A stretch of DNA of 64,000 nt from the NCBI GenBank assembly GCA_001899635.1, contig MKVQ01000043.1, forward strand, positions 493,962-557,961, read 5' to 3'. Both the position numbers and the translations under genes were made by a program. The stretch is from Myxococcales bacterium 68-20. Its GTDB lineage: Bacteria > Myxococcota_A > Polyangia > Polyangiales > Polyangiaceae. Below the pieces are notes generated by a model. It was not told where the DNA came from and did not search any database. It worked only from the letters and a program-made list of their open reading frames with translations. This document shows, piece by piece, positions 1 to 64,000 of the stretch. Each line of letters starts with the position of its first letter. Position 1 is the stretch's first letter.

Positions 1-939
1 GCGTGGGCCGTCGGGCACACCATTGCGCCCGATGAGGTCGACCTTCGGTCGGATGGCGACGGACGTATCGTCCTCGATCGCGACGATCTGCAAGGTCGGA
101 ACTCCGACCTGATCGACGCCAGGGGCATTGCCCGCACCACCGAACAGGCCCCGCCCGAAGGTGTAGCCCTTACCTCCCCACGCGCTCGCAACGACGTAGT
201 TCTTGCGAAGCGAGCTGGTGGGCAGAAGCAGCGTCGCGCTCGGGGTGAAGCTTCGAGCACCACCATACGGATAAATCGAGTACATCGACACCGGCGCGTC
301 GGTCGTGACGAACGACGCGTTCCCGAATCCGGTGCCGACAATCGCTTGCTCTTGGTCGAAAATGGGCTTTACTCCATCCGGGCAAGCGGCCCACTTCGAC
401 GTGTCCGAAGGTTTGGGATTCGACAGGAACACGACGGCGCCTCCACCGGGAGGAATGGGGCCGTCGAGCTTCTTGTGCTTCACGATCTCGTCTTCGATGT
501 ACGGCACCCAGACGGCGTCATCGAGAGGCATCTCCTGTCCCTTGAACTCGAAGCGAAGCGTGGCCGGCAACGACCAGTTGTTCGCCACGAAGAACGCGGC
601 GCAGCTGCCTGTGCCGTATTCGCTGTTCACCGTGGGGACCAAGAACGAGCAGCCCACGGAGCCTTCATTCACCGCAGCGGCTTCGCAGGCCGCGAAGCAC
701 TCGCCCTTGCCGCACGCCTGCTCCGGTCCACACTCCTTGACGACGTTGTCCGAGCAGTCGACGACCGAGCGCAGGTCGCGCGAACAGCGTACGCCGCTGC
801 ACGCAGGCGGGCTCGCCTGCCCCGCGTCCGGGGCAAACGTCTGCGCTTGGCTGTCGTCGTGCCAGCCCGCGCGCTCCGACGAGCAGCCCAGCCACCCAAC
901 GAACGCGGCGACGACGAAGTTGAACGAATGCCTTCGCAT
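1..939 (-). CDS. IgGFc-binding-domain-like lipoprotein (partial, C-terminus outside window)
   Basis: At least 313 residues, reading leftward off the window edge. ATG at 939 has AAGGA about 8 nt upstream; a second in-frame ATG at 948 sits too close to it. The N-terminus is a lipoprotein signal ending in WLGC (Cys19), followed by a polar linker and a short Cys-rich segment (about residues 45-85). The rest is beta-rich and carries the blocks YPYGGARSF and LLPTSSLRKNYVVASAWGG, typical of the IgGFc-binding-like domain seen in many myxobacterial surface proteins. It is the last gene of the minus-strand cluster, 95 nt after the RCC1 lipoprotein. A surface adhesion or recognition role is inference from the family. 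Confidence 0.85.
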   Translation of the reverse strand, partial: MRRHSFNFVVAAFVGWLGCSSERAGWHDDSQAQTFAPDAGQASPPACSGVRCSRDLRSVVDCSDNVVKECGPEQACGKGECFAACEAAAVNEGSVGCSFLVPTVNSEYGTGSCAAFFVANNWSLPATLRFEFKGQEMPLDDAVWVPYIEDEIVKHKKLDGPIPPGGGAVVFLSNPKPSDTSKWAACPDGVKPIFDQEQAIVGTGFGNASFVTTDAPVSMYSIYPYGGARSFTPSATLLLPTSSLRKNYVVASAWGGKGYTFGRGLFGGAGNAPGVDQVGVPTLQIVAIEDDTSVAIRPKVDLIGRNGVPDGPR

Positions 940-1034
940 GAGAACCATCCTTACTGGACTCGACCAATCGCAGACGACGACGCCGCGCACGACGCGAGAC
1001 CTCGTGCGCCACCCCACTCACCACGCGGACGCGA

Positions 1035-2387
1035 CTACTCGAAGACGACTGTCTCAGGGTCGAGGTGAATGTCCGGATCGCGAGCACCACGACCGAGCTG
1101 CCCACGGGCGTTTTGCCCCCAACACATCACCGAGCCCTCGCGCAGCAGCGCGCAGATTGCGCTATCCATGATCGCGACGGCTACCGTTTCACCCTCGAGC
1201 CCGCGGATCTGGACCGGCGACGCCTGATCGACGCTCGGGTGGGTGCCGAGCTGTCCGCTCTCGTTGGCGCCCCAGCAGTAGAGATCTCCCTTCGCCGTGA
1301 TGACGCAGGTGTTGTCTGCACCGGCCGCCACGTCGACGGGCACGACGTCCGCGGGAAGCACCACGCGTGCGGGAGCGAGCTCGTCGGCTTTCCGCGTCGT
1401 ACCGAGTTGCCCGCGAGCGTTCTTGCCCCAGCAATGAACGCTTCCTCGACCGAGCGCGCACGCGTGTGCCGCCCCGCCGGTCACCTTCGACACGCCCGAG
1501 ACGGCGACCGCCTTGGGCGCGGGCTCGTCTACGAGCGAGCTCACACGTCCGAGCTGGTCGGTCGTGCCGGCCCCCCATGACAGAACTTCGCCGTCATCGG
1601 TCAGCGCGAAGCCGTTCTTGAGCGTCCCCGCTGCACCGCGCACCGCGCGAGTCACCCGATCGGCTAGACCTGCCCCGAGCACCTCCGGAGGCCCAGCGTC
1701 CGCGGCAGTTAGCGATTGAGCGAGCTGCAGCCTGCCGTTCTCGCCCCACGACCACAAGCGTGCGTCCGCGTCGACGGCCAGCGCAAACGTGGCGGTCAGG
1801 GCGATCGCCGTCGATCGCACGTTCGGGACGACGAGCGGCTCCGGCTCGGGCGATCGCGAGCCGCCCCCAAGCTGGCCCGACGCGTTTGAGCCGAAGCAAG
1901 CAACTTCGCCCGATTCGAGGATGACACATGTCGTGCCCGTTCCTCCCGCGCCGGCCGCCGCGACCGCGACAGCGCCCGCGATATCGAGGACACGCCGCGG
2001 GGCGCCTTCCTGAATCGAAGTCGGTCCGCCGTCGGCCCGCCCGATCCCGAGTTGCCCGGAGTCGTTTGCTCCCCAGCAGCGCACCGATCGATCCTCGATG
2101 AGCGTGCATGCGTGTGCGCCCCCTCGCGCGGCGATTTGGGTCACGCAAGGCTTGGTGGCGCATTGAACCGAAAGATCGTATGGCTGAGACGGTGACTCGG
2201 CATCGTCGGCACCGTCGCTCGATAGGTCGCCGTCGGTCCCGGCCTCCGGTTTCGTGTCCTCGGGATCGTGCTCGAGCCTAGACTGCGTCTCCGCGGACGA
2301 CGAGCATGCCTCCAACACGCATAGGAGGGCGCCGGCACCGCACAGCCCGAGGGGCATGACGCCGGCACCCCGGAACCACCGATTCAT
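1035..2387 (-). CDS. RCC1-repeat beta-propeller lipoprotein
   Basis: 450 residues. The ATG at 2387 overlaps the previous stop as ATGA, which fixes the start. The signal peptide ends in LEAC (Cys28), followed by an Asp/Gly/Ser linker to about residue 75. The body is a series of RCC1 repeats of about 50 residues recognisable by CWGANDSGQLG, CWGKNARGQLG, CWGANESGQLG and CWGQNARGQLG. Bacterial RCC1 proteins fold as seven-bladed propellers and usually serve protein-protein contact rather than nucleotide exchange. As a lipoprotein it should sit on the outer membrane, periplasmic or surface face. It is third of three genes joined by 4-nt overlaps. Confidence 0.92.
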   Translation of the reverse strand: MNRWFRGAGVMPLGLCGAGALLCVLEACSSSAETQSRLEHDPEDTKPEAGTDGDLSSDGADDAESPSQPYDLSVQCATKPCVTQIAARGGAHACTLIEDRSVRCWGANDSGQLGIGRADGGPTSIQEGAPRRVLDIAGAVAVAAAGAGGTGTTCVILESGEVACFGSNASGQLGGGSRSPEPEPLVVPNVRSTAIALTATFALAVDADARLWSWGENGRLQLAQSLTAADAGPPEVLGAGLADRVTRAVRGAAGTLKNGFALTDDGEVLSWGAGTTDQLGRVSSLVDEPAPKAVAVSGVSKVTGGAAHACALGRGSVHCWGKNARGQLGTTRKADELAPARVVLPADVVPVDVAAGADNTCVITAKGDLYCWGANESGQLGTHPSVDQASPVQIRGLEGETVAVAIMDSAICALLREGSVMCWGQNARGQLGRGARDPDIHLDPETVVFE

Positions 2388-3547
2388 AGCGTGTGCCCCT
2401 TGAGTGCAAAGCCAGCGCCGACAATCCACATCTCCTTGTCCGTACCGTGGGTCCCCGTAATGGTTCGCGGAGGAAACTTGGGCCCCATATTCAAACTCCT
2501 TCTCACCGTCTCGACGCCGTTCCAGTGATCGAAGTAGGCGAACGAGTTTGCCACGTACACGTCATCCCAGGAACGGCCCCACAACGCAGCGGGAGGAACG
2601 TCCGCACTGAGCACGTCATGAGGCCGTTCCCCGGCGCCAGCACTCGGAAAGACGAAGTTCCCATTCTCGTCCAGCGTGGAATAGCCCACACTAATCCATC
2701 CCGCGCCGACGCCGTAATTCATGATGACGAAACGCCGGCCTCCGGCAGGCACATCGAAGACCGCCCCGGCAGCAGCGATGCGCCCGCGGTTAAGCGTAAG
2801 GCCCAGCGCCGTCGCACCTTCCACGGACAGCGCGAAAAACCGAGACTCGTCTCGACCGGTGCCGGAGACCGCGCCAGGAACATACCCGCCTGCGTACACG
2901 CCAACTCCTGGGCGACCGAAGACCGTCGTCGTCCGGAGCCCGGGCACGCCGAGCGGATAGGTCGTCAGCGTCGAGCCATCGAAGTGATCGACGTAACCGT
3001 CACGACTCGAGAGCCATACGTCGCTCTCGCCCGATCCGAAGATCGACCGCACGATCGAGGCGTGTCCGCTTTCGAAGAGCTTCCAGACGCCGGCTTCGTC
3101 GCGCCGAAGGATGATTCCCTGCGCTCCACCGACCCACACGGTCCTCGACGTCGCCCAGACCGAACGGAGGGGGTATCCAGTTTGATACTCGACACGCCAA
3201 CTCTTGCCATCATAGTGAAGGACACTGCCTTCACTGCTGACGCTCCAGACGTCGTCCGAAGAGACGGCCCATACCCCCGACAGTGACGGTGGTTGGCCGA
3301 GCGGCGAGAGCGGCAGTCTCGTTTCGCAGAATCCGCCATCTTCGCAGATGAGGGGTCGTTCCGCGTCGGGCTCGTCGGCGCCGCCGTCAGCGCTGGCCTC
3401 GTCGACGTGGCCGGAGTCTTCGAGTGGAACATCTATGCTCGCTCCGGCGTCCGGGTCGAGATCATCGCGGTCACTGCTGCCGGTAGAGCAGGCAACGAAC
3501 ACCCCGAGGCCCATCGCGCTGACGAGCACGAATCCCATGTATCTCAT
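2384..3547 (-). CDS. Beta-propeller repeat lipoprotein
   Basis: 387 residues. The ATG at 3547 overlaps the upstream stop by 4 nt (ATGA). Lipobox FVAC (Cys20), then an acidic linker (about 21-75) before two Cys residues in ICEDGGFCETRL. The body has repeated units of the form VWAVSSDDVWSVSSEGSVLHYDG, SDVWLSSRDGYVDHFDG and WGRSWDDVYVANSFAYFDHWNG, the W-(x)n-DVW-x-HxDG blade signature common in Myxococcota secreted propellers. It is a paralogue of the next gene upstream (3544-4659), with the same linker plan and blade motif. Function unknown; surface-exposed recognition protein is inference. Confidence 0.88.
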   Translation of the reverse strand: MRYMGFVLVSAMGLGVFVACSTGSSDRDDLDPDAGASIDVPLEDSGHVDEASADGGADEPDAERPLICEDGGFCETRLPLSPLGQPPSLSGVWAVSSDDVWSVSSEGSVLHYDGKSWRVEYQTGYPLRSVWATSRTVWVGGAQGIILRRDEAGVWKLFESGHASIVRSIFGSGESDVWLSSRDGYVDHFDGSTLTTYPLGVPGLRTTTVFGRPGVGVYAGGYVPGAVSGTGRDESRFFALSVEGATALGLTLNRGRIAAAGAVFDVPAGGRRFVIMNYGVGAGWISVGYSTLDENGNFVFPSAGAGERPHDVLSADVPPAALWGRSWDDVYVANSFAYFDHWNGVETVRRSLNMGPKFPPRTITGTHGTDKEMWIVGAGFALKGHTL

Positions 3548-4659
3548 CGAAGCGCTCCCCAGTGGAGAAGGCCACCTTCTCCACCGATCCATACATCGTC
3601 GGAGCTCGCGCCCCAAATCGTGCGAAGATTGCCGACATACCCGGGGATCTCGACGCGGCCCCAGCCATTTCCATCGAAATGGAGAACGGTTCCCTCGTCG
3701 CCGGCGGCCCAGATGTCGTCGGGCGAGAATCCGAATACGGCGTTGAGCATCACCGACGTCCCCGAATCCGAAACATGCCAAGCCGCTCCGTCGTAGTGAA
3801 AGATCGCCCCGTAGCTGCCTACGACCCAGACGTGCGCGTCGTAGCCCCACGCAGCCTGAAGGTTGATTTGTGAATCCAGCGGCACCACGACGCCACTCCC
3901 CACCGGGGACTCGCGATACCGCACGACGCCGCCATGATCTCCGACCAGCCAGATGAATTTGCCCGGCACCACATGCATGGCGCGAATTGCCATTTTATGG
4001 GCGAGGTTGGTGGCCTCCACGACAGGGTCGGGCACGAACGCATACTTGTTCGTGACGGGGTCGAATTGCCCCAGAAGCTTGTCGTTCACGTACTCACCGG
4101 CGAGGGGTGCGTTGCAGGTGTAAATCGCTCCGTCCGCGAGGGCGGCGACGCCCGAGAAGTAGCGCACGCCCGCCGGTCGACTCACGATGACGGTGCTCGG
4201 ATCGATACCGCGATGCACGATGGCCCTGCCTGAGACGCCCCATACCTCGCTTGGGGTGAGCGCAATGCTGGTCAGGACTTCGGTGGACGCCGACTCCACA
4301 GCGTTCCATTGCTCGCCGTCCCAGCGCATGAGCAGACCACGGGACGCGCTCGCCCATACGTCGTCCTTGGCGCGGCCCGCAATGGAGACCACGGAGCCGA
4401 CCGTAAGAGGGCTCGGCACGCGGCATATCGTTCCGACACCGCAAGGACGGACCGCGTCGCCCTCGGGTGCAGCGTCGTTAGGCGCCGACGCCTCGTAGCT
4501 CGCGTCGGGGACAACGACGCCTTCGGGCACTTCCTCGCGCGGCTGGCCTTCCTCGCTCGAGACCGCACAAGCCGCCACCGCCAGAACCGTCGCCGATAGC
4601 GGAGCTACCAGCCACACGACGAGCCGCACCCTATGCCCACCGGGTTCTCGAGCGTTCAC
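3544..4659 (-). CDS. Beta-propeller repeat lipoprotein (paralogue of downstream gene)
   Basis: 371 residues. GTG at 4659 overlaps the upstream stop as GTGA, the basis for the start; an in-frame GTG at 4629 is the alternative. Signal peptide with lipobox VAAC (Cys31), then an acidic linker and RPCGVGTICRVPSPLT, matching the CEDGGFCETRLPLSP block of its neighbour. Blades show KDDVWASASRGLLMRWDGEQW, DAHVWVVGSYGAIFHYDG, PDDIWAAGDEGTVLHFDG and SDDVWIGGEGGLLHWG. The two neighbours look like an old tandem duplication. No catalytic residues are seen. Confidence 0.87.
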   Translation of the reverse strand: MNAREPGGHRVRLVVWLVAPLSATVLAVAACAVSSEEGQPREEVPEGVVVPDASYEASAPNDAAPEGDAVRPCGVGTICRVPSPLTVGSVVSIAGRAKDDVWASASRGLLMRWDGEQWNAVESASTEVLTSIALTPSEVWGVSGRAIVHRGIDPSTVIVSRPAGVRYFSGVAALADGAIYTCNAPLAGEYVNDKLLGQFDPVTNKYAFVPDPVVEATNLAHKMAIRAMHVVPGKFIWLVGDHGGVVRYRESPVGSGVVVPLDSQINLQAAWGYDAHVWVVGSYGAIFHYDGAAWHVSDSGTSVMLNAVFGFSPDDIWAAGDEGTVLHFDGNGWGRVEIPGYVGNLRTIWGASSDDVWIGGEGGLLHWGALR

Positions 4660-5825
4660 TTCGCCGCCTCCGGTTGCCCGGGCTCGCACGGCCCTACGAG
4701 GCAGGTGCCGCCTGAACAGACCTGGTTGGGAGCACACGCGTTGCCGCACGCACCGCAGTTGCGGTTGTCGACGAGCGTATTGACCTCGCAGCCGTTCTCG
4801 TCGAGCCGGTCGCAATCTGCGTAGGGCGCGACGCACCTGCCTCCGCAAACGCCGAGCGAGCACGTGGGCTCGAAGTTGGGGCGTCCCCTACCCGGACACT
4901 GGCGAGCGCACCCCCCACAGTTGTTCGGATCGTCGTCGAGCCGTCGACATGGACCGTCGACGGAACTATCGGGACAGCGAGTTTCGCCGTCACCGCACAG
5001 GCACTTGTAGGACGAGCCCGACTTAGCGCAGAACTTACCGGGCGGGCATGCGTGACCGCACTCGCTGCAGTTCTGATCCGTGCCGAGCGTGACCTCGCAT
5101 CCGTCCGCAAGATCTCCGTTGCAGTTCCTCCGTGTGGTGCTGACGCAGACCGGCTGGTCGCATTCCCAATCTTTGCAGCCGTAAGTCATCGTGGGGTGGA
5201 GGGGCGGCTTCCCCGGTGGATTGGAATCGCACACGACGCCACACTCGCCACAGTTCTTGACGTCGGCCTGAAGATTTACACAAATGCCACTGCATATGTC
5301 GTTTTTGCCGGCCGCAACGCACGGATGATAGCAACTGCCCTTGTTGCATAGCCATCCTTGGGGACACTCGTACTCGCAGGATCCGCAATGCAGCGGATCG
5401 TTTGCATTCACATTTGTTTCACACCCATTATTGACGTCGCCGTCACAGTCTTGAAAGTCGCCAGCCGGCGCACTGCAGCCAAACACACACTCCCCTTTGA
5501 CGCACAACCACTTGCTCTTGTAGTTGTAAACATTCTTGTTGCAGCTAATTCCGCAACCCCCGCAGTTTTCGTCGTCGGTGAGGAGGTTCACGTCGCAGGG
5601 GAATTGGGACGACGGGCACGTCGCGTGAGGGAACGAACACGTCGTCACCGCGCACATCTCGACATCCTCGGGCAGCGAGGCGTCGGTCGCCGCGTCCGCG
5701 GCCCCGGTGAACTGAACGGGACCGGCGTCGGGGGTTGCTTCGACGAGCGTGTAGTCGCGCTCCGTGCAACTGAAGATGACGGCAGCGGCCGACAATACGG
5801 CGACACTAGCGGAAGAGATTCTCAT
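4656..5825 (-). CDS. Cysteine-rich repeat lipoprotein
   Basis: 389 residues. ATG at 5825 is preceded by GAGGGGAACC, a good ribosome site. Lipobox FSC (Cys20), acidic linker to about residue 55, then more than 35 Cys in repeated modules of the type NCGGCGISC, HCGSCEYEC, NCGECGVVC, NCSECGHAC, NCGGCARQC and NCGACGNAC, each followed by a Cys-containing loop and often by NGCE. Such modules occur in myxobacterial secreted tryptophan-poor, disulfide-rich proteins and resemble plant-type and EGF-like mini-domains only loosely. First of four lipoprotein genes that are linked by 4-nt overlaps, 70 nt after the anti-sigma-like gene. Confidence 0.9.
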   Translation of the reverse strand: MRISSASVAVLSAAAVIFSCTERDYTLVEATPDAGPVQFTGAADAATDASLPEDVEMCAVTTCSFPHATCPSSQFPCDVNLLTDDENCGGCGISCNKNVYNYKSKWLCVKGECVFGCSAPAGDFQDCDGDVNNGCETNVNANDPLHCGSCEYECPQGWLCNKGSCYHPCVAAGKNDICSGICVNLQADVKNCGECGVVCDSNPPGKPPLHPTMTYGCKDWECDQPVCVSTTRRNCNGDLADGCEVTLGTDQNCSECGHACPPGKFCAKSGSSYKCLCGDGETRCPDSSVDGPCRRLDDDPNNCGGCARQCPGRGRPNFEPTCSLGVCGGRCVAPYADCDRLDENGCEVNTLVDNRNCGACGNACAPNQVCSGGTCLVGPCEPGQPEAAK

Positions 5826-5895
5826 GGTTCCCCTCGACGGACGTTCGAGTCGGTTCGGGACGCAAGGTGACTTTCGAAGAAGAGCAGGGCGGCTG

Positions 5896-6708
5896 TCATG
5901 GTTCGCCAACGCACGACGCTCGGACCCGTTCCGCGAGCATGGACGAAGGCTCCTCGCTCAAGAATGACGACGACAGCTCCCTCGCCTCGCCTCGCCGACC
6001 AAGCGCGCACAGGACGAGCACCTGTTCTCCTCGTCGTTCCTGACGGAGAACGCCTTTGGGGAACCGCAGCTGGTGCTCTTGCAACAGCACCAGCGCGCGA
6101 GCCCCCTCTCCTTGGAGCAAGAATGAATGCGCACTCCGGAGGAGCCGAGTTTCCTCCTCGAGCGAGCCCGCCTCTCTCGTGGGCTCACTCTCCGGCGCGC
6201 GTTTCACGGCAGCTCCTGCGTATTTCGTTTGAAGCGCCGCCACCTTTTCCGAGCTCGGAGGAGCGCCGGTTCGCTCGGCGAGCGCGGGAGTGGCGTGATC
6301 GGAAGCAGAGGGAAGCTCCCAAGGGGAGACAGTTCGAGCGGGATCGGGAGGCGTCGTCGCAGCATTCGCTATCTCGTCGGATGCGGAGGCTCTCGCTTCG
6401 GGCGTGCGATCGATCGAAGGCGCTTCCATCGGCGCCCCCGCGCTCGAGGAGCTCGCGCTTTGGAGCCGCCACGCTCCTATCCCGAGCATTCCGCCGATCG
6501 CGGCGATGGTCAGCGCCTTGAGTGGCGCGTGTGTGAAGCGCCTTCGCGGGATGGCCTCGGCCGAGCGCTGGACGGATGGCGTCTCCCAGACATTTCCCAG
6601 CCTCTTGGTGAGCTGCGCGCGTACGAGCTCGCGCGCTCCCTCCGGCGGAGCGTCGAGACCGCGCACTTCGGCACAGAACGCATCGGTGTCTTTCGATAGC
6701 TCGGTCAC
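5896..6708 (-). CDS. Anti-sigma-factor-like single-pass membrane protein
   Basis: 270 residues. The GTG at 6708 overlaps the sigma-factor stop as GTGA, showing translational coupling. Residues 1-60 are polar and probably cytoplasmic; a hydrophobic segment ALTIAAIGGMLGIGAW lies near residues 65-80; then a Ser/Ala/Pro/Glu-rich periplasmic linker. The C-terminal 80 residues (LLRSAHSFLLQGEGARALVL and LCALGRRGEARELSSSFL) look like two TPR-type helical pairs. Position directly behind an ECF sigma gene and the topology suggest an anti-sigma factor, although I see no clear zinc-binding ZAS motif (HxxxCxxC). The pairing is inference. Confidence 0.75.
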   Translation of the reverse strand: MTELSKDTDAFCAEVRGLDAPPEGARELVRAQLTKRLGNVWETPSVQRSAEAIPRRRFTHAPLKALTIAAIGGMLGIGAWRLQSASSSSAGAPMEAPSIDRTPEARASASDEIANAATTPPDPARTVSPWELPSASDHATPALAERTGAPPSSEKVAALQTKYAGAAVKRAPESEPTREAGSLEEETRLLRSAHSFLLQGEGARALVLLQEHQLRFPKGVLRQERRGEQVLVLCALGRRGEARELSSSFLSEEPSSMLAERVRASCVGEP

Positions 6709-7244
6709 GAGTCACTCCATGAGCTACGGGCACGATGGCGCCTCATTCCTTGTTCGAACTGCGCGCGCGCGGCCCGTAGGCGCGTGTAGACGGTGTTGAC
6801 GTTCAGGCCGCAAGCTTCGGCAATCTCCGGGACGGTCCATTGCTCGAGCTCCGAGAGCACGAAGAGCGCGCGCTTCTCGTCGTCCATGCCCTCCAAAACT
6901 CGGCGGCAGAGCTTCAGCTTCTGCGCCGTGTCCGCGCTTTCGTCCGGACCACGGTCGTGCGCCGGCAATACGTCGGGATCCGTGTCGTCACCGACGGCGT
7001 CGAGCCCTTTCCGCCGTCGCCGCCGCCGGTAGTCGAGCACGGTGCGACTGACGATGGCGAAGAGCCACGTTTTGAGCGCGGCGCGGGGCTCGAAGTCGTC
7101 GAGGCGACGGTAGACGACGATGAAGACCTCCTGGCAAACGTCAGCGACGGCGGAGTCCGGGACCCCCAAGCGCGAGACCGTGCGCCACACGAAGTCGAAG
7201 TGGTCTTCGTAGACACGTCCGAACGTGTGCTCGGCTTGCTTCAC
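6705..7244 (-). CDS. ECF-family RNA polymerase sigma factor
   Basis: About 179 residues from GTG 7244, chosen because GGTGGGG lies 5 nt upstream and the length suits the family; in-frame GTG 7340 and TTG 7367 would lengthen it. Region 2 is clear: FGRVYEDHFDFVWRTVSRLG, then DVCQEVFIVVYRRLDDFEPR and LKTWLFAIVSRTVLDYRRR. Region 4 follows: EKRALFVLSELEQWTVPEIAE and GLNVNTVYTRLRAARAQFEQ, a helix-turn-helix for the -35 element. It likely directs transcription of its own cluster. Overlaps the anti-sigma-like gene by 4 nt. Confidence 0.92.
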   Translation of the reverse strand: MKQAEHTFGRVYEDHFDFVWRTVSRLGVPDSAVADVCQEVFIVVYRRLDDFEPRAALKTWLFAIVSRTVLDYRRRRRRKGLDAVGDDTDPDVLPAHDRGPDESADTAQKLKLCRRVLEGMDDEKRALFVLSELEQWTVPEIAEACGLNVNTVYTRLRAARAQFEQGMRRHRARSSWSDS

Positions 7245-7373
7245 GTCGGCCCCACCGGCGTCCCCGGCGTGCTCCGTGCTTTCGCGGGTTCCACGGGGTA
7301 TCGAAACGGCCGGCCGAAGCGCAGCGGGGAGAAGTGCCACGAGCCCTTCATGGTCGTCTGCGAGCAAACCCGT

Positions 7374-8408
7374 TTAGAAAATGCGCGCCTCCACCCCGAC
7401 GCTGAGTTGGCCCCCGGCGCTCGAGGGACTGAAGATGACGCTGGCCCCGTCGGAGGGGCCGAGGTCGCTCAGGACGAACCGAGAGCGAACGAGGGGGGCC
7501 GTGACCTCGACCGTTGCCACGATGGCAGCCGACCTTCCGAGCGGATACGCGCCGAAGGCTCCGGCTCGGACCGCGGGCCAGAACGTGACCATTCGGTAAC
7601 GTCGCTCCCCCCCGAAGCCGACGGCGGCTAGGCGTTCCACTCCCGTCCCTGCGCATCCACCGAGCTCGAATCGGCCGACAAGAGGCGCGTAGCACCCGCG
7701 CACGGCGAGGCGCATGAGCTGAAATTCCCCGCCAATCGAGGGTTGGTCCGGATGCGCGACGCGTTGTGGCCAATGTGCGCCGACCTCGAGCCCGACGCGG
7801 AATGGGCGTGGCCTCCAGGCGGAGTTGATCATGAAGCCTGGCCCCGGACTCGGGAGGCTTCCCAGAGTGGCGGTCGCTCCCGCTCCCAATGCCAGCAGCT
7901 GACGTGCGGGAACTACGCTCACGGGGCGAGGAATCGATTCGGTCCTTCGCTGGGGAGAAGGTGGAGGCACCGTCGTCGGCAGAGGGACCTCCGATGGCGT
8001 GGGCGACCGCTCCGCGGCGTCAACCATCGCGAGCGCCAGGATCACCGCCATCGCATGCCCGATCTCGACGCACGACTTGCCGACGATCGATCGTTCCGTG
8101 GTGGCTTTCTCCCCGCCTCTGGAACCGTCCGCGCTCACGATCAAGCGGACTCTCCATGCGTCCGGCTCCGACTGGAGAACGTTGGCCCATGCATCGAGTG
8201 GCCGTGGCGCGCTCAGCGCAGCGATCCGTTCGGCTTCGGCAACGATGTTCGCGCTGGACGGACACGATCCCGGAGGCTCCCAATCCAAATGGATGGGGGA
8301 CCGCGCCTCTTCAGCCCGAGCCGAACCGGTCACCGCGCACCACGCGAGCACGCAGGAGAGAGGCGCTTTCCAAACCCGAGCTCGAGCTCGTCCAGCGCTC
8401 CGCCTCAC
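7374..8408 (-). CDS. Secreted outer-membrane-barrel-like protein of unknown function
   Basis: 344 residues from GTG 8408. Signal peptide ends in ARAEE (about residue 33). Residues 40-130 form a mixed domain containing SCVEIGHAMAVILALAMVDAA; a Pro/Ser/Thr-rich linker follows (130-165); the rest (170-344) alternates Gly and aromatic or hydrophobic residues, as in GLEVGAHWPQRV, RLAVRGCYAPLVGRFELGGC and the terminal GGQLSVGVEARIF ending in Phe, as in outer-membrane barrels. It directly precedes the ECF sigma gene on the same strand and probably starts the cluster. Proteins of this layout often accompany myxobacterial ECF sigma genes, but their role is unknown to me. Confidence 0.8.
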   Translation of the reverse strand: MRRSAGRARARVWKAPLSCVLAWCAVTGSARAEEARSPIHLDWEPPGSCPSSANIVAEAERIAALSAPRPLDAWANVLQSEPDAWRVRLIVSADGSRGGEKATTERSIVGKSCVEIGHAMAVILALAMVDAAERSPTPSEVPLPTTVPPPSPQRRTESIPRPVSVVPARQLLALGAGATATLGSLPSPGPGFMINSAWRPRPFRVGLEVGAHWPQRVAHPDQPSIGGEFQLMRLAVRGCYAPLVGRFELGGCAGTGVERLAAVGFGGERRYRMVTFWPAVRAGAFGAYPLGRSAAIVATVEVTAPLVRSRFVLSDLGPSDGASVIFSPSSAGGQLSVGVEARIF

Positions 8409-8520
8409 TGGAACAGCTTATTCGAGCCGAGGCACCGAGTCAGCGCGCTTCGACGGCTGCGCTTTCTCCGCGGCCCCGCCCGGAGGCCCGGAACGGCGCT
8501 AAGATGCCGGGAGCGAATCC

Positions 8521-8766
8521 ATGAGGGACACCATCGTCGTCGCGCTCCTCGTCGTCGCCTTCGCGCTCGTGATCACGATGCACGTCGCGATCACGATCGG
8601 CCTCGCGAAGCGCAAGCCGCGATGGCGCGCCCTCGTCGCGTTCGTCGTTCCCCCCTTCGCTCCGTATTGGGCGTGGCACGAGCACATGCGGCGGCGCATG
8701 GGCCTCTGGGTCGGGGCCGTCCTCGTGTACCTCGCCATGCTCGTGCTCGCGTCGCGCGGCTCCTGA
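8521..8766 (+). CDS. Small two-helix membrane protein
   Basis: 81 residues. Helix 1 is about residues 5-27 (IVVALLVVAFALVITMHVAI), then a basic loop KRKPRW, a second hydrophobic stretch ALVAFVVPPFAPYWAW with a Pro pair, RRRMG, and a final helix GLWVGAVLVYLAMLVLA. High third-position GC on this strand supports coding. Divergent from the minus-strand sigma cluster and convergent with rsgA. Function not recognised. Confidence 0.75.
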   Translation: MRDTIVVALLVVAFALVITMHVAITIGLAKRKPRWRALVAFVVPPFAPYWAWHEHMRRRMGLWVGAVLVYLAMLVLASRGS

Positions 8767-8787
8767 GACGCGCCGCGCGCAGACCGT

Positions 8788-9870
8788 TCAGCGGCCCTTG
8801 TCCTTCAGGCGCTTGCGAAGCGCGACGGACATCGATCGGCCGTGCCGCTTGCTCTCGACGGCAGCGAAGGTCGCTTGTCGCGGTGAGAGCTCGACCTGTT
8901 CACGCGCGAGCTTCTGCCACGCCTGGAAGCGCTCCGCGGTGAGCTCGCCCGCGTCGAGCGCCGCGCGGACGGCGCACCCGGGCTCGCCCGAGTGCCCGCA
9001 ATCCCGATAGCGGCACGCCTCGGCGAGACCGGCGACGTCCTCGAACGCGTCGTCGATCTGCGAGCCCGCCGGGAGCCATGGCTTGAGCTCCCGCATCCCG
9101 GGGGTGTCGATGAGCAGCCCCGCGCCCGGCAACCTGAAGAGCTCGCGGCGCGTCGTCGTGTGTCGGCCGCGACCGTCGTGCTCGCGTACCGCTCCCTCGA
9201 GCTGCACCTCGCGCCCGAGCAAACGGTTCACGAGCGCCGACTTTCCGACCCCCGACGATCCGACGACTGCCGCGGTCGTCCCAGGAGGAATGCGCGCGAC
9301 GAGCTCGTCGATGCCATGGCCGGCCTTCGCGCTCGTGGCGAAAGCGGGAGCGAGCGCGCTCACCTGCTCGAGCAAAGGCGCGACGTCTTCGGCGAGGTCC
9401 GACTTCGTCAGGATGATCTGCGCCTCGGCGCCTCCGGCCGCGATCGCGACGAGATAGCGCTCGACGCGCCGGATGTTGAAGTCACTGTCGACCGCGGTGA
9501 CGACGAACACCCGATCGATGTTCGCCGCGATCGCCTGCGGCTCCGCTCGCTCGCCGGCGGCCTGCCGGAGGAACGCGGTCCGGCGCGGGAGGATCGCCTC
9601 GACGACGACTTCGTGCGCATCCGAGCCTGCTCGGCCGACGAGCACCCAGTCGCCGACGGCGACCCCACCTTCGATCGGAGCCTCCCGGATCGCGCGCGAG
9701 CGCAAGCTCGCCAGACGCGGTCCCTCCGGGGTCCACACGTCGACGCGAGCCGCATAGACGGAGGCGACCCTCGCCGGACGCAACCCCGACCGTTCCGGCG
9801 CCTGCCGCGCAAGGTCCTCGGACCAGCCGAGGTCTTCGAGCGTCATGCCATCCGGTGCGGTTCGTTCCAT
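8788..9870 (-). CDS. rsgA: Ribosome small-subunit biogenesis GTPase RsgA
   Basis: 360 residues, normal for the family. An N-terminal OB-fold (about 30-105) is followed by a circularly permuted GTPase domain: TKSD (G4), TSAK (G5), GSSGVGKSALVN (G1, P-loop), then the T-rich switch (HTTTRR) and DTPGM (G3). A C-terminal zinc-binding region has CRYRDCGHSGEPGC. RsgA hydrolyses GTP on the maturing 30S subunit to promote release of assembly factors. It is a single gene convergent with the small membrane protein upstream. Confidence 0.96.
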   Translation of the reverse strand: MERTAPDGMTLEDLGWSEDLARQAPERSGLRPARVASVYAARVDVWTPEGPRLASLRSRAIREAPIEGGVAVGDWVLVGRAGSDAHEVVVEAILPRRTAFLRQAAGERAEPQAIAANIDRVFVVTAVDSDFNIRRVERYLVAIAAGGAEAQIILTKSDLAEDVAPLLEQVSALAPAFATSAKAGHGIDELVARIPPGTTAAVVGSSGVGKSALVNRLLGREVQLEGAVREHDGRGRHTTTRRELFRLPGAGLLIDTPGMRELKPWLPAGSQIDDAFEDVAGLAEACRYRDCGHSGEPGCAVRAALDAGELTAERFQAWQKLAREQVELSPRQATFAAVESKRHGRSMSVALRKRLKDKGR

Positions 9871-9921
9871 CTCAGCGCGAGCATCCAGGATCAGAGGGCC
9901 TCGGTCGCCGGAAGATTGGCA

Positions 9922-9937
9922 CTGGCACGCCGCTTGA
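9922..9937 (+). promoter_or_regulatory. Possible sigma-54-type promoter of the Ser/Thr kinase gene
   Basis: CTGGCACG, then CCGC, then TTGA. The TGGCAC-N5-TTGC consensus spacing is exact; the one mismatch is A for the last C of the -12 element. It lies about 97 nt before the kinase ATG. Sigma-54 control of kinase genes is common in myxobacteria, but the -12 mismatch keeps this tentative. Confidence 0.35.
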
Positions 9938-10033
9938 GCAATCCCCGACGATGCAAAGATGCGAGCCCGCCCCGCACGAAGGCGCTCGCCTCGGGCAGAA
10001 CCATCGCGGATGACTTTGCGCTATAACATCGCC

Positions 10034-11734
10034 ATGGCCGACGGCGTGGATCCGCGGGCCCAGCAGCGTGTGGGAGCCGTCCTCGACGAGAAATGGACGC
10101 TCGAGCACCTCCTCGGCTCCGGCGGGATGGGCGCGGTCTACTCCGCCCGCCACCGCAACGGCGCGCGCGCCGCGGTGAAGCTTCTCCACCCCGAGCTCGC
10201 GCGCATCGCCGAGGTCCGCGAGCGGTTCCTGCGCGAGGGCTACGCGGCGAACCGCGTCGCGCACCGCGGCGTCGTCCAGGTGCTGGACGACGACATCGTC
10301 AAGAGCGGACCGGCCGAGGGCTCCGCCTACCTCGTGATGGAGCTGCTCGAAGGGGAGTCGCTCCAGGAGCGAGCCGCCCGCTCGCCGAAGCTCGGCGAGC
10401 GCGAGCTGCTCGAGGTCATGGACGCGGTGCTCGACGTCCTCTCCGCGGCGCATCAGCACGGTGTCGTCCACCGCGACCTGAAGCCGGAGAACATCTTCCT
10501 CGCGAAGGATCCGGAGCGCGAAGGCGTGCGCGTGAAGGTCCTCGACTTCGGGCTCGCGCGGATCGCGGAGGCAACGGCGGTCACGAGCGCAGGCATCGCC
10601 GTCGGAACGCCGTCGTTCATGTCCCCCGAGCAAGCCGCAGGGCGGAGCGAGGACATCGACGGCCGGACGGACATCTTCGCGCTCGGCGCCACGATGTTCC
10701 GGATCGTGACCGGGCGGCGCATCCACGAGTCCGAGAACATGGTCCAGCTCGTCACGCTGATGGCGAGCGTGCCCGCGCCACGCCTTCGGTCGATCGTGCC
10801 GGACGTCTCCGAGAGCTTCGCGCGTCTCATCGATCGCGCGCTCGCGTTCGACCGCGCGGATCGCTACCCGGACGCTGCCGCGATGCGCGGCGACGTCCAC
10901 GCCGCGCTCGAGATGGCCGCGCGAGAGTCGATCGCGACGCTCCAGGTCATCCCGTTCTCGGTCCGCAAGGTCCGCGTCGGGTCCGAGCTCGAGACGCCCG
11001 AGGCAACGCGCCGAAGGACGAAGAGCGACGCTGGACCGATCGCGACCGACGGGGAAACCGCGCTCTCGGAGGAAGAGACCGAGCGCGTGGTCACGCCTGC
11101 GCGCGCGGTCGTGCAGTCTGCGACGCTCCCGTGGGTCCTCGTCCTCGCCCTCCTCGCGCTCCTCGCGCTCGGCGCGTGGAAGCTCGGGCCGTCGCTGCAA
11201 GAGGAGCTCGTGCGCCGCGCATCGCTCGAGCCGGTGAGGAGCCTCTGGTCGTCAGCGCCGACGAGCGCGCCGATTCCGGTCCCCGCCGCGCTCGCGCCTG
11301 TTGCGAGCGTCGCCCCTGCCGAGATGCCTCTCGACCCGCAGGCTGCCGCAGGTGACGAGATCTCGGCCGACGACGCGCTGCCCGACGCCGGTGACGTGGC
11401 CTCGACGGAAGACATCGTGCTCGACGCCGGTGACGTGGCCTCGACGGAAGACGTCGTGCCCGACGCCGGTGACGTGGCCTCGACGGAAGACATCGTGCCC
11501 GACGCCGGCGACGTGGCCTCGACGAAAGATGTCGTGCCCCATGCCAGCGTCATCGCGACCGGCGCGGCGCGGGACAAGACCGCGCGCGACGCCGGCAATA
11601 CGCGTCCGGTGGCCGCGGCTCGGCCCCCCGCTACCACCCCGCCGCGCGCAACGAAGCCACCCGTGAAGAAGCCACCGGCGACGAAGCCGCCCGCGACGAA
11701 GCCTGCGCCGACGCAGCAACAACGGCGACGCTGA
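10034..11734 (+). CDS. Transmembrane serine/threonine protein kinase
   Basis: 566 residues from ATG 10034. The kinase domain spans about residues 17-280: glycine loop LLGSGGMGAVY (27-37), ATP-binding Lys in AAVKLLHPEL, catalytic HRDLKPEN (about 146-153), DFG in VLDFGLARI, and an activation segment ending GTPSFMSPEQAAGR. A transmembrane helix LPWVLVLALLALLALGAW lies near 365-385. Outside the membrane there is an Ala/Pro stretch, four 13-residue repeats (DAGDVASTEDIVP type, 451-502) and a Lys/Pro/Thr-rich tail (ATKPPVKKPPATKPP). All kinase residues are intact, so it should be active. The extracytoplasmic tail could bind cell wall or nucleic acid; that is inference. Confidence 0.95.
   Translation: MADGVDPRAQQRVGAVLDEKWTLEHLLGSGGMGAVYSARHRNGARAAVKLLHPELARIAEVRERFLREGYAANRVAHRGVVQVLDDDIVKSGPAEGSAYLVMELLEGESLQERAARSPKLGERELLEVMDAVLDVLSAAHQHGVVHRDLKPENIFLAKDPEREGVRVKVLDFGLARIAEATAVTSAGIAVGTPSFMSPEQAAGRSEDIDGRTDIFALGATMFRIVTGRRIHESENMVQLVTLMASVPAPRLRSIVPDVSESFARLIDRALAFDRADRYPDAAAMRGDVHAALEMAARESIATLQVIPFSVRKVRVGSELETPEATRRRTKSDAGPIATDGETALSEEETERVVTPARAVVQSATLPWVLVLALLALLALGAWKLGPSLQEELVRRASLEPVRSLWSSAPTSAPIPVPAALAPVASVAPAEMPLDPQAAAGDEISADDALPDAGDVASTEDIVLDAGDVASTEDVVPDAGDVASTEDIVPDAGDVASTKDVVPHASVIATGAARDKTARDAGNTRPVAAARPPATTPPRATKPPVKKPPATKPPATKPAPTQQQRRR
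11384..11539 (+). repeat. Four tandem 39-bp repeats inside the kinase gene
   Basis: Four head-to-tail 39-bp copies starting GACGCCGGTGACGTGG, each encoding a 13-residue unit DAGDVAST(E/K)D(I/V)V(P/L). Copies differ at a few positions only, and the reading frame is kept because 39 is a multiple of three. The unit number may vary between strains by slippage or recombination. Confidence 0.9.
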
Positions 11735-11802
11735 TCGGAGATCGAGCGACGGCGGAGAGCAATACGTTCGACTCGATCCGATGCTTCGTGACGAGCTCGT
11801 CG
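11733..11802 (-). pseudogene. Relic of a DUF4139 gene 3' end
   Basis: About 70 nt closely match the last codons of the DUF4139 gene at 12995-14596 (compare 12993-13068): shared blocks GATCNGAGATCGAGCGAC and TCGATCCGATNCTTC in the same order and orientation, with one 6-nt gap. Read leftward it gives ELVTKHRIESNVLL against EIVLKYRIEAESNVVL in the intact gene, and the stop TGA has become CGA. It overlaps the kinase stop codon by 2 nt. Best explained as the remnant of a duplicated or deleted third copy. Confidence 0.5.
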
Positions 11803-11822
11803 TGCACCACTCGGCGTCGCTC

Positions 11823-12863
11823 TCACTTGCAGGCTGTGGGGTCGAACACCGTGCACTTGCCCTCGATGCAGCGAGCAGGCTCTTCGCAGCGCTGAGCGCC
11901 ATCGTCGCATGCCGCTCCCTCGGGGAGTCGATCGACGCATTTCCCGAGCGTGCGGTCGGAGGGGGTGGGCCCCGTCATGAACCCAACGCAGACGCCCCAC
12001 TTGCACCAGCGCGTGATCAGGTCGCAAGGCTCGCCCGCCTCGACCCAAAGCATCTTCTTGCACGTTCCGTCACAGGCGAGGCCCTTTTCGCAGACGACGC
12101 GATAGCCGGAGGCCGCCTCGCACGCAGCCCCTTCGGGGAGCCGCACGACGCAGTGGTCGTCGACGCACGCCAGACCGTCCGTGCAATCGTACATGGAGCG
12201 GCACTCGCCTCCGACAGCGACGGGGGCGCGGCACGTTCCAGCCTGAGGCGAGTCGAGGAAGCAGCTGAGTCCGTTGGCGCATTGGATGAGCGCGTCCGAG
12301 TGGCGACCGCACGACTCACCGGCCTGGGCGACCTCGAGCGCGATGCACTTCCCGCCGTCGCTGGAGATGATGCACGCTGCCCCCTCGACGCAATACGTGC
12401 CGTAATCGCACGGGCCGCCCACGGGGGAGGAGCGTCCGCCGGCCGGTGACGCACAGACCCCACATGCCACGTCGCGCGGCTTCTCACAGTGCCCACTCTT
12501 GCACTGAAAGCCCGCACCGCATGGCGCGCCGTCCGCGAGGTCGCCGGTCGTGGTTTCAAACTGGCAATCGAGCCGGTCGCTGCACGACGCCTCCAGGATC
12601 TCCTTGGCGCATCGATCGATGCGTGCCGCCAAGTTGCTCGCGCCAGGAGCGACGACCTGCCTGGCGCACCTCTCTTCTAGGCGCTCGCGCACCGGAACGA
12701 CCCCGTTCGGAAAGATCTCGCATCGCTCGTAGTGCCCGGCGAGGGCCGCGAAGTAGCTCTTGCAGCTATCGGTCGGGCTGGACTCGAGCTTGCCGGGACA
12801 ACCGGTCAACGCGAGTAGGACGACTGCCACGGAGACGAGAGAGATCGAGGTCGTGCGAATCAT
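11823..12863 (-). CDS. Cysteine-rich lipoprotein
   Basis: 346 residues from ATG 12863. Lipobox LTGC (Cys22). Residues 25-110 contain a helical part with scattered Cys (SCKSYFAALAGHYERCE, ERCARQVVAP, DRCAKEILEASC). The rest is a chain of short disulfide-type modules: DGAPCGAGFQCKSGHCE, GGPCDYGTYCVEGAAC, GESCGRHSDALIQCANGLSC, GGECRSMYDCTDGLACVDDHC, GAACEAASGYRVVCEKGLAC. This layout is frequent among Polyangiales secreted proteins of unknown role. Codon use matches neighbours. No catalytic motif seen. Confidence 0.9.
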   Translation of the reverse strand: MIRTTSISLVSVAVVLLALTGCPGKLESSPTDSCKSYFAALAGHYERCEIFPNGVVPVRERLEERCARQVVAPGASNLAARIDRCAKEILEASCSDRLDCQFETTTGDLADGAPCGAGFQCKSGHCEKPRDVACGVCASPAGGRSSPVGGPCDYGTYCVEGAACIISSDGGKCIALEVAQAGESCGRHSDALIQCANGLSCFLDSPQAGTCRAPVAVGGECRSMYDCTDGLACVDDHCVVRLPEGAACEAASGYRVVCEKGLACDGTCKKMLWVEAGEPCDLITRWCKWGVCVGFMTGPTPSDRTLGKCVDRLPEGAACDDGAQRCEEPARCIEGKCTVFDPTACK

Positions 12864-12933
12864 CTCGGCTCTGCAATCCTCGCACCTGCGCCCGAATTGC
12901 ATTCAGCGATTTTTCGTCTCTTCATCGTTACGT

Positions 12934-12952
12934 GGCCCGCTAAATGCGGGCC
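12934..12952 (-). terminator. Hairpin downstream of the DUF4139 pair
   Basis: Perfect 7-bp stem GGCCCGC with GCGGGCC around a 5-nt loop, about 45 nt past the stop of the minus-strand DUF4139 gene and before the next minus-strand gene. No T-run follows, so intrinsic termination is uncertain. Confidence 0.4.
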
Positions 12953-12980
12953 GGATGCGGGACAGTGCCAGCGAGCGCTC

Positions 12981-12996
12981 GATCGATCGATCGATC
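12981..12996. repeat. Four tandem GATC units
   Basis: GATC repeated four times at the 3' edge of the DUF4139 gene; a simple repeat that would be a cluster of Dam-type sites if such a methylase is present. Confidence 0.7.
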
Positions 12997-14596
12997 AGAG
13001 ATCGAGCGACAGCGGCAGCACCACGTTCGACTCTGCCTCGATCCGATACTTCAAGACGATCTCGCGCGTCGCCCGCGGCCCGAGCGAGAGCGCAAACGTC
13101 GCGAAGCCGTCCCGCTCGTCGTGACGCATGTCCATGTGCGGATCGACCTCGACGCGGACGTCCTCCACCTCGCTCACCGGTACTCGCTCGACGATCGACA
13201 GCGGGCGCGCGTCGCCGCTCAGGTTCGATACGTAGAGCCAGATCTCGCGAGCGACGTGCTGCGTGCCCGTGACCGGCGTCGTCTTCCGCTTCTCGACGAC
13301 ACGCCGTCGGACTCGGAGGCCGTCGTCCACGCCGAACCCGAGCTCGAAGGGCTCACCGGCACCGACGAATCCGATCGTGCTCCGCCCCACGATCTCGGTC
13401 TCCCGAGCGACGGTGATCGGGCCGGGAAGCAGCGGAGCCGGCCCGGGCAACGTCGCCGTTGCCCGCAGGTGTGTCGCCGGACCGAGCTCCGGGAAGCACA
13501 CTCGAGCGACCGTGCACGCGAAGCTCCGCTCGCCCACCTCGACGCGCACGGGTCGACCGTCGCTCTCGATGGTGGCCGCCGAACGCCCGGCGAGCCACTG
13601 CGCTTCGCCGCCGTCTTCGACGCCGGGCATCTCGTCGACGTCGCGCTTGCCCCGGGCGATGCCGGCGACGGCGATCGTCTGCTCGCGCGCCTCGACGACG
13701 ACCTGACGCCGCTCCTGGTTCGTCTTCCTGCGCGTCGTGAGCACGTCCTCACGGAGGTCGGGCGCCATGGCGCTGCGTGCAGGGCGCGCCGTCGAAAACC
13801 GGCACGGCACGTCCTTCCAGACCTCGCCTGTGAGCTGCCACACCGCGGCGTAGGTCGTGATCGAGATCTCACCCTTGCCGTCGGGCGTGCGCGTCAGCCG
13901 CGCCAGGTGCTCCGGCCGCCACAGTGCGCACGGAGTCCGATAGACGATCTCGATCGCGACCTCTGTTGCCTCCGTCGCGACGATCTCGAGCTCGGCGAAC
14001 GCCTCGAAGCGCGGCTTCTTCGCCCGTGCCTGCAGGAGCCGAAGCTCCACACGCGCGGCGTCCACCTGCGCTTCCTCGCGCTCGCGACGGAGCCGAGCGA
14101 GGGCGTCGAGGCTCTCCCCAGTCGCGACGTCGATCGCGTCGTAGGCGCTCCCGAGCTCGCCGGCCGCAACCTCAGCGCGGGACGGCACCGAGCGCACCAC
14201 CTCGGCCCATTGCTTCATCATCGCCGCTACGCGCTGACCGTCTGCTCTCGCCTTCCCGAGCCCGCGGTCGGCACGCGCGAGCCGCTCCCGCGCACGTTCG
14301 AGATCGGCCTCGAGCGCCTCGAGCTCCTCGACGGTCGCGCCGGCGACGTCCTCCGACCGGCGCCGGATGCGACTGAAGACGATCTCGACCTTCTCGTTCC
14401 CGCCTGTCCCGCAGGTCAGGCTCCGGTCGTCGACGAGCAACGTGATCCCGTGCGCCTGCACGCGGGATCTCCCGCGCGGTACCGAGCAGCGAGCGACGCG
14501 CATGACCTCGGCGCGGTCCTCGAAGAACGTTACGCGGGAGACGCTCGTCTCCACGGCAACCGTAGGTGTCGACGGGCGGATCGAGCTGTCATCCAC
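12995..14596 (-). CDS. DUF4139-domain protein (MuiA-like family), second of a pair
   Basis: 533 residues from GTG 14596, preceded by GGGAGG; it overlaps the upstream gene by 8 nt (GTGGATGA). The N-terminus (about 15-125) matches the DUF4140 pattern TSVSRVTFFEDRAEVMRVA followed by a coiled coil (EELEALEADLERARERLARA). The C-terminal half is DUF4139-like: APDLREDVLTTRRK, IVGRSTIGFVGAGEPFELGFG and the ending TREIVLKYRIEAES. The family is often labelled mucoidy inhibitor A, but its molecular role is not established. No signal peptide is seen. Transcribed with the 703-residue paralogue upstream. Confidence 0.9.
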   Translation of the reverse strand: MDDSSIRPSTPTVAVETSVSRVTFFEDRAEVMRVARCSVPRGRSRVQAHGITLLVDDRSLTCGTGGNEKVEIVFSRIRRRSEDVAGATVEELEALEADLERARERLARADRGLGKARADGQRVAAMMKQWAEVVRSVPSRAEVAAGELGSAYDAIDVATGESLDALARLRREREEAQVDAARVELRLLQARAKKPRFEAFAELEIVATEATEVAIEIVYRTPCALWRPEHLARLTRTPDGKGEISITTYAAVWQLTGEVWKDVPCRFSTARPARSAMAPDLREDVLTTRRKTNQERRQVVVEAREQTIAVAGIARGKRDVDEMPGVEDGGEAQWLAGRSAATIESDGRPVRVEVGERSFACTVARVCFPELGPATHLRATATLPGPAPLLPGPITVARETEIVGRSTIGFVGAGEPFELGFGVDDGLRVRRRVVEKRKTTPVTGTQHVAREIWLYVSNLSGDARPLSIVERVPVSEVEDVRVEVDPHMDMRHDERDGFATFALSLGPRATREIVLKYRIEAESNVVLPLSLDL

Positions 14597-16700
14597 GGCG
14601 GCTGCCTCCCACGATGTCGAGCTTCTGCGGGAAGACGAGCCGGTAGACGAGCTCGATGCGGGTCTTGTCGTTCGGAGACACGCTCGCCTCGAAGCGGACG
14701 CCGCCGCGAACGGGCGCTCCGCGGTCCGCCTGGTCGTAGGTGGCGGGCTGCGGGCTCGTGCGCACGATCTTCACCTCCACAGCCTTGTCGTCGGTCACCG
14801 GCACACGCTCGAGGACGGTGACGTTCACCCGCTCCCTCACCGCCGACGAGAGCTCGATCGCGACGGCGTGCACGACTGCCGTCGAACCTCCGAGCAGGCC
14901 GGCAGCCTCCTCGTCGACGCGCACGTTCCTCGCCACCTTGATCCGATCGTCGACGCCCATTCCACAGAAGAGGGTGCCGCCCCGATCGATCCGATCGATG
15001 TTGGTCGTCGTGAGGAGGCTCCCGTCGAGGTAGACGTCGACGGGCCCGCCGAGCAGAGCGGTGTCGAACGGATTGACGACGTGCGCCTCGCGATAGACCT
15101 CGGCGCTCTCGCTCGGGACGGTGCGCCACGCGAGCCGAACGGCGCAAGGCGCAGCACCCACTCCGACGCGATGCAGACGCCCATCCGAAGGCACGTCGGC
15201 GCGCCCTGCAGCGTCGTAGCGATGATCGAACATGCCACGTGTCTCTGCCGGGTCGCGGTAGCGATCGCTCGCGGCAAGATCGACCTCACCGCACGCCGCC
15301 TCGACCGCAATGGCTCCCTCGGCGTCGCGACGCGGGACGAGACGCCCCCGGTTCGGCTCGTCGGCATTCGCGAGGACGAGCGCGTCGTGATCGCTCCACG
15401 CCTCCGACGGAGCAGCCTCCGGCTCGACCTCCGGCTCCGGCGACATCGCGTCCGCGAGCATCAGCGCTTCGCGAGTCGACGAGGAGAGACCTCCACCTCC
15501 TTCGAGGAGCCCACCGAGCACGCGGCTTCGCGACTTCGCGCGAAGCGCCTGCGGCATCGGCATCGGCATCGGCGCGACGGGCATCGCGGCGCCCGGCATC
15601 GCCATCGCGGCTCGAGGCGGCGCCCCGGCCGGCGGAGGTGGGACTGCTGGCGCGTTCCCGAACGAAGCATTTTCGACGACGATGGCCATCTCGTCCGACG
15701 GCTGATCGGCGACACCGAGGAACGGCAGCGGCATGGCTTCCTTCGACGCCGCGCGCTCCATCTGCGGTTGGAACGCGGCACAGCCGAAGCGGAGGTACTC
15801 CGCGAACATCTCGTCGACTCCCACAGGCGCAGGGCGAAAGGGCCGTCGGCGCGGAGGCTGCGCGCGCCCGAAGCGGAGCGACGCGAGCTCGGGGAGCCGC
15901 GCATCGAACACGAGATCGGCGCTCGAGAGCGAGAGCGGGACGGCCGACCAATCCTCACCGCTCCTCTGCGCGACGACCGCCTCGAACGTCCACGTCGCGC
16001 GCGCGCCGCCCTCCCCGACGCGAAGCGTGTACGCCGGCCACCAGCGCGCCGCCTCGACGGCGTACGTGACGAGGAGCTTCCCGGGTCGGCCGCCGCCGAT
16101 GAGACGCGCCGTGATCGTTCGCGTCGGATGCGCGTCGCCCATGCGCTCACGCGTGGACGTCTGCTGGTCCTCGAGACGCGCGATCTCGAGCGCGCGCGAG
16201 AGATCGCGCTGCTCCTTCTCGAGACCGAGGAGCCGCTCGTCGAGGCGAGCGACCTTGTCGTCGAGAAGGGCGGCCATGCGGAGCGCCTCGCCGAAGCGGA
16301 CGTCGAACGCATCGCGTTCGCGCTTCCGCTCGTCGAGCGTGCGGAGGTGGGGCGCCAGCGCGAGCTCCGCGAGACGCGCTCGGCGCTCCGAGAGCACGCG
16401 ATGCTCGTCGACCACGCGCTCGGTGCGCGCAGCGAGGTCGCGGACGCGCGCGAGCGTCGGTCCGGGCGTGACCTCGCCGCGCGGAATCACGAGCGCCGTG
16501 TTTACCGCAGCCACGACCCGCTCGCTCCCCTCGAGCGCAGCACGCGCGCTCCCCGGCTGCGCCATCAGCGTGATCCCAGGGACCGCGACATCGACGATCC
16601 CGTCGGGAAGGTGCCCCGGGAGCTCGACCTCCCGCGTGACCAGTGCTCCCCGCGCGTGCACGACCACACGCGCGATGACGCTCGAGCATTCGATGTCCAC
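14589..16700 (-). CDS. DUF4139-domain protein (MuiA-like family), first of a pair
   Basis: 703 residues from GTG 16700, chosen because GGAGGT lies 5 nt upstream. The DUF4140 part (about 1-110: SSVIARVVVHARGALVTREV) leads into a coiled coil (about 125-200), then beta-rich segments (WWPAYTLRVGEGGARATWTF). A long low-complexity insertion rich in Pro, Ala and Met (about 330-410, with PMPMPMP) separates it from the C-terminal DUF4139 part, which ends TRIELVYRLVFPQKLD. Longer than its partner because of this insertion. Divergent from the parvulin lipoprotein gene. Confidence 0.9.
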   Translation of the reverse strand: MDIECSSVIARVVVHARGALVTREVELPGHLPDGIVDVAVPGITLMAQPGSARAALEGSERVVAAVNTALVIPRGEVTPGPTLARVRDLAARTERVVDEHRVLSERRARLAELALAPHLRTLDERKRERDAFDVRFGEALRMAALLDDKVARLDERLLGLEKEQRDLSRALEIARLEDQQTSTRERMGDAHPTRTITARLIGGGRPGKLLVTYAVEAARWWPAYTLRVGEGGARATWTFEAVVAQRSGEDWSAVPLSLSSADLVFDARLPELASLRFGRAQPPRRRPFRPAPVGVDEMFAEYLRFGCAAFQPQMERAASKEAMPLPFLGVADQPSDEMAIVVENASFGNAPAVPPPPAGAPPRAAMAMPGAAMPVAPMPMPMPQALRAKSRSRVLGGLLEGGGGLSSSTREALMLADAMSPEPEVEPEAAPSEAWSDHDALVLANADEPNRGRLVPRRDAEGAIAVEAACGEVDLAASDRYRDPAETRGMFDHRYDAAGRADVPSDGRLHRVGVGAAPCAVRLAWRTVPSESAEVYREAHVVNPFDTALLGGPVDVYLDGSLLTTTNIDRIDRGGTLFCGMGVDDRIKVARNVRVDEEAAGLLGGSTAVVHAVAIELSSAVRERVNVTVLERVPVTDDKAVEVKIVRTSPQPATYDQADRGAPVRGGVRFEASVSPNDKTRIELVYRLVFPQKLDIVGGSRRG

Positions 16701-16814
16701 GCTGCACCTCCAAACGCGCGGTCGAGATCCGCGCCAGTCCGGACGAACGCCGAACCGCATCGAGCACACGAGGCTATCACGCTTCCCCGGGCGCGCTCGT
16801 GTTACGCAGGAGGG

Positions 16815-17327
16815 ATGAAACGGATCGCGATCCTGCTCAGTGCGCTGACACTGCTCGCCTGCGACGACAAGAAGCCTGATTCGACGCCGAGCACCGCACC
16901 CAGCGCGTCCGCGAGCGCCGCGGCTCCCCCGGAGGCAAGCGCGACCAGCGCGACCAGCCCGACGACCGAGACGAGCGCGGCGCCGGCCCCGAAGGTCGTG
17001 CCCACCGCGGTCGCCGCCCAGCACGTGCTCGTCGCGTACAAGGGCGCGAAGGGCGCGCCGAAGACGATCACGCGCTCCAAGGCCGACGCGAAGAAGCGCG
17101 CCGAAGAGGTGGCGGCGAAGGCGAAGAGCGGCAGCGACTTCACCGCGCTCGTCGCCGAGTACTCCGACGATCCCGGCAGCAAGGAGCGCATGGGAAGCGT
17201 GGGGAAGTTCACGCGCGAGAAGATGGTGAAGCCCTTCTCGGACGCAGCCTTCGCGCTGGGCGTCGACGAGATCAGCGACCCCGTCGAATCCGAGTTCGGC
17301 TTCCACGTGATCAAACGAAACCAGTGA
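16815..17327 (+). CDS. Parvulin-type (PpiC) peptidyl-prolyl isomerase lipoprotein
   Basis: 170 residues. ATG 16815 follows AGGAGGG. Lipobox LLAC (Cys16), then a Ser/Ala/Thr/Pro linker to about residue 65. The C-terminal 100 residues are a single rotamase domain: AAQHVLVAYKGAKG, FTALVAEYSDDPGSKERMG and FALGVDEISDPVESEFGFH, ending close to HVIKRNQ. These are the expected parvulin blocks (H near the start, GF.H near the end). It should assist folding of envelope proteins. Overlaps the next gene by 4 nt (GTGA). Confidence 0.93.
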   Translation: MKRIAILLSALTLLACDDKKPDSTPSTAPSASASAAAPPEASATSATSPTTETSAAPAPKVVPTAVAAQHVLVAYKGAKGAPKTITRSKADAKKRAEEVAAKAKSGSDFTALVAEYSDDPGSKERMGSVGKFTREKMVKPFSDAAFALGVDEISDPVESEFGFHVIKRNQ

Positions 17328-17893
17328 CCACCGTGCACGCTCGTTCGAGTCGTACTTCGTTCGCGAGGGTGAGGCGAGCTCGCGCGCTCGGAGTCGTCAC
17401 CGCCCTCGGGGTCCTCTCCGGCTCGGGTCTCGCCCTGGCCGATGCCGGCGAGGCGGAGGACGTTCGCACGCTCGAGAAGCAGCTCGACGACGAGCACGCC
17501 GCCCTCTCGACGTCCGACTGCTACGTCGCCTGTCGCGCCCTCACGTCGATCCGGCGCGCCGCCGACAAGATCTGCGCGCTCGAGCCCGGCCCTCGCTGCG
17601 AGTCCGCTCGCGAGAAGGCGGAAGACGCGACGAAGCGCGTTCGCGCGGCCTGCCCGGACTGCGCGATCGCCGCTACTCCGACGATGCCCGCGCCCGATCG
17701 GGCAGCGGCGCCCAGCGCGGAGCGCATGAGCGCGCTGGAGGCATCGGAGCCGCGCGGCGGGTGCCGGTCGTGCGCCACCACCGGCGGCACCAGCTCCGGC
17801 ATCGACGCGGGCGCGCTCGTCCTCGCCACGCTCGCGGCAGTGCGCCTCGCTGGGTCACGCCGATCGAACAAGCAGGATCGCCGGCGCCTCTAG
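17324..17893 (+). CDS. Secreted protein with Cys-containing C-terminal membrane anchor
   Basis: 189 residues. GTG 17324 overlaps the parvulin stop (GTGA). Signal peptide about residues 20-40 (VVTALGVLSGSGLALADAGEA). The middle has paired Cys in CYVACRALTSIRRAADKICA and RCESAREKAED, then CPDC. The C-terminus is GGCRSCATTGG, a spacer, a hydrophobic segment AGALVLATLAAVRLAG, and a basic tail SRRSNKQDRRRL. That Cys, helix, Arg-rich order resembles the MYXO-CTERM sorting tail. Function not known. Confidence 0.8.
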   Translation: MTTVHARSSRTSFARVRRARALGVVTALGVLSGSGLALADAGEAEDVRTLEKQLDDEHAALSTSDCYVACRALTSIRRAADKICALEPGPRCESAREKAEDATKRVRAACPDCAIAATPTMPAPDRAAAPSAERMSALEASEPRGGCRSCATTGGTSSGIDAGALVLATLAAVRLAGSRRSNKQDRRRL

Positions 17894-17991
17894 GGCCAAT
17901 GCCGATGTTAGGGGGCGCAAGGATCCACGCCGCTACGTACCGAGCGGCGCGGATCCAGCGAACCGATGGGCGCGAAAGGAGCGCCGTTCAG

Positions 17992-19455
17992 TCAGAGCTT
18001 CCGGCCCTTCAAGAGATCCGCGAACGTGCCGAGCGACCTCGGCGCGCCCTGCTTGCCCCGCGCCGCCTCGAAGTCGGCGCGCTCCTCGGCGTCCTTCGCG
18101 CCCTTGATCGAGAGGCGAAGGCGGCCTTCACCCGTCTCGAGGACCTTCGCGGTGACGCGCGTCCCCTCGGGGAACACCTTCCTGAGGTCCGTCCCGCGCG
18201 GAACGCCGAGCTCGGCGTTCGGGACGAGACCACGACCTGCGCGTCCCTTCGTGCCGTCGACCTGGACGAAGATGCCGTAGGTCTCGATCCGCTCGACCGT
18301 CCCCTGGACGACGGCATTGACCTTGATGTCGTTGGCGAGGACATTCGCGACGGTCGAGCCGAGCTCCGCGCCGTCGGGCGCGGGGACGAGACCGATCTTC
18401 TTCGTCTGGCGATCGAGCTTCTTCACCACGACGCGGATCTCTTGGCCTTCCTCGGCCTTGAAGTCGCGTCCGAGCTCCGAGACGTGGAGCAGGCCTTCGA
18501 CGCCGGGCGCGATCCGCACGAAGCGGCCGAAGTCGGTGCTCCGGACGACGGTTCCGGCGACGACACGCCCTTCGGCGATGTCGAGGCCTTCCCAGGGATC
18601 GGCCGCGAGCGCCTTGAGCGAGAGGGTGATCTTCTTCGACGGGCCGCGCTTGTTCGAAGGCTCCGCGTCCTTCACCTCGCGGACAGCGACCTCGACGAGG
18701 TCGCCGGGCTTGAGCGCATCGGCGACGGCGACGCTGCGGTCGTGCGCGATCTCCGAGCGCGGGATCATCCCTTCGATCCCGCCGAGATCGACGAACGCGC
18801 CGAAGTCGCGGACGCTCGAGACCGTCCCCTTGAGGACCGCGCCCGGGACGATGTCACTCATCACCTTCGCGGCGGCCTCGCTCGCCTCGCGCTGGAGGAG
18901 CGCGCGGCGCGAGACGACGATGTTCTTGCCACCGTCTCGGACGTCCGTGACGACGAAGCGGAGCGACTGCCCGACGAGCGCGTTCACGTCCTCGACGAAG
19001 CGATCGCCGGCCTGGGACATCGGACAGAAAGCGCGGGTACCGTTGCCGAGGTCGACGTCGAGACCGCCCTTGTTGACGCCGGTGACCTTGCCCTCGACGG
19101 CGACGCCGGTCTCCCTCGCTTGCTCGATCGCGGCGAGGTTCCCCGGGCGCCCGATCGACCGGCCGAGGCGGACGCTGCCGCGCGACTCGTCGACCTCGAT
19201 GACGTGGGCGCGGATGGTGTCGCCCTCCTTCACGTTGATCGTGCCGTCCGGGTCGCGGACCTCGGAGGCCTCGATGAACGCCTGCTGTTTCCCGTCGAGC
19301 TCGACGAAGACCAGATCGCGACCGATCTGGATCACGACGGCGTCAAGACGCTCTCCGACACGGACACGCTTGCGGCGCGCCGGCGGTGCAGATCCCTGGC
19401 CCTCGAAGAGCGCCGCGAACGAGTCTCCCATAGTCTCAGCCTTGTCCGAGCTCAT
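17992..19455 (-). CDS. S1-domain RNA-binding protein (RpsA-like)
   Basis: 487 residues. At least five S1-type OB-fold repeats: about 32-100 (VGERLDAVVIQIGRDLVFVE), 115-183 (VAVEGKVTGVNKGGLDVDLG), 203-285 (GAVLKGTVSSVRDFGAFVDL), 300-365 (VVAGTVVRSTDFGRFVRIAP) and 385-455 (NAVVQGTVERIETYGIFVQV). Typical signature pieces GMIPRSEIA and GLLHVSEL are present. Such proteins are ribosomal S1 homologues or other translation or RNA-binding factors; whether this is the main S1 cannot be told here. Divergent from the GGDEF gene. Confidence 0.9.
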   Translation of the reverse strand: MSSDKAETMGDSFAALFEGQGSAPPARRKRVRVGERLDAVVIQIGRDLVFVELDGKQQAFIEASEVRDPDGTINVKEGDTIRAHVIEVDESRGSVRLGRSIGRPGNLAAIEQARETGVAVEGKVTGVNKGGLDVDLGNGTRAFCPMSQAGDRFVEDVNALVGQSLRFVVTDVRDGGKNIVVSRRALLQREASEAAAKVMSDIVPGAVLKGTVSSVRDFGAFVDLGGIEGMIPRSEIAHDRSVAVADALKPGDLVEVAVREVKDAEPSNKRGPSKKITLSLKALAADPWEGLDIAEGRVVAGTVVRSTDFGRFVRIAPGVEGLLHVSELGRDFKAEEGQEIRVVVKKLDRQTKKIGLVPAPDGAELGSTVANVLANDIKVNAVVQGTVERIETYGIFVQVDGTKGRAGRGLVPNAELGVPRGTDLRKVFPEGTRVTAKVLETGEGRLRLSIKGAKDAEERADFEAARGKQGAPRSLGTFADLLKGRKL

Positions 19456-19514
19456 GATGCGTGCGCCTCTTCTAGCACGTTGATTTCGTGGCTGTGCACC
19501 GGCGACGATGGGTC

Positions 19515-20465
<951 letters not shown>

Positions 20466-20471
20466 GCGTCG

Positions 20472-21632
20472 TCACTTCACGTCGGCAGGGCGGTCCGTCG
20501 TAGTCGCGACCTCGCCGAGCGCCCAGCGGAAGTTGTCGAGGAGGACGCTCGAGTCGAGGATCCCGTCGCCCACGTCCCAGATCATGAGATCGAGCGTGAA
20601 CGTCTCCCCGCCGAGGATCGGAGCCTGGGAGAAGAGCCACCCGGTGGCGCCGCCGAGAGTGGCCAGCGCCTCCGCCCCACACGAAGCTCCGACGAGGCCG
20701 AAGCCCGTTCCGGCGAGCTCGCCCGGGCCGCTCGGGCACTTCGAGAGGCCGAGCGTCTGCGACCCGCAGCCGAGCGTCGTCCCGGGCGTGCAACGATCGA
20801 AGAACCCGTTGTTCACGCTCACCGGGTTCCCGAGCGAATCGAACGAGATGTTGTCCGGCCTGCCGCTCTCGTAGCTCTTCGCGTTCAGGTACGCGATGAA
20901 GCCGTCGTTGTACTTCGAGCACACGAACGTCGGCCACTCGCCGGAGTGAAAGTTGAAATCGAACGCGAAGCCGCTCGCGTTCTTCGGCGCCGTGAGCTCG
21001 AGGTGAAGGTTGACGACGTCGTTGACCTCGGTCTCCTGCGGGCAGCCCTTTGCCCCCTTCGGGAAGCCCGGCGGCGCGGTCCCGTTGCCGCCGCTCCCGG
21101 GGACCGCGCCGTACCAGTCGCGGCCGCGGCTGAACGGCTCGTTGGGCGCACCGTTGAACTCCTGCGCGTATCCGGTGCTGAGGACACCAAGGCGCTTTCC
21201 CTCGCGGGGTCGGAGCTTGTCGCCGAACTTCTCGAGCAGGCTGTGCTGCTCCGCTTGAGGGGCGTCGTCGCGACCATGACCACGGGTGAACTTCGCCGAC
21301 ACCAGCCCGTAGCCGACCTCGCTCACCTTCGTGCAGATCCCCATCCCACGAGCGAAGCTCTCGGCGGAGTCGCCGCTCTCTCCGTCGTCGCAGACCGGCG
21401 GGTTGTCGATGGTACCGTCCCCATCGTTGTCACAGCCGTCGTTGGGCACGTCGTAATAGGAGGGATCCGTCACGCACGGCCGCGCGGGACCGCCGTCCTT
21501 CTCGCCGGTGTCGAAGCGCCCGGTCGTCGCGGGCTTGCTCTTCGTGGCGTTCGGCGACACCTCGTTGCAGCCCGCCACGACGACGAGCATGGTCACGACC
21601 GGAACGAGGCGACGGCGAAGACCCCTCCTCAT
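20472..21632 (-). CDS. Choice-of-anchor-L-like secreted lipoprotein
   Basis: 386 residues from ATG 21632. Lipobox VAGC (Cys22), then a linker with DNDGDGTIDN, a calcium-binding-type motif of thrombospondin type-3 kind (about 60-70). The main domain contains DVVNLHLELTAPKNASGFAF, DFNFHSGEWPTFVC, NDGFIAYLNA and GGETFTLDLMIWDVGDGILD followed by SSVLLDNFRW, the hallmark of choice-of-anchor L domains. Cys pairs occur in FFDRCTPGTTLGCG. Probably an exposed adhesin-like protein; function unknown. Confidence 0.85.
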   Translation of the reverse strand: MRRGLRRRLVPVVTMLVVVAGCNEVSPNATKSKPATTGRFDTGEKDGGPARPCVTDPSYYDVPNDGCDNDGDGTIDNPPVCDDGESGDSAESFARGMGICTKVSEVGYGLVSAKFTRGHGRDDAPQAEQHSLLEKFGDKLRPREGKRLGVLSTGYAQEFNGAPNEPFSRGRDWYGAVPGSGGNGTAPPGFPKGAKGCPQETEVNDVVNLHLELTAPKNASGFAFDFNFHSGEWPTFVCSKYNDGFIAYLNAKSYESGRPDNISFDSLGNPVSVNNGFFDRCTPGTTLGCGSQTLGLSKCPSGPGELAGTGFGLVGASCGAEALATLGGATGWLFSQAPILGGETFTLDLMIWDVGDGILDSSVLLDNFRWALGEVATTTDRPADVK

Positions 21633-21732
21633 GATCGAGAGAGTGTTCACCGTCCGGGGCGGTCGTGCCAGATGGACGGACGTCGATCCACGCGCTTGCG
21701 CGCCGACATGGTTGCCTGAAAGAGTAGCGGCC

Positions 21733-23214
21733 GTGGCTGCTCCCAAAGTCGTCCCCGCCAAGTGCCCGACGTGCGGTGCGAACCTTCCAGTGCCGCCTGG
21801 TGCCTTCCAGGTCATGTGCCGGTACTGCCAGAACGTCATCCACGTCGAGCACCGGAAGCCGCCGCCGGAGGTGCGACCGTTCGGGTCGCCGGGCGCGATG
21901 CCGTCGCGCACGCTCTACGTCGATCCGATGGCGACGGCGGCTGCGGGCAAACACGTCGGCCTCCTCATCCTCCTCGGCGTGCTCATCCCGATCCTGCTCC
22001 CGCTGATCATCGGGGTCGGACCGCTCGCGGTGCGTTCGTGCAAGGGGACGCTCAAGCCCTATCCCATCACGTGCGGGCTGAACGGGCGGGTCACCGTCTC
22101 TGGCGACTTCGAAGGGACCGACCCGATCGTCACGAGCACGGAGCACAACTGCAAGGTGCACATCAAGAACGCCAAGCTGAAAGGCAGCAAGCTCGTCGAC
22201 ACCAATGCGTTCAACCTCGAGCTGACGCTCGAGAACGTCACGATCGAGACGACCGAGCCGATGATCCGCGCGGGCAGCAACCTGGTCGTGAAGGTCAAGG
22301 GGAGCACGCTCACTGCGCCGGGCGCGGTGTTCGACAGTGAGTCGAACATGCAGATCGACCTCGAAGGCTCGTCGGTCGAGAGCAAGAACGCCGCCGCGAT
22401 CAAGTCGAAGCACAACCTGAAGGTCCGGATGGACAACGGGAAGGTGCGCGGCAAGAAGGCCGGGTTCGACACCGACTCGAGCTTCTCCCTCACGATGAAG
22501 AACGGCTCCGAGGTCACGGCCAGCGACGGACCGGCGATCAAGACCGCATCGTCCTTCAACCTCGAGGCCGATGGCGGGAAGATCGACGGCGGGCTCGTCA
22601 TGAGCTCGAACGGAAAGATCGAGGCGACCGGCCTCACGATCACGAGCCGGGAGAGGGCGATCGCGGCCACCTCTTCGCTCACGCTCGACTACACCGAGGG
22701 ATCGATCACCTCCGCGACCGACGCCGCCATCGACGGCACGAGCTCGCTGGATCTCACGCTGACGAACACGAAGGTCCAGGGCGCGACCACCGCGATCGTC
22801 TCCGAGAGCAACACGAAGATCAGGGCGTCGAAGAAGACGCAGATCATCGCGCTCCAGGACAACGGCATCACGACGACGTCGAACTCGGAGCTGAACCTGG
22901 CCGAGGCCACCGTCGAAGCCGGCGGCAAGGCCTTCAAGGGCACCGTGAACGACAAGCTCAAGCTCGGTCAGGGCGCGCGGCTGGCCGGCAAGAAGGGTGG
23001 CATCGAGGTGGAGAACAACGTCGAGATCGAGGCGACGGGCGCAACGATCGACGGAGGGAACGGCCCCGCCCTCTCCGCCAAGTACAACGGTCGCATCACG
23101 TTCAAGCAGGGCACCATCAAGGGCACACCGGCGCTGCTGTTCGAGCGCAAGCCGACGAGCCTCGAGATCGAGGGCACGCGGATCGAGGGCGACCAGAAGA
23201 TCCCCGCGCGCTGA
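21733..23214 (+). CDS. Membrane protein with zinc-ribbon N-terminus and long beta-repeat domain
   Basis: 493 residues from GTG 21733. An N-terminal zinc ribbon CPTCGAN...CRYCQN (about 11-34) precedes a hydrophobic helix (about 76-97, HVGLLILLGVLIPILLPLI). The remaining 390 residues are a regular repeat of about 22 residues such as SNLVVKVKGSTLTAPGAVF, SNMQIDLEGSSVESKNAAAI, SSFNLEADGGKIDGG and SSLDLTLTNTKVQGATTAIV, as in parallel beta-helix or polymerin-like folds. The zinc ribbon would be cytoplasmic and the beta-helix outside. Divergent from the minus-strand lipoprotein. No known role. Confidence 0.88.
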   Translation: MAAPKVVPAKCPTCGANLPVPPGAFQVMCRYCQNVIHVEHRKPPPEVRPFGSPGAMPSRTLYVDPMATAAAGKHVGLLILLGVLIPILLPLIIGVGPLAVRSCKGTLKPYPITCGLNGRVTVSGDFEGTDPIVTSTEHNCKVHIKNAKLKGSKLVDTNAFNLELTLENVTIETTEPMIRAGSNLVVKVKGSTLTAPGAVFDSESNMQIDLEGSSVESKNAAAIKSKHNLKVRMDNGKVRGKKAGFDTDSSFSLTMKNGSEVTASDGPAIKTASSFNLEADGGKIDGGLVMSSNGKIEATGLTITSRERAIAATSSLTLDYTEGSITSATDAAIDGTSSLDLTLTNTKVQGATTAIVSESNTKIRASKKTQIIALQDNGITTTSNSELNLAEATVEAGGKAFKGTVNDKLKLGQGARLAGKKGGIEVENNVEIEATGATIDGGNGPALSAKYNGRITFKQGTIKGTPALLFERKPTSLEIEGTRIEGDQKIPAR

Positions 23215-23264
23215 TCCGGCGCTCACGAGCCCTCGTCCGCGCGCAGTTCTGATACTGAGAAGGC

Positions 23265-24170
23265 ATGGCAATCACCGCTCCCCTCCTCTGGCTCGACGGA
23301 GCGCTGGTGGCATCGAGCACGGCCGGCGCGCCGCTCATGGGCCACGCAGCCCAGCGCGGGAGTCTCGTGTTCGACGTCGGCTCGTTCCACGGGACGCCGC
23401 GCGGGCCCGCGCTCTTCCGCGCGCGCGATCACGTCGCTCGCTTCTTGCGCTCGGCCCGCATCGTCGGGCTCGAGCTCGCGTTCGACGAGAAGACGCTCCT
23501 CGATTCAGCCACGCGCGTCGTCGCCGAGAGTGGCTGCGAAGACGGGCTCGTCCGCTGGTCGGCCTTCCTGCGCGCGCGCGAGCCCGACCTCGTCCCGCGC
23601 GATCACGCTGCGCACGTCGCCGTCGCGGCGCAGTCTCTCCAGGATCCTCCGCGCCGCGATCCGATCCGTGTCGCCGTGTTCGACGACGCTCGGAAGGCCG
23701 CGCCCGAGGTGCTGCCGCCGGACACGAAGGCCGCCGGCGCGTACCTCGGGCCGATGCTCGCCCGCAAGCGCGCGATCGCCGCCGGCGCGGACGACGTCGT
23801 CCTGCTCGATCGCGACGGCGACATCGCCGAGGCGCCGATCGCGAACGCGTTCGCCGTCGTCGCCGGCACGCTGTGGACACCGCCGCTCGGACGCGTGCTC
23901 CCCGGGATCACACGTGACAGCGTGCTCGCGCTCGCGCGCGACGAAGGCATCCCGGTACGCGAAGAGCGACTGCCCCTCGACGTCTTCACGTCGGCGGACG
24001 AGGCGTTCCTCACCTCCACGTCACTCCCGATCGCCCCGATCGGATGGGTGAACGGACGCCCGCTGCGCGAGGCGTCCGGCCCCGTCACGACGCGCATCGT
24101 AGAGCGCATCGCCGCGGCGCAGCGCGGCGCGGATCCCTCGCGCGACGCGTGGCTCACGTACGTGCGTTAG
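23265..24170 (+). CDS. Class IV PLP-dependent aminotransferase (IlvE-like)
   Basis: 301 residues, the family length. The catalytic Lys lies in PDTKAAGAYLGPMLARKRA, and the phosphate-site block is DIAEAPIANAFAVV followed by WTPPLGRVLPGITRDSVL, matching the E..N.F and LPG.TR pattern of branched-chain and related aminotransferases. N-terminal MAITAPLLWLDGALV fits the start of the family. Specificity (branched-chain amino acid, D-amino acid or aminodeoxychorismate) cannot be assigned. Stops 8 nt before a convergent gene. Confidence 0.9.
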   Translation: MAITAPLLWLDGALVASSTAGAPLMGHAAQRGSLVFDVGSFHGTPRGPALFRARDHVARFLRSARIVGLELAFDEKTLLDSATRVVAESGCEDGLVRWSAFLRAREPDLVPRDHAAHVAVAAQSLQDPPRRDPIRVAVFDDARKAAPEVLPPDTKAAGAYLGPMLARKRAIAAGADDVVLLDRDGDIAEAPIANAFAVVAGTLWTPPLGRVLPGITRDSVLALARDEGIPVREERLPLDVFTSADEAFLTSTSLPIAPIGWVNGRPLREASGPVTTRIVERIAAAQRGADPSRDAWLTYVR

Positions 24171-24177
24171 AACGCGC

Positions 24178-25098
24178 TCAACGTCCTCCGGCGTCCCGCC
24201 CGAACGCATCCCAGAACGCGAACGCCTCGTCGAGATAGACCTCGCGCGAGCCGTGACCACCGGGATGTTCGGCGACCCGCACCGGCCACCCCGCCGAGGC
24301 GAGGAACACACCGAGCGCCTTCGGTCCTCCCTTCGTCGTGTCGCCCGACGCATACCCGACGTAGAACGGACGTCGCTCCGCCGCGTTCGCGCGTGACGCG
24401 CGGTGCCCCGGCGCGCCCCCCGAGAGGGCCGCGTAGCCGTCCATCTCGACCGTGCCCGTGAACGCGAGCGTGGTGAGGAAGTACGCGCCGCTCGAGGAGC
24501 CCGCGAGGTACACGCGATCGAAGCGCCCGAGCACGGCCTCGAGCTTCGCTCGCGACGAGCGGAACGAAGCGACGAGCGCGGGTGCATGGGCTTCGTAGTC
24601 GACGGCACTCGTCGGCCATGCCCACCAGTCCTTCGCGCCCGTGGGGCCGATGCCGCGACGCCCGCGCGGCAAGAGGACGACCGTCCCCGCCCGCTTCGCC
24701 GCGGCGGCAACGACGCGCTGTACGTTCTCCTTCTGCGGGCTCTTCGCGACGGGCGGGACGATCCCGGACAGGTAGACGAGGAGACGCCTCGTCCCGTTGC
24801 GATCCCAACCGTCCGGCACCAGGTAGCACGTGCCCTCGTCGAGGCCGCGCCAACCATCGAGGCACCAATCGGTCGTAACATCGGGCAACGAGGGCTCGGG
24901 CGAAGCGTCTGCCTCGCCGCTCACCTCGAGGCTCCCGCCGGCGCCACCAGCGTCGCTCGACGGCACCGGCGTCACGACCGGCGGCGGCGTCGATGGGCGC
25001 GGCAAGGGCTCTTCGGACGCCGATCGCCGGCAGCCGGCTAACGCCGAGCTAGCCGTTCCGAGCGCCAGACACACGAAAGAGAGGTGCAGAGGCCTCAC
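24178..25098 (-). CDS. Alpha/beta-hydrolase-like lipoprotein
   Basis: 306 residues. Lipobox LAGC (Cys23), linker rich in Pro, Ser, Glu and Gly to about residue 75, one Cys pair around WCLDGWRGLDEGTCYLV. The hydrolase core has LLVYLSGIV, the nucleophile elbow LAGSSSGAYFLT (Ser at centre of GSSSG), VGYASGDTTKGGP, and a terminal His in HPGGHGSREVYLDEAF. This order fits the feruloyl-esterase or PHB-depolymerase-like clan. Substrate unknown. Confidence 0.85.
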   Translation of the reverse strand: MRPLHLSFVCLALGTASSALAGCRRSASEEPLPRPSTPPPVVTPVPSSDAGGAGGSLEVSGEADASPEPSLPDVTTDWCLDGWRGLDEGTCYLVPDGWDRNGTRRLLVYLSGIVPPVAKSPQKENVQRVVAAAAKRAGTVVLLPRGRRGIGPTGAKDWWAWPTSAVDYEAHAPALVASFRSSRAKLEAVLGRFDRVYLAGSSSGAYFLTTLAFTGTVEMDGYAALSGGAPGHRASRANAAERRPFYVGYASGDTTKGGPKALGVFLASAGWPVRVAEHPGGHGSREVYLDEAFAFWDAFGRDAGGR

Positions 25099-25160
25099 GT
25101 CATCGGGAGAAGATAGCCGGATTTGGGGTCAGGACACGCGAGAGTGATACCTTCGTCCCC

Positions 25161-25907
25161 ATGGCCGACGCGCGCCACAAGAAGTCGTACCTGCTCGATC
25201 CTCGCTTCCAGCTCAAGTGGACCGGCTACCTCGTCGTCGTAGTCGTGTTCGTCATGACCGGCCTCGGCTACGTCATCGCGCGGACAGCCGGACACGCCTC
25301 CGACACGGCAACGCTCGCGGTGAAGCAGGCCGAGAAGGCGTACGAGGAGTCGAAGTCGAACAACATCCTCACGCGCCGGACGATGCAGCTCGCAGGCGGA
25401 GACAACCCTGCGCTGCAGGCGGTGATGGACGAATCGCTCAACGAGGTCGACGCGCAGTCGGAGAAGAACCTCGCCGAGGTGCGGAGCGTCCAGGCGGACA
25501 TCGCCGCGGGCCGCAAGCACCTCCAGCTGCTCCTCGCCGGAGCCGGCGTCGCGCTGGTCGGGCTCCTCGCGCTCATGGGCATCCTCATCACGCATCGCAT
25601 CGTCGGCCCCGTGCACAAGATGAAGCGCCTTCTCCGGCGCGTGAGCACCGGGCGCCTGGTGGTCGACGAGCGGCTCCGTCGCGGAGACGAGCTCGAGGAC
25701 CTCTTCGATACCTTCCTCCAGATGACGTACTCCCTCCGGGCCATGCAGGCTGCGCGGCTCGCCACGCTGGAGGGGACGTTGCGCCACGCCGAGGCGACGG
25801 ACACCCCGGCCGAGGTCGTGGACGGCATGCGCGCGCTCCGCGCTCAGCTCGTCCTCGGCATCGAGCCCCGGCGCCCCTCGGTCATCCCGCCGCCACCTGC
25901 GAGCTGA
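25161..25907 (+). CDS. HAMP-domain two-helix membrane sensor-like protein
   Basis: 248 residues. Topology: cytoplasmic N-terminus, helix 1 about 22-42 (YLVVVVVFVMTGLGYVIA), an about 85-residue extracytoplasmic coiled domain, helix 2 about 120-142 (LLLAGAGVALVGLLALMGIL), then a HAMP region (about 143-195: THRIVGPVHKMKRLLRRVST and GDELEDLFDTFLQM). There is no kinase or MCP output domain; it ends in a short helical tail. It may work with the neighbouring TerB-like protein 10 nt downstream. Function unknown. Confidence 0.85.
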   Translation: MADARHKKSYLLDPRFQLKWTGYLVVVVVFVMTGLGYVIARTAGHASDTATLAVKQAEKAYEESKSNNILTRRTMQLAGGDNPALQAVMDESLNEVDAQSEKNLAEVRSVQADIAAGRKHLQLLLAGAGVALVGLLALMGILITHRIVGPVHKMKRLLRRVSTGRLVVDERLRRGDELEDLFDTFLQMTYSLRAMQAARLATLEGTLRHAEATDTPAEVVDGMRALRAQLVLGIEPRRPSVIPPPPAS

Positions 25908-25917
25908 GGCCCCCGGA

Positions 25918-26424
25918 ATGAGAGACATCGTCGCCGCCGCCATCGACCAGCTCTGCGCCGCGTTCGAGCGGTACGGATACAACCCGACCCCCATCATCGA
26001 CCTCGGCGTGCTCGTCGTGATCGCAGACGGGGTCGTCGACGAGAAGGAGCGAGAGGTGCTGCTCGACCTCTTCCAGACGCTCCTCGACACGAAGCTCTCT
26101 CCGGAGGTCGTCGATCACCTCGTGACGGCGAGCATGCAGGTCGTGGAGGCTGCAGGCGCCGAGTCGCGCGCAAGGCTGATCGCGGAGATCCTCGTCGACT
26201 GCGACGCGGTCGAGCCGGGCATCCTCGTCGCGCTCGCGGTCGCCTACGCGAGCGAAGGGCTCTCGAGCGAGGAGCAGAAGGTGATCGAGCGCATCGCGGA
26301 CGCCGCCAGGCTGCCACGCGCGCGGCTCGATCGCCTGATCGGACGCGTCCGCCTCCGTGCCGACGGCGGTGATCCGATGAGCGTGCGGAGCCTCCTCGCG
26401 GCCGGGCCTCCGAGCTCGCCGTAG
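25918..26424 (+). CDS. TerB-like helical protein
   Basis: 168 residues, all helical. Two similar halves: [20 protein letters not shown] (about 38-57) and [20 protein letters not shown] (about 107-126), the D-G-x-hydrophobic-x-E-x-E pattern of the TerB/DnaJ-like tellurite-resistance fold with metal-binding acidic turns. Only 10 nt from the HAMP gene and 14 nt before zwf, so probably one transcript. Role not known. Confidence 0.82.
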
Positions 26425-26438
26425 TGTACGTTCGAGCG

Positions 26439-27887
26439 ATGGTCGACGTCGCCACCGCTCCCGCCCGCTCCGACGAGTCCACTTTCGGTCGTAGCCACGG
26501 ATCCGCCGAAGGCGGGACGTGCGATGCACTGGTCTTCTTCGGCGCGACCGGTGACCTCGCGTACAAGAAGATCTTCCCCGCCCTCCAGTCGCTCACGCGA
26601 CGCGGACGCCTCGACGTCCCCATCGTGGGAGTCGCCAAGTCAGGCTGGACGCGGGAGCAGCTCGTGGCGCGCGCGCGCGACAGCATCGTCCAGCACTCGA
26701 AGCTCGACGAGCAGGCGTTCGCCAAGCTCACCGCAAACCTCCGCTACGTCGACGGCGACTACGGCGACGCGGCCACGTTCGCACACGTGCGCAAGGAGCT
26801 GGGTCCGGCGAAGAGGCCGCTCCACTACCTCGCGATCCCGCCCAGCATGTTCCCGACCGTCGTCCGCCAGCTCGCCGACTCGAGCTGCGCGCGAGATGCG
26901 CGCGTGGTCGTGGAGAAGCCGTTCGGGCGCGACCTCGCATCGGCGCGTGCGCTCAACCGCACACTGCACGACGTGTTCCCGGAGGAGGCGATCTTCCGAA
27001 TCGACCACTACCTCGGCAAGGAGGCGGTGCAGAACATCCTCTACTTCCGCTTCGCGAACGCGTTCCTCGAGCCCCTCCTGAACCGCCACTACGTCGAGAA
27101 CGTGCAGATCACGATGGCCGAGTCGTTCGGCGTGAAGGGCCGCGGCAAGTTCTACGACGAGACCGGCGTCATCCGCGACGTCATCCAGAACCACCTCCTC
27201 CAGGTCGTCAGCTATCTCGCGATGGAGGCGCCCTCGAGCACCATCCCGGAGGCGATCCGCGACGAGCAGGCGAAGGTGCTCCGCACGATCCGCCCCATGA
27301 GCACCGCCGACATGGTGCGGGGACAGTTCCGCGGCTATCGAGACGAGCCCGGCGTCGCGAAGGACTCGTACATGGCGACGTACGCGGCGCTGCGCCTTCA
27401 CGTCGATTCGTGGCGATGGGACGGAGTGCCGTTCTTCGTGCGCGCCGGCAAGTCCCTCGCTCGGACCTGTACCGAGGTGATGGTGGAGCTGAAGAACCCA
27501 CCGCAGGTAGTCTTCAAGGAGGCCGCTCCCGCGATGGGGAACTACTTCCGCTTCCGCCTGAGCCCGGACGTCATGATCGCGCTCGGCGCGCGAGCGAAGG
27601 TCCCCGGCGAGGCGATGGTCGGTGCCCCGACCGAGCTCTGTCTTTCAGAGGAAGGCGAGCAGGGGCACGCAGGGCGGCTCGATGCCTACGAGCGCCTCCT
27701 CGGCGACGCGATGAACGGTGACCCGACGCTGTTCGCACGGCAGGACGTCGTGGAGGCCGCGTGGGCGATCGTCGACCCCGTCATCCACGGGCCGAGCCCG
27801 ATGTACGACTACGATCCCGGAACGTGGGGACCGGCGGAGGCCGATCGCCTCGTCCGTGACGTAGGCGGGTGGAACACGCCGGCGTGA
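26439..27887 (+). CDS. zwf: Glucose-6-phosphate 1-dehydrogenase
   Basis: 482 residues from ATG 26439; GTG 26424 in frame would add five. It oxidises glucose-6-phosphate to 6-phosphogluconolactone with NADP, the entry to the oxidative pentose phosphate pathway. NADP site [17 protein letters not shown] near 33-49; [11 protein letters not shown] about 150-160; substrate-site [15 protein letters not shown] about 186-200, all as in the family. C-terminal residues [17 protein letters not shown] are normal. It follows the HAMP and TerB-like genes; 389 nt separate it from the next gene. Confidence 0.96.
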
Positions 27888-28276
27888 GGTCGGCCGGTGC
27901 GGCCGCGGAGCCGCAGCGCGGTGCCGATTGCCGCGCCACGATGATCTCCCGAACCCCGGCAAAGCAGGCAGCGCAGCTGACTCCTGACGGGTGTGGGCGC
28001 TTCCGGCAAGCGCAGCCACCGATCGCACGTCGAGCAGGGCTGTTCCGGTGCCGAAACCCAGTGGACCACCTTGCGTTGGTACAGCGAGTAGCTAGAGTGG
28101 GCGCTCTCACGAGCACGTTCTCTCGCACACGACGCCCTCTCGATTCTGGGATCGCGATTCTCTGCTGCGCGCCTCGTCACGTGAGGGGCGGAGGTACTCC
28201 GCCGGCCTCATCCGATCCCTACGGCACGTTGGATGGTGGTTCGTTCTCTCTCTTGCCGTGAATTCGAGATCTAGAA
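27888..28276. other. Intergenic region before the RRM gene
   Basis: 389 nt with no convincing open frame on either strand. It must hold the zwf 3' end and the leader of the RRM gene, which ends GAGATCTAGAA just before its ATG. I see no tRNA and no strong terminator. Confidence 0.5.
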
Positions 28277-28627
28277 ATGGGCAATCGTCTTTATGTGGGA
28301 AACCTGTCGTACGAGTCCACGGCTGAAGGGCTCCGGCAGACCTTCTCCGAGTTCGGAGAGGTCACCGACGCCCACGTCGTGATGGACCGCGAGAGCGGCC
28401 GTTCGCGAGGCTTCGGCTTCGTCACCATGGGCACCGCGCAGGACGCGCAGAACGCCATGGAGAAGATGAACGGCGCGATGTTCGACGGCCGTCCGCTCAA
28501 GGTCAACGAGGCCGAGGAGCGTCCGAACCGCGGCGGTGGCGGCGGCGGCGGTGGCCGCGGTGGCTTCGGCGGTGGTGGCGGCGGCGGCGGTGGTGGACCG
28601 CGTCGCGGCGGTCACCGCGGCTGGTAG
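28277..28627 (+). CDS. Glycine-rich RNA-recognition-motif protein
   Basis: 116 residues. One RRM fills residues 3-80 with RNP2 (LYVGNL) and RNP1 (RGFGFVTM) intact, including the two aromatic RNA-stacking Phe. The tail is about 30 residues of Gly with Arg and Phe (RGGFGG, PRRGGHRGW). Bacterial single-RRM Gly-rich proteins are usually small cold- or stress-induced RNA chaperones. Alone on the plus strand; a palindromic hairpin 17 nt past the stop may end it. Confidence 0.95.
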   Translation: MGNRLYVGNLSYESTAEGLRQTFSEFGEVTDAHVVMDRESGRSRGFGFVTMGTAQDAQNAMEKMNGAMFDGRPLKVNEAEERPNRGGGGGGGGRGGFGGGGGGGGGGPRRGGHRGW

Positions 28628-28644
28628 TCCGCGCACGACCCAGC

Positions 28645-28661
28645 TTGGGGCCGCGCCCCAA
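28645..28661 (+). terminator. Hairpin just after the RRM gene
   Basis: TTGGGGC, loop CGC, GCCCCAA, a perfect 7-bp stem 17 nt after the RRM stop. No T-tract follows. Confidence 0.45.
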
Positions 28662-28713
28662 CTGACCGCAGTGGTGGCGGCGCGGACGAGCCGGAAGCCC
28701 CCGCAAACGATGC

Positions 28714-28740
28714 GAGGCGGAGCCATGACGGCTTCGCCTC
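28714..28740. terminator. Hairpin between convergent RRM and VWA genes
   Basis: GAGGCGGAGCC, 5-nt loop ATGAC, GGCTTCGCCTC: 10 of 11 pairs. It lies between two convergent genes and could terminate from both sides. Confidence 0.45.
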
Positions 28741-28766
28741 GTCCTCGTTTGTGGCACTGCCTCAGC

Positions 28767-29954
28767 TCACTGGTCGGGCGGCTCGCACGTCACGGTGCCG
28801 GACACGTTCGTCGACGTGGCCTGCGTGCAGGCCGAACCGAACAGCTGCAGGTGCCCGTACGTCTGGTCGATCCAGTCCCAGCCGTCGACATGGTTGGGAT
28901 CGCGCGGGATCGTCATCCCGCCAATCTCGACCGAGATTGCGTCCGGATCCTGCGGGCTCGACGGCGTGATGTACGAGCACCGCGCGACGCTGTCGCGGAC
29001 GACCGTGAACGCCGCCGTGAGCTCGGCGGGAGTGTCGGCCGCGTAATACCTGGGCGACCCCGCACGCGGACGTCCACCGGCGACGGCCATCGCATCGAGC
29101 GTGGAGGCGAACGAGCCCGTGACGCCGATGCCGATCACGAACACCGGGATGTTCCGGTCGTCGTAGATGCCCTTGATCGTCTGCACGGTCTTCACGTCAT
29201 CGAGGCAGTTCGAGCCGTCGCTGCTCGTCAAACATCCGCGTGCGTCCGCCGACGTACACGTGCACGTGAGGCGGTCGAGGGCGGCATTGCAGTTCGGCGC
29301 ACCATCGGTCGCGACGACCATCGCGCGAGCCACTCCGCGGCTCGACGAGACCTCCTGCGCCGCGAGCGCCAGCGCGGTCGCGGTCGGGGTGCCGCCCTCC
29401 GGGATCGACCTGGTGAAGACGTCGAGGATCTTGGAGGCGTTGCCGAGCGCCGGAGCGATCGCGACGGATGGCGGATCCTGGATGCAGGCGCGGGCCAGAT
29501 CGTTGCCGTTCGCGTTCGCGGACGGATAGAAGCGGGCGCCCATCGCGATCTGGTTCGTGAACGGGGAGATCGTCTGGGAGAGCGAGCTCTCGAGCGCCCG
29601 CCAGCGCGACGTCTGCCCCGGCAGCGCGAGGTCATCGCTCGTCAGGACGAACTTCATGGATCCCGAGCGGTCGAGGACGAACATCAGCTGCGCCGTCGCA
29701 AGCGAGAATGTGAACTTGCCCGGGACACATCCGACGGGCTCCTCGATGACGTCGATCGCGGCGTCGACTGGCGAGTCGACGCGAACATCGACGCCGCCGT
29801 CCCTCGCATCGACGTCGAACGTAGCATCGGGGATCTCGTCCAGCAGCTCCGGTCCGAACAGCCCGGTGCGCGATCCGCAGCTCGCGAGCGCCGCCATCAC
29901 GCCGAAGACGACCACGCCGCGAGCGAGATGGCGAATGGGTCCGAAGGACGTCAC
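28767..29954 (-). CDS. VWA-domain lipoprotein
   Basis: 395 residues from GTG 29954; GTG 29981 is an in-frame alternative. Lipobox LASC (Cys26), a long Asp/Val-rich linker, then a von Willebrand A domain: MIDAS motif LMFVLDRSGSMKF, the central Thr in EGGTPTATALALAA, and the acidic third site in MVVATDGAPNCN. Cys clusters follow (CTCTSADARGCL). The three metal-site blocks are intact, so it should bind a divalent metal and a protein ligand. Probably exposed outside the cell. Confidence 0.88.
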   Translation of the reverse strand: MTSFGPIRHLARGVVVFGVMAALASCGSRTGLFGPELLDEIPDATFDVDARDGGVDVRVDSPVDAAIDVIEEPVGCVPGKFTFSLATAQLMFVLDRSGSMKFVLTSDDLALPGQTSRWRALESSLSQTISPFTNQIAMGARFYPSANANGNDLARACIQDPPSVAIAPALGNASKILDVFTRSIPEGGTPTATALALAAQEVSSSRGVARAMVVATDGAPNCNAALDRLTCTCTSADARGCLTSSDGSNCLDDVKTVQTIKGIYDDRNIPVFVIGIGVTGSFASTLDAMAVAGGRPRAGSPRYYAADTPAELTAAFTVVRDSVARCSYITPSSPQDPDAISVEIGGMTIPRDPNHVDGWDWIDQTYGHLQLFGSACTQATSTNVSGTVTCEPPDQ

Positions 29955-30104
29955 GCGACAAAGATGGCCTGATCTCGCCACGCCGTCGACTTCTGCGTGC
30001 TCACGGGGGATGGGCGACGGCGTCCCGCCCCTGGCAGACGTGCCACGAGCCCGCGGTCGGCTCCGACGAGCCGGCGCTGCCGCGGCCGGCGCGCCCTCCC
30101 CTGC

Positions 30105-30563
30105 TCACCCCGGTGGAGGCGCCGCCGCGACCGCCTCCGAACGCGTGGAACGCTCCGTTGCTCGACGTGCTCCGTCGAGCATGAGCCCCGCGATCGCGGC
30201 GTACGCGTCGGTCCATGCCTTCTCCACCTGCGGGGTCCACGCCTCCCCGGCGACCTCCGCGAGGGTCGCGAGCAGCGCGTCGCCGACCCACGGGTACATC
30301 TCTTCGGTGACGCCGTAGTCGACGTGCTTGGCGCCGAGCGCGCGGAGGGTGTCGCCGAGCCAGGCGCCGTCTTCGAGCCGATCGAGCACCGCTACGAGGG
30401 CGCGGGTGAGCATCTGCTCCTGCTTCTCGGTCGAACGGCCGAACAGCGGCCTGACCTGCGGGTAGCGCTCGAAGAGGATCGCGTAGAAGCGGCGCGTCAT
30501 GTCCGGCGCACGGGAGACGACGAGGTCGAAGCTTTCACGAAGGGTGATCACGTCCAGGCTCAT
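30105..30563 (-). CDS. Single-domain globin
   Basis: 152 residues from ATG 30563, with AGGAG 7 nt upstream. The globin fold is seen from residue 5: LRESFDLVVSRAPDMTRRFY, FERYPQVRPLFG, then proximal His in GAKHVDYGV and YPWVGDALLATLAEV, the flavohaemoglobin or Vitreoscilla-type pattern without a reductase domain. Such globins bind oxygen or detoxify nitric oxide. A long perfect palindrome 80 nt upstream may regulate it. Confidence 0.92.
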   Translation of the reverse strand: MSLDVITLRESFDLVVSRAPDMTRRFYAILFERYPQVRPLFGRSTEKQEQMLTRALVAVLDRLEDGAWLGDTLRALGAKHVDYGVTEEMYPWVGDALLATLAEVAGEAWTPQVEKAWTDAYAAIAGLMLDGARRATERSTRSEAVAAAPPPG

Positions 30564-30642
30564 GGGTTGCTCCTCGAGCAGGACTCGTGCCCGCCGCACG
30601 CCGACGTCATCCCGCGTTTTTTCCCCGGATTCGAGGCACGTG

Positions 30643-30664
30643 CCCCCCGTGCGCGCACGGGGGG
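30643..30664. promoter_or_regulatory. 22-bp perfect palindrome upstream of the globin gene
   Basis: CCCCCC, GTGCGCGCAC, GGGGGG is self-complementary over 22 bp, followed by one further G, and lies 80 nt before the globin start. It overlaps a GGCACGTGCC palindrome at 30636-30645. A regulator operator or a hairpin on the RNA are both possible. Confidence 0.4.
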
Positions 30665-30794
30665 GCCGACGTGCGCGAACGGCAACTGCGTGCGCACGCG
30701 CCCCGCACGGCGCACTCTCGTTCGATCTACGGCTCGCGAGAGTGACCGTCGCGACGGAGTGAGCACGAGACGATTCGCTGCCCCGAGCCGCGTC

Positions 30795-32438
30795 TCAGCT
30801 CGCGCTCGCGAGCGCCTCGAAGACGGCAGCAACGGCCGCCGCCCCCGGGTCGGGCACACCGCGGAGGGCATCCTCGCGCACGTAGCTCGAGCGACCGGCG
30901 CGTGCCTTCGTCATCGAGGCGGTGCGCGCGGCGCCCTCCGTTGCGGCCACCGATGCGGAGGTGAGGCCTTGGCCCGCCTCGAGCGCGGCAACCGCAGGGA
31001 CGAGCGCATCGAGCATCGTCCGGTCCCCCTCCTTCGCGCCGCCGTACTCCTGCATCCGGCGCACGCCCTCCTTCAGCGCCGCGATCCAGTCCGGCGGGTC
31101 ACCCACACGCGCGCCCAGCGCTGCGAAGAAGATCGCGAGAAGGATCCCGCTCGAGCCGCCCATCACGCGCGAGAGCCGCTCGGCGATCGCGGCGGACAGC
31201 AGCGACGCTTCGGCGAACGGCAGGCGATCGAGGTCTGCCAGGACGGCTCGCGCCGCCGTCGCGAAGGTCGTCCCCGTGTCTCCGTCGCCTACCTTCGCGT
31301 CGAGCGCATCGAGCTCGCCTTGTTTCGCGACGAGCACCTCACACGCGCGCTCGACGATCGCGCGCCGCGCAGGATCCGACGAGGGCGTATGCTCCTCGTG
31401 ACGAAGGGCGGACGGCAGCGCCACCGGAGCAGGCGCCGCCGGACGTCGTCCTGGTTGCCAGGCGCGCGGACCGACCTCGGAGAGGAGCGCGCGCTCGATC
31501 TCGGCATCGAGCGGCAGCGCCGAGAGCGAGAGGCCCTTCATGTCGAGCGCAGTCATGAAGCGTCCGGGACCGAAGACGAGCGCAACGTCGCGGCTCGTTG
31601 CGCCGAGGATCGCCTTCGTCGCGACGACGAGCTCGATCGGCGGAACACCTCCGAGGTCGTTGACGAGGAAGGCGACCGGCGCCGTCTGCGGCGCGCGCGA
31701 GTCGAGGGCACGCTCCACGTACGCGACCATCGTCGCAGCGAGCTGGCTCACCGGACGCAGCGGGACGAGCTCCGCGCCCGGTTCTCCGTGGATACCGAGC
31801 CCGAGCTCGACCTCGTTCGGTCCGATCCGGCTCTCGGCCGCGCGCCCGGGGATCGTGCACGACGACATCGAGAGGCCGATCGACACGGCGCCTCTCGCGA
31901 CGCGCTCGGCGCCTGCCTTCACCTCGGCGAGCGTCGCGCCATCACGCGCAAGGTGACCGGCGACCTTGTGCACGAAGAGCGTCCCCGCGATGCCCCGCGG
32001 CTGAGGCGCTCCCTCGATCGCGACGTCATCGCCGACGATGACCATCTCCACGGCGAGCCCCAATGCGCGCGCCTTCTCGGCGGCGAGCCCGAAGTTCAGG
32101 CGATCGCCGGTGTAGTTCTTGACGATGAGGAGGCATCCCGGCGCGCCGGTCACGGTGAGGATGCCGGCGAGGACCGCGTCCACGCTCGGTGACGCGAAGA
32201 TCTCGCCGCAGACGGCGGCCGTAAGCATTCCGTCACCGACGAAGCCGACGTGCGACGGCTCGTGACCAGCACCGCCTCCCGACACGACGGCGACCTTCGA
32301 GCGATCCCAGTCGGTGCGGACCACGACCTTGATCGCCGGAAAGCCATCGAGACGAGCGAGCTTGCCGTTCGAGAGCGCGACCTCCGCGTCGATCGCGTCG
32401 GTCACCACACTGCGCGGGTCGTCGATGAAGTGTTTCAC
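30795..32438 (-). CDS. ATP-dependent dihydroxyacetone kinase (DhaK-DhaL fusion)
   Basis: 547 residues from GTG 32438 (weak ribosome site). The first 330 residues are DhaK: VVSGGGAGHEPSHVGFVG, then the DHA-binding His in LGIHGEPGAE. The last 190 are DhaL: KVGDGDTGTTFATAARAVL (the D-x-D Mg/ADP site), MGGSSGILLAIFFAALGA, and DALVPAVAALEAG. Two-domain fusions use ATP directly to make dihydroxyacetone phosphate, as in citric-acid-bacteria type kinases. A 22-nt gap from the unknown gene upstream suggests one transcript. Confidence 0.95.
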   Translation of the reverse strand: MKHFIDDPRSVVTDAIDAEVALSNGKLARLDGFPAIKVVVRTDWDRSKVAVVSGGGAGHEPSHVGFVGDGMLTAAVCGEIFASPSVDAVLAGILTVTGAPGCLLIVKNYTGDRLNFGLAAEKARALGLAVEMVIVGDDVAIEGAPQPRGIAGTLFVHKVAGHLARDGATLAEVKAGAERVARGAVSIGLSMSSCTIPGRAAESRIGPNEVELGLGIHGEPGAELVPLRPVSQLAATMVAYVERALDSRAPQTAPVAFLVNDLGGVPPIELVVATKAILGATSRDVALVFGPGRFMTALDMKGLSLSALPLDAEIERALLSEVGPRAWQPGRRPAAPAPVALPSALRHEEHTPSSDPARRAIVERACEVLVAKQGELDALDAKVGDGDTGTTFATAARAVLADLDRLPFAEASLLSAAIAERLSRVMGGSSGILLAIFFAALGARVGDPPDWIAALKEGVRRMQEYGGAKEGDRTMLDALVPAVAALEAGQGLTSASVAATEGAARTASMTKARAGRSSYVREDALRGVPDPGAAAVAAVFEALASAS

Positions 32439-32460
32439 GCGCGCATGGTGCCACGACCCG

Positions 32461-33246
32461 TCATCGAAGAGAGCCGAACTCGTAGAAGGAGCGTCCGAAC
32501 TCCTTCTCCACGAGCGCGACCAGCTCGGGCGCAAAGGCTAGCCCCGCATCCCGGACGTAGCACGCGCCGCAGTCGACCTTGAGCGCGAAGCGATACGCGC
32601 CGCCGCCGGGGACCGAGTCCTTCGTTCCGTCGAACGGGTTCTTGATCGAGGCGCTCCCCTTCGACGGGTCGAAGGTGCGGCTGCATTCGTCACACTCGGC
32701 GAAGATCCCGCTCGACCTCTCGAACGCAGCGACGACCTCCTCCTCGTCCCACTCGAACGAGAGGTCCTCGGAGCAGCGGCACTCCGTCGGGAGCGGTCCG
32801 ATGCCCGGAGCGACGGGGTAGACGTATTCGGGAGCGCGATGCAGCTCGAGCGCCCAGCGGACGTCGCCGTCGGGCTTGCGCGTGAGCGGATACCTCACCG
32901 GCAGCGAGTCGTCGCCGGAGGCCGGCCATACGAGACGCACCTCCTCGCGCTCCTCGTCGGCGAGCCACTCGGCCGTGATCGATGCCGGCAGCGCCTCCGT
33001 GCTCGCGGCGATCTTCGCCTCGATGTCGCCACCGAACGCGTTCTCCACCGTCTTCACCGCGTAGCCACCGGTCGCCTTGGCCAGCGCTTCGCGCCCTCCG
33101 GCGAAGCCCAGCCTCCCCAGATCGTCCGATGCCGGATCGACGATCCATCGCTCGGCGCGCAGCCGCTCGATGAGCTTCGCGATCGTCACCGCGCTCGGAA
33201 GGAAGGCGTTGCCTCTTGCGACGAGCCACCGTTCGTAGACGCTCAT
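32461..33246 (-). CDS. Protein of unknown function with two Cys sites
   Basis: 261 residues from ATG 33246, GGAG 8 nt upstream. No signal peptide. Notable pieces are MSVYERWLVARGNAFLP, CRCSEDLSFEWDEEE, AECDECSRTFDPSKGSAS and KVDCGACYVRD, the last two CxxC pairs suggesting a metal site. I do not recognise the family. Transcribed with dhaKL; any link to dihydroxyacetone metabolism is unproven. Confidence 0.82.
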   Translation of the reverse strand: MSVYERWLVARGNAFLPSAVTIAKLIERLRAERWIVDPASDDLGRLGFAGGREALAKATGGYAVKTVENAFGGDIEAKIAASTEALPASITAEWLADEEREEVRLVWPASGDDSLPVRYPLTRKPDGDVRWALELHRAPEYVYPVAPGIGPLPTECRCSEDLSFEWDEEEVVAAFERSSGIFAECDECSRTFDPSKGSASIKNPFDGTKDSVPGGGAYRFALKVDCGACYVRDAGLAFAPELVALVEKEFGRSFYEFGSLR

Positions 33247-33483
33247 GGTCGGTCTCCAACGCCATTTTGCCATGCCCCTCGCGACGAGGACGACGGTCTG
33301 CACACGACCGCGATCTCCTCGGAGCGAAGTGAAAGCGTTTGCACTTCACGTGCAGCCGCTCGCCGCCGCGACGCCACTTGGAGCCGGTAAGTCCTCGGAG
33401 TTCCTGCGTCGCGAGCCTGGCCAACACCTTGCACCGCCTACCTGCCGGTGCGCACGACCAGCACCGCGCGGAGAGAAGACAGC

Positions 33484-35544
33484 GTGCCCAGAACCCAACG
33501 AACGCGGCTGAATGGTGTCCTCGTGGTCCTGACGGCAGCGGGTGCGCTCGCTGCCTGTGGCGGTGGGAGCGGCGCAACCGGCAAGGGGCCGAGCGCCGCG
33601 AGCGAGCGGGCGATCACCGGTAAGGCCGGCGGCGCTGGCTGCATGGCGCCGTCGACCGCAGAGCCGATGAGCAAGGGCGGCGCTGGGTCGACCCTCGCGC
33701 TCGCGAAGGTCGGCGGAAGGCGCGTCGCGTTCGTCGCCGACGAGGACGCAAAGGCCCTCCTCACGATCGACCTCGACTCGCAGAGCCAGCTCGCGGAGAC
33801 GCGCCTCGAAGGCACGCCCGCGCAGGTGTGGGTCGCCGCCGACGGTCGCGTCTTCACGACGTTACGAGACAAGAGCGAGCTCGTCGCGCTCGCGGTATCG
33901 CGCCCCGACGCACCGCTCACCAGGCTTTGCAGCGCGACGACGCCGGCGGAGCCGATCGCGATTGCGGCGACGCCCGACGAGTCGACCATCCTCGTGTCGA
34001 GCGGCTGGGGGCAGAGGCTCGCCGCGTTCGAGGCGGCGTCACTCGCTGCCAAGTTCGAGGCGAAGCTGCCTCGCGAGCCGCGGGCGGTCGTCGTTGCGGA
34101 CGACGGCAAGACGGCCTTCGTCTCGCACGCGGTCGGCTCGGTGGTGAGCGTGGTCGATCTCGCCGGCGCGAAGCACGAGAGCCGTCCGTTGCCGATGCGC
34201 GGGATCGAGGCGCAACAGCTCCGCGCCCTCGCGAAGCAGCGCGCGATGCTCGAGCAGATGGCGAAGCGAACGGCATCCGGTTCGAACGAGATGCTCGCCG
34301 CGCTCGAGGAGCAGACGAGGCGCCTCGAGCGTCAGAGCTGCCAGGGATTCGCGCTCGCGAAGTCGTCCGCCGTGTCCGGGCGCATCTTCGCCCCGCAGGT
34401 CATGGTCGACCCCGGCGACCTCGACCAGCGGCCCGACGGCTATGGCGACGAGCATTCGCCGACCGAGACGCCTGCCGTCGCGGTCATCGACGAGACCGCG
34501 CAGACGCCGCTCCTCGCGAGCGTCACCCTCCGCCGCGATCCGCTCGTGTTCCTGAACCGCGGAGACACACGAGAGGCTCGGGCCGAGTGCCTCCTCCCGC
34601 GGGCGGCGGTCGTCGACACGAAGACGAGGTCGCTCCTCGTCACCTGCTACGGCATCGACGCCGTCGTCGCGTACGACGCGACCGCCGCGAATCCGCTCGC
34701 CGCCGAACGGCGCCGCTGGACCGTCGGCTCGGGACCGAGCGGCGTCGCAGTCGACACCGAGAAGCACCGCGCGGTGGTCTGGTCGCAGTTCGACCGCACC
34801 ATCTCCACGTTCGCGATCGGCGAGAGCGAGCTCGTCGACGAGAAGGTCTCACCGCTGACGGTCCAGAAGACCGCCGCCGCGCCTCTCCGCGAGAAGCTGC
34901 CGGCGGAGTACGCGCTCGGCCGCATCCTCTTCCACGCAACCGGCGACGCCCGCATCTCCGCAGACGGTCGCGCCTGCGCGAGCTGTCATCCCGATGGACG
35001 CGACGACGCGATCACCTGGGCGACGCCGGAGGGACCTCGTCGCTCGATCATGCTCGCCGGCCGCGCCGCCCCGACTCCGCCGTACTCGTGGAACGGCAAC
35101 GAGACGTCGCTCCACGGGCACCTCGCCAATACGTTCGATCGCCTGAGCGGCAAGGGGCTTCGCAGCATCGAGCTCGACGCGCTCGTCACGTACGTCTCCC
35201 AGATGCCCGCACCTCCTCGAGCGGCGCCAGCGGACAACGCCAAGATCGATCGCGGTCGTGCGATCTTCGCCTCGAGCGAGGCAGGCTGCTCGACGTGTCA
35301 CTCCGGAGCGACCTTCACCGACGGGCGCAACCACGACGTCGGCAGCAAGCACCGCGCCGACCGCGGAGCGACCTTCAACACGCCCTCGCTCCGTCTCGTC
35401 GGCGGCACGGGCCCGTACTTTCACGACGGTCGCTACGCGAACCTCACCGAGCTCCTGACGAAGAGCGACGGGAAGATGGGCCACACGAAGCACCTCTCCA
35501 ACGCGGACCTCGACGCGCTCGAGACCTACCTGAGGACGCTCTGA
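33484..35544 (+). CDS. Beta-propeller di-haem (two CxxCH) lipoprotein, cytochrome-c-peroxidase-like
   Basis: 686 residues from GTG 33484, with GGAGAG upstream. Lipobox LAAC (Cys25). An N-terminal YVTN-type propeller (about 70-450; VGSGPSGVAVDTEKHRAVVW) contains an inserted helical segment (about 240-290). The C-terminal part has CASCHPDG (about 500) and CSTCHSGA (about 601), the two c-type haem sites, with GPRRSIMLAGRAAPTPPYSW and HDGRYANLTEL as in MauG/CCP-type enzymes. It could reduce peroxide or carry electrons. Its stop overlaps the next ATG by one base. Confidence 0.88.
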   Translation: MPRTQRTRLNGVLVVLTAAGALAACGGGSGATGKGPSAASERAITGKAGGAGCMAPSTAEPMSKGGAGSTLALAKVGGRRVAFVADEDAKALLTIDLDSQSQLAETRLEGTPAQVWVAADGRVFTTLRDKSELVALAVSRPDAPLTRLCSATTPAEPIAIAATPDESTILVSSGWGQRLAAFEAASLAAKFEAKLPREPRAVVVADDGKTAFVSHAVGSVVSVVDLAGAKHESRPLPMRGIEAQQLRALAKQRAMLEQMAKRTASGSNEMLAALEEQTRRLERQSCQGFALAKSSAVSGRIFAPQVMVDPGDLDQRPDGYGDEHSPTETPAVAVIDETAQTPLLASVTLRRDPLVFLNRGDTREARAECLLPRAAVVDTKTRSLLVTCYGIDAVVAYDATAANPLAAERRRWTVGSGPSGVAVDTEKHRAVVWSQFDRTISTFAIGESELVDEKVSPLTVQKTAAAPLREKLPAEYALGRILFHATGDARISADGRACASCHPDGRDDAITWATPEGPRRSIMLAGRAAPTPPYSWNGNETSLHGHLANTFDRLSGKGLRSIELDALVTYVSQMPAPPRAAPADNAKIDRGRAIFASSEAGCSTCHSGATFTDGRNHDVGSKHRADRGATFNTPSLRLVGGTGPYFHDGRYANLTELLTKSDGKMGHTKHLSNADLDALETYLRTL

Positions 35545-36653
35545 TGAAGAGCTCGAAGCTGATGCGCGTCGTCCTCGGGATGGCCGCGATCACCGGCACG
35601 CTCGTCCTCGCCCAAGACGCCCGCGGCGGCGACGCACCGACCTTCTCGGAGCTCCCCGTGGGACGCATCACCACGCCGCCCAGCAAGAAGGTGTATTCGG
35701 TCTCCGCCCAGGAGTCCGTCCCGGGCTTCTTCCTCGTCTCACCACCGCACAACTCCACGCTGCCGCCGCTGCAGCGACGCCTATCCATCACCACCGACGC
35801 TCGACTCGCCGCTGCGCTGAAGAGCGGGAACGGCTTCTCTCCGAGCGAGCACATCACCTCGGGCTGCCTCTCCCAGATGCAGCTCTCGCCGTTCGAAGAT
35901 GGCGAGAAGGAGCGTGAGTGGGACGAGAACCAATCGCTCGACGCCGACGCCTACCCCAAGAACGCCGACAACCCGATGTCTGGCGTCGTCGCGATCCATA
36001 GCGAGCGCATCGTCGAGCAGGACGGCGCCGTCACGCTCGAGTCGGTCGACGCATGGGTCGATCCCGCGACTCGCGGCGCGAGGCTGATCTCGAAGGCGAG
36101 CCTCCCGCTGAAGCTCGTGCGCGCTCCCGCCTTCGGGATGAAGGTCTACGCAGGACGCGACGAACGCCCGGACGGAAGACGCTTCGTCCAGTTCGTCATC
36201 GTCCGCCCGCAGACGTCGCAGACGGCGCGCACCACCCAGATGTGGTCGATGCGTCAGGACGGCGCGATGGCGCACGCGAGCGGCTGCGGACACCTGCGCG
36301 TCGCGCTCCCCATCGGCGGCGACGGCGACACGGCGACCATCATCACCACCGTCGAGCTGCCGACGCTCGACGCGAACGGCAAGGAGGTGAAGGCAGCGCC
36401 GAGGCCCGCCACGCCTCCACCTCCCACGCTCGGAAAGCCGCTCGCGAAGATCCGCCCGGTGCCCTTCCGCAAGCGGTCCTTCGCGGACGATGCGGACAGC
36501 GCGAAGGAGAGCGAGCTCCGGACGCGGATCCTGCACATCCAGGTCAGCGTCAGTCAGACGGCACGCGAGAAGGAGCCGCTCGTCTCCGCCAGCTCATCGT
36601 GGGGCGGACGCGAGCAAGTCGAGCGCGTCCTCGAGCGCGACGCTGCGCTCTGA
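35544..36653 (+). CDS. Secreted protein of unknown function, partner of the di-haem protein
   Basis: 369 residues. ATG 35544 shares one base with the upstream stop (TGATG). Signal-type N-terminus (KLMRVVLGMAAITGTLVLAQ). The body is polar with few Cys; blocks RRFVQFVIVRPQTSQTARTTQ and GGDGDTATIITTVELPTLD suggest a beta-rich fold. A Pro-rich piece (PRPATPPPPTLGKPL) sits near residue 285. No family recognised. Tight coupling implies it works with the di-haem protein. Confidence 0.8.
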   Translation: MKSSKLMRVVLGMAAITGTLVLAQDARGGDAPTFSELPVGRITTPPSKKVYSVSAQESVPGFFLVSPPHNSTLPPLQRRLSITTDARLAAALKSGNGFSPSEHITSGCLSQMQLSPFEDGEKEREWDENQSLDADAYPKNADNPMSGVVAIHSERIVEQDGAVTLESVDAWVDPATRGARLISKASLPLKLVRAPAFGMKVYAGRDERPDGRRFVQFVIVRPQTSQTARTTQMWSMRQDGAMAHASGCGHLRVALPIGGDGDTATIITTVELPTLDANGKEVKAAPRPATPPPPTLGKPLAKIRPVPFRKRSFADDADSAKESELRTRILHIQVSVSQTAREKEPLVSASSSWGGREQVERVLERDAAL

Positions 36654-36666
36654 CCGGCTCAGGCGC

Positions 36667-36897
36667 TCACGCGCTCACGCTATTGTTCGGGCGCCCGCTC
36701 CGACGCGCGAGGAGCTTCGGATCCCGAGACTGGCCGAGCTCTGCGCGGCAGTGCATGCATCGAAACGCGATGTGATGGGGGCGTGGCGTCATGCCGAGCA
36801 TGCTCAGCATGATCCAGCCCCAGGTTGTGAACTCGGGCTCCTCTTGGATTGCGGCATCCCCGATCCGGTTGCCGCAATGACAGGTTCGATCGCGCAT
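36667..36897 (-). CDS. Small zinc-ribbon-like protein
   Basis: 76 residues from ATG 36897. Two Cys pairs, CHCGN near the start (about 6-9) and CMHC (about 43-46), could bind one zinc. Between them is an aromatic and Met-rich stretch WGWIMLSMLGM. It lies 14 nt from the end of the plus-strand gene and is convergent with it. No function known; the call rests on the Cys pattern and coding-like sequence. Confidence 0.5.
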   Translation of the reverse strand: MRDRTCHCGNRIGDAAIQEEPEFTTWGWIMLSMLGMTPRPHHIAFRCMHCRAELGQSRDPKLLARRSGRPNNSVSA

Positions 36898-36984
36898 GCC
36901 TGGACGAGTGCACCGACGGTGCCATGTCCGGACCGCTGAATCTTCGGCTGATCGCGCGCCTCCCCCTGCCGAATTCCTGGTCAC

Positions 36985-37002
36985 CTGCCGAATTTTCGGC
37001 AG
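36985..37002. repeat. Short perfect inverted repeat
   Basis: CTGCCGAA, 2-nt centre, TTCGGCAG. The half-site CCTGCCGAATT also occurs about 20 nt to the left and TTCGGCA recurs near 37218. Possibly binding sites for a regulator of the flanking genes. Confidence 0.4.
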
Positions 37003-37275
37003 CCGCCTCCGCTAGACGTCGTTCAGCTCGAGGGAGCTCGCCATCCGTAAGCTGACGCGCCCGAGGGTCGCCTCCATGCCCGCCGCTCTCATCGCGCCGA
37101 CTTTACAGCGCATCTCACCCCCCATGGGCGGGGGTGGTCAGCCGAGCGGCCGAGGGTGATCTGATCCAACGCGTCCGCCTCCGAACAAACCGTGATCCAC
37201 CCCCGAGCGTGGTCCGGGCTCCGCCAAATCGCGTAAAATTCGGCAAATTCATGCTCGAGCTAGGAGTGGGACAAG
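37003..37275. other. Intergenic region with a GC hairpin
   Basis: No convincing gene. CACCCCC (37116-37122) pairs with GGGGGTG (37130-37136). The last 20 nt hold AGGAG, the ribosome site for the gene at 37276. Confidence 0.5.
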
Positions 37276-37836
37276 GTGGCACCAAGGTTGCTGATGAGCC
37301 CAACCGTGACTGACCTCGACACCACGCAGCCCGCCGCCAGCACTCCCGAAGCACGCCCCTCCAGCGCGAGGACCTTCTTCACCCGCGCCATGATCGTGCT
37401 CGGCTGCACGATGGGCGTGCTCGCCTGCTCCGGCGCCGACGACGTCGGCTTCGACGACGAGGAGCAGAGCGACGACGACGGAGAGGACAGCTACGAGGGG
37501 ACGAGCGACGAGCTGAAGACCGCCGGTCCGTGCGCGGGCACGGCGATCGATCGCGCGGTGCGATGCGCGCAGGCGAAGGGCGCGCGCATCCTCAGCTACT
37601 ACCGAAGCGCGAAGGACCAGGAGCGCGTGCGGCGAGAGAACCGCTGCACCAACCGCTGCAGCGGCATGGCCGGCTGCGTTCGGCCCACGGCGGGCTGCAC
37701 CTCGTCACCCCACACGCGGTGCCGCGCGGTCGATCTCGTGAACGACGGCGCGCCGGCTACGCGCGCGCAGCTCCGCGCATGCGGGCTCGCGAAGACGACG
37801 ATGCCCCACCGCAACCACTACGACCTCGTCGACTGA
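37276..37836 (+). CDS. M15-peptidase-like lipoprotein
   Basis: 186 residues from GTG 37276 with AGGAG 9 nt upstream. The N-region is long (38 residues) before the hydrophobic core and lipobox LAC (Cys51). An acidic linker leads to a Cys-rich domain: GPCAGTAIDRAVRCAQAKGA, SYYRSAKDQERV, then SPHTRCRAVDL, which fits the zinc-site pattern SxHxxGxAxD of M15 D-Ala-D-Ala peptidases with Cys in place of Gly, and the final HRNHYDL. Likely cell-wall related. Confidence 0.72.
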   Translation: MAPRLLMSPTVTDLDTTQPAASTPEARPSSARTFFTRAMIVLGCTMGVLACSGADDVGFDDEEQSDDDGEDSYEGTSDELKTAGPCAGTAIDRAVRCAQAKGARILSYYRSAKDQERVRRENRCTNRCSGMAGCVRPTAGCTSSPHTRCRAVDLVNDGAPATRAQLRACGLAKTTMPHRNHYDLVD

Positions 37837-38099
37837 TCGATCGCGATCGAGCGCGCGATCCGACCGATACGCCCGCGAGCGTCCGATGAGGGCGCTCGCA
37901 AGGCGAAGCTCGGCTCGGCTGCACACGCGCCCGAGGTGATCGACCTTCAGTCGGCCGCTCGGCTGCGGGGTCGTTCAGCGAGTATGCGACTGCGAAAGGG
38001 GCCACCGACTCCGACGAGCCGCGCGCGCAGGACGCCCGAACGGAGGAGCGAGCCCAGCGATCGCGATGATCGAGAGCTCGCCCTGAGCGAACGGGACGA

Positions 38100-39365
38100 C
38101 TAGCGAACGACCGACTGGCAGCCGAACAGGACCTCGATCTTGGGAGGCGTGTCGCTGCCCTTCGACTGGGCATCCTCGCACGAGAGCGGGCAGAGGAGCA
38201 CCTTCGACGGGCTCTTCGCGTCGTCGTAGTACCAGCCCGCCGTGCCTCCACATGCCGCTTCGTTTGCGACGCGCGGAACGACCACCGCCGGGTTCGTGCC
38301 GTCCGAGACCCGGACGTTGACCGCCTCCGGATCGAGGATGCCGGCATCGGCCTGCGGGATCTCGAGGTCGCATGCGACGCGCGAGGTGGAGACGACCGCC
38401 TCGGCCACGCTGTCGAAGAACGTGGCCCACGCGGCGGCGCCGTCGCAGATCTTCGCGCGAACGCCGCCCGTCTTGTTCACGAGGTCGGTGTAGACCGCGC
38501 CGGAGGCGGTCGGCTGCGTCTTGTTCGGGTACGTGCAGCGGGTGCTCGGCTCGGTGAGCGAGCCCCAGCCGTAGATGCCGCTGAAGACGTAACCCTTGAA
38601 CTGATTCCCACGGCTCGGATGGAGGATCCCCGGCGGGAGCGACCTCGGGTTGCTCGGGCTGCCGTTGAACGGGTTCTTGCCGCCGTTGAACATCTCGAAG
38701 TCGTTCGCGGAGAAGCGCGAGTTGTCATCGGTGACGACGACGATCGACTTCGTCGCATTCGGACGAAGCTCCTGAGACCACGGCTCGCTCCCGTACTCTT
38801 CGCCCTGCCCGTAGAGTGGCGTCTGGTCGAGCGTGCCAAGGAACTGCTCGAGCGGCTGCGTGCTCCTCACGTCCAACGAGGCGTGGAAGAACCGCGGGCC
38901 GTTCCCGCAATCCGCGGTGCCGAGCGGAGGCGGGATGCAGATCGGATGGCGGTTCGAGGTCGGCGTGCTCCCACGCTTCGAGAGCATCACGACCTTGTAG
39001 TCGATGCCCTTCGAGTCGATGAGGTTGGCGAAGGCATTGAGGCCTGCCTGCACCTCGGCGACGGCAGGCGCCATGCTCGAGGAATTGTCGACCATCCAGA
39101 TGATGTCGACCGGCAGCCTCTCGCGCTCGGCCTCGACCGCGGTGGCAGCGCAGGTCACGAAGGACGCGTCACCCGAATCGTCGGGACCTGCGTCGGAGCT
39201 CGGGCCGAAGCCGTTCGGCTCCGGCGTGTCGTCGATCTCCGGAGCACCGGCTTCGTCGCCTGCCCACTCGAATCCAGGTCGACCCCCGCTCTGCGAGCAG
39301 GCAAAGGGCCCAACGACCGCGAGCCCCACGAGCACCGAGAGAGAGAGACGGAAACGCGAGAACAT
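38100..39365 (-). CDS. VWA-like lipoprotein
   Basis: 421 residues. Lipobox FAC (Cys23), acidic linker to about residue 65. The VWA part starts PVDIIWMVDNSSSMAPAV with the metal-site DxSxS, followed by GIDYKVVMLS and later KSIVVVTDDNSRFSANDFE. Internal Cys occur in CIPPPLGTADCG and CTYPNKT; the C-terminus has RVACDLEIPQADAGILDP and CPLSCEDA. It resembles the VWA lipoprotein at 28767 in type but not in sequence. Probably exported and surface attached. Confidence 0.87.
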   Translation of the reverse strand: MFSRFRLSLSVLVGLAVVGPFACSQSGGRPGFEWAGDEAGAPEIDDTPEPNGFGPSSDAGPDDSGDASFVTCAATAVEAERERLPVDIIWMVDNSSSMAPAVAEVQAGLNAFANLIDSKGIDYKVVMLSKRGSTPTSNRHPICIPPPLGTADCGNGPRFFHASLDVRSTQPLEQFLGTLDQTPLYGQGEEYGSEPWSQELRPNATKSIVVVTDDNSRFSANDFEMFNGGKNPFNGSPSNPRSLPPGILHPSRGNQFKGYVFSGIYGWGSLTEPSTRCTYPNKTQPTASGAVYTDLVNKTGGVRAKICDGAAAWATFFDSVAEAVVSTSRVACDLEIPQADAGILDPEAVNVRVSDGTNPAVVVPRVANEAACGGTAGWYYDDAKSPSKVLLCPLSCEDAQSKGSDTPPKIEVLFGCQSVVR

Positions 39366-39436
39366 CAGGACCTCTTCTAGCCGACGAACATCTTCGATCA
39401 GACGAGCATCCCCCCGCGTAACGAGCAGGAGACGTT

Positions 39437-40363
39437 TCAGGGACAGTCGCTTGGCGCGCCGGGCGTCCCCTTGTCGCTACCAGTGACCCACGGGGTCGAG
39501 GACTTGCACCAGTTGGCCGCGACGCCGGCCCCGGCGTACGTGAGCGTCTTCAGCTGGATCGACACCCCGTTCGCGGCATTGCCCAGGCCGAGTGCTCCGT
39601 ACTTCGCGCGTGCGATCTCGGTGGCGCCGCTGAGGAGCACGATCGACCCGGAGTCGCTATTTCCGAGCGTGAGCCGATCCGCGGTGGCCAAGCCCTTGTT
39701 GTACTCGTAGACGACGACACCTGCCGGGACCTTCGCCGCGATCGCCCCAGCCTCCTCGCTCGCGAACACGACGTACGCGCCTGGAGCGATGACGGTACCG
39801 GCGCGGATCGTGTGGGTGTGGACCGGGCTCGTGCCGTCTTTGAGCACGAGACCGCTCAAGTCGCGCGCCGTCGCGGCGGTGTTGTGGAGCTCGATCCACT
39901 CCTCTTTCGTCTCGGTACCGGACGGGTTGTACATGACCTCGGAGATGACGATCTCTCCTTGGGCCGGCTTCACCGAGCCGCCGTCGCCCGGGTCCCCACC
40001 GCCATCGCCAGCGTCGCCAGCGTCATCACCGGCGTCGCCAGCGTCCTTCCCGCCGTCGCCCGCGTCGCCCGCGTCCTTCCCAGCGTCGCCCGCATCCTTC
40101 CCGGCGTCGTCCGTCCCCGCATCGTCGTCGGTCGTCGGATCGCCGTTCCCGGAGTCCTTTTCACCGACCACGTCGTCGTCGTCGTCGTCGCCGCCCTTCG
40201 CACCGTCGACCGCGCGCGCGTCCTTCTTGCCGCTGTCGGCTCCCGCGTCGCTGCCGAGCGCCTCGTCGTCGACCTCGGCGCTCGTGGCGCACCCGACGGC
40301 GACGGCGGCGGTCGAGAGGAGCGCGATACGAAGGAGAACCGCGGAACGGAGGTTACGAGCCAT
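39437..40363 (-). CDS. Lamin-tail-domain lipoprotein
   Basis: 308 residues from ATG 40363. Lipobox AVGC (Cys25). Residues 45-135 are an extreme acidic low-complexity linker built from DAGKDAGDAGDGG. The last 160 residues are a lamin tail domain: GEIVISEVMYNPSGTE, EEWIELHNTAATARDLSGLV, TIAPGAYVVFA-like ending and ATADRLTLGNSDSGSIVLL, then GVSIQLKTLTYAG. Bacterial LTD proteins are secreted and often linked to surface or extracellular enzyme complexes. Confidence 0.9.
   Translation of the reverse strand: MARNLRSAVLLRIALLSTAAVAVGCATSAEVDDEALGSDAGADSGKKDARAVDGAKGGDDDDDDVVGEKDSGNGDPTTDDDAGTDDAGKDAGDAGKDAGDAGDGGKDAGDAGDDAGDAGDGGGDPGDGGSVKPAQGEIVISEVMYNPSGTETKEEWIELHNTAATARDLSGLVLKDGTSPVHTHTIRAGTVIAPGAYVVFASEEAGAIAAKVPAGVVVYEYNKGLATADRLTLGNSDSGSIVLLSGATEIARAKYGALGLGNAANGVSIQLKTLTYAGAGVAANWCKSSTPWVTGSDKGTPGAPSDCP
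39990..40130 (-). repeat. Low-complexity GACGCNGGNGAC-type repeat
   Basis: Coding repeat of short imperfect units for Asp-Ala-Gly and Lys-Asp-Ala-Gly in the lamin-tail lipoprotein linker. Repeat number could vary. Confidence 0.7.
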
Positions 40364-40825
40364 TTGCGGTTGCCTTATCCGCTGGTCGTCGCACGCCTGC
40401 AAGAAGGGTCATCCCCTCGAATGTTAGAGCCTGGCGATTTTTCGAGGCGTCCTTTCTCGTGTTGCCGATTCGTTGCGCGCCGAAAGGTGCACCTCTGCAG
40501 GGGGCTCGGGCGCGAGCACCAAACTCGTCGCTCGACGAAGCCGAGCTTGCGCAAGTTCTCGCGCATTCCAGCGTCAGCGGACGGCAGATCGGATCCCCGG
40601 CGACGGGCCCGCGACGAGCCCGCCGGCCCTGCCAACCGGGGAGCGACGATGGCGGATCCGAGAGCGTGTCTCGTCGACACTCGACGCGCGCTCTCCTTCA
40701 TCCAGCCCCGGGACGGACCGTGCGTCGGCCGTCGGGGGCGGCCACCTTCCGCACGAACATGCGCCGGGCGCCCCCGCGCGACATCCCTACATCGCGGGCA
40801 CCACGATCTGTAGCATGAGCTGACG
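40364..40825. other. Intergenic region before isocitrate lyase
   Basis: 462 nt between divergent genes. It contains one copy of the dispersed repeat (40475-40530). No gene supported. Confidence 0.5.
40475..40530. repeat. Dispersed intergenic repeat, copy 1 (degenerate)
   Basis: Shares ordered blocks with 47188-47241: GCGCCGAAAGGTGCACCTCTGC (versus GGGCCGAAGGCCCACCTCTGC), then GGGCGCGAGCACCAAACTCG. Same orientation. The first hairpin is weakened and the second is degenerate. Confidence 0.5.
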
Positions 40826-43078
40826 ATGACGACCCTCGACGAACAGATCACCGCGATGCGCCGCTGGTTCGACTCGCCCCGATTCGCGGGCATCAGACGG
40901 CTCTACACGCCACGCGAGGTCGTCGAGCAGCGCGGCACGATCCGCGACGAGTACGCCGTCGCGCGTGATACCGCCGCCGCATTCCACGCGCGGCTCCGCG
41001 AGCTCTTCGTGACGCGCAAGTGCATGACGTCGTTCGGCCCGTACTCCCCGGGCGAGGCGGTGGCGATGAAGCGCACGGGAATCGAAGGCATCTACGTCGG
41101 CGGCTGGGCCACGAGCGCGAAAGGCTCCGCCGACGAGGATCCGGGGCCCGATCTCGCGAGCTACCCGCTCAGCCGCGTGCCCGACGAGGCGCGTTCGATC
41201 GTCCGCGCCCTCCTCACCGCCGACCGGAACGAGTTCCACGCACGGCTTCGCATGAGCGAAGAGCAGCGCAAGGCGACGCCCGCCGTCGACTACCGCCCCT
41301 TCATCATCGCGGACGCCGATACCGGCCACGGCGGCGACGCCCACGTGCGCAACCTGATCCGCCGCTTCGTCGAGGCGGGCGTGCCCGGCTACCACATCGA
41401 GGACCAGAAGCCGGGCGTGAAGAAGTGCGGCCACCAGGGCGGCAAGGTGCTCGTCTCCGAGGACGAGCAGATCAAGCGCCTCAGCGCGGCCCGCTTCCAG
41501 CTCGACATCATGCAGGTCCCCGGCATCATCGTCGCGCGCACGGACGCCGAGTCCGCCACGCTGCTCGATGGTCGAAGCGACGAGCGCGACCAACCGTTCA
41601 TCCTCGGCGCGACCAACCCGAGCGTGCCTTCGTTCAAGATCGCGTTCCTCGCGATCCTGCGCGCGCTCCACCGTCGCGGCGTCGAGGAGCTCACGGGCTA
41701 CCAGATCTACGCGACCAGCGACGAGGAGCTCGCGACGGCAGACGCGTGGCACGCGCGCGCCGGCCTCACCGCGCTCTTCGATGACGCGGTCGCGGTCTAC
41801 GACAAGTCGGGCCGCACCGCCGCCGATGCGGCGCTCGACAAGGTGTTCGATCGCTTCGTCGACGTCTGGCAGGCCGAGGCCAACGTGAAGACGTACGCCG
41901 AGGCTGTCGCCGAGGTGATTCGCTTCCGCGCAGCCGAGGGCGTGAAGCTCGCAATGACCGAAGCCGAGTGGCTCGAGTCGATGAAGACCGCGTCGTTCTA
42001 CCAGATCGGTGTGAAGGCGAAGGCGCTCGGCCTCACCGTGGTGTGGGACTGCGAGCACGCCAAGACGCCGGACGGCTACTACCAGGTACGCGGTGGCATC
42101 GACTACGCGATCGCGAAGTCGCTCGCCGCTGCGCCCTACGCCGACGTCCTCTGGATGGAGACGAAGACGGCCGATCTCCATGACGCCAAGGTCTTCGCCG
42201 ACGCGATCCACGCGAAGTTCCCCGATCGGATGCTCGCGTACAACCTGTCACCGTCGTTCAACTGGGACAGCACCGGGATGACGGACGAACAGATGCGGCG
42301 CTTCCCCGAGGAGCTCGGGAAGCTCGGCTTCGTGTTCAACTTCATCACGTACGGCGGTCACCAGATCGACGGCCTCGCCGGCGAGGAGTTCGCGACGGCC
42401 CTCCGCCAGGACGGGATGCTCGCGCTCGCGCGGCTGCAGCGGAAATTCCGCCTCCTCGAGTCGCCGTACCGGACGCCGCAGACGCTCGTCGGTGGCCCCC
42501 GCGCGGACGCTGCGCTCATGTCGCTCTCCGGGCGCACGGCGACGACGAAAGCGATGGGCGTCGGCTCGACTCAGTTCCAGCACCTCATCCAGACCGAGGT
42601 CCCGCCGAAGACCCTCGAGGGCTGGCTCGACATCTGGCGCAAGCACCACGCGATCGCGAAGCCGTTCAAGGTGACGCTCCGGCCGCTCAGCGCCGGCTCC
42701 CAGGTGCTCGAGCTCGCGATCGCAGGAGACGGCACGAAGGCCGCGAACGTGATCTTCGAGCCGATCCAGGATCGTCAGGGCCGGAACATCCTCTCCATCC
42801 GCGACCAGAACACCTTCGACGCGAGCCTCCAGAAGAAGCGCCTCATGACGCTGGCGCAGCTCTTCTTGATTCATCGCTACAAGATCGACTCGCTCCACTA
42901 CCTGACGCCGACCGACGACAACAAGCGGCAGACGGAAGGAATGAAGCGGCACGAGATCTTCAGCGCCGTGAACGACGAGGTCGGGCAGATCATCGTGGCC
43001 GACGTGAACAAAGAGCGGGTGAAGACGCTGGCCGCGGCCGATCGCGCCGCGTTGACCGCCCTCATCACGGAGAAGTGA
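40826..43078 (+). CDS. aceA: Isocitrate lyase, large (ICL2-like) form
   Basis: 750 residues, longer than the usual 430-540. It cleaves isocitrate to succinate and glyoxylate in the glyoxylate shunt. The catalytic loop [12 protein letters not shown] (active Cys) lies near 192-203; other blocks are [19 protein letters not shown] and [20 protein letters not shown]. Residues from about 600 form an extra domain ([38 protein letters not shown]) comparable to the regulatory C-terminal extension of mycobacterial ICL2. Alone on its strand. Confidence 0.94.
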
Positions 43079-43209
43079 AGCGTCCACCGCCGTGCGCGAC
43101 GACGACGTCGCGCACGTGCGGCGAGCGCGACGCGGCTCTCGCGCCGGCCGCGGCGTGACCTCGAGCGCCTCGGGCATACCGCATGCTCCGGCCAGCGCGA
43201 GGAAACGCC

Positions 43210-43740
43210 ATGACCTTCCATCCTCCTTCGCTCTCGGTCGTCTTCATCCTCGGCGTGTCCGCGCTCACCGCATGCGGCGGCGCGCGATCTCGCTCCAACG
43301 TCCCATCGACCGCGCTGCCCCCCACGGTCACGAGCGCCACCATCCGACCGGCGGGGAACCTCGGCGTGTCGGACGAGATCGCACGCATGTGCAATATACA
43401 ATTGAATGACACGACGAGCGCACCGCGGTACGAGTTCGACAAGAGCGACCTCCAGCCCGGCGACCGAGCGACGCTCGCGAAGGTCGCCGAGTGCCTCACG
43501 ACGGGTGCGCTGAGAGGGCGCTCCCTCCAGCTCATCGGGCGAGCCGACACGCGCGGCGAGTCAAATTACAACATGGCGCTCGGCGCCGAGCGCGCAGGCG
43601 GCGTCGCCGACTATCTCGCGCATCTCGGCATCGCGCGATCCCGCCTGGCCGTGACCTCGCGCGGAGAGCTCGACGCCGTTGGCGTCGACGACGCTGGCTG
43701 GCAAATCGATCGCCGCGTCGACATCGTCCTCGCGAAATGA
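43210..43740 (+). CDS. OmpA-family peptidoglycan-associated lipoprotein
   Basis: 176 residues from ATG 43210, GAGGAAA upstream. Lipobox TAC (Cys22). The OmpA-like domain (about 70-176) has RYEFDKSDLQPGDRATLAKV, then LQLIGRADTRGESNYNMALG, ERAGGVADYLAHLGI and the final DRRVDIVLAK. The usual GHTD is RADT but the Asp and following Arg needed for peptidoglycan binding are present. It should tether the outer membrane to the wall. Confidence 0.92.
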   Translation: MTFHPPSLSVVFILGVSALTACGGARSRSNVPSTALPPTVTSATIRPAGNLGVSDEIARMCNIQLNDTTSAPRYEFDKSDLQPGDRATLAKVAECLTTGALRGRSLQLIGRADTRGESNYNMALGAERAGGVADYLAHLGIARSRLAVTSRGELDAVGVDDAGWQIDRRVDIVLAK

Positions 43741-43821
43741 TTCGCGCCGGCCCTCGCGTGGCCGAGCTTGCGTGCTTCTTGCTCCGCTCGCGGGACTCCC
43801 TGTTCGGGAAGGAGATCCGCG

Positions 43822-45102
43822 ATGACGATCACCGCACGTTGGAAGCGCTCCTGCTTTGTGGCCGTCGCCGCGGCGCTAACGTCCCTGTCCGTCGCTGCCT
43901 GCGAGGAGGACGGCAATCCCTTCTCGGCGGTGTGCTGCACCGAGTTCAAGGTCGGCGCCGATCTCTCCTCGACGGACTTCGGGCTGGAAGGCGAGGTCCG
44001 CGGGCAGTTCCTCGCGTTCGCCCAGGCCTCTTCCGACCTGGCCGCCACCGCGGCCGCGGCGCTCAACGACGTCCAGACGGCATGCCGCAACGTCGCCGTG
44101 GAGCTCGGCGCCTCCGAAGAGGAGATCGTGCGCGCGGAGCAGGAGCCCGAGCGAGAGCGGACCACCGAGCTCTGTCGTCTCGCCGTGGCGCAGATCAAGG
44201 CGCGGGTGACCGCGCGCGTGGAGCTCGACGTCGCGTTCCAGCCGCCCGTGTGCGAGATCGCAGTGCAGGCAAAGGCGCGCTGCGAAGCCGCGTGCAGCGC
44301 GTCGGGCACGTGCAACGTCAGGGTGAATCCGCCCATCTGCAAGGGCGGCAGGCTCGAGATCGTCTGCAAGGGCGAATGCACCGCGAAGGGCGAAGCCCGG
44401 CTCTACTGTGAGGGCAGCTGCACCGGCAACTGCGAGGGCACGTGCACCGCGCAGGGCGGCGTGCGCTGCAACGGCCGATGCGAGGGGACGTGCACCGCCG
44501 AGGGCAGCGCGACCGGCCAGGCCTTCGACGCACAAGGCAACTGCATCGGAACGTGCCAGGGCACGTGCTCGGCGACGCCGCCCGGCGTGCGCTGCGAGGG
44601 CTCGTGCAAAGGTCAGTGCGACGCAACGTGCCGCGCAGAGGCGAACGCCACCGTGACCTGCGACGGCCAGTGCTCCGGAGACTACGAGCCGCTCCGTTGC
44701 CAGGGCGGCACGCTCGAAGGCGGCTGCAAAGTAGAAGGGAGCTGCAACGCGAACTGCGAGGCGAGCGCGACTGCTCGCGCCGAGTGCCGCCCGCCGGAGG
44801 TCGTCGTGAAGGCACGCGCTGCGGTCGATCCGGAGCTCGCTCGCTACCTCAAGGTGCTCGAAAGGAACCTTCCGCCGCTGCTCGTCGTGCTGAAGGCGCG
44901 AGGGCAGACCTTCGTCGACATCGCCGCGAGGGTGGCGTCCTCCGCGGGCTCCACCGGATCGGCGGCCGTCTCGGGCAGGCTCGGAGTCCGGGCCACGGCG
45001 TGCCTCTTCCCGATCGCGACGACGATCGGAGAGGCGGCGGTGAATGCAAAGGTCTCCGTGGAGGCCTCGGCGAACGTCGTCGGATCGATGGGCGTCCGCT
45101 GA
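43822..45102 (+). CDS. Cysteine-repeat lipoprotein
   Basis: 426 residues from ATG 43822, GGAAGGAGATC upstream. Lipobox VAAC (Cys27). Residues 30-150 are helical with few Cys; then 160-340 hold about 45 Cys in short alternating units such as CEGSCTGNCEGTCTAQG, CNGRCEGTCTAEG, CIGTCQGTCSATPPG, CEGSCKGQCDATC and CDGQCSGDY, with the pattern C-x2-3-C-x3-C. The C-terminal 100 residues are Cys-poor. Such rods are known in Polyangiales surface proteins; role unknown. Confidence 0.88.
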   Translation: MTITARWKRSCFVAVAAALTSLSVAACEEDGNPFSAVCCTEFKVGADLSSTDFGLEGEVRGQFLAFAQASSDLAATAAAALNDVQTACRNVAVELGASEEEIVRAEQEPERERTTELCRLAVAQIKARVTARVELDVAFQPPVCEIAVQAKARCEAACSASGTCNVRVNPPICKGGRLEIVCKGECTAKGEARLYCEGSCTGNCEGTCTAQGGVRCNGRCEGTCTAEGSATGQAFDAQGNCIGTCQGTCSATPPGVRCEGSCKGQCDATCRAEANATVTCDGQCSGDYEPLRCQGGTLEGGCKVEGSCNANCEASATARAECRPPEVVVKARAAVDPELARYLKVLERNLPPLLVVLKARGQTFVDIAARVASSAGSTGSAAVSGRLGVRATACLFPIATTIGEAAVNAKVSVEASANVVGSMGVR

Positions 45103-45144
45103 CCTCGGCGAGCAGTCGGGCTCGGGCTCGGGTCGGAAACGCGG

Positions 45145-47133
45145 CTACGCCGCCTCCGTCGCGTCGCTGCGCACCAGGATGCCCTGCTCGGCGAGATGCG
45201 CGCGCACCTCGTTCGTCATGACCTGCTCGATCTCCTCGCGGCTGGCGAACAGACTCCAGACGTCTTGGCCGTCGTCTTCCGCAGGCGCGACGCTCGTGGC
45301 GAGCTCACGCACCCACCGGACGCGGTCGACCGGCTTCGGGTGGCTGTCGTAGGGAGAAGGCTCGCGCTCCATCGCGCTGGTGACGGAGTCCTCGATCGCG
45401 GTCTCGGCGCGCTTCTCCTCGGGCTCGTATCGATAGAGGTTCGCGAGCGGCCGGGACTTGTCGACCACCTCTCCCAACGTCGCGTTCACGTGGGCGTCGA
45501 ACTCGATGCTGCGGCGGACGACGTGCGAGAGCCCGCTCGCGAATGCCTCCGGCCCGTACGCGAACGCGGCGATGCGATCGGCCATCACCTCCTGCAGGCG
45601 TGAGGCGCCTTGCGAGATCCGGAGGAACGTCCGCTGGAAGCCGAGGACGAAGAGCCACGCCGGGTTGTACCAGGCGGCCGCTCCGCGCTGAGCGAGGCCG
45701 ATGGCCGTGAGGAGAAGGGAACGACGCACCGAGAGCGCCATGCCGCCTCCCGCGGTGTCGCGATTGGAGAAGTGCCCGTATTCGTGAGCGAGGATGGCCT
45801 TGAACGGCCTGAGCGTCATGCCGTCGAGCACGCCGACCCCCAGGACGAGGCACCGCTCCGTCGTTCCGCGAAGCTGGCGGAGCATGCTGCCGCGTTCGAG
45901 CACGGCGATGTCGGTATGCGGTGTCAGGTAGACCCGGTCGACGATGCGTGTGCCGACTCGAGCCGCGACCTCCTCGACGACGGCCGCGAGCCGAGGGTGC
46001 TTCCGTAGATCGACGGAGAGACCGGGATCGACGTCGCGCGTACGCATGAAGATGCTCTTCACGACGCTCACGACCGAGAAGCCGACGATCGAGATGATCA
46101 CGAGGACGAGGTAGATCGGGATCCGGCCTACATAGAAGAAGGCGAGGATCAGCCCGCCCCCGAGGAGCACCGAGAGCAACAGGACGAGCGGGAGAGAGAC
46201 GTAATAGTAGAGGCTCGCGGCATGGATCACCGCGCGGTAGAGACTGCGGAGGGGGCCGCCCCCTCGAGTCGCGCCCTCGTCCGGAGAGAGCTGGCGCACG
46301 AATCGAAGCGTCGCGGCGCTCAGGGCTCCGCCGACGCCGAAGAGGACGGCGAGCCCGACGAGCCAGAGCGCGAACACGGCGAGGAGCCGCTTCCCCCATC
46401 GGAAGAGCGGCGGCTCGCTCGCATCGACGGCACGCGTGAGCCGATCGACCGTCGCCGGGTCGAGGCCGAGTCTGCGGGCGGTCGCGATCGAATCATAGGC
46501 AGCGCCGCGATCGCCGCGCATGACCGCCGCGAACGTCGCGCACACGTGCGACTCGGGCTCGCTCGGAGCGATGCGCAGGAGCGCCTCCGCGCTGACGTCG
46601 AGGTCCGAGACGCTCTCCGCACGGAGCGCCACCTCACAGCGCACCATCTGCATGTCCGGATCGCTCGGCAGACGATCGGTGGCACGACGCACGAGGCCGA
46701 GCGCCTCGCTCTTCTCGCGCTCCCCAGGCGCACCGCCGTCGGAAGAGATCAGCGTGAGCGCGACCGCGACTGCGTTCTCGGGCGTGTCTTCGAGCGCCTG
46801 CGCCTGCCTCGCTAGCTCGATCCCTTCCAAGCGCCGGCCGTTGTGCGCGAGCAGCACGGCCCGGCGGCGCATCGCCGGGGTGAAGCGCGGCGCCAGCGCG
46901 CTCACCTCGGCCAGCAGCGCGATCGCCCGCGTCGGATCGGTCCGCTCACTCGCCTCGATCGCCTCGCGAAAGATCGGGACGGCCTCGGGCTTCTCCTTGC
47001 GGAGCTCCTCCGTGAGCTTCTCGTTCCACGCGACCCGCCGCTGCTCGGCGCTGGCGGCAACCGCGGGCCGAGCCGACACGAGCAACGCGCACGCGATCAG
47101 AACGAGAAGGACGAACGAACGCGCAACGGTCAT
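45145..47133 (-). CDS. Membrane-bound M48-family metallopeptidase with TPR-like N-terminus
   Basis: 662 residues from ATG 47133. Signal sequence VLLVLIACALLVSARPAVA, then helical repeats (about 30-210), and membrane helices around 235-260 and 300-360. The protease part has the zinc motif FKAILAHEYGHFSN (HExxH) with the third ligand Glu in SRLQEVMADRIAAFAYG, as in HtpX/Ste24. Residues after SPYDSHPKPVDRVRWVREL end the protein. It probably degrades misfolded membrane proteins. The ribosome site carries an 8-G tract. Confidence 0.92.
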   Translation of the reverse strand: MTVARSFVLLVLIACALLVSARPAVAASAEQRRVAWNEKLTEELRKEKPEAVPIFREAIEASERTDPTRAIALLAEVSALAPRFTPAMRRRAVLLAHNGRRLEGIELARQAQALEDTPENAVAVALTLISSDGGAPGEREKSEALGLVRRATDRLPSDPDMQMVRCEVALRAESVSDLDVSAEALLRIAPSEPESHVCATFAAVMRGDRGAAYDSIATARRLGLDPATVDRLTRAVDASEPPLFRWGKRLLAVFALWLVGLAVLFGVGGALSAATLRFVRQLSPDEGATRGGGPLRSLYRAVIHAASLYYYVSLPLVLLLSVLLGGGLILAFFYVGRIPIYLVLVIISIVGFSVVSVVKSIFMRTRDVDPGLSVDLRKHPRLAAVVEEVAARVGTRIVDRVYLTPHTDIAVLERGSMLRQLRGTTERCLVLGVGVLDGMTLRPFKAILAHEYGHFSNRDTAGGGMALSVRRSLLLTAIGLAQRGAAAWYNPAWLFVLGFQRTFLRISQGASRLQEVMADRIAAFAYGPEAFASGLSHVVRRSIEFDAHVNATLGEVVDKSRPLANLYRYEPEEKRAETAIEDSVTSAMEREPSPYDSHPKPVDRVRWVRELATSVAPAEDDGQDVWSLFASREEIEQVMTNEVRAHLAEQGILVRSDATEAA

Positions 47134-47187
47134 GGCACTCCCCCCCCCAGAGAGCCGGTGGGCTCTCTCGAGTCGCACAAATTCTAC

Positions 47188-47241
47188 GCGGGCCGAAGGC
47201 CCACCTCTGCGGGTTGTTGGGGCGCGAGCCCCAAAATCGCA
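47188..47241. repeat. Dispersed intergenic repeat, copy 2 (two perfect hairpins)
   Basis: GGGCC-GAA-GGCCC (47190-47202) then ACCTCTGCGGG, then TTGGGGC-GCGA-GCCCCAA (47217-47234) and AATCGC. A similar, degenerate copy is at 40475. Lies 55 nt upstream of the M48 gene. Confidence 0.6.
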
Positions 47242-47380
47242 AAATACGCCACTTTCCCCGACGTCAGGCACTGAATCTCGCCCTGCGTTCGACCAGGGTT
47301 TCGGCGCCCGGCGGATGCGAGAGTGAGACGGGCGGTCGCGCCGCCGGAGGCGAAGGGTGTCACACGCAAGGGTCCCGCCG

Positions 47381-47920
47381 CTAGGTGGAGCGCAGGAGCA
47401 CGATCAGGCGGACGACGGACGCGCCCACGTGGCGCTTGCTCACGTAGGTGTGATTGCACATCACGGTAGGACCACGCTCGACGACGGCGAGCGAACCGGG
47501 AGCAGACGGTACGGCGAAGAAGACCTGCCCCCGATGCCGGTAGTGGACCTCTGCACCGGGGACGACCGCTGGGGACAGGTCGAGCACGAGCTGCACGGGG
47601 CGGTCGTCGTGGACGCGATCGTGACGGACGAGAAGGTAGTCTCCTGCCTGGAGGCGGAGCGCGTGCGCCTCCGCGAGCGCGAGCGAGCGGCCCGTCACCT
47701 CCGCGGCGACGCCGGTGAGCACGTCGAGGAGCTCCGGCTCGTCGACGCTCGACGATCGCTCGTAGCTCCCCCGATCGACGAGCGCATGGCGCGTGTACCC
47801 GGCCTGCTCTACCCGCGCGCGAACACGAGCAGCGAACGCGGCAGAGACGGCCTCGGGAACGACCACCGCCGGAAGCGGCGCTGCGGACCATGCGTCGCGC
47901 GCGGTCACGGGTAGAACCAT
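47381..47920 (-). CDS. 2OG-Fe(II) oxygenase-like protein
   Basis: 179 residues. The HxD site is VHDDRP with distal His in MCNHTYVSK and the 2-oxoglutarate Arg in VVRLIVLL, giving a double-stranded beta-helix. The block GAEVHYRHRGQVFFAVPSAP is well conserved-looking. Overlaps the upstream 2OG gene by 16 nt. Substrate unknown; could be a protein hydroxylase. Confidence 0.8.
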   Translation of the reverse strand: MVLPVTARDAWSAAPLPAVVVPEAVSAAFAARVRARVEQAGYTRHALVDRGSYERSSSVDEPELLDVLTGVAAEVTGRSLALAEAHALRLQAGDYLLVRHDRVHDDRPVQLVLDLSPAVVPGAEVHYRHRGQVFFAVPSAPGSLAVVERGPTVMCNHTYVSKRHVGASVVRLIVLLRST

Positions 47921-48516
47921 CCCGAGAGCGACGGGCGCAGCCCGGCGAGGACCTCGCGGACCTGGTGCAGCGACACGTCACTCACGTCGAAGACGACGAG
48001 CCGATTGGAGCGTGGCTCGACGAGGCAGGCGCTCTCGGTCGTGACGATCTCGCCGTCCTCGTCCACGGTGCATCGGAACAGCTCGAGCTCACCGCCCTCC
48101 GGCGGCTCCGGCGAGGGGAAGTAATAGGCGTAGGCGAGCGCGCGCCCAACGCCCTGTTGGTGGTCCGTGTGTGGCAGCAGATAGTGGCCCGCGCGGTACG
48201 CGTAGGCGCGCATGTCCGCCCGTCGAACCGACTTCGCCGTGATCCGCGAGAGCGGCGCCGCGAGCGCCTGGGCGAAGGCCTCCCGCAGAACGCGGAAGCC
48301 CTCGGTCTTCGGCTCCGGCGCCGTGGCCTCGAACGCGTAGATGTCCGCTTCGTAGCGTTCGATCTGCTCCTCGTCGACGACCGCGACGAGCTCGGGCAGC
48401 GCGTCCTCGGGCACGAAGTCATCGAAGACGAGGTGCGGGAACGGCGCGGCGCGGCGCCAGGCACCGGCCAGTCTCTCTTCGTCTTCCCACGTAGCTCCCA
48501 GGCGCCACACGCGCAT
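47905..48516 (-). CDS. 2OG-Fe(II) oxygenase, prolyl-hydroxylase-like
   Basis: 203 residues from ATG 48516. Substrate-binding N-terminus FPHLVFDDFVPEDALPELV, HxD in LLPHTDHQQG, then RALAYAYYFPSPEPPEGGEL, and distal His in SDVSLHQVREV followed by GWFYP. These are the standard P4H-type residues. The stop overlaps the next gene by 16 nt, so the two oxygenases are translated together. Confidence 0.88.
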   Translation of the reverse strand: MRVWRLGATWEDEERLAGAWRRAAPFPHLVFDDFVPEDALPELVAVVDEEQIERYEADIYAFEATAPEPKTEGFRVLREAFAQALAAPLSRITAKSVRRADMRAYAYRAGHYLLPHTDHQQGVGRALAYAYYFPSPEPPEGGELELFRCTVDEDGEIVTTESACLVEPRSNRLVVFDVSDVSLHQVREVLAGLRPSLSGWFYP

Positions 48517-48645
48517 CGCCGCGAGGTCTACACGCTCGCGCGCTCGGGAGCCATACCGACTTCGGCCCTCCAGCGCTCGACGCACTCGGAGATGCAAGAC
48601 AAGCGGGCGTGACGCGAGCGCGAGGCCGTCTACGCGCGGCGGGTC

Positions 48646-49467
48646 TCAGTGCTTCGTGTTCGCGTCGTACCACTCGAGGAACGGAGCACCGATCCGCGTG
48701 AAGTGATCGAGGTCGCGATCGGGCTCGGGCTGACGCGCGACGGCGATGAGCTTGTGCGTCGGCTTGCCGTTCTCGACGAGGAAGAGCCCGGCGCCGGAGT
48801 CTCCGCCGTTCGAGAAGTACGGCGTGCCGAAGCCGTGGGCGTAGCCGAGCGCGACGGTCGACGAGAGCGGGAGGTGCTCGGTCATCGCAAGCGGAGCCTC
48901 GGGCTGCTCCCTCGTCCGGACCATGGCAGCGGCGGAGAGCTCCTCACCGGCCTCCACGCGCGCGACGACGTCGGTGAGCTGCGCGTAGGTCGAGAGCATG
49001 ATCGGCGTGTCGAGCGTGAGGATGCCGATGTCCGGGTTCTCGACGACCTCGAAGTCGCCGCCGAAGACCCTCGGGTCCGAGGCGCTCACACTGGGCCTGG
49101 AGGGCGCGAGCGGCGCGATGATCTCGTAGCTGACGAACATCCTCTGGTCGAGGCAGTGCGCAGCCGTGACCACCCGGTCCTTCGCCACGAGCGTCCCCGT
49201 GCAGAACCACAGATCGAAGTGCCGGTCGCGCATCAAGACGTAGACGACTTCGGCGAAGGTATCGTCTCCCTTGCTCGGCTCCGGGTCCGGGGTCGCGACC
49301 GCCGGCGGCTTCTTCGGCTCCGGCGGCGGGGGCGGGGGCGGCGTCGAGGGCTCCTCCGGCAGCACGGAGTCGCTCTGCGGTCGGGGCACGGTCTCGACCT
49401 CGGAGACCGTGCATGCGGCGGTGGTGAGGCAGCCAACGAGAGCAAGGGCCGGAAGGGCGAGGCGCAT
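48646..49467 (-). CDS. Trypsin-like serine protease lipoprotein
   Basis: 273 residues. Two possible lipid Cys, Cys13 (LVGC) and Cys19 (TAAC); the second fits better. A Pro-rich linker (PPPPPPPEPKKPP) ends near 60. The S1 protease has His in VVTAAHCLDQR, Asp in ENPDIGILTLD and Ser in NGGDSGAGLFLV, the full triad. Also FCTGTLVA is typical. It should act in the periplasm or on the surface. Confidence 0.93.
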   Translation of the reverse strand: MRLALPALALVGCLTTAACTVSEVETVPRPQSDSVLPEEPSTPPPPPPPEPKKPPAVATPDPEPSKGDDTFAEVVYVLMRDRHFDLWFCTGTLVAKDRVVTAAHCLDQRMFVSYEIIAPLAPSRPSVSASDPRVFGGDFEVVENPDIGILTLDTPIMLSTYAQLTDVVARVEAGEELSAAAMVRTREQPEAPLAMTEHLPLSSTVALGYAHGFGTPYFSNGGDSGAGLFLVENGKPTHKLIAVARQPEPDRDLDHFTRIGAPFLEWYDANTKH

Positions 49468-49763
49468 GTAGCGGCCGTGAATAGCAACAAGCGGGCCGGT
49501 TGAGCTAGCGAAGATCCAGCAGCGAGGGCCCTCCGAAATGACCGCGGATCATCGAGGGTAGGCCGAGCCGGCACCGGCGTGCCGCCGTCCACCATGAATC
49601 GCCGTCCACACCCTCGCGAGGGAGAACGAGACACGCCTGTCAGAGGGGCGCGACGAGGATCGCGATCGCCCTCCCCTCCGACGTTGCGTCGGCGACGGCG
49701 CGGCCTCGCCGGATCCCCCTGAAGAGTCGAGCGGGGTGGACGTTCCTCTTCGACAGGGCATCG
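49468..49763. other. Intergenic region between divergent genes
   Basis: About 296 nt with promoters for both sides presumably; no gene or strong repeat seen. Confidence 0.4.
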
Positions 49764-50228
49764 ATGAGCGAAGCAGCTTCGGTCTGGGCGCTCGCTGCGC
49801 GGAACCTGACGAGGCGGTGCGTCGAGCAACGCGGATCGGTCGAGGTCTACATTCCGGCACCGAGCGTCGCCATCACCCGCGTCTGCGGGCATCTGTCGGT
49901 CCCCCTCGCGGGGATCATATGCGAGGCGATCACGGCCCAGCTCGCCGGAGGCCAACGGCTCGCGCTGTTCAACCAGTGGGAGCGCATGGAGACCTACGAC
50001 TCGGGCGCACGACGTCTCCTGACCAACTCGGTGCTCGCGAACATCCGGGGCATCGCCTCACAACAGTTCATCCTCGGCTCGCGAATCGTCGCGATGGGAG
50101 TCTCCACCGCGAACCTGGCCACGAGCCTCGTGGGACTGCAGCTCGTCGCCTACCCGACGCGCGCGGCGTTCGAGGCAGCGCTCGGTCGCGCCCTCGACAC
50201 GTCGGCGCGTCGGGATTCCGCCGCCTGA
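49764..50228 (+). CDS. Small protein of unknown function, STAS-like size
   Basis: 154 residues from ATG 49764. No signal. The stretch FNQWERMETYDSGARRLLTN with GIASQQFILGSRIVAMGV gives an alpha/beta pattern seen in small myxobacterial SpoIIAA/STAS-like proteins. Stops 8 nt before a convergent gene. Assignment to that fold is weak. Confidence 0.7.
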   Translation: MSEAASVWALAARNLTRRCVEQRGSVEVYIPAPSVAITRVCGHLSVPLAGIICEAITAQLAGGQRLALFNQWERMETYDSGARRLLTNSVLANIRGIASQQFILGSRIVAMGVSTANLATSLVGLQLVAYPTRAAFEAALGRALDTSARRDSAA

Positions 50229-50235
50229 CGCGCGC

Positions 50236-50817
50236 TCAGACCCACCGCATCCACTCGCGGATCACTGCCTCGAGCGCTCCGCGCTTTGCTTCGACGTCGT
50301 TCTTGTCGCTGAACGAGACGAGGCAGCGGTCACGGGCGAGCCACTCCAGCAGGCCGGACGGGTCCGCGACCTCGATCCCTTCCTTCGCGGTCGCCTTCAC
50401 CTTGGCTCCGAAGTGGAGGATGAGACGAATCCGGTCCTTCGCGCGCAGGTTGAAGGTCGCGAAGTGCTCGGTCGTCCGGAAGCTCGGCGCGTTCCACTTG
50501 ATCCCTTCGCGGATCTCGGGATCGACGCCGAGGATGAGCCGGCGCACCACTTCGACCTCCTTCTTCAGCGGATGGTCGAGCTCCTTCATGAACGCGGCGA
50601 CGGCCGGATCCGTACGCGACGCGTCCGATGCCCCCTTCGCGACGCGAACGCTTCCTCCGACGCCACTCGCGCCCTTTGCGGCGACAGCCGGATCCGTACG
50701 CGACGCCCCCTTCGCGGCGCGAGCGCCTGCTCCGACGCGACTCGCGCGCTTCGCGGGCGCCGCCTTGGACGTCGCCGTGACCTTCTTCTTCTTCGGCTGG
50801 ACAGGCATGCGACGCAT
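50236..50817 (-). CDS. DUF1801-domain protein with repetitive basic tail
   Basis: 193 residues from ATG 50817 (GAGG upstream). Residues 1-75 are basic and repetitive (KGASRTDPAVAAKGAS, VAKGASDASRTDPAV). The DUF1801 domain follows: VEVVRRLILGVDPEIREGIKWN, APSFRTTEHFATF, RLILHFGAKVK and WLARDRCLVSFSD. DUF1801 proteins are small cytosolic proteins of unknown action. The basic tail may bind nucleic acid, by composition only. Confidence 0.88.
   Translation of the reverse strand: MRRMPVQPKKKKVTATSKAAPAKRASRVGAGARAAKGASRTDPAVAAKGASGVGGSVRVAKGASDASRTDPAVAAFMKELDHPLKKEVEVVRRLILGVDPEIREGIKWNAPSFRTTEHFATFNLRAKDRIRLILHFGAKVKATAKEGIEVADPSGLLEWLARDRCLVSFSDKNDVEAKRGALEAVIREWMRWV
50594..50760 (-). repeat. 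Imperfect tandem repeat in the DUF1801 gene
   Basis: Two copies of about 84 and 75 bp, both containing CCGGATCCGTACGCGACGC and CCCCTTCGCG blocks, encoding the repeated KGASRTDPAVAA part of the tail. Confidence 0.75.
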
Positions 50818-51030
50818 GATGCCTCAGCATCGCCCGCGATGGCGCGCCCCATCTTCCCCCCCGACGGCCTCGTGCCCGACACATCGGACGCTGCGCCCTC
50901 GATGCTCGCCCAGCACGTGAATGCTGGACGAGCGCATACGACGCCGCGAAGCATCGCCGCGTGACGAACGTGCCGTGCGCTCGGCGTGGACGCGCTCGCG
51001 ACGTCATTTATCGGGCGGTACGAGTTGAGG

Positions 51031-51771
51031 ATGAACGCCTCCGAGTCCACGAACGTGAAGGCCGTCGTCGATGCCGTCTCGAACACCGAGGTGGCGTCCG
51101 ACCCGCGGAGCATCGGCGATGCGCTTCGCGCGATGATCGCGGGAGGACGCGCCGCCCATATCATGTCTTCATCGCTCTCGCTGTTCGAGGCGGGTGGACG
51201 TGCGCTCGTCAGCGAGAGCGCCCAAGCGTGCATTCGAACGCTGGCGGAGCGCGGAGCGGAACGAGCGCTCGGCGTCGCGACCCGTCCTCTCCTCGGCGCG
51301 GCGACGCTGCCGGCAGGCACGCTCGGGACGGCCGTCGAGGCAGCGTGCACCGCCGCTCCCCTCGCGGCGCGGGCCGCCGCAAAGGAGCTCCTCAAGGGCG
51401 CAGGCAAGGCCGGCGGCCTCGGGCTCGTGATCGACGGCGCCGTGGCGAGCCTCGAGGCGGCCGTCGCGGTGCGTAGCGGCGCGATGGACCGACGAACGGC
51501 CGCCGTGCACGTGGCGACTGAGGCCGCGACGGGCGCGGCTTCCACCGCAGCGGGCGTGCTCCTCGGCGCCGGGCTGGTCGCGCTGACCGGAGGGATCGGC
51601 GCGCCGGTCGTCTTCGCCATCGGTGCGCTCGGCGCGATCGGAGCAAAGCAGCTCCTCCGACGCTGCACGGCTTGGCGCGACGCCCCTGCATCGGAGCGAG
51701 GCGACGGCTCGCGCGACGCGCTCGGCCCCCACGAACGACACGACGACGAGGCGTCGAGCTCGCCGCCGTAG
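51031..51771 (+). CDS. Ala/Gly-rich hydrophobic protein of unknown function
   Basis: About 246 residues from ATG 51031; GTG 50986 in frame is possible. Middle and C-terminal parts have long Gly/Ala-rich hydrophobic runs (AAGVLLGAGLVALTGGIGAP, VVFAIGALGAIGAKQLL), like glycine-zipper or colicin-type membrane-inserting segments. The N-terminal 50 residues are polar. The family is not recognised. Confidence 0.7.
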   Translation: MNASESTNVKAVVDAVSNTEVASDPRSIGDALRAMIAGGRAAHIMSSSLSLFEAGGRALVSESAQACIRTLAERGAERALGVATRPLLGAATLPAGTLGTAVEAACTAAPLAARAAAKELLKGAGKAGGLGLVIDGAVASLEAAVAVRSGAMDRRTAAVHVATEAATGAASTAAGVLLGAGLVALTGGIGAPVVFAIGALGAIGAKQLLRRCTAWRDAPASERGDGSRDALGPHERHDDEASSSPP

Positions 51772-51781
51772 CCCGTGTCCA

Positions 51782-53224
51782 TCAGTGCGCCGGCATGGCG
51801 ATCCAGCGCGGCACGACCGCGCCCGGCTTCCATCCGTTGCGCTGGCGAACGTCGTCGTCCGAGACCTTCGGCGGCCGGAGATAGATGTAATAGTCATCCG
51901 TTCGCTGGAAGAGGTCGCCGGATGCGTCGGCGTGCTCGCCGACGACCATCACGTTGTGGATCCTGATGTGCATGTAGCCTCGAACGAGCTCGTCGAACTT
52001 CTCGAAGTCGGCTCGGAACCGCACCGTGAAGATCTCCTTGCCCGTGATCCGATGCAGCCCGTTGGCGGATGACCGTTCGTCCTCGAGCATCTGGACCGGC
52101 TGCCAGGCTCGATCGAGCTGGATGAGGCAGTGCACCGAGGGCCCGAGCACGTAGAAGGCCTTCCCGGGGCTCAGGTTCTGAAGGTAGATGCGCACCACGT
52201 GGCTTCCGTCGGCCTCGGTGATCACGTCATCGATGTCCGCACGGAGCGTCTGCAGCGCGAGCTCTTCGGCCTGCCGCTTCTTCACCGCGTTCTCGTCGAT
52301 CGCACGCCGTTGAAAGCGAGCGGCTACGAAGTTGACGGCAAGGAGCGCGCCGGCGACGACGAGCGCCCACCCCACGAAGCCGGCCAGGAATCGCCCGACG
52401 CCCTCGCCCACGATGGTCGGCGCTGCAGGCTCGAGAGCCGGCGGCTCCGGCTCGAACGCCGCCTCCGGAGGCTCGTGTGCGCGCGCGAGATCGGCCCGCC
52501 TCGCCCGGGCATCCGCAGCCGGCGCGTCGGCGGCGAACGACGAACCGGACGGCGCCGACACGACCTTCCCGCTCGAGAGGTGGACGACCCGATCCGCGAG
52601 CCTCGCGACCGACGGATCGTGAGTGACGATCGCGAGCGTGGTCGAGTGGGACGCGTGGAGCGCGCAGAGGAGGGCGAGGACCTCCCGCTCCGCCTGCTCG
52701 TCGAGATCGTTCGTCGGCTCGTCTGCGAGGAGTAGCACTGGCCGGTTGACCAGCGCGCGAGCGAGCGCGACGCGCCGCTGCTGGCCGCCGGAAAGCTCGC
52801 CGGGATACGCGTCCCAGCGCGCGCCGAGGCCGACCTGGCCCAGGAGATCGCGCGCGCGATCGTAGGCCTCCTCGTAGCTCGTACCGCCGAGCAGGGCCGG
52901 CAACGCGATGTTGTCGACGGCACGATGGCTCGGCAGGAGCCCGCCGAACTGGAAGACGAAGCCGAAGCGACGAGCGCGGAGATCGGCGAGCGCGTGCGGC
53001 CCGAGCGCTCCGAGGTCGACGCCGTCCACCGAGACGGTCCCCTCCGTCGGCCGGCAGAGCCCGCCGAGCATGGCGAGGAGCGTGGACTTGCCGGACCCGG
53101 AGCGACCACAGATGGCAACCAGCTCACCTCGCTCGATCTCGAGATCGAGCCCGTCCACTGCCGCGATCGGACCACGTGGGGTCGAGTACGTCTTCCGAAG
53201 CGCACGGGCGTCGACGAGCATCAT
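51782..53224 (-). CDS. ABC transporter ATPase fused to a membrane-anchored extracytoplasmic domain
   Basis: 480 residues from ATG 53224 (ATGA overlap with the permease stop). ATPase of the LolD/MacB class: Walker A GRSGSGKSTL, Q-loop FVFQFGGLLPSHRA, signature ELSGGQQRRVALARAL, Walker B VLLLADEPTNDLDEQ and H-loop VTHDPSV. After about residue 235 comes an Ala/Pro/Glu linker, a membrane helix near 290-310 (FLAGFVGWALVVAGALLAVN) and a 170-residue beta-rich outside domain (VVRIYLQNLSPGKAFYVLG). This fusion is unusual. Likely an exporter with the FtsX-type gene upstream. Confidence 0.92.
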   Translation of the reverse strand: MMLVDARALRKTYSTPRGPIAAVDGLDLEIERGELVAICGRSGSGKSTLLAMLGGLCRPTEGTVSVDGVDLGALGPHALADLRARRFGFVFQFGGLLPSHRAVDNIALPALLGGTSYEEAYDRARDLLGQVGLGARWDAYPGELSGGQQRRVALARALVNRPVLLLADEPTNDLDEQAEREVLALLCALHASHSTTLAIVTHDPSVARLADRVVHLSSGKVVSAPSGSSFAADAPAADARARRADLARAHEPPEAAFEPEPPALEPAAPTIVGEGVGRFLAGFVGWALVVAGALLAVNFVAARFQRRAIDENAVKKRQAEELALQTLRADIDDVITEADGSHVVRIYLQNLSPGKAFYVLGPSVHCLIQLDRAWQPVQMLEDERSSANGLHRITGKEIFTVRFRADFEKFDELVRGYMHIRIHNVMVVGEHADASGDLFQRTDDYYIYLRPPKVSDDDVRQRNGWKPGAVVPRWIAMPAH

Positions 53225-54435
53225 GCGTTCTCTCCGCGGACGAGCGCGTACGGCTCCCGGCGAATGGCCTGCAGCGCCGGGACGAGCGCGCCGCCGATCC
53301 CGACGGCGCAGCACGAGACGACGGCAACGGCGCCCATCTGGAGGACCGCGCCGAGCGGCGGCCACGTGAACGGAACCTGACGGCTCGCGAAGGCGAAGCC
53401 CATCGATCGCTCGATCAGCAGCAGCGCGGCTCCTCCGAGGATGATGCCGCACAGGCCACCGAGCCCCGTCGTGAGGGCCGCCTCGGCGAGGATCAAGCGC
53501 GCGACCTCTCGCGGGCGCATCCCGACGGCGAGGAGGAGCCCGAGCTCGCGCCGTCGCTCACCGAGGAGACTCGAGTACATGGCTCCGGCCATGATCGCGG
53601 TGGTCGCGAGCATGAGGATCGTGAACATGAGCGCCCCGCCGAGGATCGACGTGAGCGTATGGCGAACAGAGGTATTGAGCCCGTTGCCGGTCACGATCTG
53701 GATGTCCTCCATGTTCGCCGTGGCGAAGCGGATCTGCTCGGTGGTGGCTCCGACCTTCAGACCTACGAGCAGCGCCGAACAGCGATCGGGAGACGGGTCG
53801 AAGACCTCCCTCCCCACCGTCTCCCGCGCGGCGGCCGCGATGTCGGCGGCGGTCTCGAAGGTCACGAAGTACGTGCGCTCGAACGGACCGACACCCGTCA
53901 AGGCGAGCTTGCCATAGACGGTCAACGATCGGCCGAAGAGCATCGCCGTACCGCCGGGTACCTCCGGTCGACGCCCGCCGACGATGACGTCACCACGACG
54001 GAGAGGCCGGTCCAGCTTCATCGAGAGCCAGGGCGTGATCGTGAAGTCGCGCCCCGGTTCGAAGGCGACCAGATCGTCCTGACCGTGCCCGTCGGCCGAT
54101 GGGAGCGCGAAGTACCGCTGCGGCGCCGCCATCGCGACGCCCGGCAGGCGCGCGATCGCCTCGACCGTCGCGGCGTCGATCGTCCGGTCCGTCGGCTCGA
54201 CGGTGAGCAGCGCAGCCGTGACGTTCACCGCCGTCCCGCGCGGGACGATCAAGAGGTCGGCCCCCATCCGGTTCATGCCGACGCTCGTGCTCTCCTGGAT
54301 CGCGGCCCGCAAGACGGAGGCAGTGAAGCCGGCGCCGCCACCGACGGCGACGACGAGCGCGAGCAGGATCGCCCGCACCGGACGATGCCGCAGGTGCTGC
54401 ACCGAGAGGCGCAGGAACATGGTTGCAGGATACAT
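53221..54435 (-). CDS. FtsX/MacB-type ABC transporter permease
   Basis: 404 residues. Start ATG 54435 sits just after a G-rich tract; ATG 54420 is an alternative. N-terminal helix LRHRPVRAILLALVVAVGGG, then a large extracytoplasmic domain (about 45-265), then three helices near 275-300, 325-350 and 375-395 with the conserved ERRRELGLLLAVGMRPREVA motif of FtsX permeases. It should work with the downstream ATPase to move a substrate or do mechanotransmission across the envelope. Confidence 0.92.
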   Translation of the reverse strand: MYPATMFLRLSVQHLRHRPVRAILLALVVAVGGGAGFTASVLRAAIQESTSVGMNRMGADLLIVPRGTAVNVTAALLTVEPTDRTIDAATVEAIARLPGVAMAAPQRYFALPSADGHGQDDLVAFEPGRDFTITPWLSMKLDRPLRRGDVIVGGRRPEVPGGTAMLFGRSLTVYGKLALTGVGPFERTYFVTFETAADIAAAARETVGREVFDPSPDRCSALLVGLKVGATTEQIRFATANMEDIQIVTGNGLNTSVRHTLTSILGGALMFTILMLATTAIMAGAMYSSLLGERRRELGLLLAVGMRPREVARLILAEAALTTGLGGLCGIILGGAALLLIERSMGFAFASRQVPFTWPPLGAVLQMGAVAVVSCCAVGIGGALVPALQAIRREPYALVRGENA

Positions 54436-54515
54436 CTCCCCCCCAGCGGCCCCACTCGCACCGGGCGAGAGGAGCCGACAGACCGTCGATCAGAACGATG
54501 CGCGATCGGTGGACC

Positions 54516-56078
54516 TCAGACGGTGCTGCTGCGACTCCACTTGAGCTCCTCGACCTTGCTCGGGACGATCACGCAGTCGTGATGGCCGCCGAAGTTCGGC
54601 ATGTATCCGACGGGATCGAGCGTGTCTTGTCGGAAGACGAACGCCCCCGCCTCCATTCGCTGGAAGCCGCTGAAGATCTGGAGGACGTACTTGCCGTCGT
54701 ACGTGACGTGCATCGTCTGGCAGTCGACGCCGACGTTGGGGAACGTCTTGATGATCTTCCACGTCTTGGTATCGACGACGACGACATCGCTCTTCGCCGG
54801 CTTCGGCCTGAGGACGGAGAGGAACATCTTCGAGCCGTCGACGGAGAAGCAGACGTGGAACGGCGACGGATACTCGCCCACCCACGAGGGATCGGTGACG
54901 TGCGTGATGCGCTTCCACTTCCGCGGATCGCCGTCGCTCGAGTCGAAGACCCCCACGTTGTTGGCGCGGAGGTTGTTCATGACCACCCAGTGGCTGCCCG
55001 AGGGGGTGAAGCCCCCCTCGTGGGTCGGATTGAAGACCGCCGGCAGCACGATCTCCCAGGTATCGGGGCTGCTCGAGATCTTCTTGATGGGAATGTTGTG
55101 GTCGCCCTTCTCGGCGCCGTAGAGAAAGCAGACGGGCTCCCAGTTCTTTCGATCGAGGACGATCCCGCCGCCGCACATGCGAAGGAGCATGATCGACCAG
55201 CGACCGCGGGGATCGTGCTGGCTGAAGTCGAGGCCGGTCAGGGTTTGCGGTGAGTCTCCGGGGATCTGCCCGCGCTCGACGAGCAGCTCCGCCATCGGTG
55301 CCATCTCGTAGTTGAGCTTGTTGCCCCTCGTTCCTTCGAGGTCGTACTTGCCGAGCTCCTTCGCCATCGCGAGACGCTGGAGGCGGATCTTCCCGCCCTT
55401 CGTCCACGTCTCCCCGAGGTGCGGCGAGTTCGGGACCCAGTCGGCGCGGAACGCCATCAGCACCTTGGTCTTCTCCTTGCCGCGGGCGCGGGTGAAGAAG
55501 GCGGTGACGTCCTTCTGCCCGTCCGCGCAGGCGAAGCCCTCTCCGTCGGGGAAGATCGTCGTGTGCACGCCGAGCCCGATCCCGGTCGTCTCGGAGATGT
55601 CCTCGAGGAGCTCCATCTGGTTGGCCGCGCCGTCATAGCCGACGCGGTAGATGTGATTGCCCTCTCCGTAGCGACCGAGGAGCCCATTCTCCTTGATGCG
55701 AGTGGGGATGCCGTACATGAGGACGTTGTCACCGCCCTGCGTCGAGTTGACGAACTCGAAGCCCTTGTACGGATCGCCGTGATCGGGCGGGAAGGCCGCC
55801 ACGTGGTGCGAGATCGGGCAGCTGTCGCCGTAGTTCCAGTAGGAGATCCAGGCCAACGTCTTGCCGACCTCGAGGTCGACGGCGTGCGTGCCGCCGCCGA
55901 GCTTCTGGGGCGTCAAGTAGATGTAACGACCGAGCGGCTCCTTGATGTAGCCGGGATAGGCATTCGACGGCGGTGGGCTGAACGCATCCATCCCCTTCAC
56001 CAATCGATGAAGGCCGAGGCCGGCGACACCAGCGGCGCCGTACTTCAGCAGATTGCGACGGTTCAAGAGCTTCGACAT
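54516..56078 (-). CDS. Tat-exported His-rich beta-propeller protein, distantly NosZ-like
   Basis: 520 residues from ATG 56078 (GGGAGG 5 nt upstream). Twin-arginine signal NRRNLLKYGAAGVAGLG. The body looks like a seven-bladed propeller with repeated His-containing turns: CPISHHVAAF, LGVHTTIFPDGE, SQHDPRGRW, THEGGFTPSGSHWVVMNN, SPFHVCFSVDGSKM, CQTMHVTYDGKY and GGHHDCVIVP. In nitrous-oxide reductase seven His at the propeller centre hold CuZ; the C-terminal CuA cupredoxin domain is missing here. A metal-binding propeller enzyme is inference. Confidence 0.78.
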   Translation of the reverse strand: MSKLLNRRNLLKYGAAGVAGLGLHRLVKGMDAFSPPPSNAYPGYIKEPLGRYIYLTPQKLGGGTHAVDLEVGKTLAWISYWNYGDSCPISHHVAAFPPDHGDPYKGFEFVNSTQGGDNVLMYGIPTRIKENGLLGRYGEGNHIYRVGYDGAANQMELLEDISETTGIGLGVHTTIFPDGEGFACADGQKDVTAFFTRARGKEKTKVLMAFRADWVPNSPHLGETWTKGGKIRLQRLAMAKELGKYDLEGTRGNKLNYEMAPMAELLVERGQIPGDSPQTLTGLDFSQHDPRGRWSIMLLRMCGGGIVLDRKNWEPVCFLYGAEKGDHNIPIKKISSSPDTWEIVLPAVFNPTHEGGFTPSGSHWVVMNNLRANNVGVFDSSDGDPRKWKRITHVTDPSWVGEYPSPFHVCFSVDGSKMFLSVLRPKPAKSDVVVVDTKTWKIIKTFPNVGVDCQTMHVTYDGKYVLQIFSGFQRMEAGAFVFRQDTLDPVGYMPNFGGHHDCVIVPSKVEELKWSRSSTV

Positions 56079-56113
56079 CCGTGCCTCCCATCCAGATGAA
56101 TGCGTTCGTCCGC

Positions 56114-56797
56114 TCACGGCCCGTAGTGGCATCCGGTCGTCAGTGCGTTCGGCATGCCGACCACGTCCAAGGGCCGCTCCTCGATGCCCGCGAGCTTCGC
56201 GATCCGCCGTCCGAGCTCGTGCAACGCCTCCACGGAGCTCCCGGGCCAGTAGCCGTCGATCACTCCGGTCGCGGTGAGGACGGCGACGTAACAGCCGTTC
56301 TTCGCGCCGAAGCGGCGGATGATCTTCTTGTCCGCATCCGCGAGGACCGGATACGGCACGTGCTGCTCGGTCGCATATCGCCTGGCCCCATCGACGCCGG
56401 CGTCGATGATCCCGACGAAGCGCGCCAAGCCCCGATAGACCTGCTCGATCCGGTGAAAGTACGGCTCGAACTCGATGCTGCAGGGGCAGCCGCTCTTGAT
56501 GAAGACGAGGACGACCGGCAGCCCACCGCTGATGTCTCCCCAGCTCAGATGGCGACCGTCGCTCGCGACGGCATCGAGACCGTCGATGGCTCGCTCGAGC
56601 ATCGCGTTCGATTCGAGGAGCTGCGAGGGCGCGACGTAGTGGGGAGTCCGTCCGGCGCTGCTCGGCAGGATGGCACGCGCGGGATCGTGCAGAGCGCCCT
56701 CGGCGATCCCGCTGGGGTCGAGCCAGCCGATCGCCCCGGTGACGCTCGCGCACGTCGCGATGACGATCCAGGGGAGTGCTCCTTGAAGACGACCCAT
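56114..56797 (-). CDS. Membrane-anchored redoxin-like protein
   Basis: 227 residues from ATG 56797 with GGAAGGAG upstream. N-terminal anchor LPWIVIATCASVTGAIGW. The thioredoxin-fold part (about 80-200) has VVLVFIKSGCPCSIEFEPYF, a CxC pair in the place of the CxxC, then FVGIIDAGVD and PVLADADKKIIRRFGAKN, like AhpC/TSA or Sco-type redoxins. It lies 35 nt upstream of the Tat propeller gene and should be expressed with it, possibly to deliver metal or keep Cys reduced. Confidence 0.87.
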   Translation of the reverse strand: MGRLQGALPWIVIATCASVTGAIGWLDPSGIAEGALHDPARAILPSSAGRTPHYVAPSQLLESNAMLERAIDGLDAVASDGRHLSWGDISGGLPVVLVFIKSGCPCSIEFEPYFHRIEQVYRGLARFVGIIDAGVDGARRYATEQHVPYPVLADADKKIIRRFGAKNGCYVAVLTATGVIDGYWPGSSVEALHELGRRIAKLAGIEERPLDVVGMPNALTTGCHYGP

Positions 56798-57180
56798 CTG
56801 CTCCTTCCGTCTTCCGTCGTCGAGGCGAGCGCTCGCAAGGCAACGCCGCACTTCGCCCACCCCGCGGAAGAGCGATGCGACGAGCTCGGCTCCGTCGCTG
56901 CTGCGCTGTGAGCTGCGCCGCAGTGCACCGCGCGTGCCGCCCTCACGAAGGTGACGCGTCAGGAGATCGTTCGTGAACGCGCCGCGCGAGACTCCATCGT
57001 CGGGGCACTCCTGTCCTCGGCGCGCTTGCACGAGGCGAAACGCGACGGACACTCTCCGTGAACGGCACGCTGCGCGACGGACCGATCGCACACGCGCGTC
57101 CGCTCCACGCGCCTCGCGCGTCGCCGAGCGACAGCGACACGAACGCTGGCTCGTGCCGGCGACACATCACGCTCGTGGAC
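56798..57180. other. Intergenic region upstream of the redoxin gene
   Basis: 383 nt; the open frames through it lack coding-like composition and ribosome sites. Presumably the promoter of the redoxin cassette. No repeats of note. Confidence 0.5.
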
Positions 57181-57753
57181 TCAGCTCGTCACGCCTCGTC
57201 GTGTCTTCCTCTCCATCACATCCGGAGCGCCGACGTCGATGTCCTCTTCTCCTCGAGCGGGCACGCGCGGGCCCTCGACGACGGCCTCTCGAGCGACCTC
57301 GGGTGCAGCGTCGACCGCGACGCGCACCTTCGGCCTGCGGTCGCCGAAGGCGCCCTCCTCCTCGAGCTTCAGCCGGTCGTCGACCTCGTAGAAGCAGCCG
57401 AGCGCGACCGCGATCAACGGCAGGAACGCCGCCGGGAGCTCCCCCAGCGTGCCCCTCCCGGCGTGAAACGGAGCGAGGTCGATGTCCCCAGGCCCCCACC
57501 GACGGATCGCGAAGACCGCGACCGTCGCGGCGGCCGCCCCGAAGATCGCCTTGAGCGTCGCCTCGAGCCCGGCCCCTCGCTCCCAGAGCGGCTTGCCCGC
57601 GACCAACCCCATGACAGCGCCGGTCGCTGCGGCCAGCACGTACGCCGCGCTCGCGCTCACCGTGCTCCATCCGAGCGCGACGATCAGGCCGAACGCGCCG
57701 CACGCGCCGACAATCAGTCCGAGAACGAGACCGAGCGCGAGGCGACTGAGCAT
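57181..57753 (-). CDS. Small multi-helix membrane protein
   Basis: 190 residues. Four hydrophobic segments: about 3-28 (LALGLVLGLIVGACGAFGLI), 33-52, 65-85 (AIFGAAAATVAVFAI) and 105-122 (LPAAFLPLIAVALGCFYEV), then a charged cytoplasmic tail ending ERKTRRGVTS. No known family. It follows the rtcB operon after 129 nt. Confidence 0.75.
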   Translation of the reverse strand: MLSRLALGLVLGLIVGACGAFGLIVALGWSTVSASAAYVLAAATGAVMGLVAGKPLWERGAGLEATLKAIFGAAAATVAVFAIRRWGPGDIDLAPFHAGRGTLGELPAAFLPLIAVALGCFYEVDDRLKLEEEGAFGDRRPKVRVAVDAAPEVAREAVVEGPRVPARGEEDIDVGAPDVMERKTRRGVTS

Positions 57754-57882
57754 CCGGACGCCACTCGCGAGAAACGGTAAGCCTCGATCCTCGACCGTAC
57801 AAGATGCCGGACCGCGAGAGACCGGCTGTCGCGTGGCCGAGCCGGCGGTGTGACGATCGCGATGGCACGGGCGAGCGATCGT

Positions 57883-59304
57883 TCAGCCCTTGAGGACTCC
57901 GACCGGAACGAGCCGCGCGACCTTGCGCGCGATGCCCGCGCGGTGGACGACGTCGACGACGCGTTCGACGTCCTTGTACGCAATGGGCGCTTCTTCGGCG
58001 AGCTCGGCATTGGACGGACATCGAACGGCGATCCCCTGGGAGGCGAGCTCCCTCCGTAGCTCACCTCCTTTCACCTGCCCTCTCGCCGCCGTCCGGCTCA
58101 TCGCACGTCCCGCACCATGGCATGCGCTCGCGAACGACAGCGTGCTCGCCCCGGATCCGACCAGAACGAAGGACGCCGTCCCCATGCTGCCTGGGATCAG
58201 CACCGGCTGCCCGATCGCCCGATACGGCGCCGGGACGTCATCGTCGTCGGGCCCGAACGCGCGCGTCGCTCCCTTGCGGTGCACGCAGACACGCTTGCCT
58301 CCGTGCTGCTCGATCTTGGCGATGTTGTGCGCCACGTCGTAGACGACGCGCACGACGGCATTCGGATTCGCTTCCCGGAACGCCTCTCGAACGCGATGCG
58401 TGAGCACCTCTCGATTCGCGAAGGCGAAGTTCGCCGCCGCGCACATGGCCGCGAAGTAGGCACCGCCCTCGGGCGATGCGAACGGCACGCACGCGAGCTG
58501 GCGGTCGGGAAGCGTGATGCCGTAACGCGCGAGCGAGGCGTCCATCGCGCGGACGTGATCGGTGCACACCTGATGCCCGAGACCGCGCGAGCCCGTGTGG
58601 ACGAGGACCGTGATCTGATCGAGCTCGAGGCCGAGCGTGCGAGCAGCTTCACGGTCGTAGATCGCCTGGACGAGCTGGATCTCGAGGAAGTGGTTGCCCC
58701 CGCCGAGCGTCCCGAGCTGATCTCGTCCGCGATGCTTCGCGCGATCCGAGACCGCCGAGGCCCGCGCCCCCACGAGCTGCCCGCCCCCCTCGATGCATGC
58801 GAGGTCCTCCTCGCTCCCGAGCTCGAACCGGCGAACGATCTCCGGCGCGCCGCCTTCGAGGATACGGTCGAGATCGGCGTGCGAGAGCTCGAGACGACCA
58901 CCGTGACCGTAGCCCGCGGGGACGCTCCGCATGAGCTGGTGGAGCAGCGGCTCGACGTCCACGTCGCCTCGCGAGATGTTCGTCGCGAGGAGGCGAACCC
59001 CGCAGTTGATATCGAAGCCGATCCCGCCCGGGGAAATGACACCGTCGGTGACCGATGTCGCTGCCACGCCGCCCACGGGGAAGCCGTACCCCTCGTGCAT
59101 GTCCGGCATCCCGACGACGTGACCGACGAGCCCCGGCAGAGTCGCGACGTTGAGGAGCTGCTCGATGCTCCTGTCCCGCCCGATCTGACCGAACAAGACC
59201 TCGTCGGCGACGATGCGGGCCGGGACGCGCATGCCGGCGCGTGCGTTCCTGTCCGCCTCGTAGATCGCATCGCTGACGTGCGAGAAGCTCTGAGACCACC
59301 CCAT
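57883..59304 (-). CDS. rtcB: RNA-splicing ligase RtcB
   Basis: 473 residues from ATG 59304 (GAGGGAG upstream). RtcB joins 2',3'-cyclic phosphate or 3'-phosphate and 5'-OH RNA ends using GTP and Mn. Motifs seen: PDMHEGYGFPVGGVA, GGIGFDINCGVRL (metal Cys), LGTLGGGNHFLEIQ, HTGSRGLGHQ and the guanylated His in ACHGAGRAMSR near the C-terminus. All catalytic residues are present. It follows the archease gene by 26 nt. Confidence 0.97.
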   Translation of the reverse strand: MGWSQSFSHVSDAIYEADRNARAGMRVPARIVADEVLFGQIGRDRSIEQLLNVATLPGLVGHVVGMPDMHEGYGFPVGGVAATSVTDGVISPGGIGFDINCGVRLLATNISRGDVDVEPLLHQLMRSVPAGYGHGGRLELSHADLDRILEGGAPEIVRRFELGSEEDLACIEGGGQLVGARASAVSDRAKHRGRDQLGTLGGGNHFLEIQLVQAIYDREAARTLGLELDQITVLVHTGSRGLGHQVCTDHVRAMDASLARYGITLPDRQLACVPFASPEGGAYFAAMCAAANFAFANREVLTHRVREAFREANPNAVVRVVYDVAHNIAKIEQHGGKRVCVHRKGATRAFGPDDDDVPAPYRAIGQPVLIPGSMGTASFVLVGSGASTLSFASACHGAGRAMSRTAARGQVKGGELRRELASQGIAVRCPSNAELAEEAPIAYKDVERVVDVVHRAGIARKVARLVPVGVLKG

Positions 59305-59330
59305 CGCGGCTCTCCCTCGGAGCGAGCGAC

Positions 59331-59744
59331 TCAGACGTCGAGCACGACCGTCGCCTCGACACCGTCGTCGCACGAACGGATGCGGAGGCCGTGCCACGTC
59401 GCAGCCTTGACCGCCGTTCGCGGAGCCAGAGGTTCGCGTCCACGGACGATCGCCTCGAGCTCACGCTCGTCGATGCGGGCGACCGTGACGTCCGCGTACA
59501 CGCACTTGTTGACCTCTCCGTGATACACGAGCTCGTTGAGCCAATCGACGAGGAGCGCGTCGCGGTCGCTCGACGTCAATGTGATGCGCTCCTCGGACCT
59601 CGTCGGCGCCCCGCCCGCATCCTCCGCTTGGAGCTCGGCCAGCGCGCGCGCCGCCTCCTCGAAGAGCGCCGCGAGGCTCGGTGCCTCGACCGTCAGCTCG
59701 ACCTCTCCCGTGTGCTCGCCGAAGCGATGGCGCGGCTGCCTCAT
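59331..59744 (-). CDS. Archease, RtcB activator
   Basis: 137 residues from ATG 59744; GTG 59747 is one codon earlier. Archease keeps RtcB active by helping guanylation and metal exchange. Pattern HTGEVELTVEAPSLAALFEE (the H-T-x-D/E start), LLVDWLNELVYHGEVNK and the end VEATVVLDV fit the family. It lies 18 nt after the PanE-like stop and 26 nt before rtcB, so the pair is in one operon. Confidence 0.93.
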   Translation of the reverse strand: MRQPRHRFGEHTGEVELTVEAPSLAALFEEAARALAELQAEDAGGAPTRSEERITLTSSDRDALLVDWLNELVYHGEVNKCVYADVTVARIDERELEAIVRGREPLAPRTAVKAATWHGLRIRSCDDGVEATVVLDV

Positions 59745-59765
59745 CACACGCCGACAATCTATGTC

Positions 59766-60749
59766 CTATGTGGACGGGTAGCACCCCGCGAGGGAAGCCC
59801 GCTGGCGCGCGAGCGCGAACACCGCCTTGCACATCGGCACCTCGACCCCAGCGAGCGCAGCAAGCTCCACGACGGCTCCGAGCAGGGCGTCGAGCTCGAC
59901 GGGCCGGCCGCGTTCCAGGTCTTGCAGCATCGAGGTCTTGTGCTCGCCGACCCCCGCCGCACCTTCGAGGCGGCGATCCACGCTCATGCCGAAGCGCGTG
60001 CCGAGCGCCTCGCCGACGCTCTTGCCTTCGAGCATCATCGTTCGGCACACGTCGCGTGTGTCCGCATCACCGACGATCCGATCGAGCGTCGCCCCCGTGA
60101 GGAGGCTGACCGGATTGAAGGACAGGTTCCCGAGCAGCTTGATCCACATCTCGGTGCGGATGTGCGTGCTCACGGGTGCCTTCAAACCCGCAGCGCCGAA
60201 CATCTCCGAAAGGCGCTGGACGCGCTCCGACTTCGTGCCGTCGGGCTCCCCGAGACCATAGCGGTCACCGTAGCCGTGCACGACTACCCCGGGGGCAAGG
60301 ACCTCCACGGCGGGATACACGATGCATCCGATCGCGCGCGACGGCGGGAGATGTCGGGTCACGATCCCGCCCGGATCGACGCTCTCGACGATGCGATCCC
60401 GATACGGCCCGTCGAGCCCGTGGAAGTACCACCACGGCACGCCGTTCACGGCGGAGACCACCGCGGTCGTCTCGCCGAGCAGCGCCGCGACGTCGGCCGC
60501 AGCCGATGGAAGCGCGTTCGCCTTCAGCGTGACGATGACGTAGTCCTGCGGACCGGCCTCGCTCGCCTTCGCCACGCACCGCGGATGAACCGTGTGACGC
60601 GTCTCACCCTCCACCAGCGTGAGGCCGTCTTTCTGGATGACCTCGAGGTTCTTTCCGCGCGCGATGAGCGTCACGTCCGCGCCCGCGAGCGCGAGCTTCA
60701 CTCCGAGATGTCCGCCGATCGCTCCCGCGCCGAAGATGCAGATCCTCAC
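59766..60749 (-). CDS. Ketopantoate reductase-family protein (PanE-like)
   Basis: 327 residues from GTG 60749 (GTGA overlap with the upstream stop). NADP site IFGAGAIGGHLGVKLALAG at the start, then AVNGVPWWYFHG, and catalytic Lys in TEMWIKLLGNLSFNPVSLLT followed by ATLDRI. These are the family residues for reducing 2-dehydropantoate to pantoate, but related enzymes act on other 2-oxo acids. Linked to an acyl-CoA synthetase and archease-rtcB rather than to pan genes. Confidence 0.93.
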   Translation of the reverse strand: MRICIFGAGAIGGHLGVKLALAGADVTLIARGKNLEVIQKDGLTLVEGETRHTVHPRCVAKASEAGPQDYVIVTLKANALPSAAADVAALLGETTAVVSAVNGVPWWYFHGLDGPYRDRIVESVDPGGIVTRHLPPSRAIGCIVYPAVEVLAPGVVVHGYGDRYGLGEPDGTKSERVQRLSEMFGAAGLKAPVSTHIRTEMWIKLLGNLSFNPVSLLTGATLDRIVGDADTRDVCRTMMLEGKSVGEALGTRFGMSVDRRLEGAAGVGEHKTSMLQDLERGRPVELDALLGAVVELAALAGVEVPMCKAVFALARQRASLAGCYPST

Positions 60750-62275
60750 GACACGATCCCGAGGCGCTCGGCCAGGCCGATCCGCTGCAGCTTCCCCGTC
60801 GCTCCTTTCGGGATCTCCGAAACGAACACGATCGTGCGAGGCACCTTGAAGCCGGCGAGCCGGGCCGACGCGAGCTCTTTGAGCTCACGCTCCGTCACCG
60901 TCTTTCCCTCACGCAGCACGACGGCGGCGGCGACCTCTTCGCCGAGCTTCGGATGGGGAACGCCGAAGGTCACCACCTGCGCCACGGCCGGGTGATCCAT
61001 GAGGACGGCGTCCACCTCGAGCGGGCTCAACTTCTCGCCACCGCGATTGATGAGCTCCTTGATGCGCCCCGTGAGGTGCAGATACCCCTCCGGATCGAGC
61101 CTGCCCCGATCGCCGGTGCGGAACCAGCCGTGGGTGAAGGCCTTCGCGTTCGCCTCCGGTGCCCCGAGGTATCCGTGCGTGACGTTCGGCCCCCGAATGA
61201 CGACCTCCCCTTCCTCGCCGCCCGGGAGCATCGCTCCGGAGTCGTCCATGATGGAGATCTCCGGTCCCGCGGGCAGACCCACCGATCCGGCCTTCTGTGC
61301 TCGCGGAGGGAGCGGATTCGACGCCATCTGGTGTGAGGCCTCCGTCATGCCGTAGGCCTCGATCACCGGACAGCCGAAGGTCTGCCCGAGCTCGCGCATC
61401 ACCTGCGGCGGGAGCGAGGCCGACGACGATCGGATGAAGCGAAGGCGGCTCGCCTTCACGAGCGCCTCGTTGCGCGCGGCGCGGGCGAGGATCGCCTGGT
61501 GCATCGTCGGCACGGCCGTGTACCAGGTGGGCCGCACCGACTCGAGCCATCCGAAGAACTTCAGCGCATCGAACCCCGGAGTACACGTCACGGTCGCGCC
61601 CGCGTCGAGGCTCGCGAGCACCGCCGCAACGAGGCCGTGGATGTGGAACAGCGGCATCACGTTGAGACAGACGTCGTCCGACGTGAGCGCGAGCGATGCG
61701 CGGATATTGCCCGCCGATGCGCACAGGTTCGCGATCGTGAGCGGCACGATCTTGGGTCGTGCCGTCGTGCCCGACGTGTGGAGCACGAGCGCGATGTCGT
61801 CGCTCTCGAGCGGACCGTCGGACCTCGTCGCGCCGGCAACGCCGTTCTCGAGCGACAAGCGAAAGAGGCCCGCCGGCGCATCGGCGTCCACGTCGAGCGC
61901 GAGGATCGGGATCCCCTTGCGCTCGGCGACCTCTCGCGCCGGACCGGCCATCCCGCGAGGAAGAACGAGCGCTCGCGCATCGAGGTCCGAGAGGTAGAAG
62001 TCGAGCTCGTCGGCCTTGTAGCCGGGATTGAGCGGAGCGCTCGTGGCCGCCGACGCCACCGCGACGAAGCTCGTCGCCATCTCGGGACCGTTCGGGAGGA
62101 CGATCGCCACGCGGTCGGCGCGTCCGACCCCCGCTGCGCGAAGGGACGCCCGCGTCCGCTCGACGAGGGCTCGGAGATCGCCGTAGGTCGCAGGCCGACG
62201 GCCGAGCGCAGCGATCGCGGTCGCCTCCGCGGGCTTTCCGAGGAGAAGCGAACCGAGACCTTCCGTGATGCTCAT
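60746..62275 (-). CDS. AMP-forming acyl-CoA synthetase (oxalyl-CoA-ligase-like)
   Basis: 509 residues from ATG 62275. ATP-binding motif LHTSGTTARPKIVPLT about 175-190, then MPLFHIHGLVAAVLASL (the FHxHG block seen in oxalate-CoA ligases), YGMTEASHQMASNP, GWFRTGDRGRLDPEGYL and the hinge plus catalytic Lys GKLQRIGL near the end. Activates a carboxylate with ATP and CoA. Overlaps the PanE-like start by 4 nt. Substrate is not clear. Confidence 0.92.
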   Translation of the reverse strand: MSITEGLGSLLLGKPAEATAIAALGRRPATYGDLRALVERTRASLRAAGVGRADRVAIVLPNGPEMATSFVAVASAATSAPLNPGYKADELDFYLSDLDARALVLPRGMAGPAREVAERKGIPILALDVDADAPAGLFRLSLENGVAGATRSDGPLESDDIALVLHTSGTTARPKIVPLTIANLCASAGNIRASLALTSDDVCLNVMPLFHIHGLVAAVLASLDAGATVTCTPGFDALKFFGWLESVRPTWYTAVPTMHQAILARAARNEALVKASRLRFIRSSSASLPPQVMRELGQTFGCPVIEAYGMTEASHQMASNPLPPRAQKAGSVGLPAGPEISIMDDSGAMLPGGEEGEVVIRGPNVTHGYLGAPEANAKAFTHGWFRTGDRGRLDPEGYLHLTGRIKELINRGGEKLSPLEVDAVLMDHPAVAQVVTFGVPHPKLGEEVAAAVVLREGKTVTERELKELASARLAGFKVPRTIVFVSEIPKGATGKLQRIGLAERLGIVS

Positions 62276-62395
62276 GCCGCCTACTCTACGCCGTCGGGCA
62301 CGGCGCCACCGCCCTCGCCTGCAGCGCCGCGCGATCGAAGGCCGCACGCCCGGCGCGAGCGCTCGGGCTTGATCCGCGGCGGCGACCTCACCCGC

Positions 62396-62510
62396 TCACG
62401 AGGACGCGCGCAACCAGCGCTGGACGTTCGGGTAGGACGCGAGCGGGAGCTGCGCTGGGACGGCGACCATGAGCGGGCAGCGCTCTCCTTTCCCGAGGTC
62501 GACGTGTTCA
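62396..62510 (-). pseudogene. Relic of a glutathione S-transferase C-terminus
   Basis: Read leftward, this gives a short frame ending ERCPLMVAVPAQLPL then ASYPNVQRWLRASS and TGA. The pattern of a final helix with YPNVxRWL is the usual end of bacterial glutathione S-transferases, and third-position GC is high over 35 codons. There is no room for the rest of a GST. Likely a deletion remnant. Confidence 0.45.
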
Positions 62511-63163
62511 GCCTCGCCGAGACGACGTCTTCACCCCGACCCGTCGAGCCCTGGTGAAGGCGACGAGGGTGACGAAGGCGCCGGCGTCCGCGCTCCACGC
62601 GACGAGCGAGTCACCATCGAGCCCGATCGTTCGCGGCCGAGCGTCGCCCGTTCGGAAGTGCCAGCTCCGCGGCCTGCACGTCTCCTGGAGTCGGCGTCGC
62701 GCGGGCTCGCACAGCCGCTGAGCGGGCGCACCGTTCCGTCGCCCGTCGTCGAGAACGCGTCGAGAGATTCCGTCGCGCCCTTCGCGATGAACAGGATCCA
62801 TCGCCCATCCGAGGACACGGTCGCCCCCGAGATGGCGCTTTGCTCCGCGAGGACGTCGAACGTCGTTCCCCCCGGCTCGGCGATCTCGCGGCACGGGCGG
62901 CTCGTCTCGCGCCTCGGGGCGCGCTCGACGTCGACGCCCGTGACGCGGCGCGTCTCCCGCTGCCACGGGATGAGAGCAATGTGCTCCCCGCTCGGAGACC
63001 AGTAGAAGGCACCGGGCTCACCGAGCACGCTCATCGCGAGAGAGCCGTCCTCGGGCGCAGGGGGGCGTTCGACCCCGCCCCCACATGCCATCCCCACGAC
63101 GAGCAGCGCCACGCTGGTGCCGAAGCGCCAGTCACACGGCAAGGCACCACGCGGGGTCCGCAT
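62508..63163 (-). pseudogene. Frameshifted beta-propeller-like lipoprotein
   Basis: From ATG 63163 a lipobox GMAC (Cys27) and propeller-type repeats (PGAFYWSPSGEHIALIPW, ISGATVSSDGRWILFIA) run to about 62690. There the coding pattern leaves this frame; the continuation with high GC3, ARPRTIGLDGDSLVAWSADA then FVTLVAF, lies in a second frame shifted by one base and ends at 62508. The first frame runs on to 62531 as non-coding-like sequence. A one-base deletion or a sequencing error is likely. Confidence 0.6.
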
Positions 63164-63273
63164 GAGCTACCTGTCGTCGGTCCTGCTATTTCGGGTCACG
63201 ACCAGTGTCGATTTTCGGCTCGGCGGGCGAAAGTTGCTCTGCAGCCGTCCCCGCCGCCCCTCCGGCTCGCTCG

Positions 63274-64000
63274 CTAGGCCGCGAAGGTGCGACGTGCGAG
63301 CACGGTTTCGAGCTTGCCGACGATCGGATCGAGGGTGTTCGGCAGGAGCGGGCGCCCGCGGGCGGCCGCGGTGAGCACGAAGCGCGCGTTATCGACTGAA
63401 AAGATCCGGAACACCACCATGCGATTGCTCTCGTCGTGCATCACGACACCGAGCGGCCTCGGCTCGCTGCTCGTCTCGGCCCGATCGGCGAGCATCAGGA
63501 CCAACGAGGCAGCGCCGACGAGGCGGTCCAGCACCTGCGCGCTCGCGCCGGCGTTCGCGCTGGCCGCGACGGGCAACCCGGCGTCGTCGCTGAGGACTAC
63601 GGCGGAGAAGCCGCCGGCATCGGAGATTGCGTCGAGCAGCTTCGGCAGGTCGCGGAGACCGACCTTCGCCTGGAGGCTCGAGAGGTCCTGGGCGAGCTTC
63701 TCGCGTTCGAGCACCGGCGCGAGCATCGCGCGCAGCGTGGCCACGCTCTCGCCTGCTGCATGCGGCGCGCGCTTCTCCACCGCCGCGAGGTCGGCGCGTG
63801 CCCTGCCGAGCTCACCTTCGACCGCGGCCAGCGTTCCGTGCACCCTGCCCAGCTCTCCTTCGAGGGCGGTGACATGGGCCGTACGTTCACCGAGTCGCGT
63901 TTCGAGAGACGCCGCCTGGCCCCGCGTCTCGCCGATCGCGCCTTCGAGCCCCGCAGCGCGGGCGGCGGTGACATCGAGCATGCGCGTCAGATCGGCTCGG
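63274..64000 (-). CDS. Coiled-coil roadblock/LC7-like protein (partial)
   Basis: Open to the right edge, so the N-terminus is outside. At least 241 residues. The visible N-part is a heptad-type coiled coil with Glu/Arg/Ala (LEGELGRVHGTLAAVEGELG). The C-terminal 115 residues look like a roadblock/LC7 domain: LPKLLDAISDAGGFSAVVLSD, GLPVAASANAG, LDRLVGAASLVLMLADRAE and MVVFRIFSVDNARFVLTAAA. Such proteins regulate small Ras-like GTPases (MglA type) in myxobacteria. Confidence 0.78.
   Translation of the reverse strand, partial: RADLTRMLDVTAARAAGLEGAIGETRGQAASLETRLGERTAHVTALEGELGRVHGTLAAVEGELGRARADLAAVEKRAPHAAGESVATLRAMLAPVLEREKLAQDLSSLQAKVGLRDLPKLLDAISDAGGFSAVVLSDDAGLPVAASANAGASAQVLDRLVGAASLVLMLADRAETSSEPRPLGVVMHDESNRMVVFRIFSVDNARFVLTAAARGRPLLPNTLDPIVGKLETVLARRTFAA

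Follow-up and report, generated by a model that had tools for sequence, protein, structure and literature searches.

Introduction

Thiocyanate dehydrogenase (TcDH, EC 1.8.2.7) is a dimer of seven-bladed propellers that holds three coppers in a central tunnel and converts thiocyanate to cyanate and sulfur, and its electrons are thought to reach cytochrome c via Cu2, His528/Lys103 and Tyr164 (PMC9456337). A figure by Tsallagov et al. (PMC6504805 Fig. 4) lists 13 active-site residues, and a passage of the same paper describes a thioredoxin-like protein as the neighbour of type II TcDH and proposes that this Cys-less protein accepts sulfur. A type II TcDH was inactive when purified (PMC6934394). 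In Thioalkalivibrio, the genes laid out with TcDH are thiocyanate-induced and include one for a hypothetical protein with a single N-terminal helix (PMC5744179, PMC5328954). Here we describe a cassette from a myxobacterial genome that encodes a predicted TcDH relative with a changed active site, and compare it with these systems.

Results

A compact cassette of redoxin, propeller and ABC transporter genes

A sequence-only reading of a 64,000-nucleotide stretch of DNA from Myxococcales bacterium 68-20 (the window; its host genome has 11.9 Mb and about 69% G+C) had singled out four minus-strand genes at 51782-56797, and all four are present with exactly these outer limits. They encode a 227-aa CxC redoxin (56114..56797), a 520-aa TcDH-family propeller (54516..56078), a 404-aa FtsX/MacB-type ABC permease (53221..54435) and a 480-aa LolD/MacB-like ABC ATPase that continues into a transmembrane helix and an outside domain (51782..53224). 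The permease gene shares an ATGA overlap with the ATPase gene, and the remaining intergenic gaps are just 35 and 80 bases, so the genes likely form an operon. The flanking genes that were tested with Pfam are unrelated (M48 peptidase, 2OG oxygenase, trypsin-like protein, DUF1801, RtcB, ketopantoate reductase and AMP-binding enzyme), and none of those adjoining the cassette is a copCD, tatA, fccAB, Cus or cytochrome gene. No CxxCH protein is encoded within 18 kb of the cassette, no regulator was found near it, and a promoter and terminator scan gave nothing useful.

The description of the individual proteins held up as well. The redoxin, said to be anchored and to carry a CxC motif, has an N-terminal hydrophobic anchor, C104-P-C106-S and a C-terminal G222-C223, and matches Pfam AhpC-TSA (E 2e-7). 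The CxC and the C-terminal GC are invariant in all 21 cassette redoxins. Sco identity was rejected for this protein, AhpC-TSA being the sole match over its cut-off and the motif being CxC as opposed to the CxxxC of SCO1-SenC. The permease (Pfam FtsX, E 6e-12) has a hydrophobic segment at the N-terminus and about three more in its C-terminal part, and the ATPase (ABC_tran, E 4e-32) has a single hydrophobic, presumed transmembrane segment at about residues 276-305 ahead of the outside domain, again as read from the sequence. With a match to the LolD family model (E 1e-65) that stays below the equivalog cut-off, the FtsX-domain permease and LolD/MacB-like ATPase correspond to a type VII (MacB/LolCDE/FtsEX) ABC system.

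The outside domain (51785..52309, minus strand) is predicted to be a beta-sandwich on a long helix (AF2 pLDDT 92) and ends in W-I-A-M-P-A-H-COOH. None of 27 members of this domain matches Pfam, and a comparison with PDB folds returned only generic beta-sandwiches (best Z 8.2). A Y-x-H-x-R motif and the terminal W-x-x-M-P-x-H are invariant in 29 of 29 sequences.

The propeller is a full-length homologue of TcDH

Residues 49-519 of the propeller match Pelomicrobium TcDH with an E value of 1e-138 in a PDB sequence search, and TcDH is the sole full-length family found. The AlphaFold model has a mean pLDDT of 83.6, with low values chiefly in the leader and a few loops. Its best fold match is TcDH 8q9x (Z 58.6, with 459 residues superposed at an rmsd of 1.7 A), whereas propellers other than TcDH reach Z 32 or lower. 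NosZ is not among the entries of the fold-match list, which counts neither way. Export by Tat, as proposed earlier, is supported by a twin-arginine motif (NRRNLLK) at the N-terminus, with the Pfam TAT_signal match (E 0.003) falling under its cut-off. The homology, the model and the tree described below place this seven-bladed propeller in the TcDH family and suggest that it is an exported copper enzyme.

The active site was compared with the published TcDH residues, whose numbering gave the expected letter at 13/13 positions when checked on 5oex. The window propeller keeps 12 of the 13 in alignments, the exception being His482, which is replaced by Gln454 (codon at 54717..54719, minus strand). 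Seven His-bearing turns had been pointed out in the sequence-only reading, which envisaged a multi-His metal site, asked whether the seven meet in the middle of the propeller and regarded histidines scattered on the surface as a possible refutation. The seven residues (H91, H92, H172, H353, H408, H499 and H500) are conserved in 42 of 42 sequences of the branch defined below, and six of them align with the TcDH active-site histidines 135, 136, 206, 381, 437 and 528. They are not scattered, and the full-length homology together with the fold match supports a predicted multi-His metal site at the centre. The equivalents of Lys103, His136, Glu288, Asp314, Asp529 and Arg544 (TcDH numbering) are all kept. 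Among electron-exit residues, Lys103 and His528 are retained and Tyr164 is nearly invariant.

A branch that has lost His482

In a tree of 50 sequences, the window propeller falls into a branch of 42 in which His482 is missing throughout (41 Gln, and one Glu in L002), whereas His is kept in all eight sequences outside it (5oex, 8q9x, L083 and five gammaproteobacterial type II sequences). Support for this Gln482 branch is moderate (94/68) when the long-branched Tautonia is included and good (99/94) without it. The branch has gained residues too: Met259 is present in 42/42 and Met262 in 41/42 of its members, at positions where TcDH has Leu or Ala and Gly, respectively. In the window both lie in Met259-Ala-Pro-Met262 (55293..55304, minus strand), directly adjoining Glu258, the equivalent of TcDH Glu288. 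His288 (codon at 55215..55217, minus strand), which takes the place of TcDH Phe/Tyr318 or Trp, is likewise branch-specific and occurs in 39/39 core members. His457, three residues past Gln454, was considered as a general substitute for His482 and rejected, being present in just 4 of the 39.

We take His482 to be a direct copper ligand in TcDH, and structural work reportedly found His482-to-Gln mutants impaired. The title of PDB entry 6sji reads 'His 482 replaced by Gln', and 8yu5/8yu6 are the matching H447Q mutants of the Pelomicrobium enzyme, so that engineered His-to-Gln mutants have been made at this position in two TcDHs. Judging by the alignments, Gln454 would be their natural counterpart. 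The fixed loss of His482 and the gain of Met259 and Met262 beside the catalytic Glu imply a predicted copper site with altered ligands.

The cassette recurs in distant phyla

A scan of one genome per species yielded 48 propeller loci, to which sampling of more genomes added others. An FtsX gene is present at 38 of the 48, with an ATPase gene next to it wherever the contig continues. Five of the ten loci lacking FtsX end at the match, one (L045) is rearranged, and four (L002, L032, L036 and L041) have no FtsX gene nearby. Gene order is permuted in L039, and in L042/L083 (His482 TcDH) the ATPase is not fused. The genes flanking the cassette differ between lineages, whereas its own neighbourhood is conserved. 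The redoxin gene adjoins the cassette in the window and in Planctomycetota and Verrucomicrobiota loci; we did not find it at Melainabacteria or Beijerinckiaceae loci, so the redoxin is an optional fourth component.

Two further observations tie the outside domain to the propeller. It occurs only at propeller loci in a 19-genome panel, and in 392 Planctomycetota genomes the full-length propeller and the outside domain are found in the same two and no others (one of the two with a short second fragment). Solitary propellers do exist, as whole-genome searches of three propeller-bearing genomes (G402, G404 and G407) found no outside domain. The earlier suggestion that the genes would be found together elsewhere is thus borne out, with propeller, ABC genes and redoxin staying together across phyla, and this togetherness supports the functional link that had been proposed between them. 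The seven histidines are also more than a chance pattern, since both the residues and the order of the genes are found again in many phyla.

The Gln482 branch has a patchy distribution that takes in at least six phyla. Its hosts include freshwater Verrucomicrobia with genomes of 1.3-2.2 Mb (14 of 21 genomes of one family), Planctomycetota, Melainabacteria, methanotrophs and the large-genome host of the window. Named strains among them are Methylocapsa acidiphila B2, Singulisphaera sp. GP187, S. acidiphila DSM 18658 and Tautonia sociabilis GM2012. The propeller gene is intact in Singulisphaera sp. GP187, whereas a transposon interrupts it in S. acidiphila DSM 18658. Organism names for MAG contigs were taken from database records, and some look unreliable. 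Among 58 relatives, 11 congeners included, no other genome has the propeller, and the cassette was therefore probably gained by horizontal transfer.

Relation to TcDH operons

A link to described operons comes from L083, a His482 TcDH locus in a Thermodesulfovibrionales genome. Its order is TcDH, FtsX, ATPase, FtsX (two frames), ATPase and two copies of the outside domain as separate, stand-alone proteins, one of which ends in PVWIPMPPH. This is the published Thioalkalivibrio layout, and from position and topology we infer that the hypothetical proteins of Thioalkalivibrio correspond to the outside domain. With the outside domain present as separate proteins in the L083 operon, the cassette represents a compacted TcDH operon. 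In the type II TcDH genomes (L078-L082) the outside domain was not found.

Discussion

What does the cassette do? We consider it probable that it makes and runs a periplasmic multi-copper oxidoreductase that descends from TcDH, has maturation machinery of its own and carries a re-tuned copper site. The propeller would fold inside the cell and leave by Tat, and the ATP cycle of the type VII (FtsX/MacB-like) complex would move the outside domain in the periplasm. That domain may hold or insert copper via its His/Met C-terminus, so that the site is matured or re-activated, and where the CxC redoxin is present it could keep copper or thiols reduced, or take up sulfur. The mature enzyme would then take two electrons from a small anion, either sulfur-bearing or a pseudohalide, and hand them to a cytochrome of the c type. 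Among candidate substrates we place thiocyanate first, at a likelihood somewhat short of probable, because all other active-site residues are kept and the genome encodes a cyanase for the cyanate product. Thiocyanate use is compatible with this cyanase, whose gene lies on the same contig at a distance of about 460 kb; 4 of 57 relatives have one and none was found in the 11 congeners searched. Co-occurrence with cyanase was rejected as proof of thiocyanate use, as the 4 of 13 Gln-branch hosts that have it (the window's genome included) are too few. Several observations weigh against the proposed reading: His482 is replaced, at a position picked for mutation in two TcDHs; cyanase is missing from 9 of 12 other branch hosts in the panel; no CopCD, Cus, TatA, Fcc or cytochrome gene adjoins the cassette; and three hosts have the propeller with no outside domain.

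Several other readings have to be weighed against this one. The branch could consist of ordinary TcDHs that tolerate Gln482 as a ligand or as a change in the second shell, the host turning thiocyanate into cyanate and sulfur and using the cyanate through its cyanase. The retained residues, the operon relationship seen in L083 and the cyanase itself all fit, and we regard this as possible, if rather doubtful: the split between 8/8 and 0/42 for His482 is complete, the linked changes at Met259, Met262 and His288 suggest re-tuning, and 9 of the 12 other branch hosts tested lack a cyanase. The loss of His482 and the gain of Met259 and Met262 perhaps also imply a different substrate. It may be, at chances that we put a little below even, that the branch forms a distinct enzyme class spread over its several phyla, with a copper site that lacks one of the His ligands and perhaps holds two coppers or is liganded by Gln/Met through Met259/Met262, a substrate other than thiocyanate and a private ATP-driven copper-insertion complex.

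Loss of an active-site histidine and a mechanotransmission-type ABC complex with a fused outside domain could also describe a catalytically dead or sensory descendant of TcDH, whose site would sense or store copper or an anion by binding it, with signal transduction through the ABC complex. We find this unlikely, given that Lys103, Glu288 and the other equivalents listed above are kept, which is unexpected for a dead enzyme, that the propeller is retained in genomes of 1.3-2.2 Mb, and that no regulator lies nearby. Less probable still is the kinship raised in the sequence-only reading, which compared the His-bearing turns to the CuZ site of nitrous-oxide reductase; the propeller would then be an N2O reductase with a CuZ-like site, or another relative of NosZ, and would be assembled by a NosDFY-like system. 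A multi-His propeller, ABC genes and a redoxin do recall such a locus. No NosZ model in Pfam or NCBIfam matched, however, with clade III L-NosZ scoring 13.5 bits against a cut-off of 700, and NosZ kinship was rejected on these family models; TcDH is the closest kin by a wide gap to other propellers. The remark that the CuA domain is absent was correct, as the protein ends with the propeller and has no C-terminal CuA cupredoxin of the kind seen in NosZ clades I and II.

The cassette thus belongs to a known family, of which it is apparently an undescribed variant. The idea of a wholly undescribed system goes too far, since parts of earlier papers already report TcDH with thioredoxin-like neighbours or FtsX-type ABC genes (PMC6504805, PMC5744179, PMC5328954); the features that appear undescribed are the loss of His482 across a branch, the compact form of the cassette and an outside domain with M-P-x-H at its C-terminus. 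Titles and abstracts of open TcDH papers make no link to the host phyla, and a figure of PMC6504805 may include some of the homologues. PMC8061750 names both TcDH and Verrucomicrobia in its full text. Only a handful of sulfur bacteria are known to have TcDH, and the branch places a protein closely related to it, altered in its active site, in diverse phyla. If thiocyanate is turned over, its oxidation would be far commoner than has been assumed; otherwise a new copper chemistry would be waiting for its substrate. In addition, 'hypothetical' genes of TcDH operons gain a predicted shape and a testable role in copper handling.

Compared with type I TcDH (Thioalkalivibrio paradoxus 5f75/5oex and Pelomicrobium methylotrophicum 8q9x), the window propeller has a common fold and length at about 41-45% identity, and shares Tat export, the 12 active-site residues and the Tyr164 electron exit; it differs in Gln for His482 and in Met259, Met262 and His288. 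Type II TcDH (Thiohalobacter/Guyparkeria-like; here L078-L082) is a more distant homologue (about 30% identity) that retains His482, and it is accompanied by a Cus system and a thioredoxin-like protein without a Cys motif, whereas the window redoxin has CxC. In type I operons an FtsX permease likewise adjoins the enzyme, and those of the L083 type include the outside-domain protein. They have two permease/ATPase pairs, two hypothetical proteins and copCD, tatA, fccAB or cytochrome genes, in contrast to the single permease and fused ATPase of the cassette. The NosZ system, with NosDFY/NosL and Sco, offers analogous parts (a propeller copper enzyme, an ABC system and a redoxin), but the cassette has no detected sequence kinship to it, an FtsX-type permease in place of NosDFY and a redoxin that is not Sco-like by Pfam. 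With LolCDE, MacB and FtsEX the cassette shares the permease and ATPase domain types of type VII systems, and it departs from them in that its ATPase has a TM helix of its own and an outside domain with M-P-x-H at the end.

Intact and disrupted cassettes

A comparison of two Singulisphaera genomes provides a natural knock-out pair for the propeller. In Singulisphaera sp. GP187 (L021) the propeller gene is whole. In S. acidiphila DSM 18658 (L040:6530-10047) it is interrupted after approximately codon 183, with a transposase-like ORF inside it on the minus strand (L040:7484-8950); the cassette is otherwise intact. Two further loci have unusual arrangements. At L045:5727-6443, the N-terminus of the propeller is joined to the ATPase outside domain at the latter's C-terminus; either the assembly is faulty here or the cassette has lost most of its sequence through an internal deletion. 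In Beijerinckiaceae USCalpha (L037:4246-5780), the ATPase and its outside domain occupy two overlapping frames with a stop inside; the split is either genuine or an artefact of sequencing.

Genomic surroundings of the cassette

Immediately upstream of the cassette, the minus strand encodes an RtcB RNA ligase and an adjoining archease-like ORF (57883-59747), a pair apparently unrelated to it. A plus-strand ORF of 717 residues located 18 kb from the cassette (33391-35541) has two CxxCH haem c motifs (CASCH and CSTCH); its product may resemble di-haem cytochrome c peroxidases. The cyanase gene of this genome (L100:7885-8331; G000:C43, ~82 kb) is on the same contig as the cassette, and no cyanase was found in any of the 11 congeners searched.

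Distribution and closest relative of the propeller

The propeller is present in 14/21 genomes of a Verrucomicrobia subdivision 6-like family (that of G412; 1.3-2.2 Mb), making it a near-core gene in these small freshwater genomes. The closest relative of the window protein, at 76-77% identity, is encoded by a Methylococcaceae MAG (L002 in G402); a search of that whole genome did not find the outside domain. At position 482, where thiocyanate dehydrogenase has His, the Methylococcaceae propeller carries Glu, not the Gln of the window protein.
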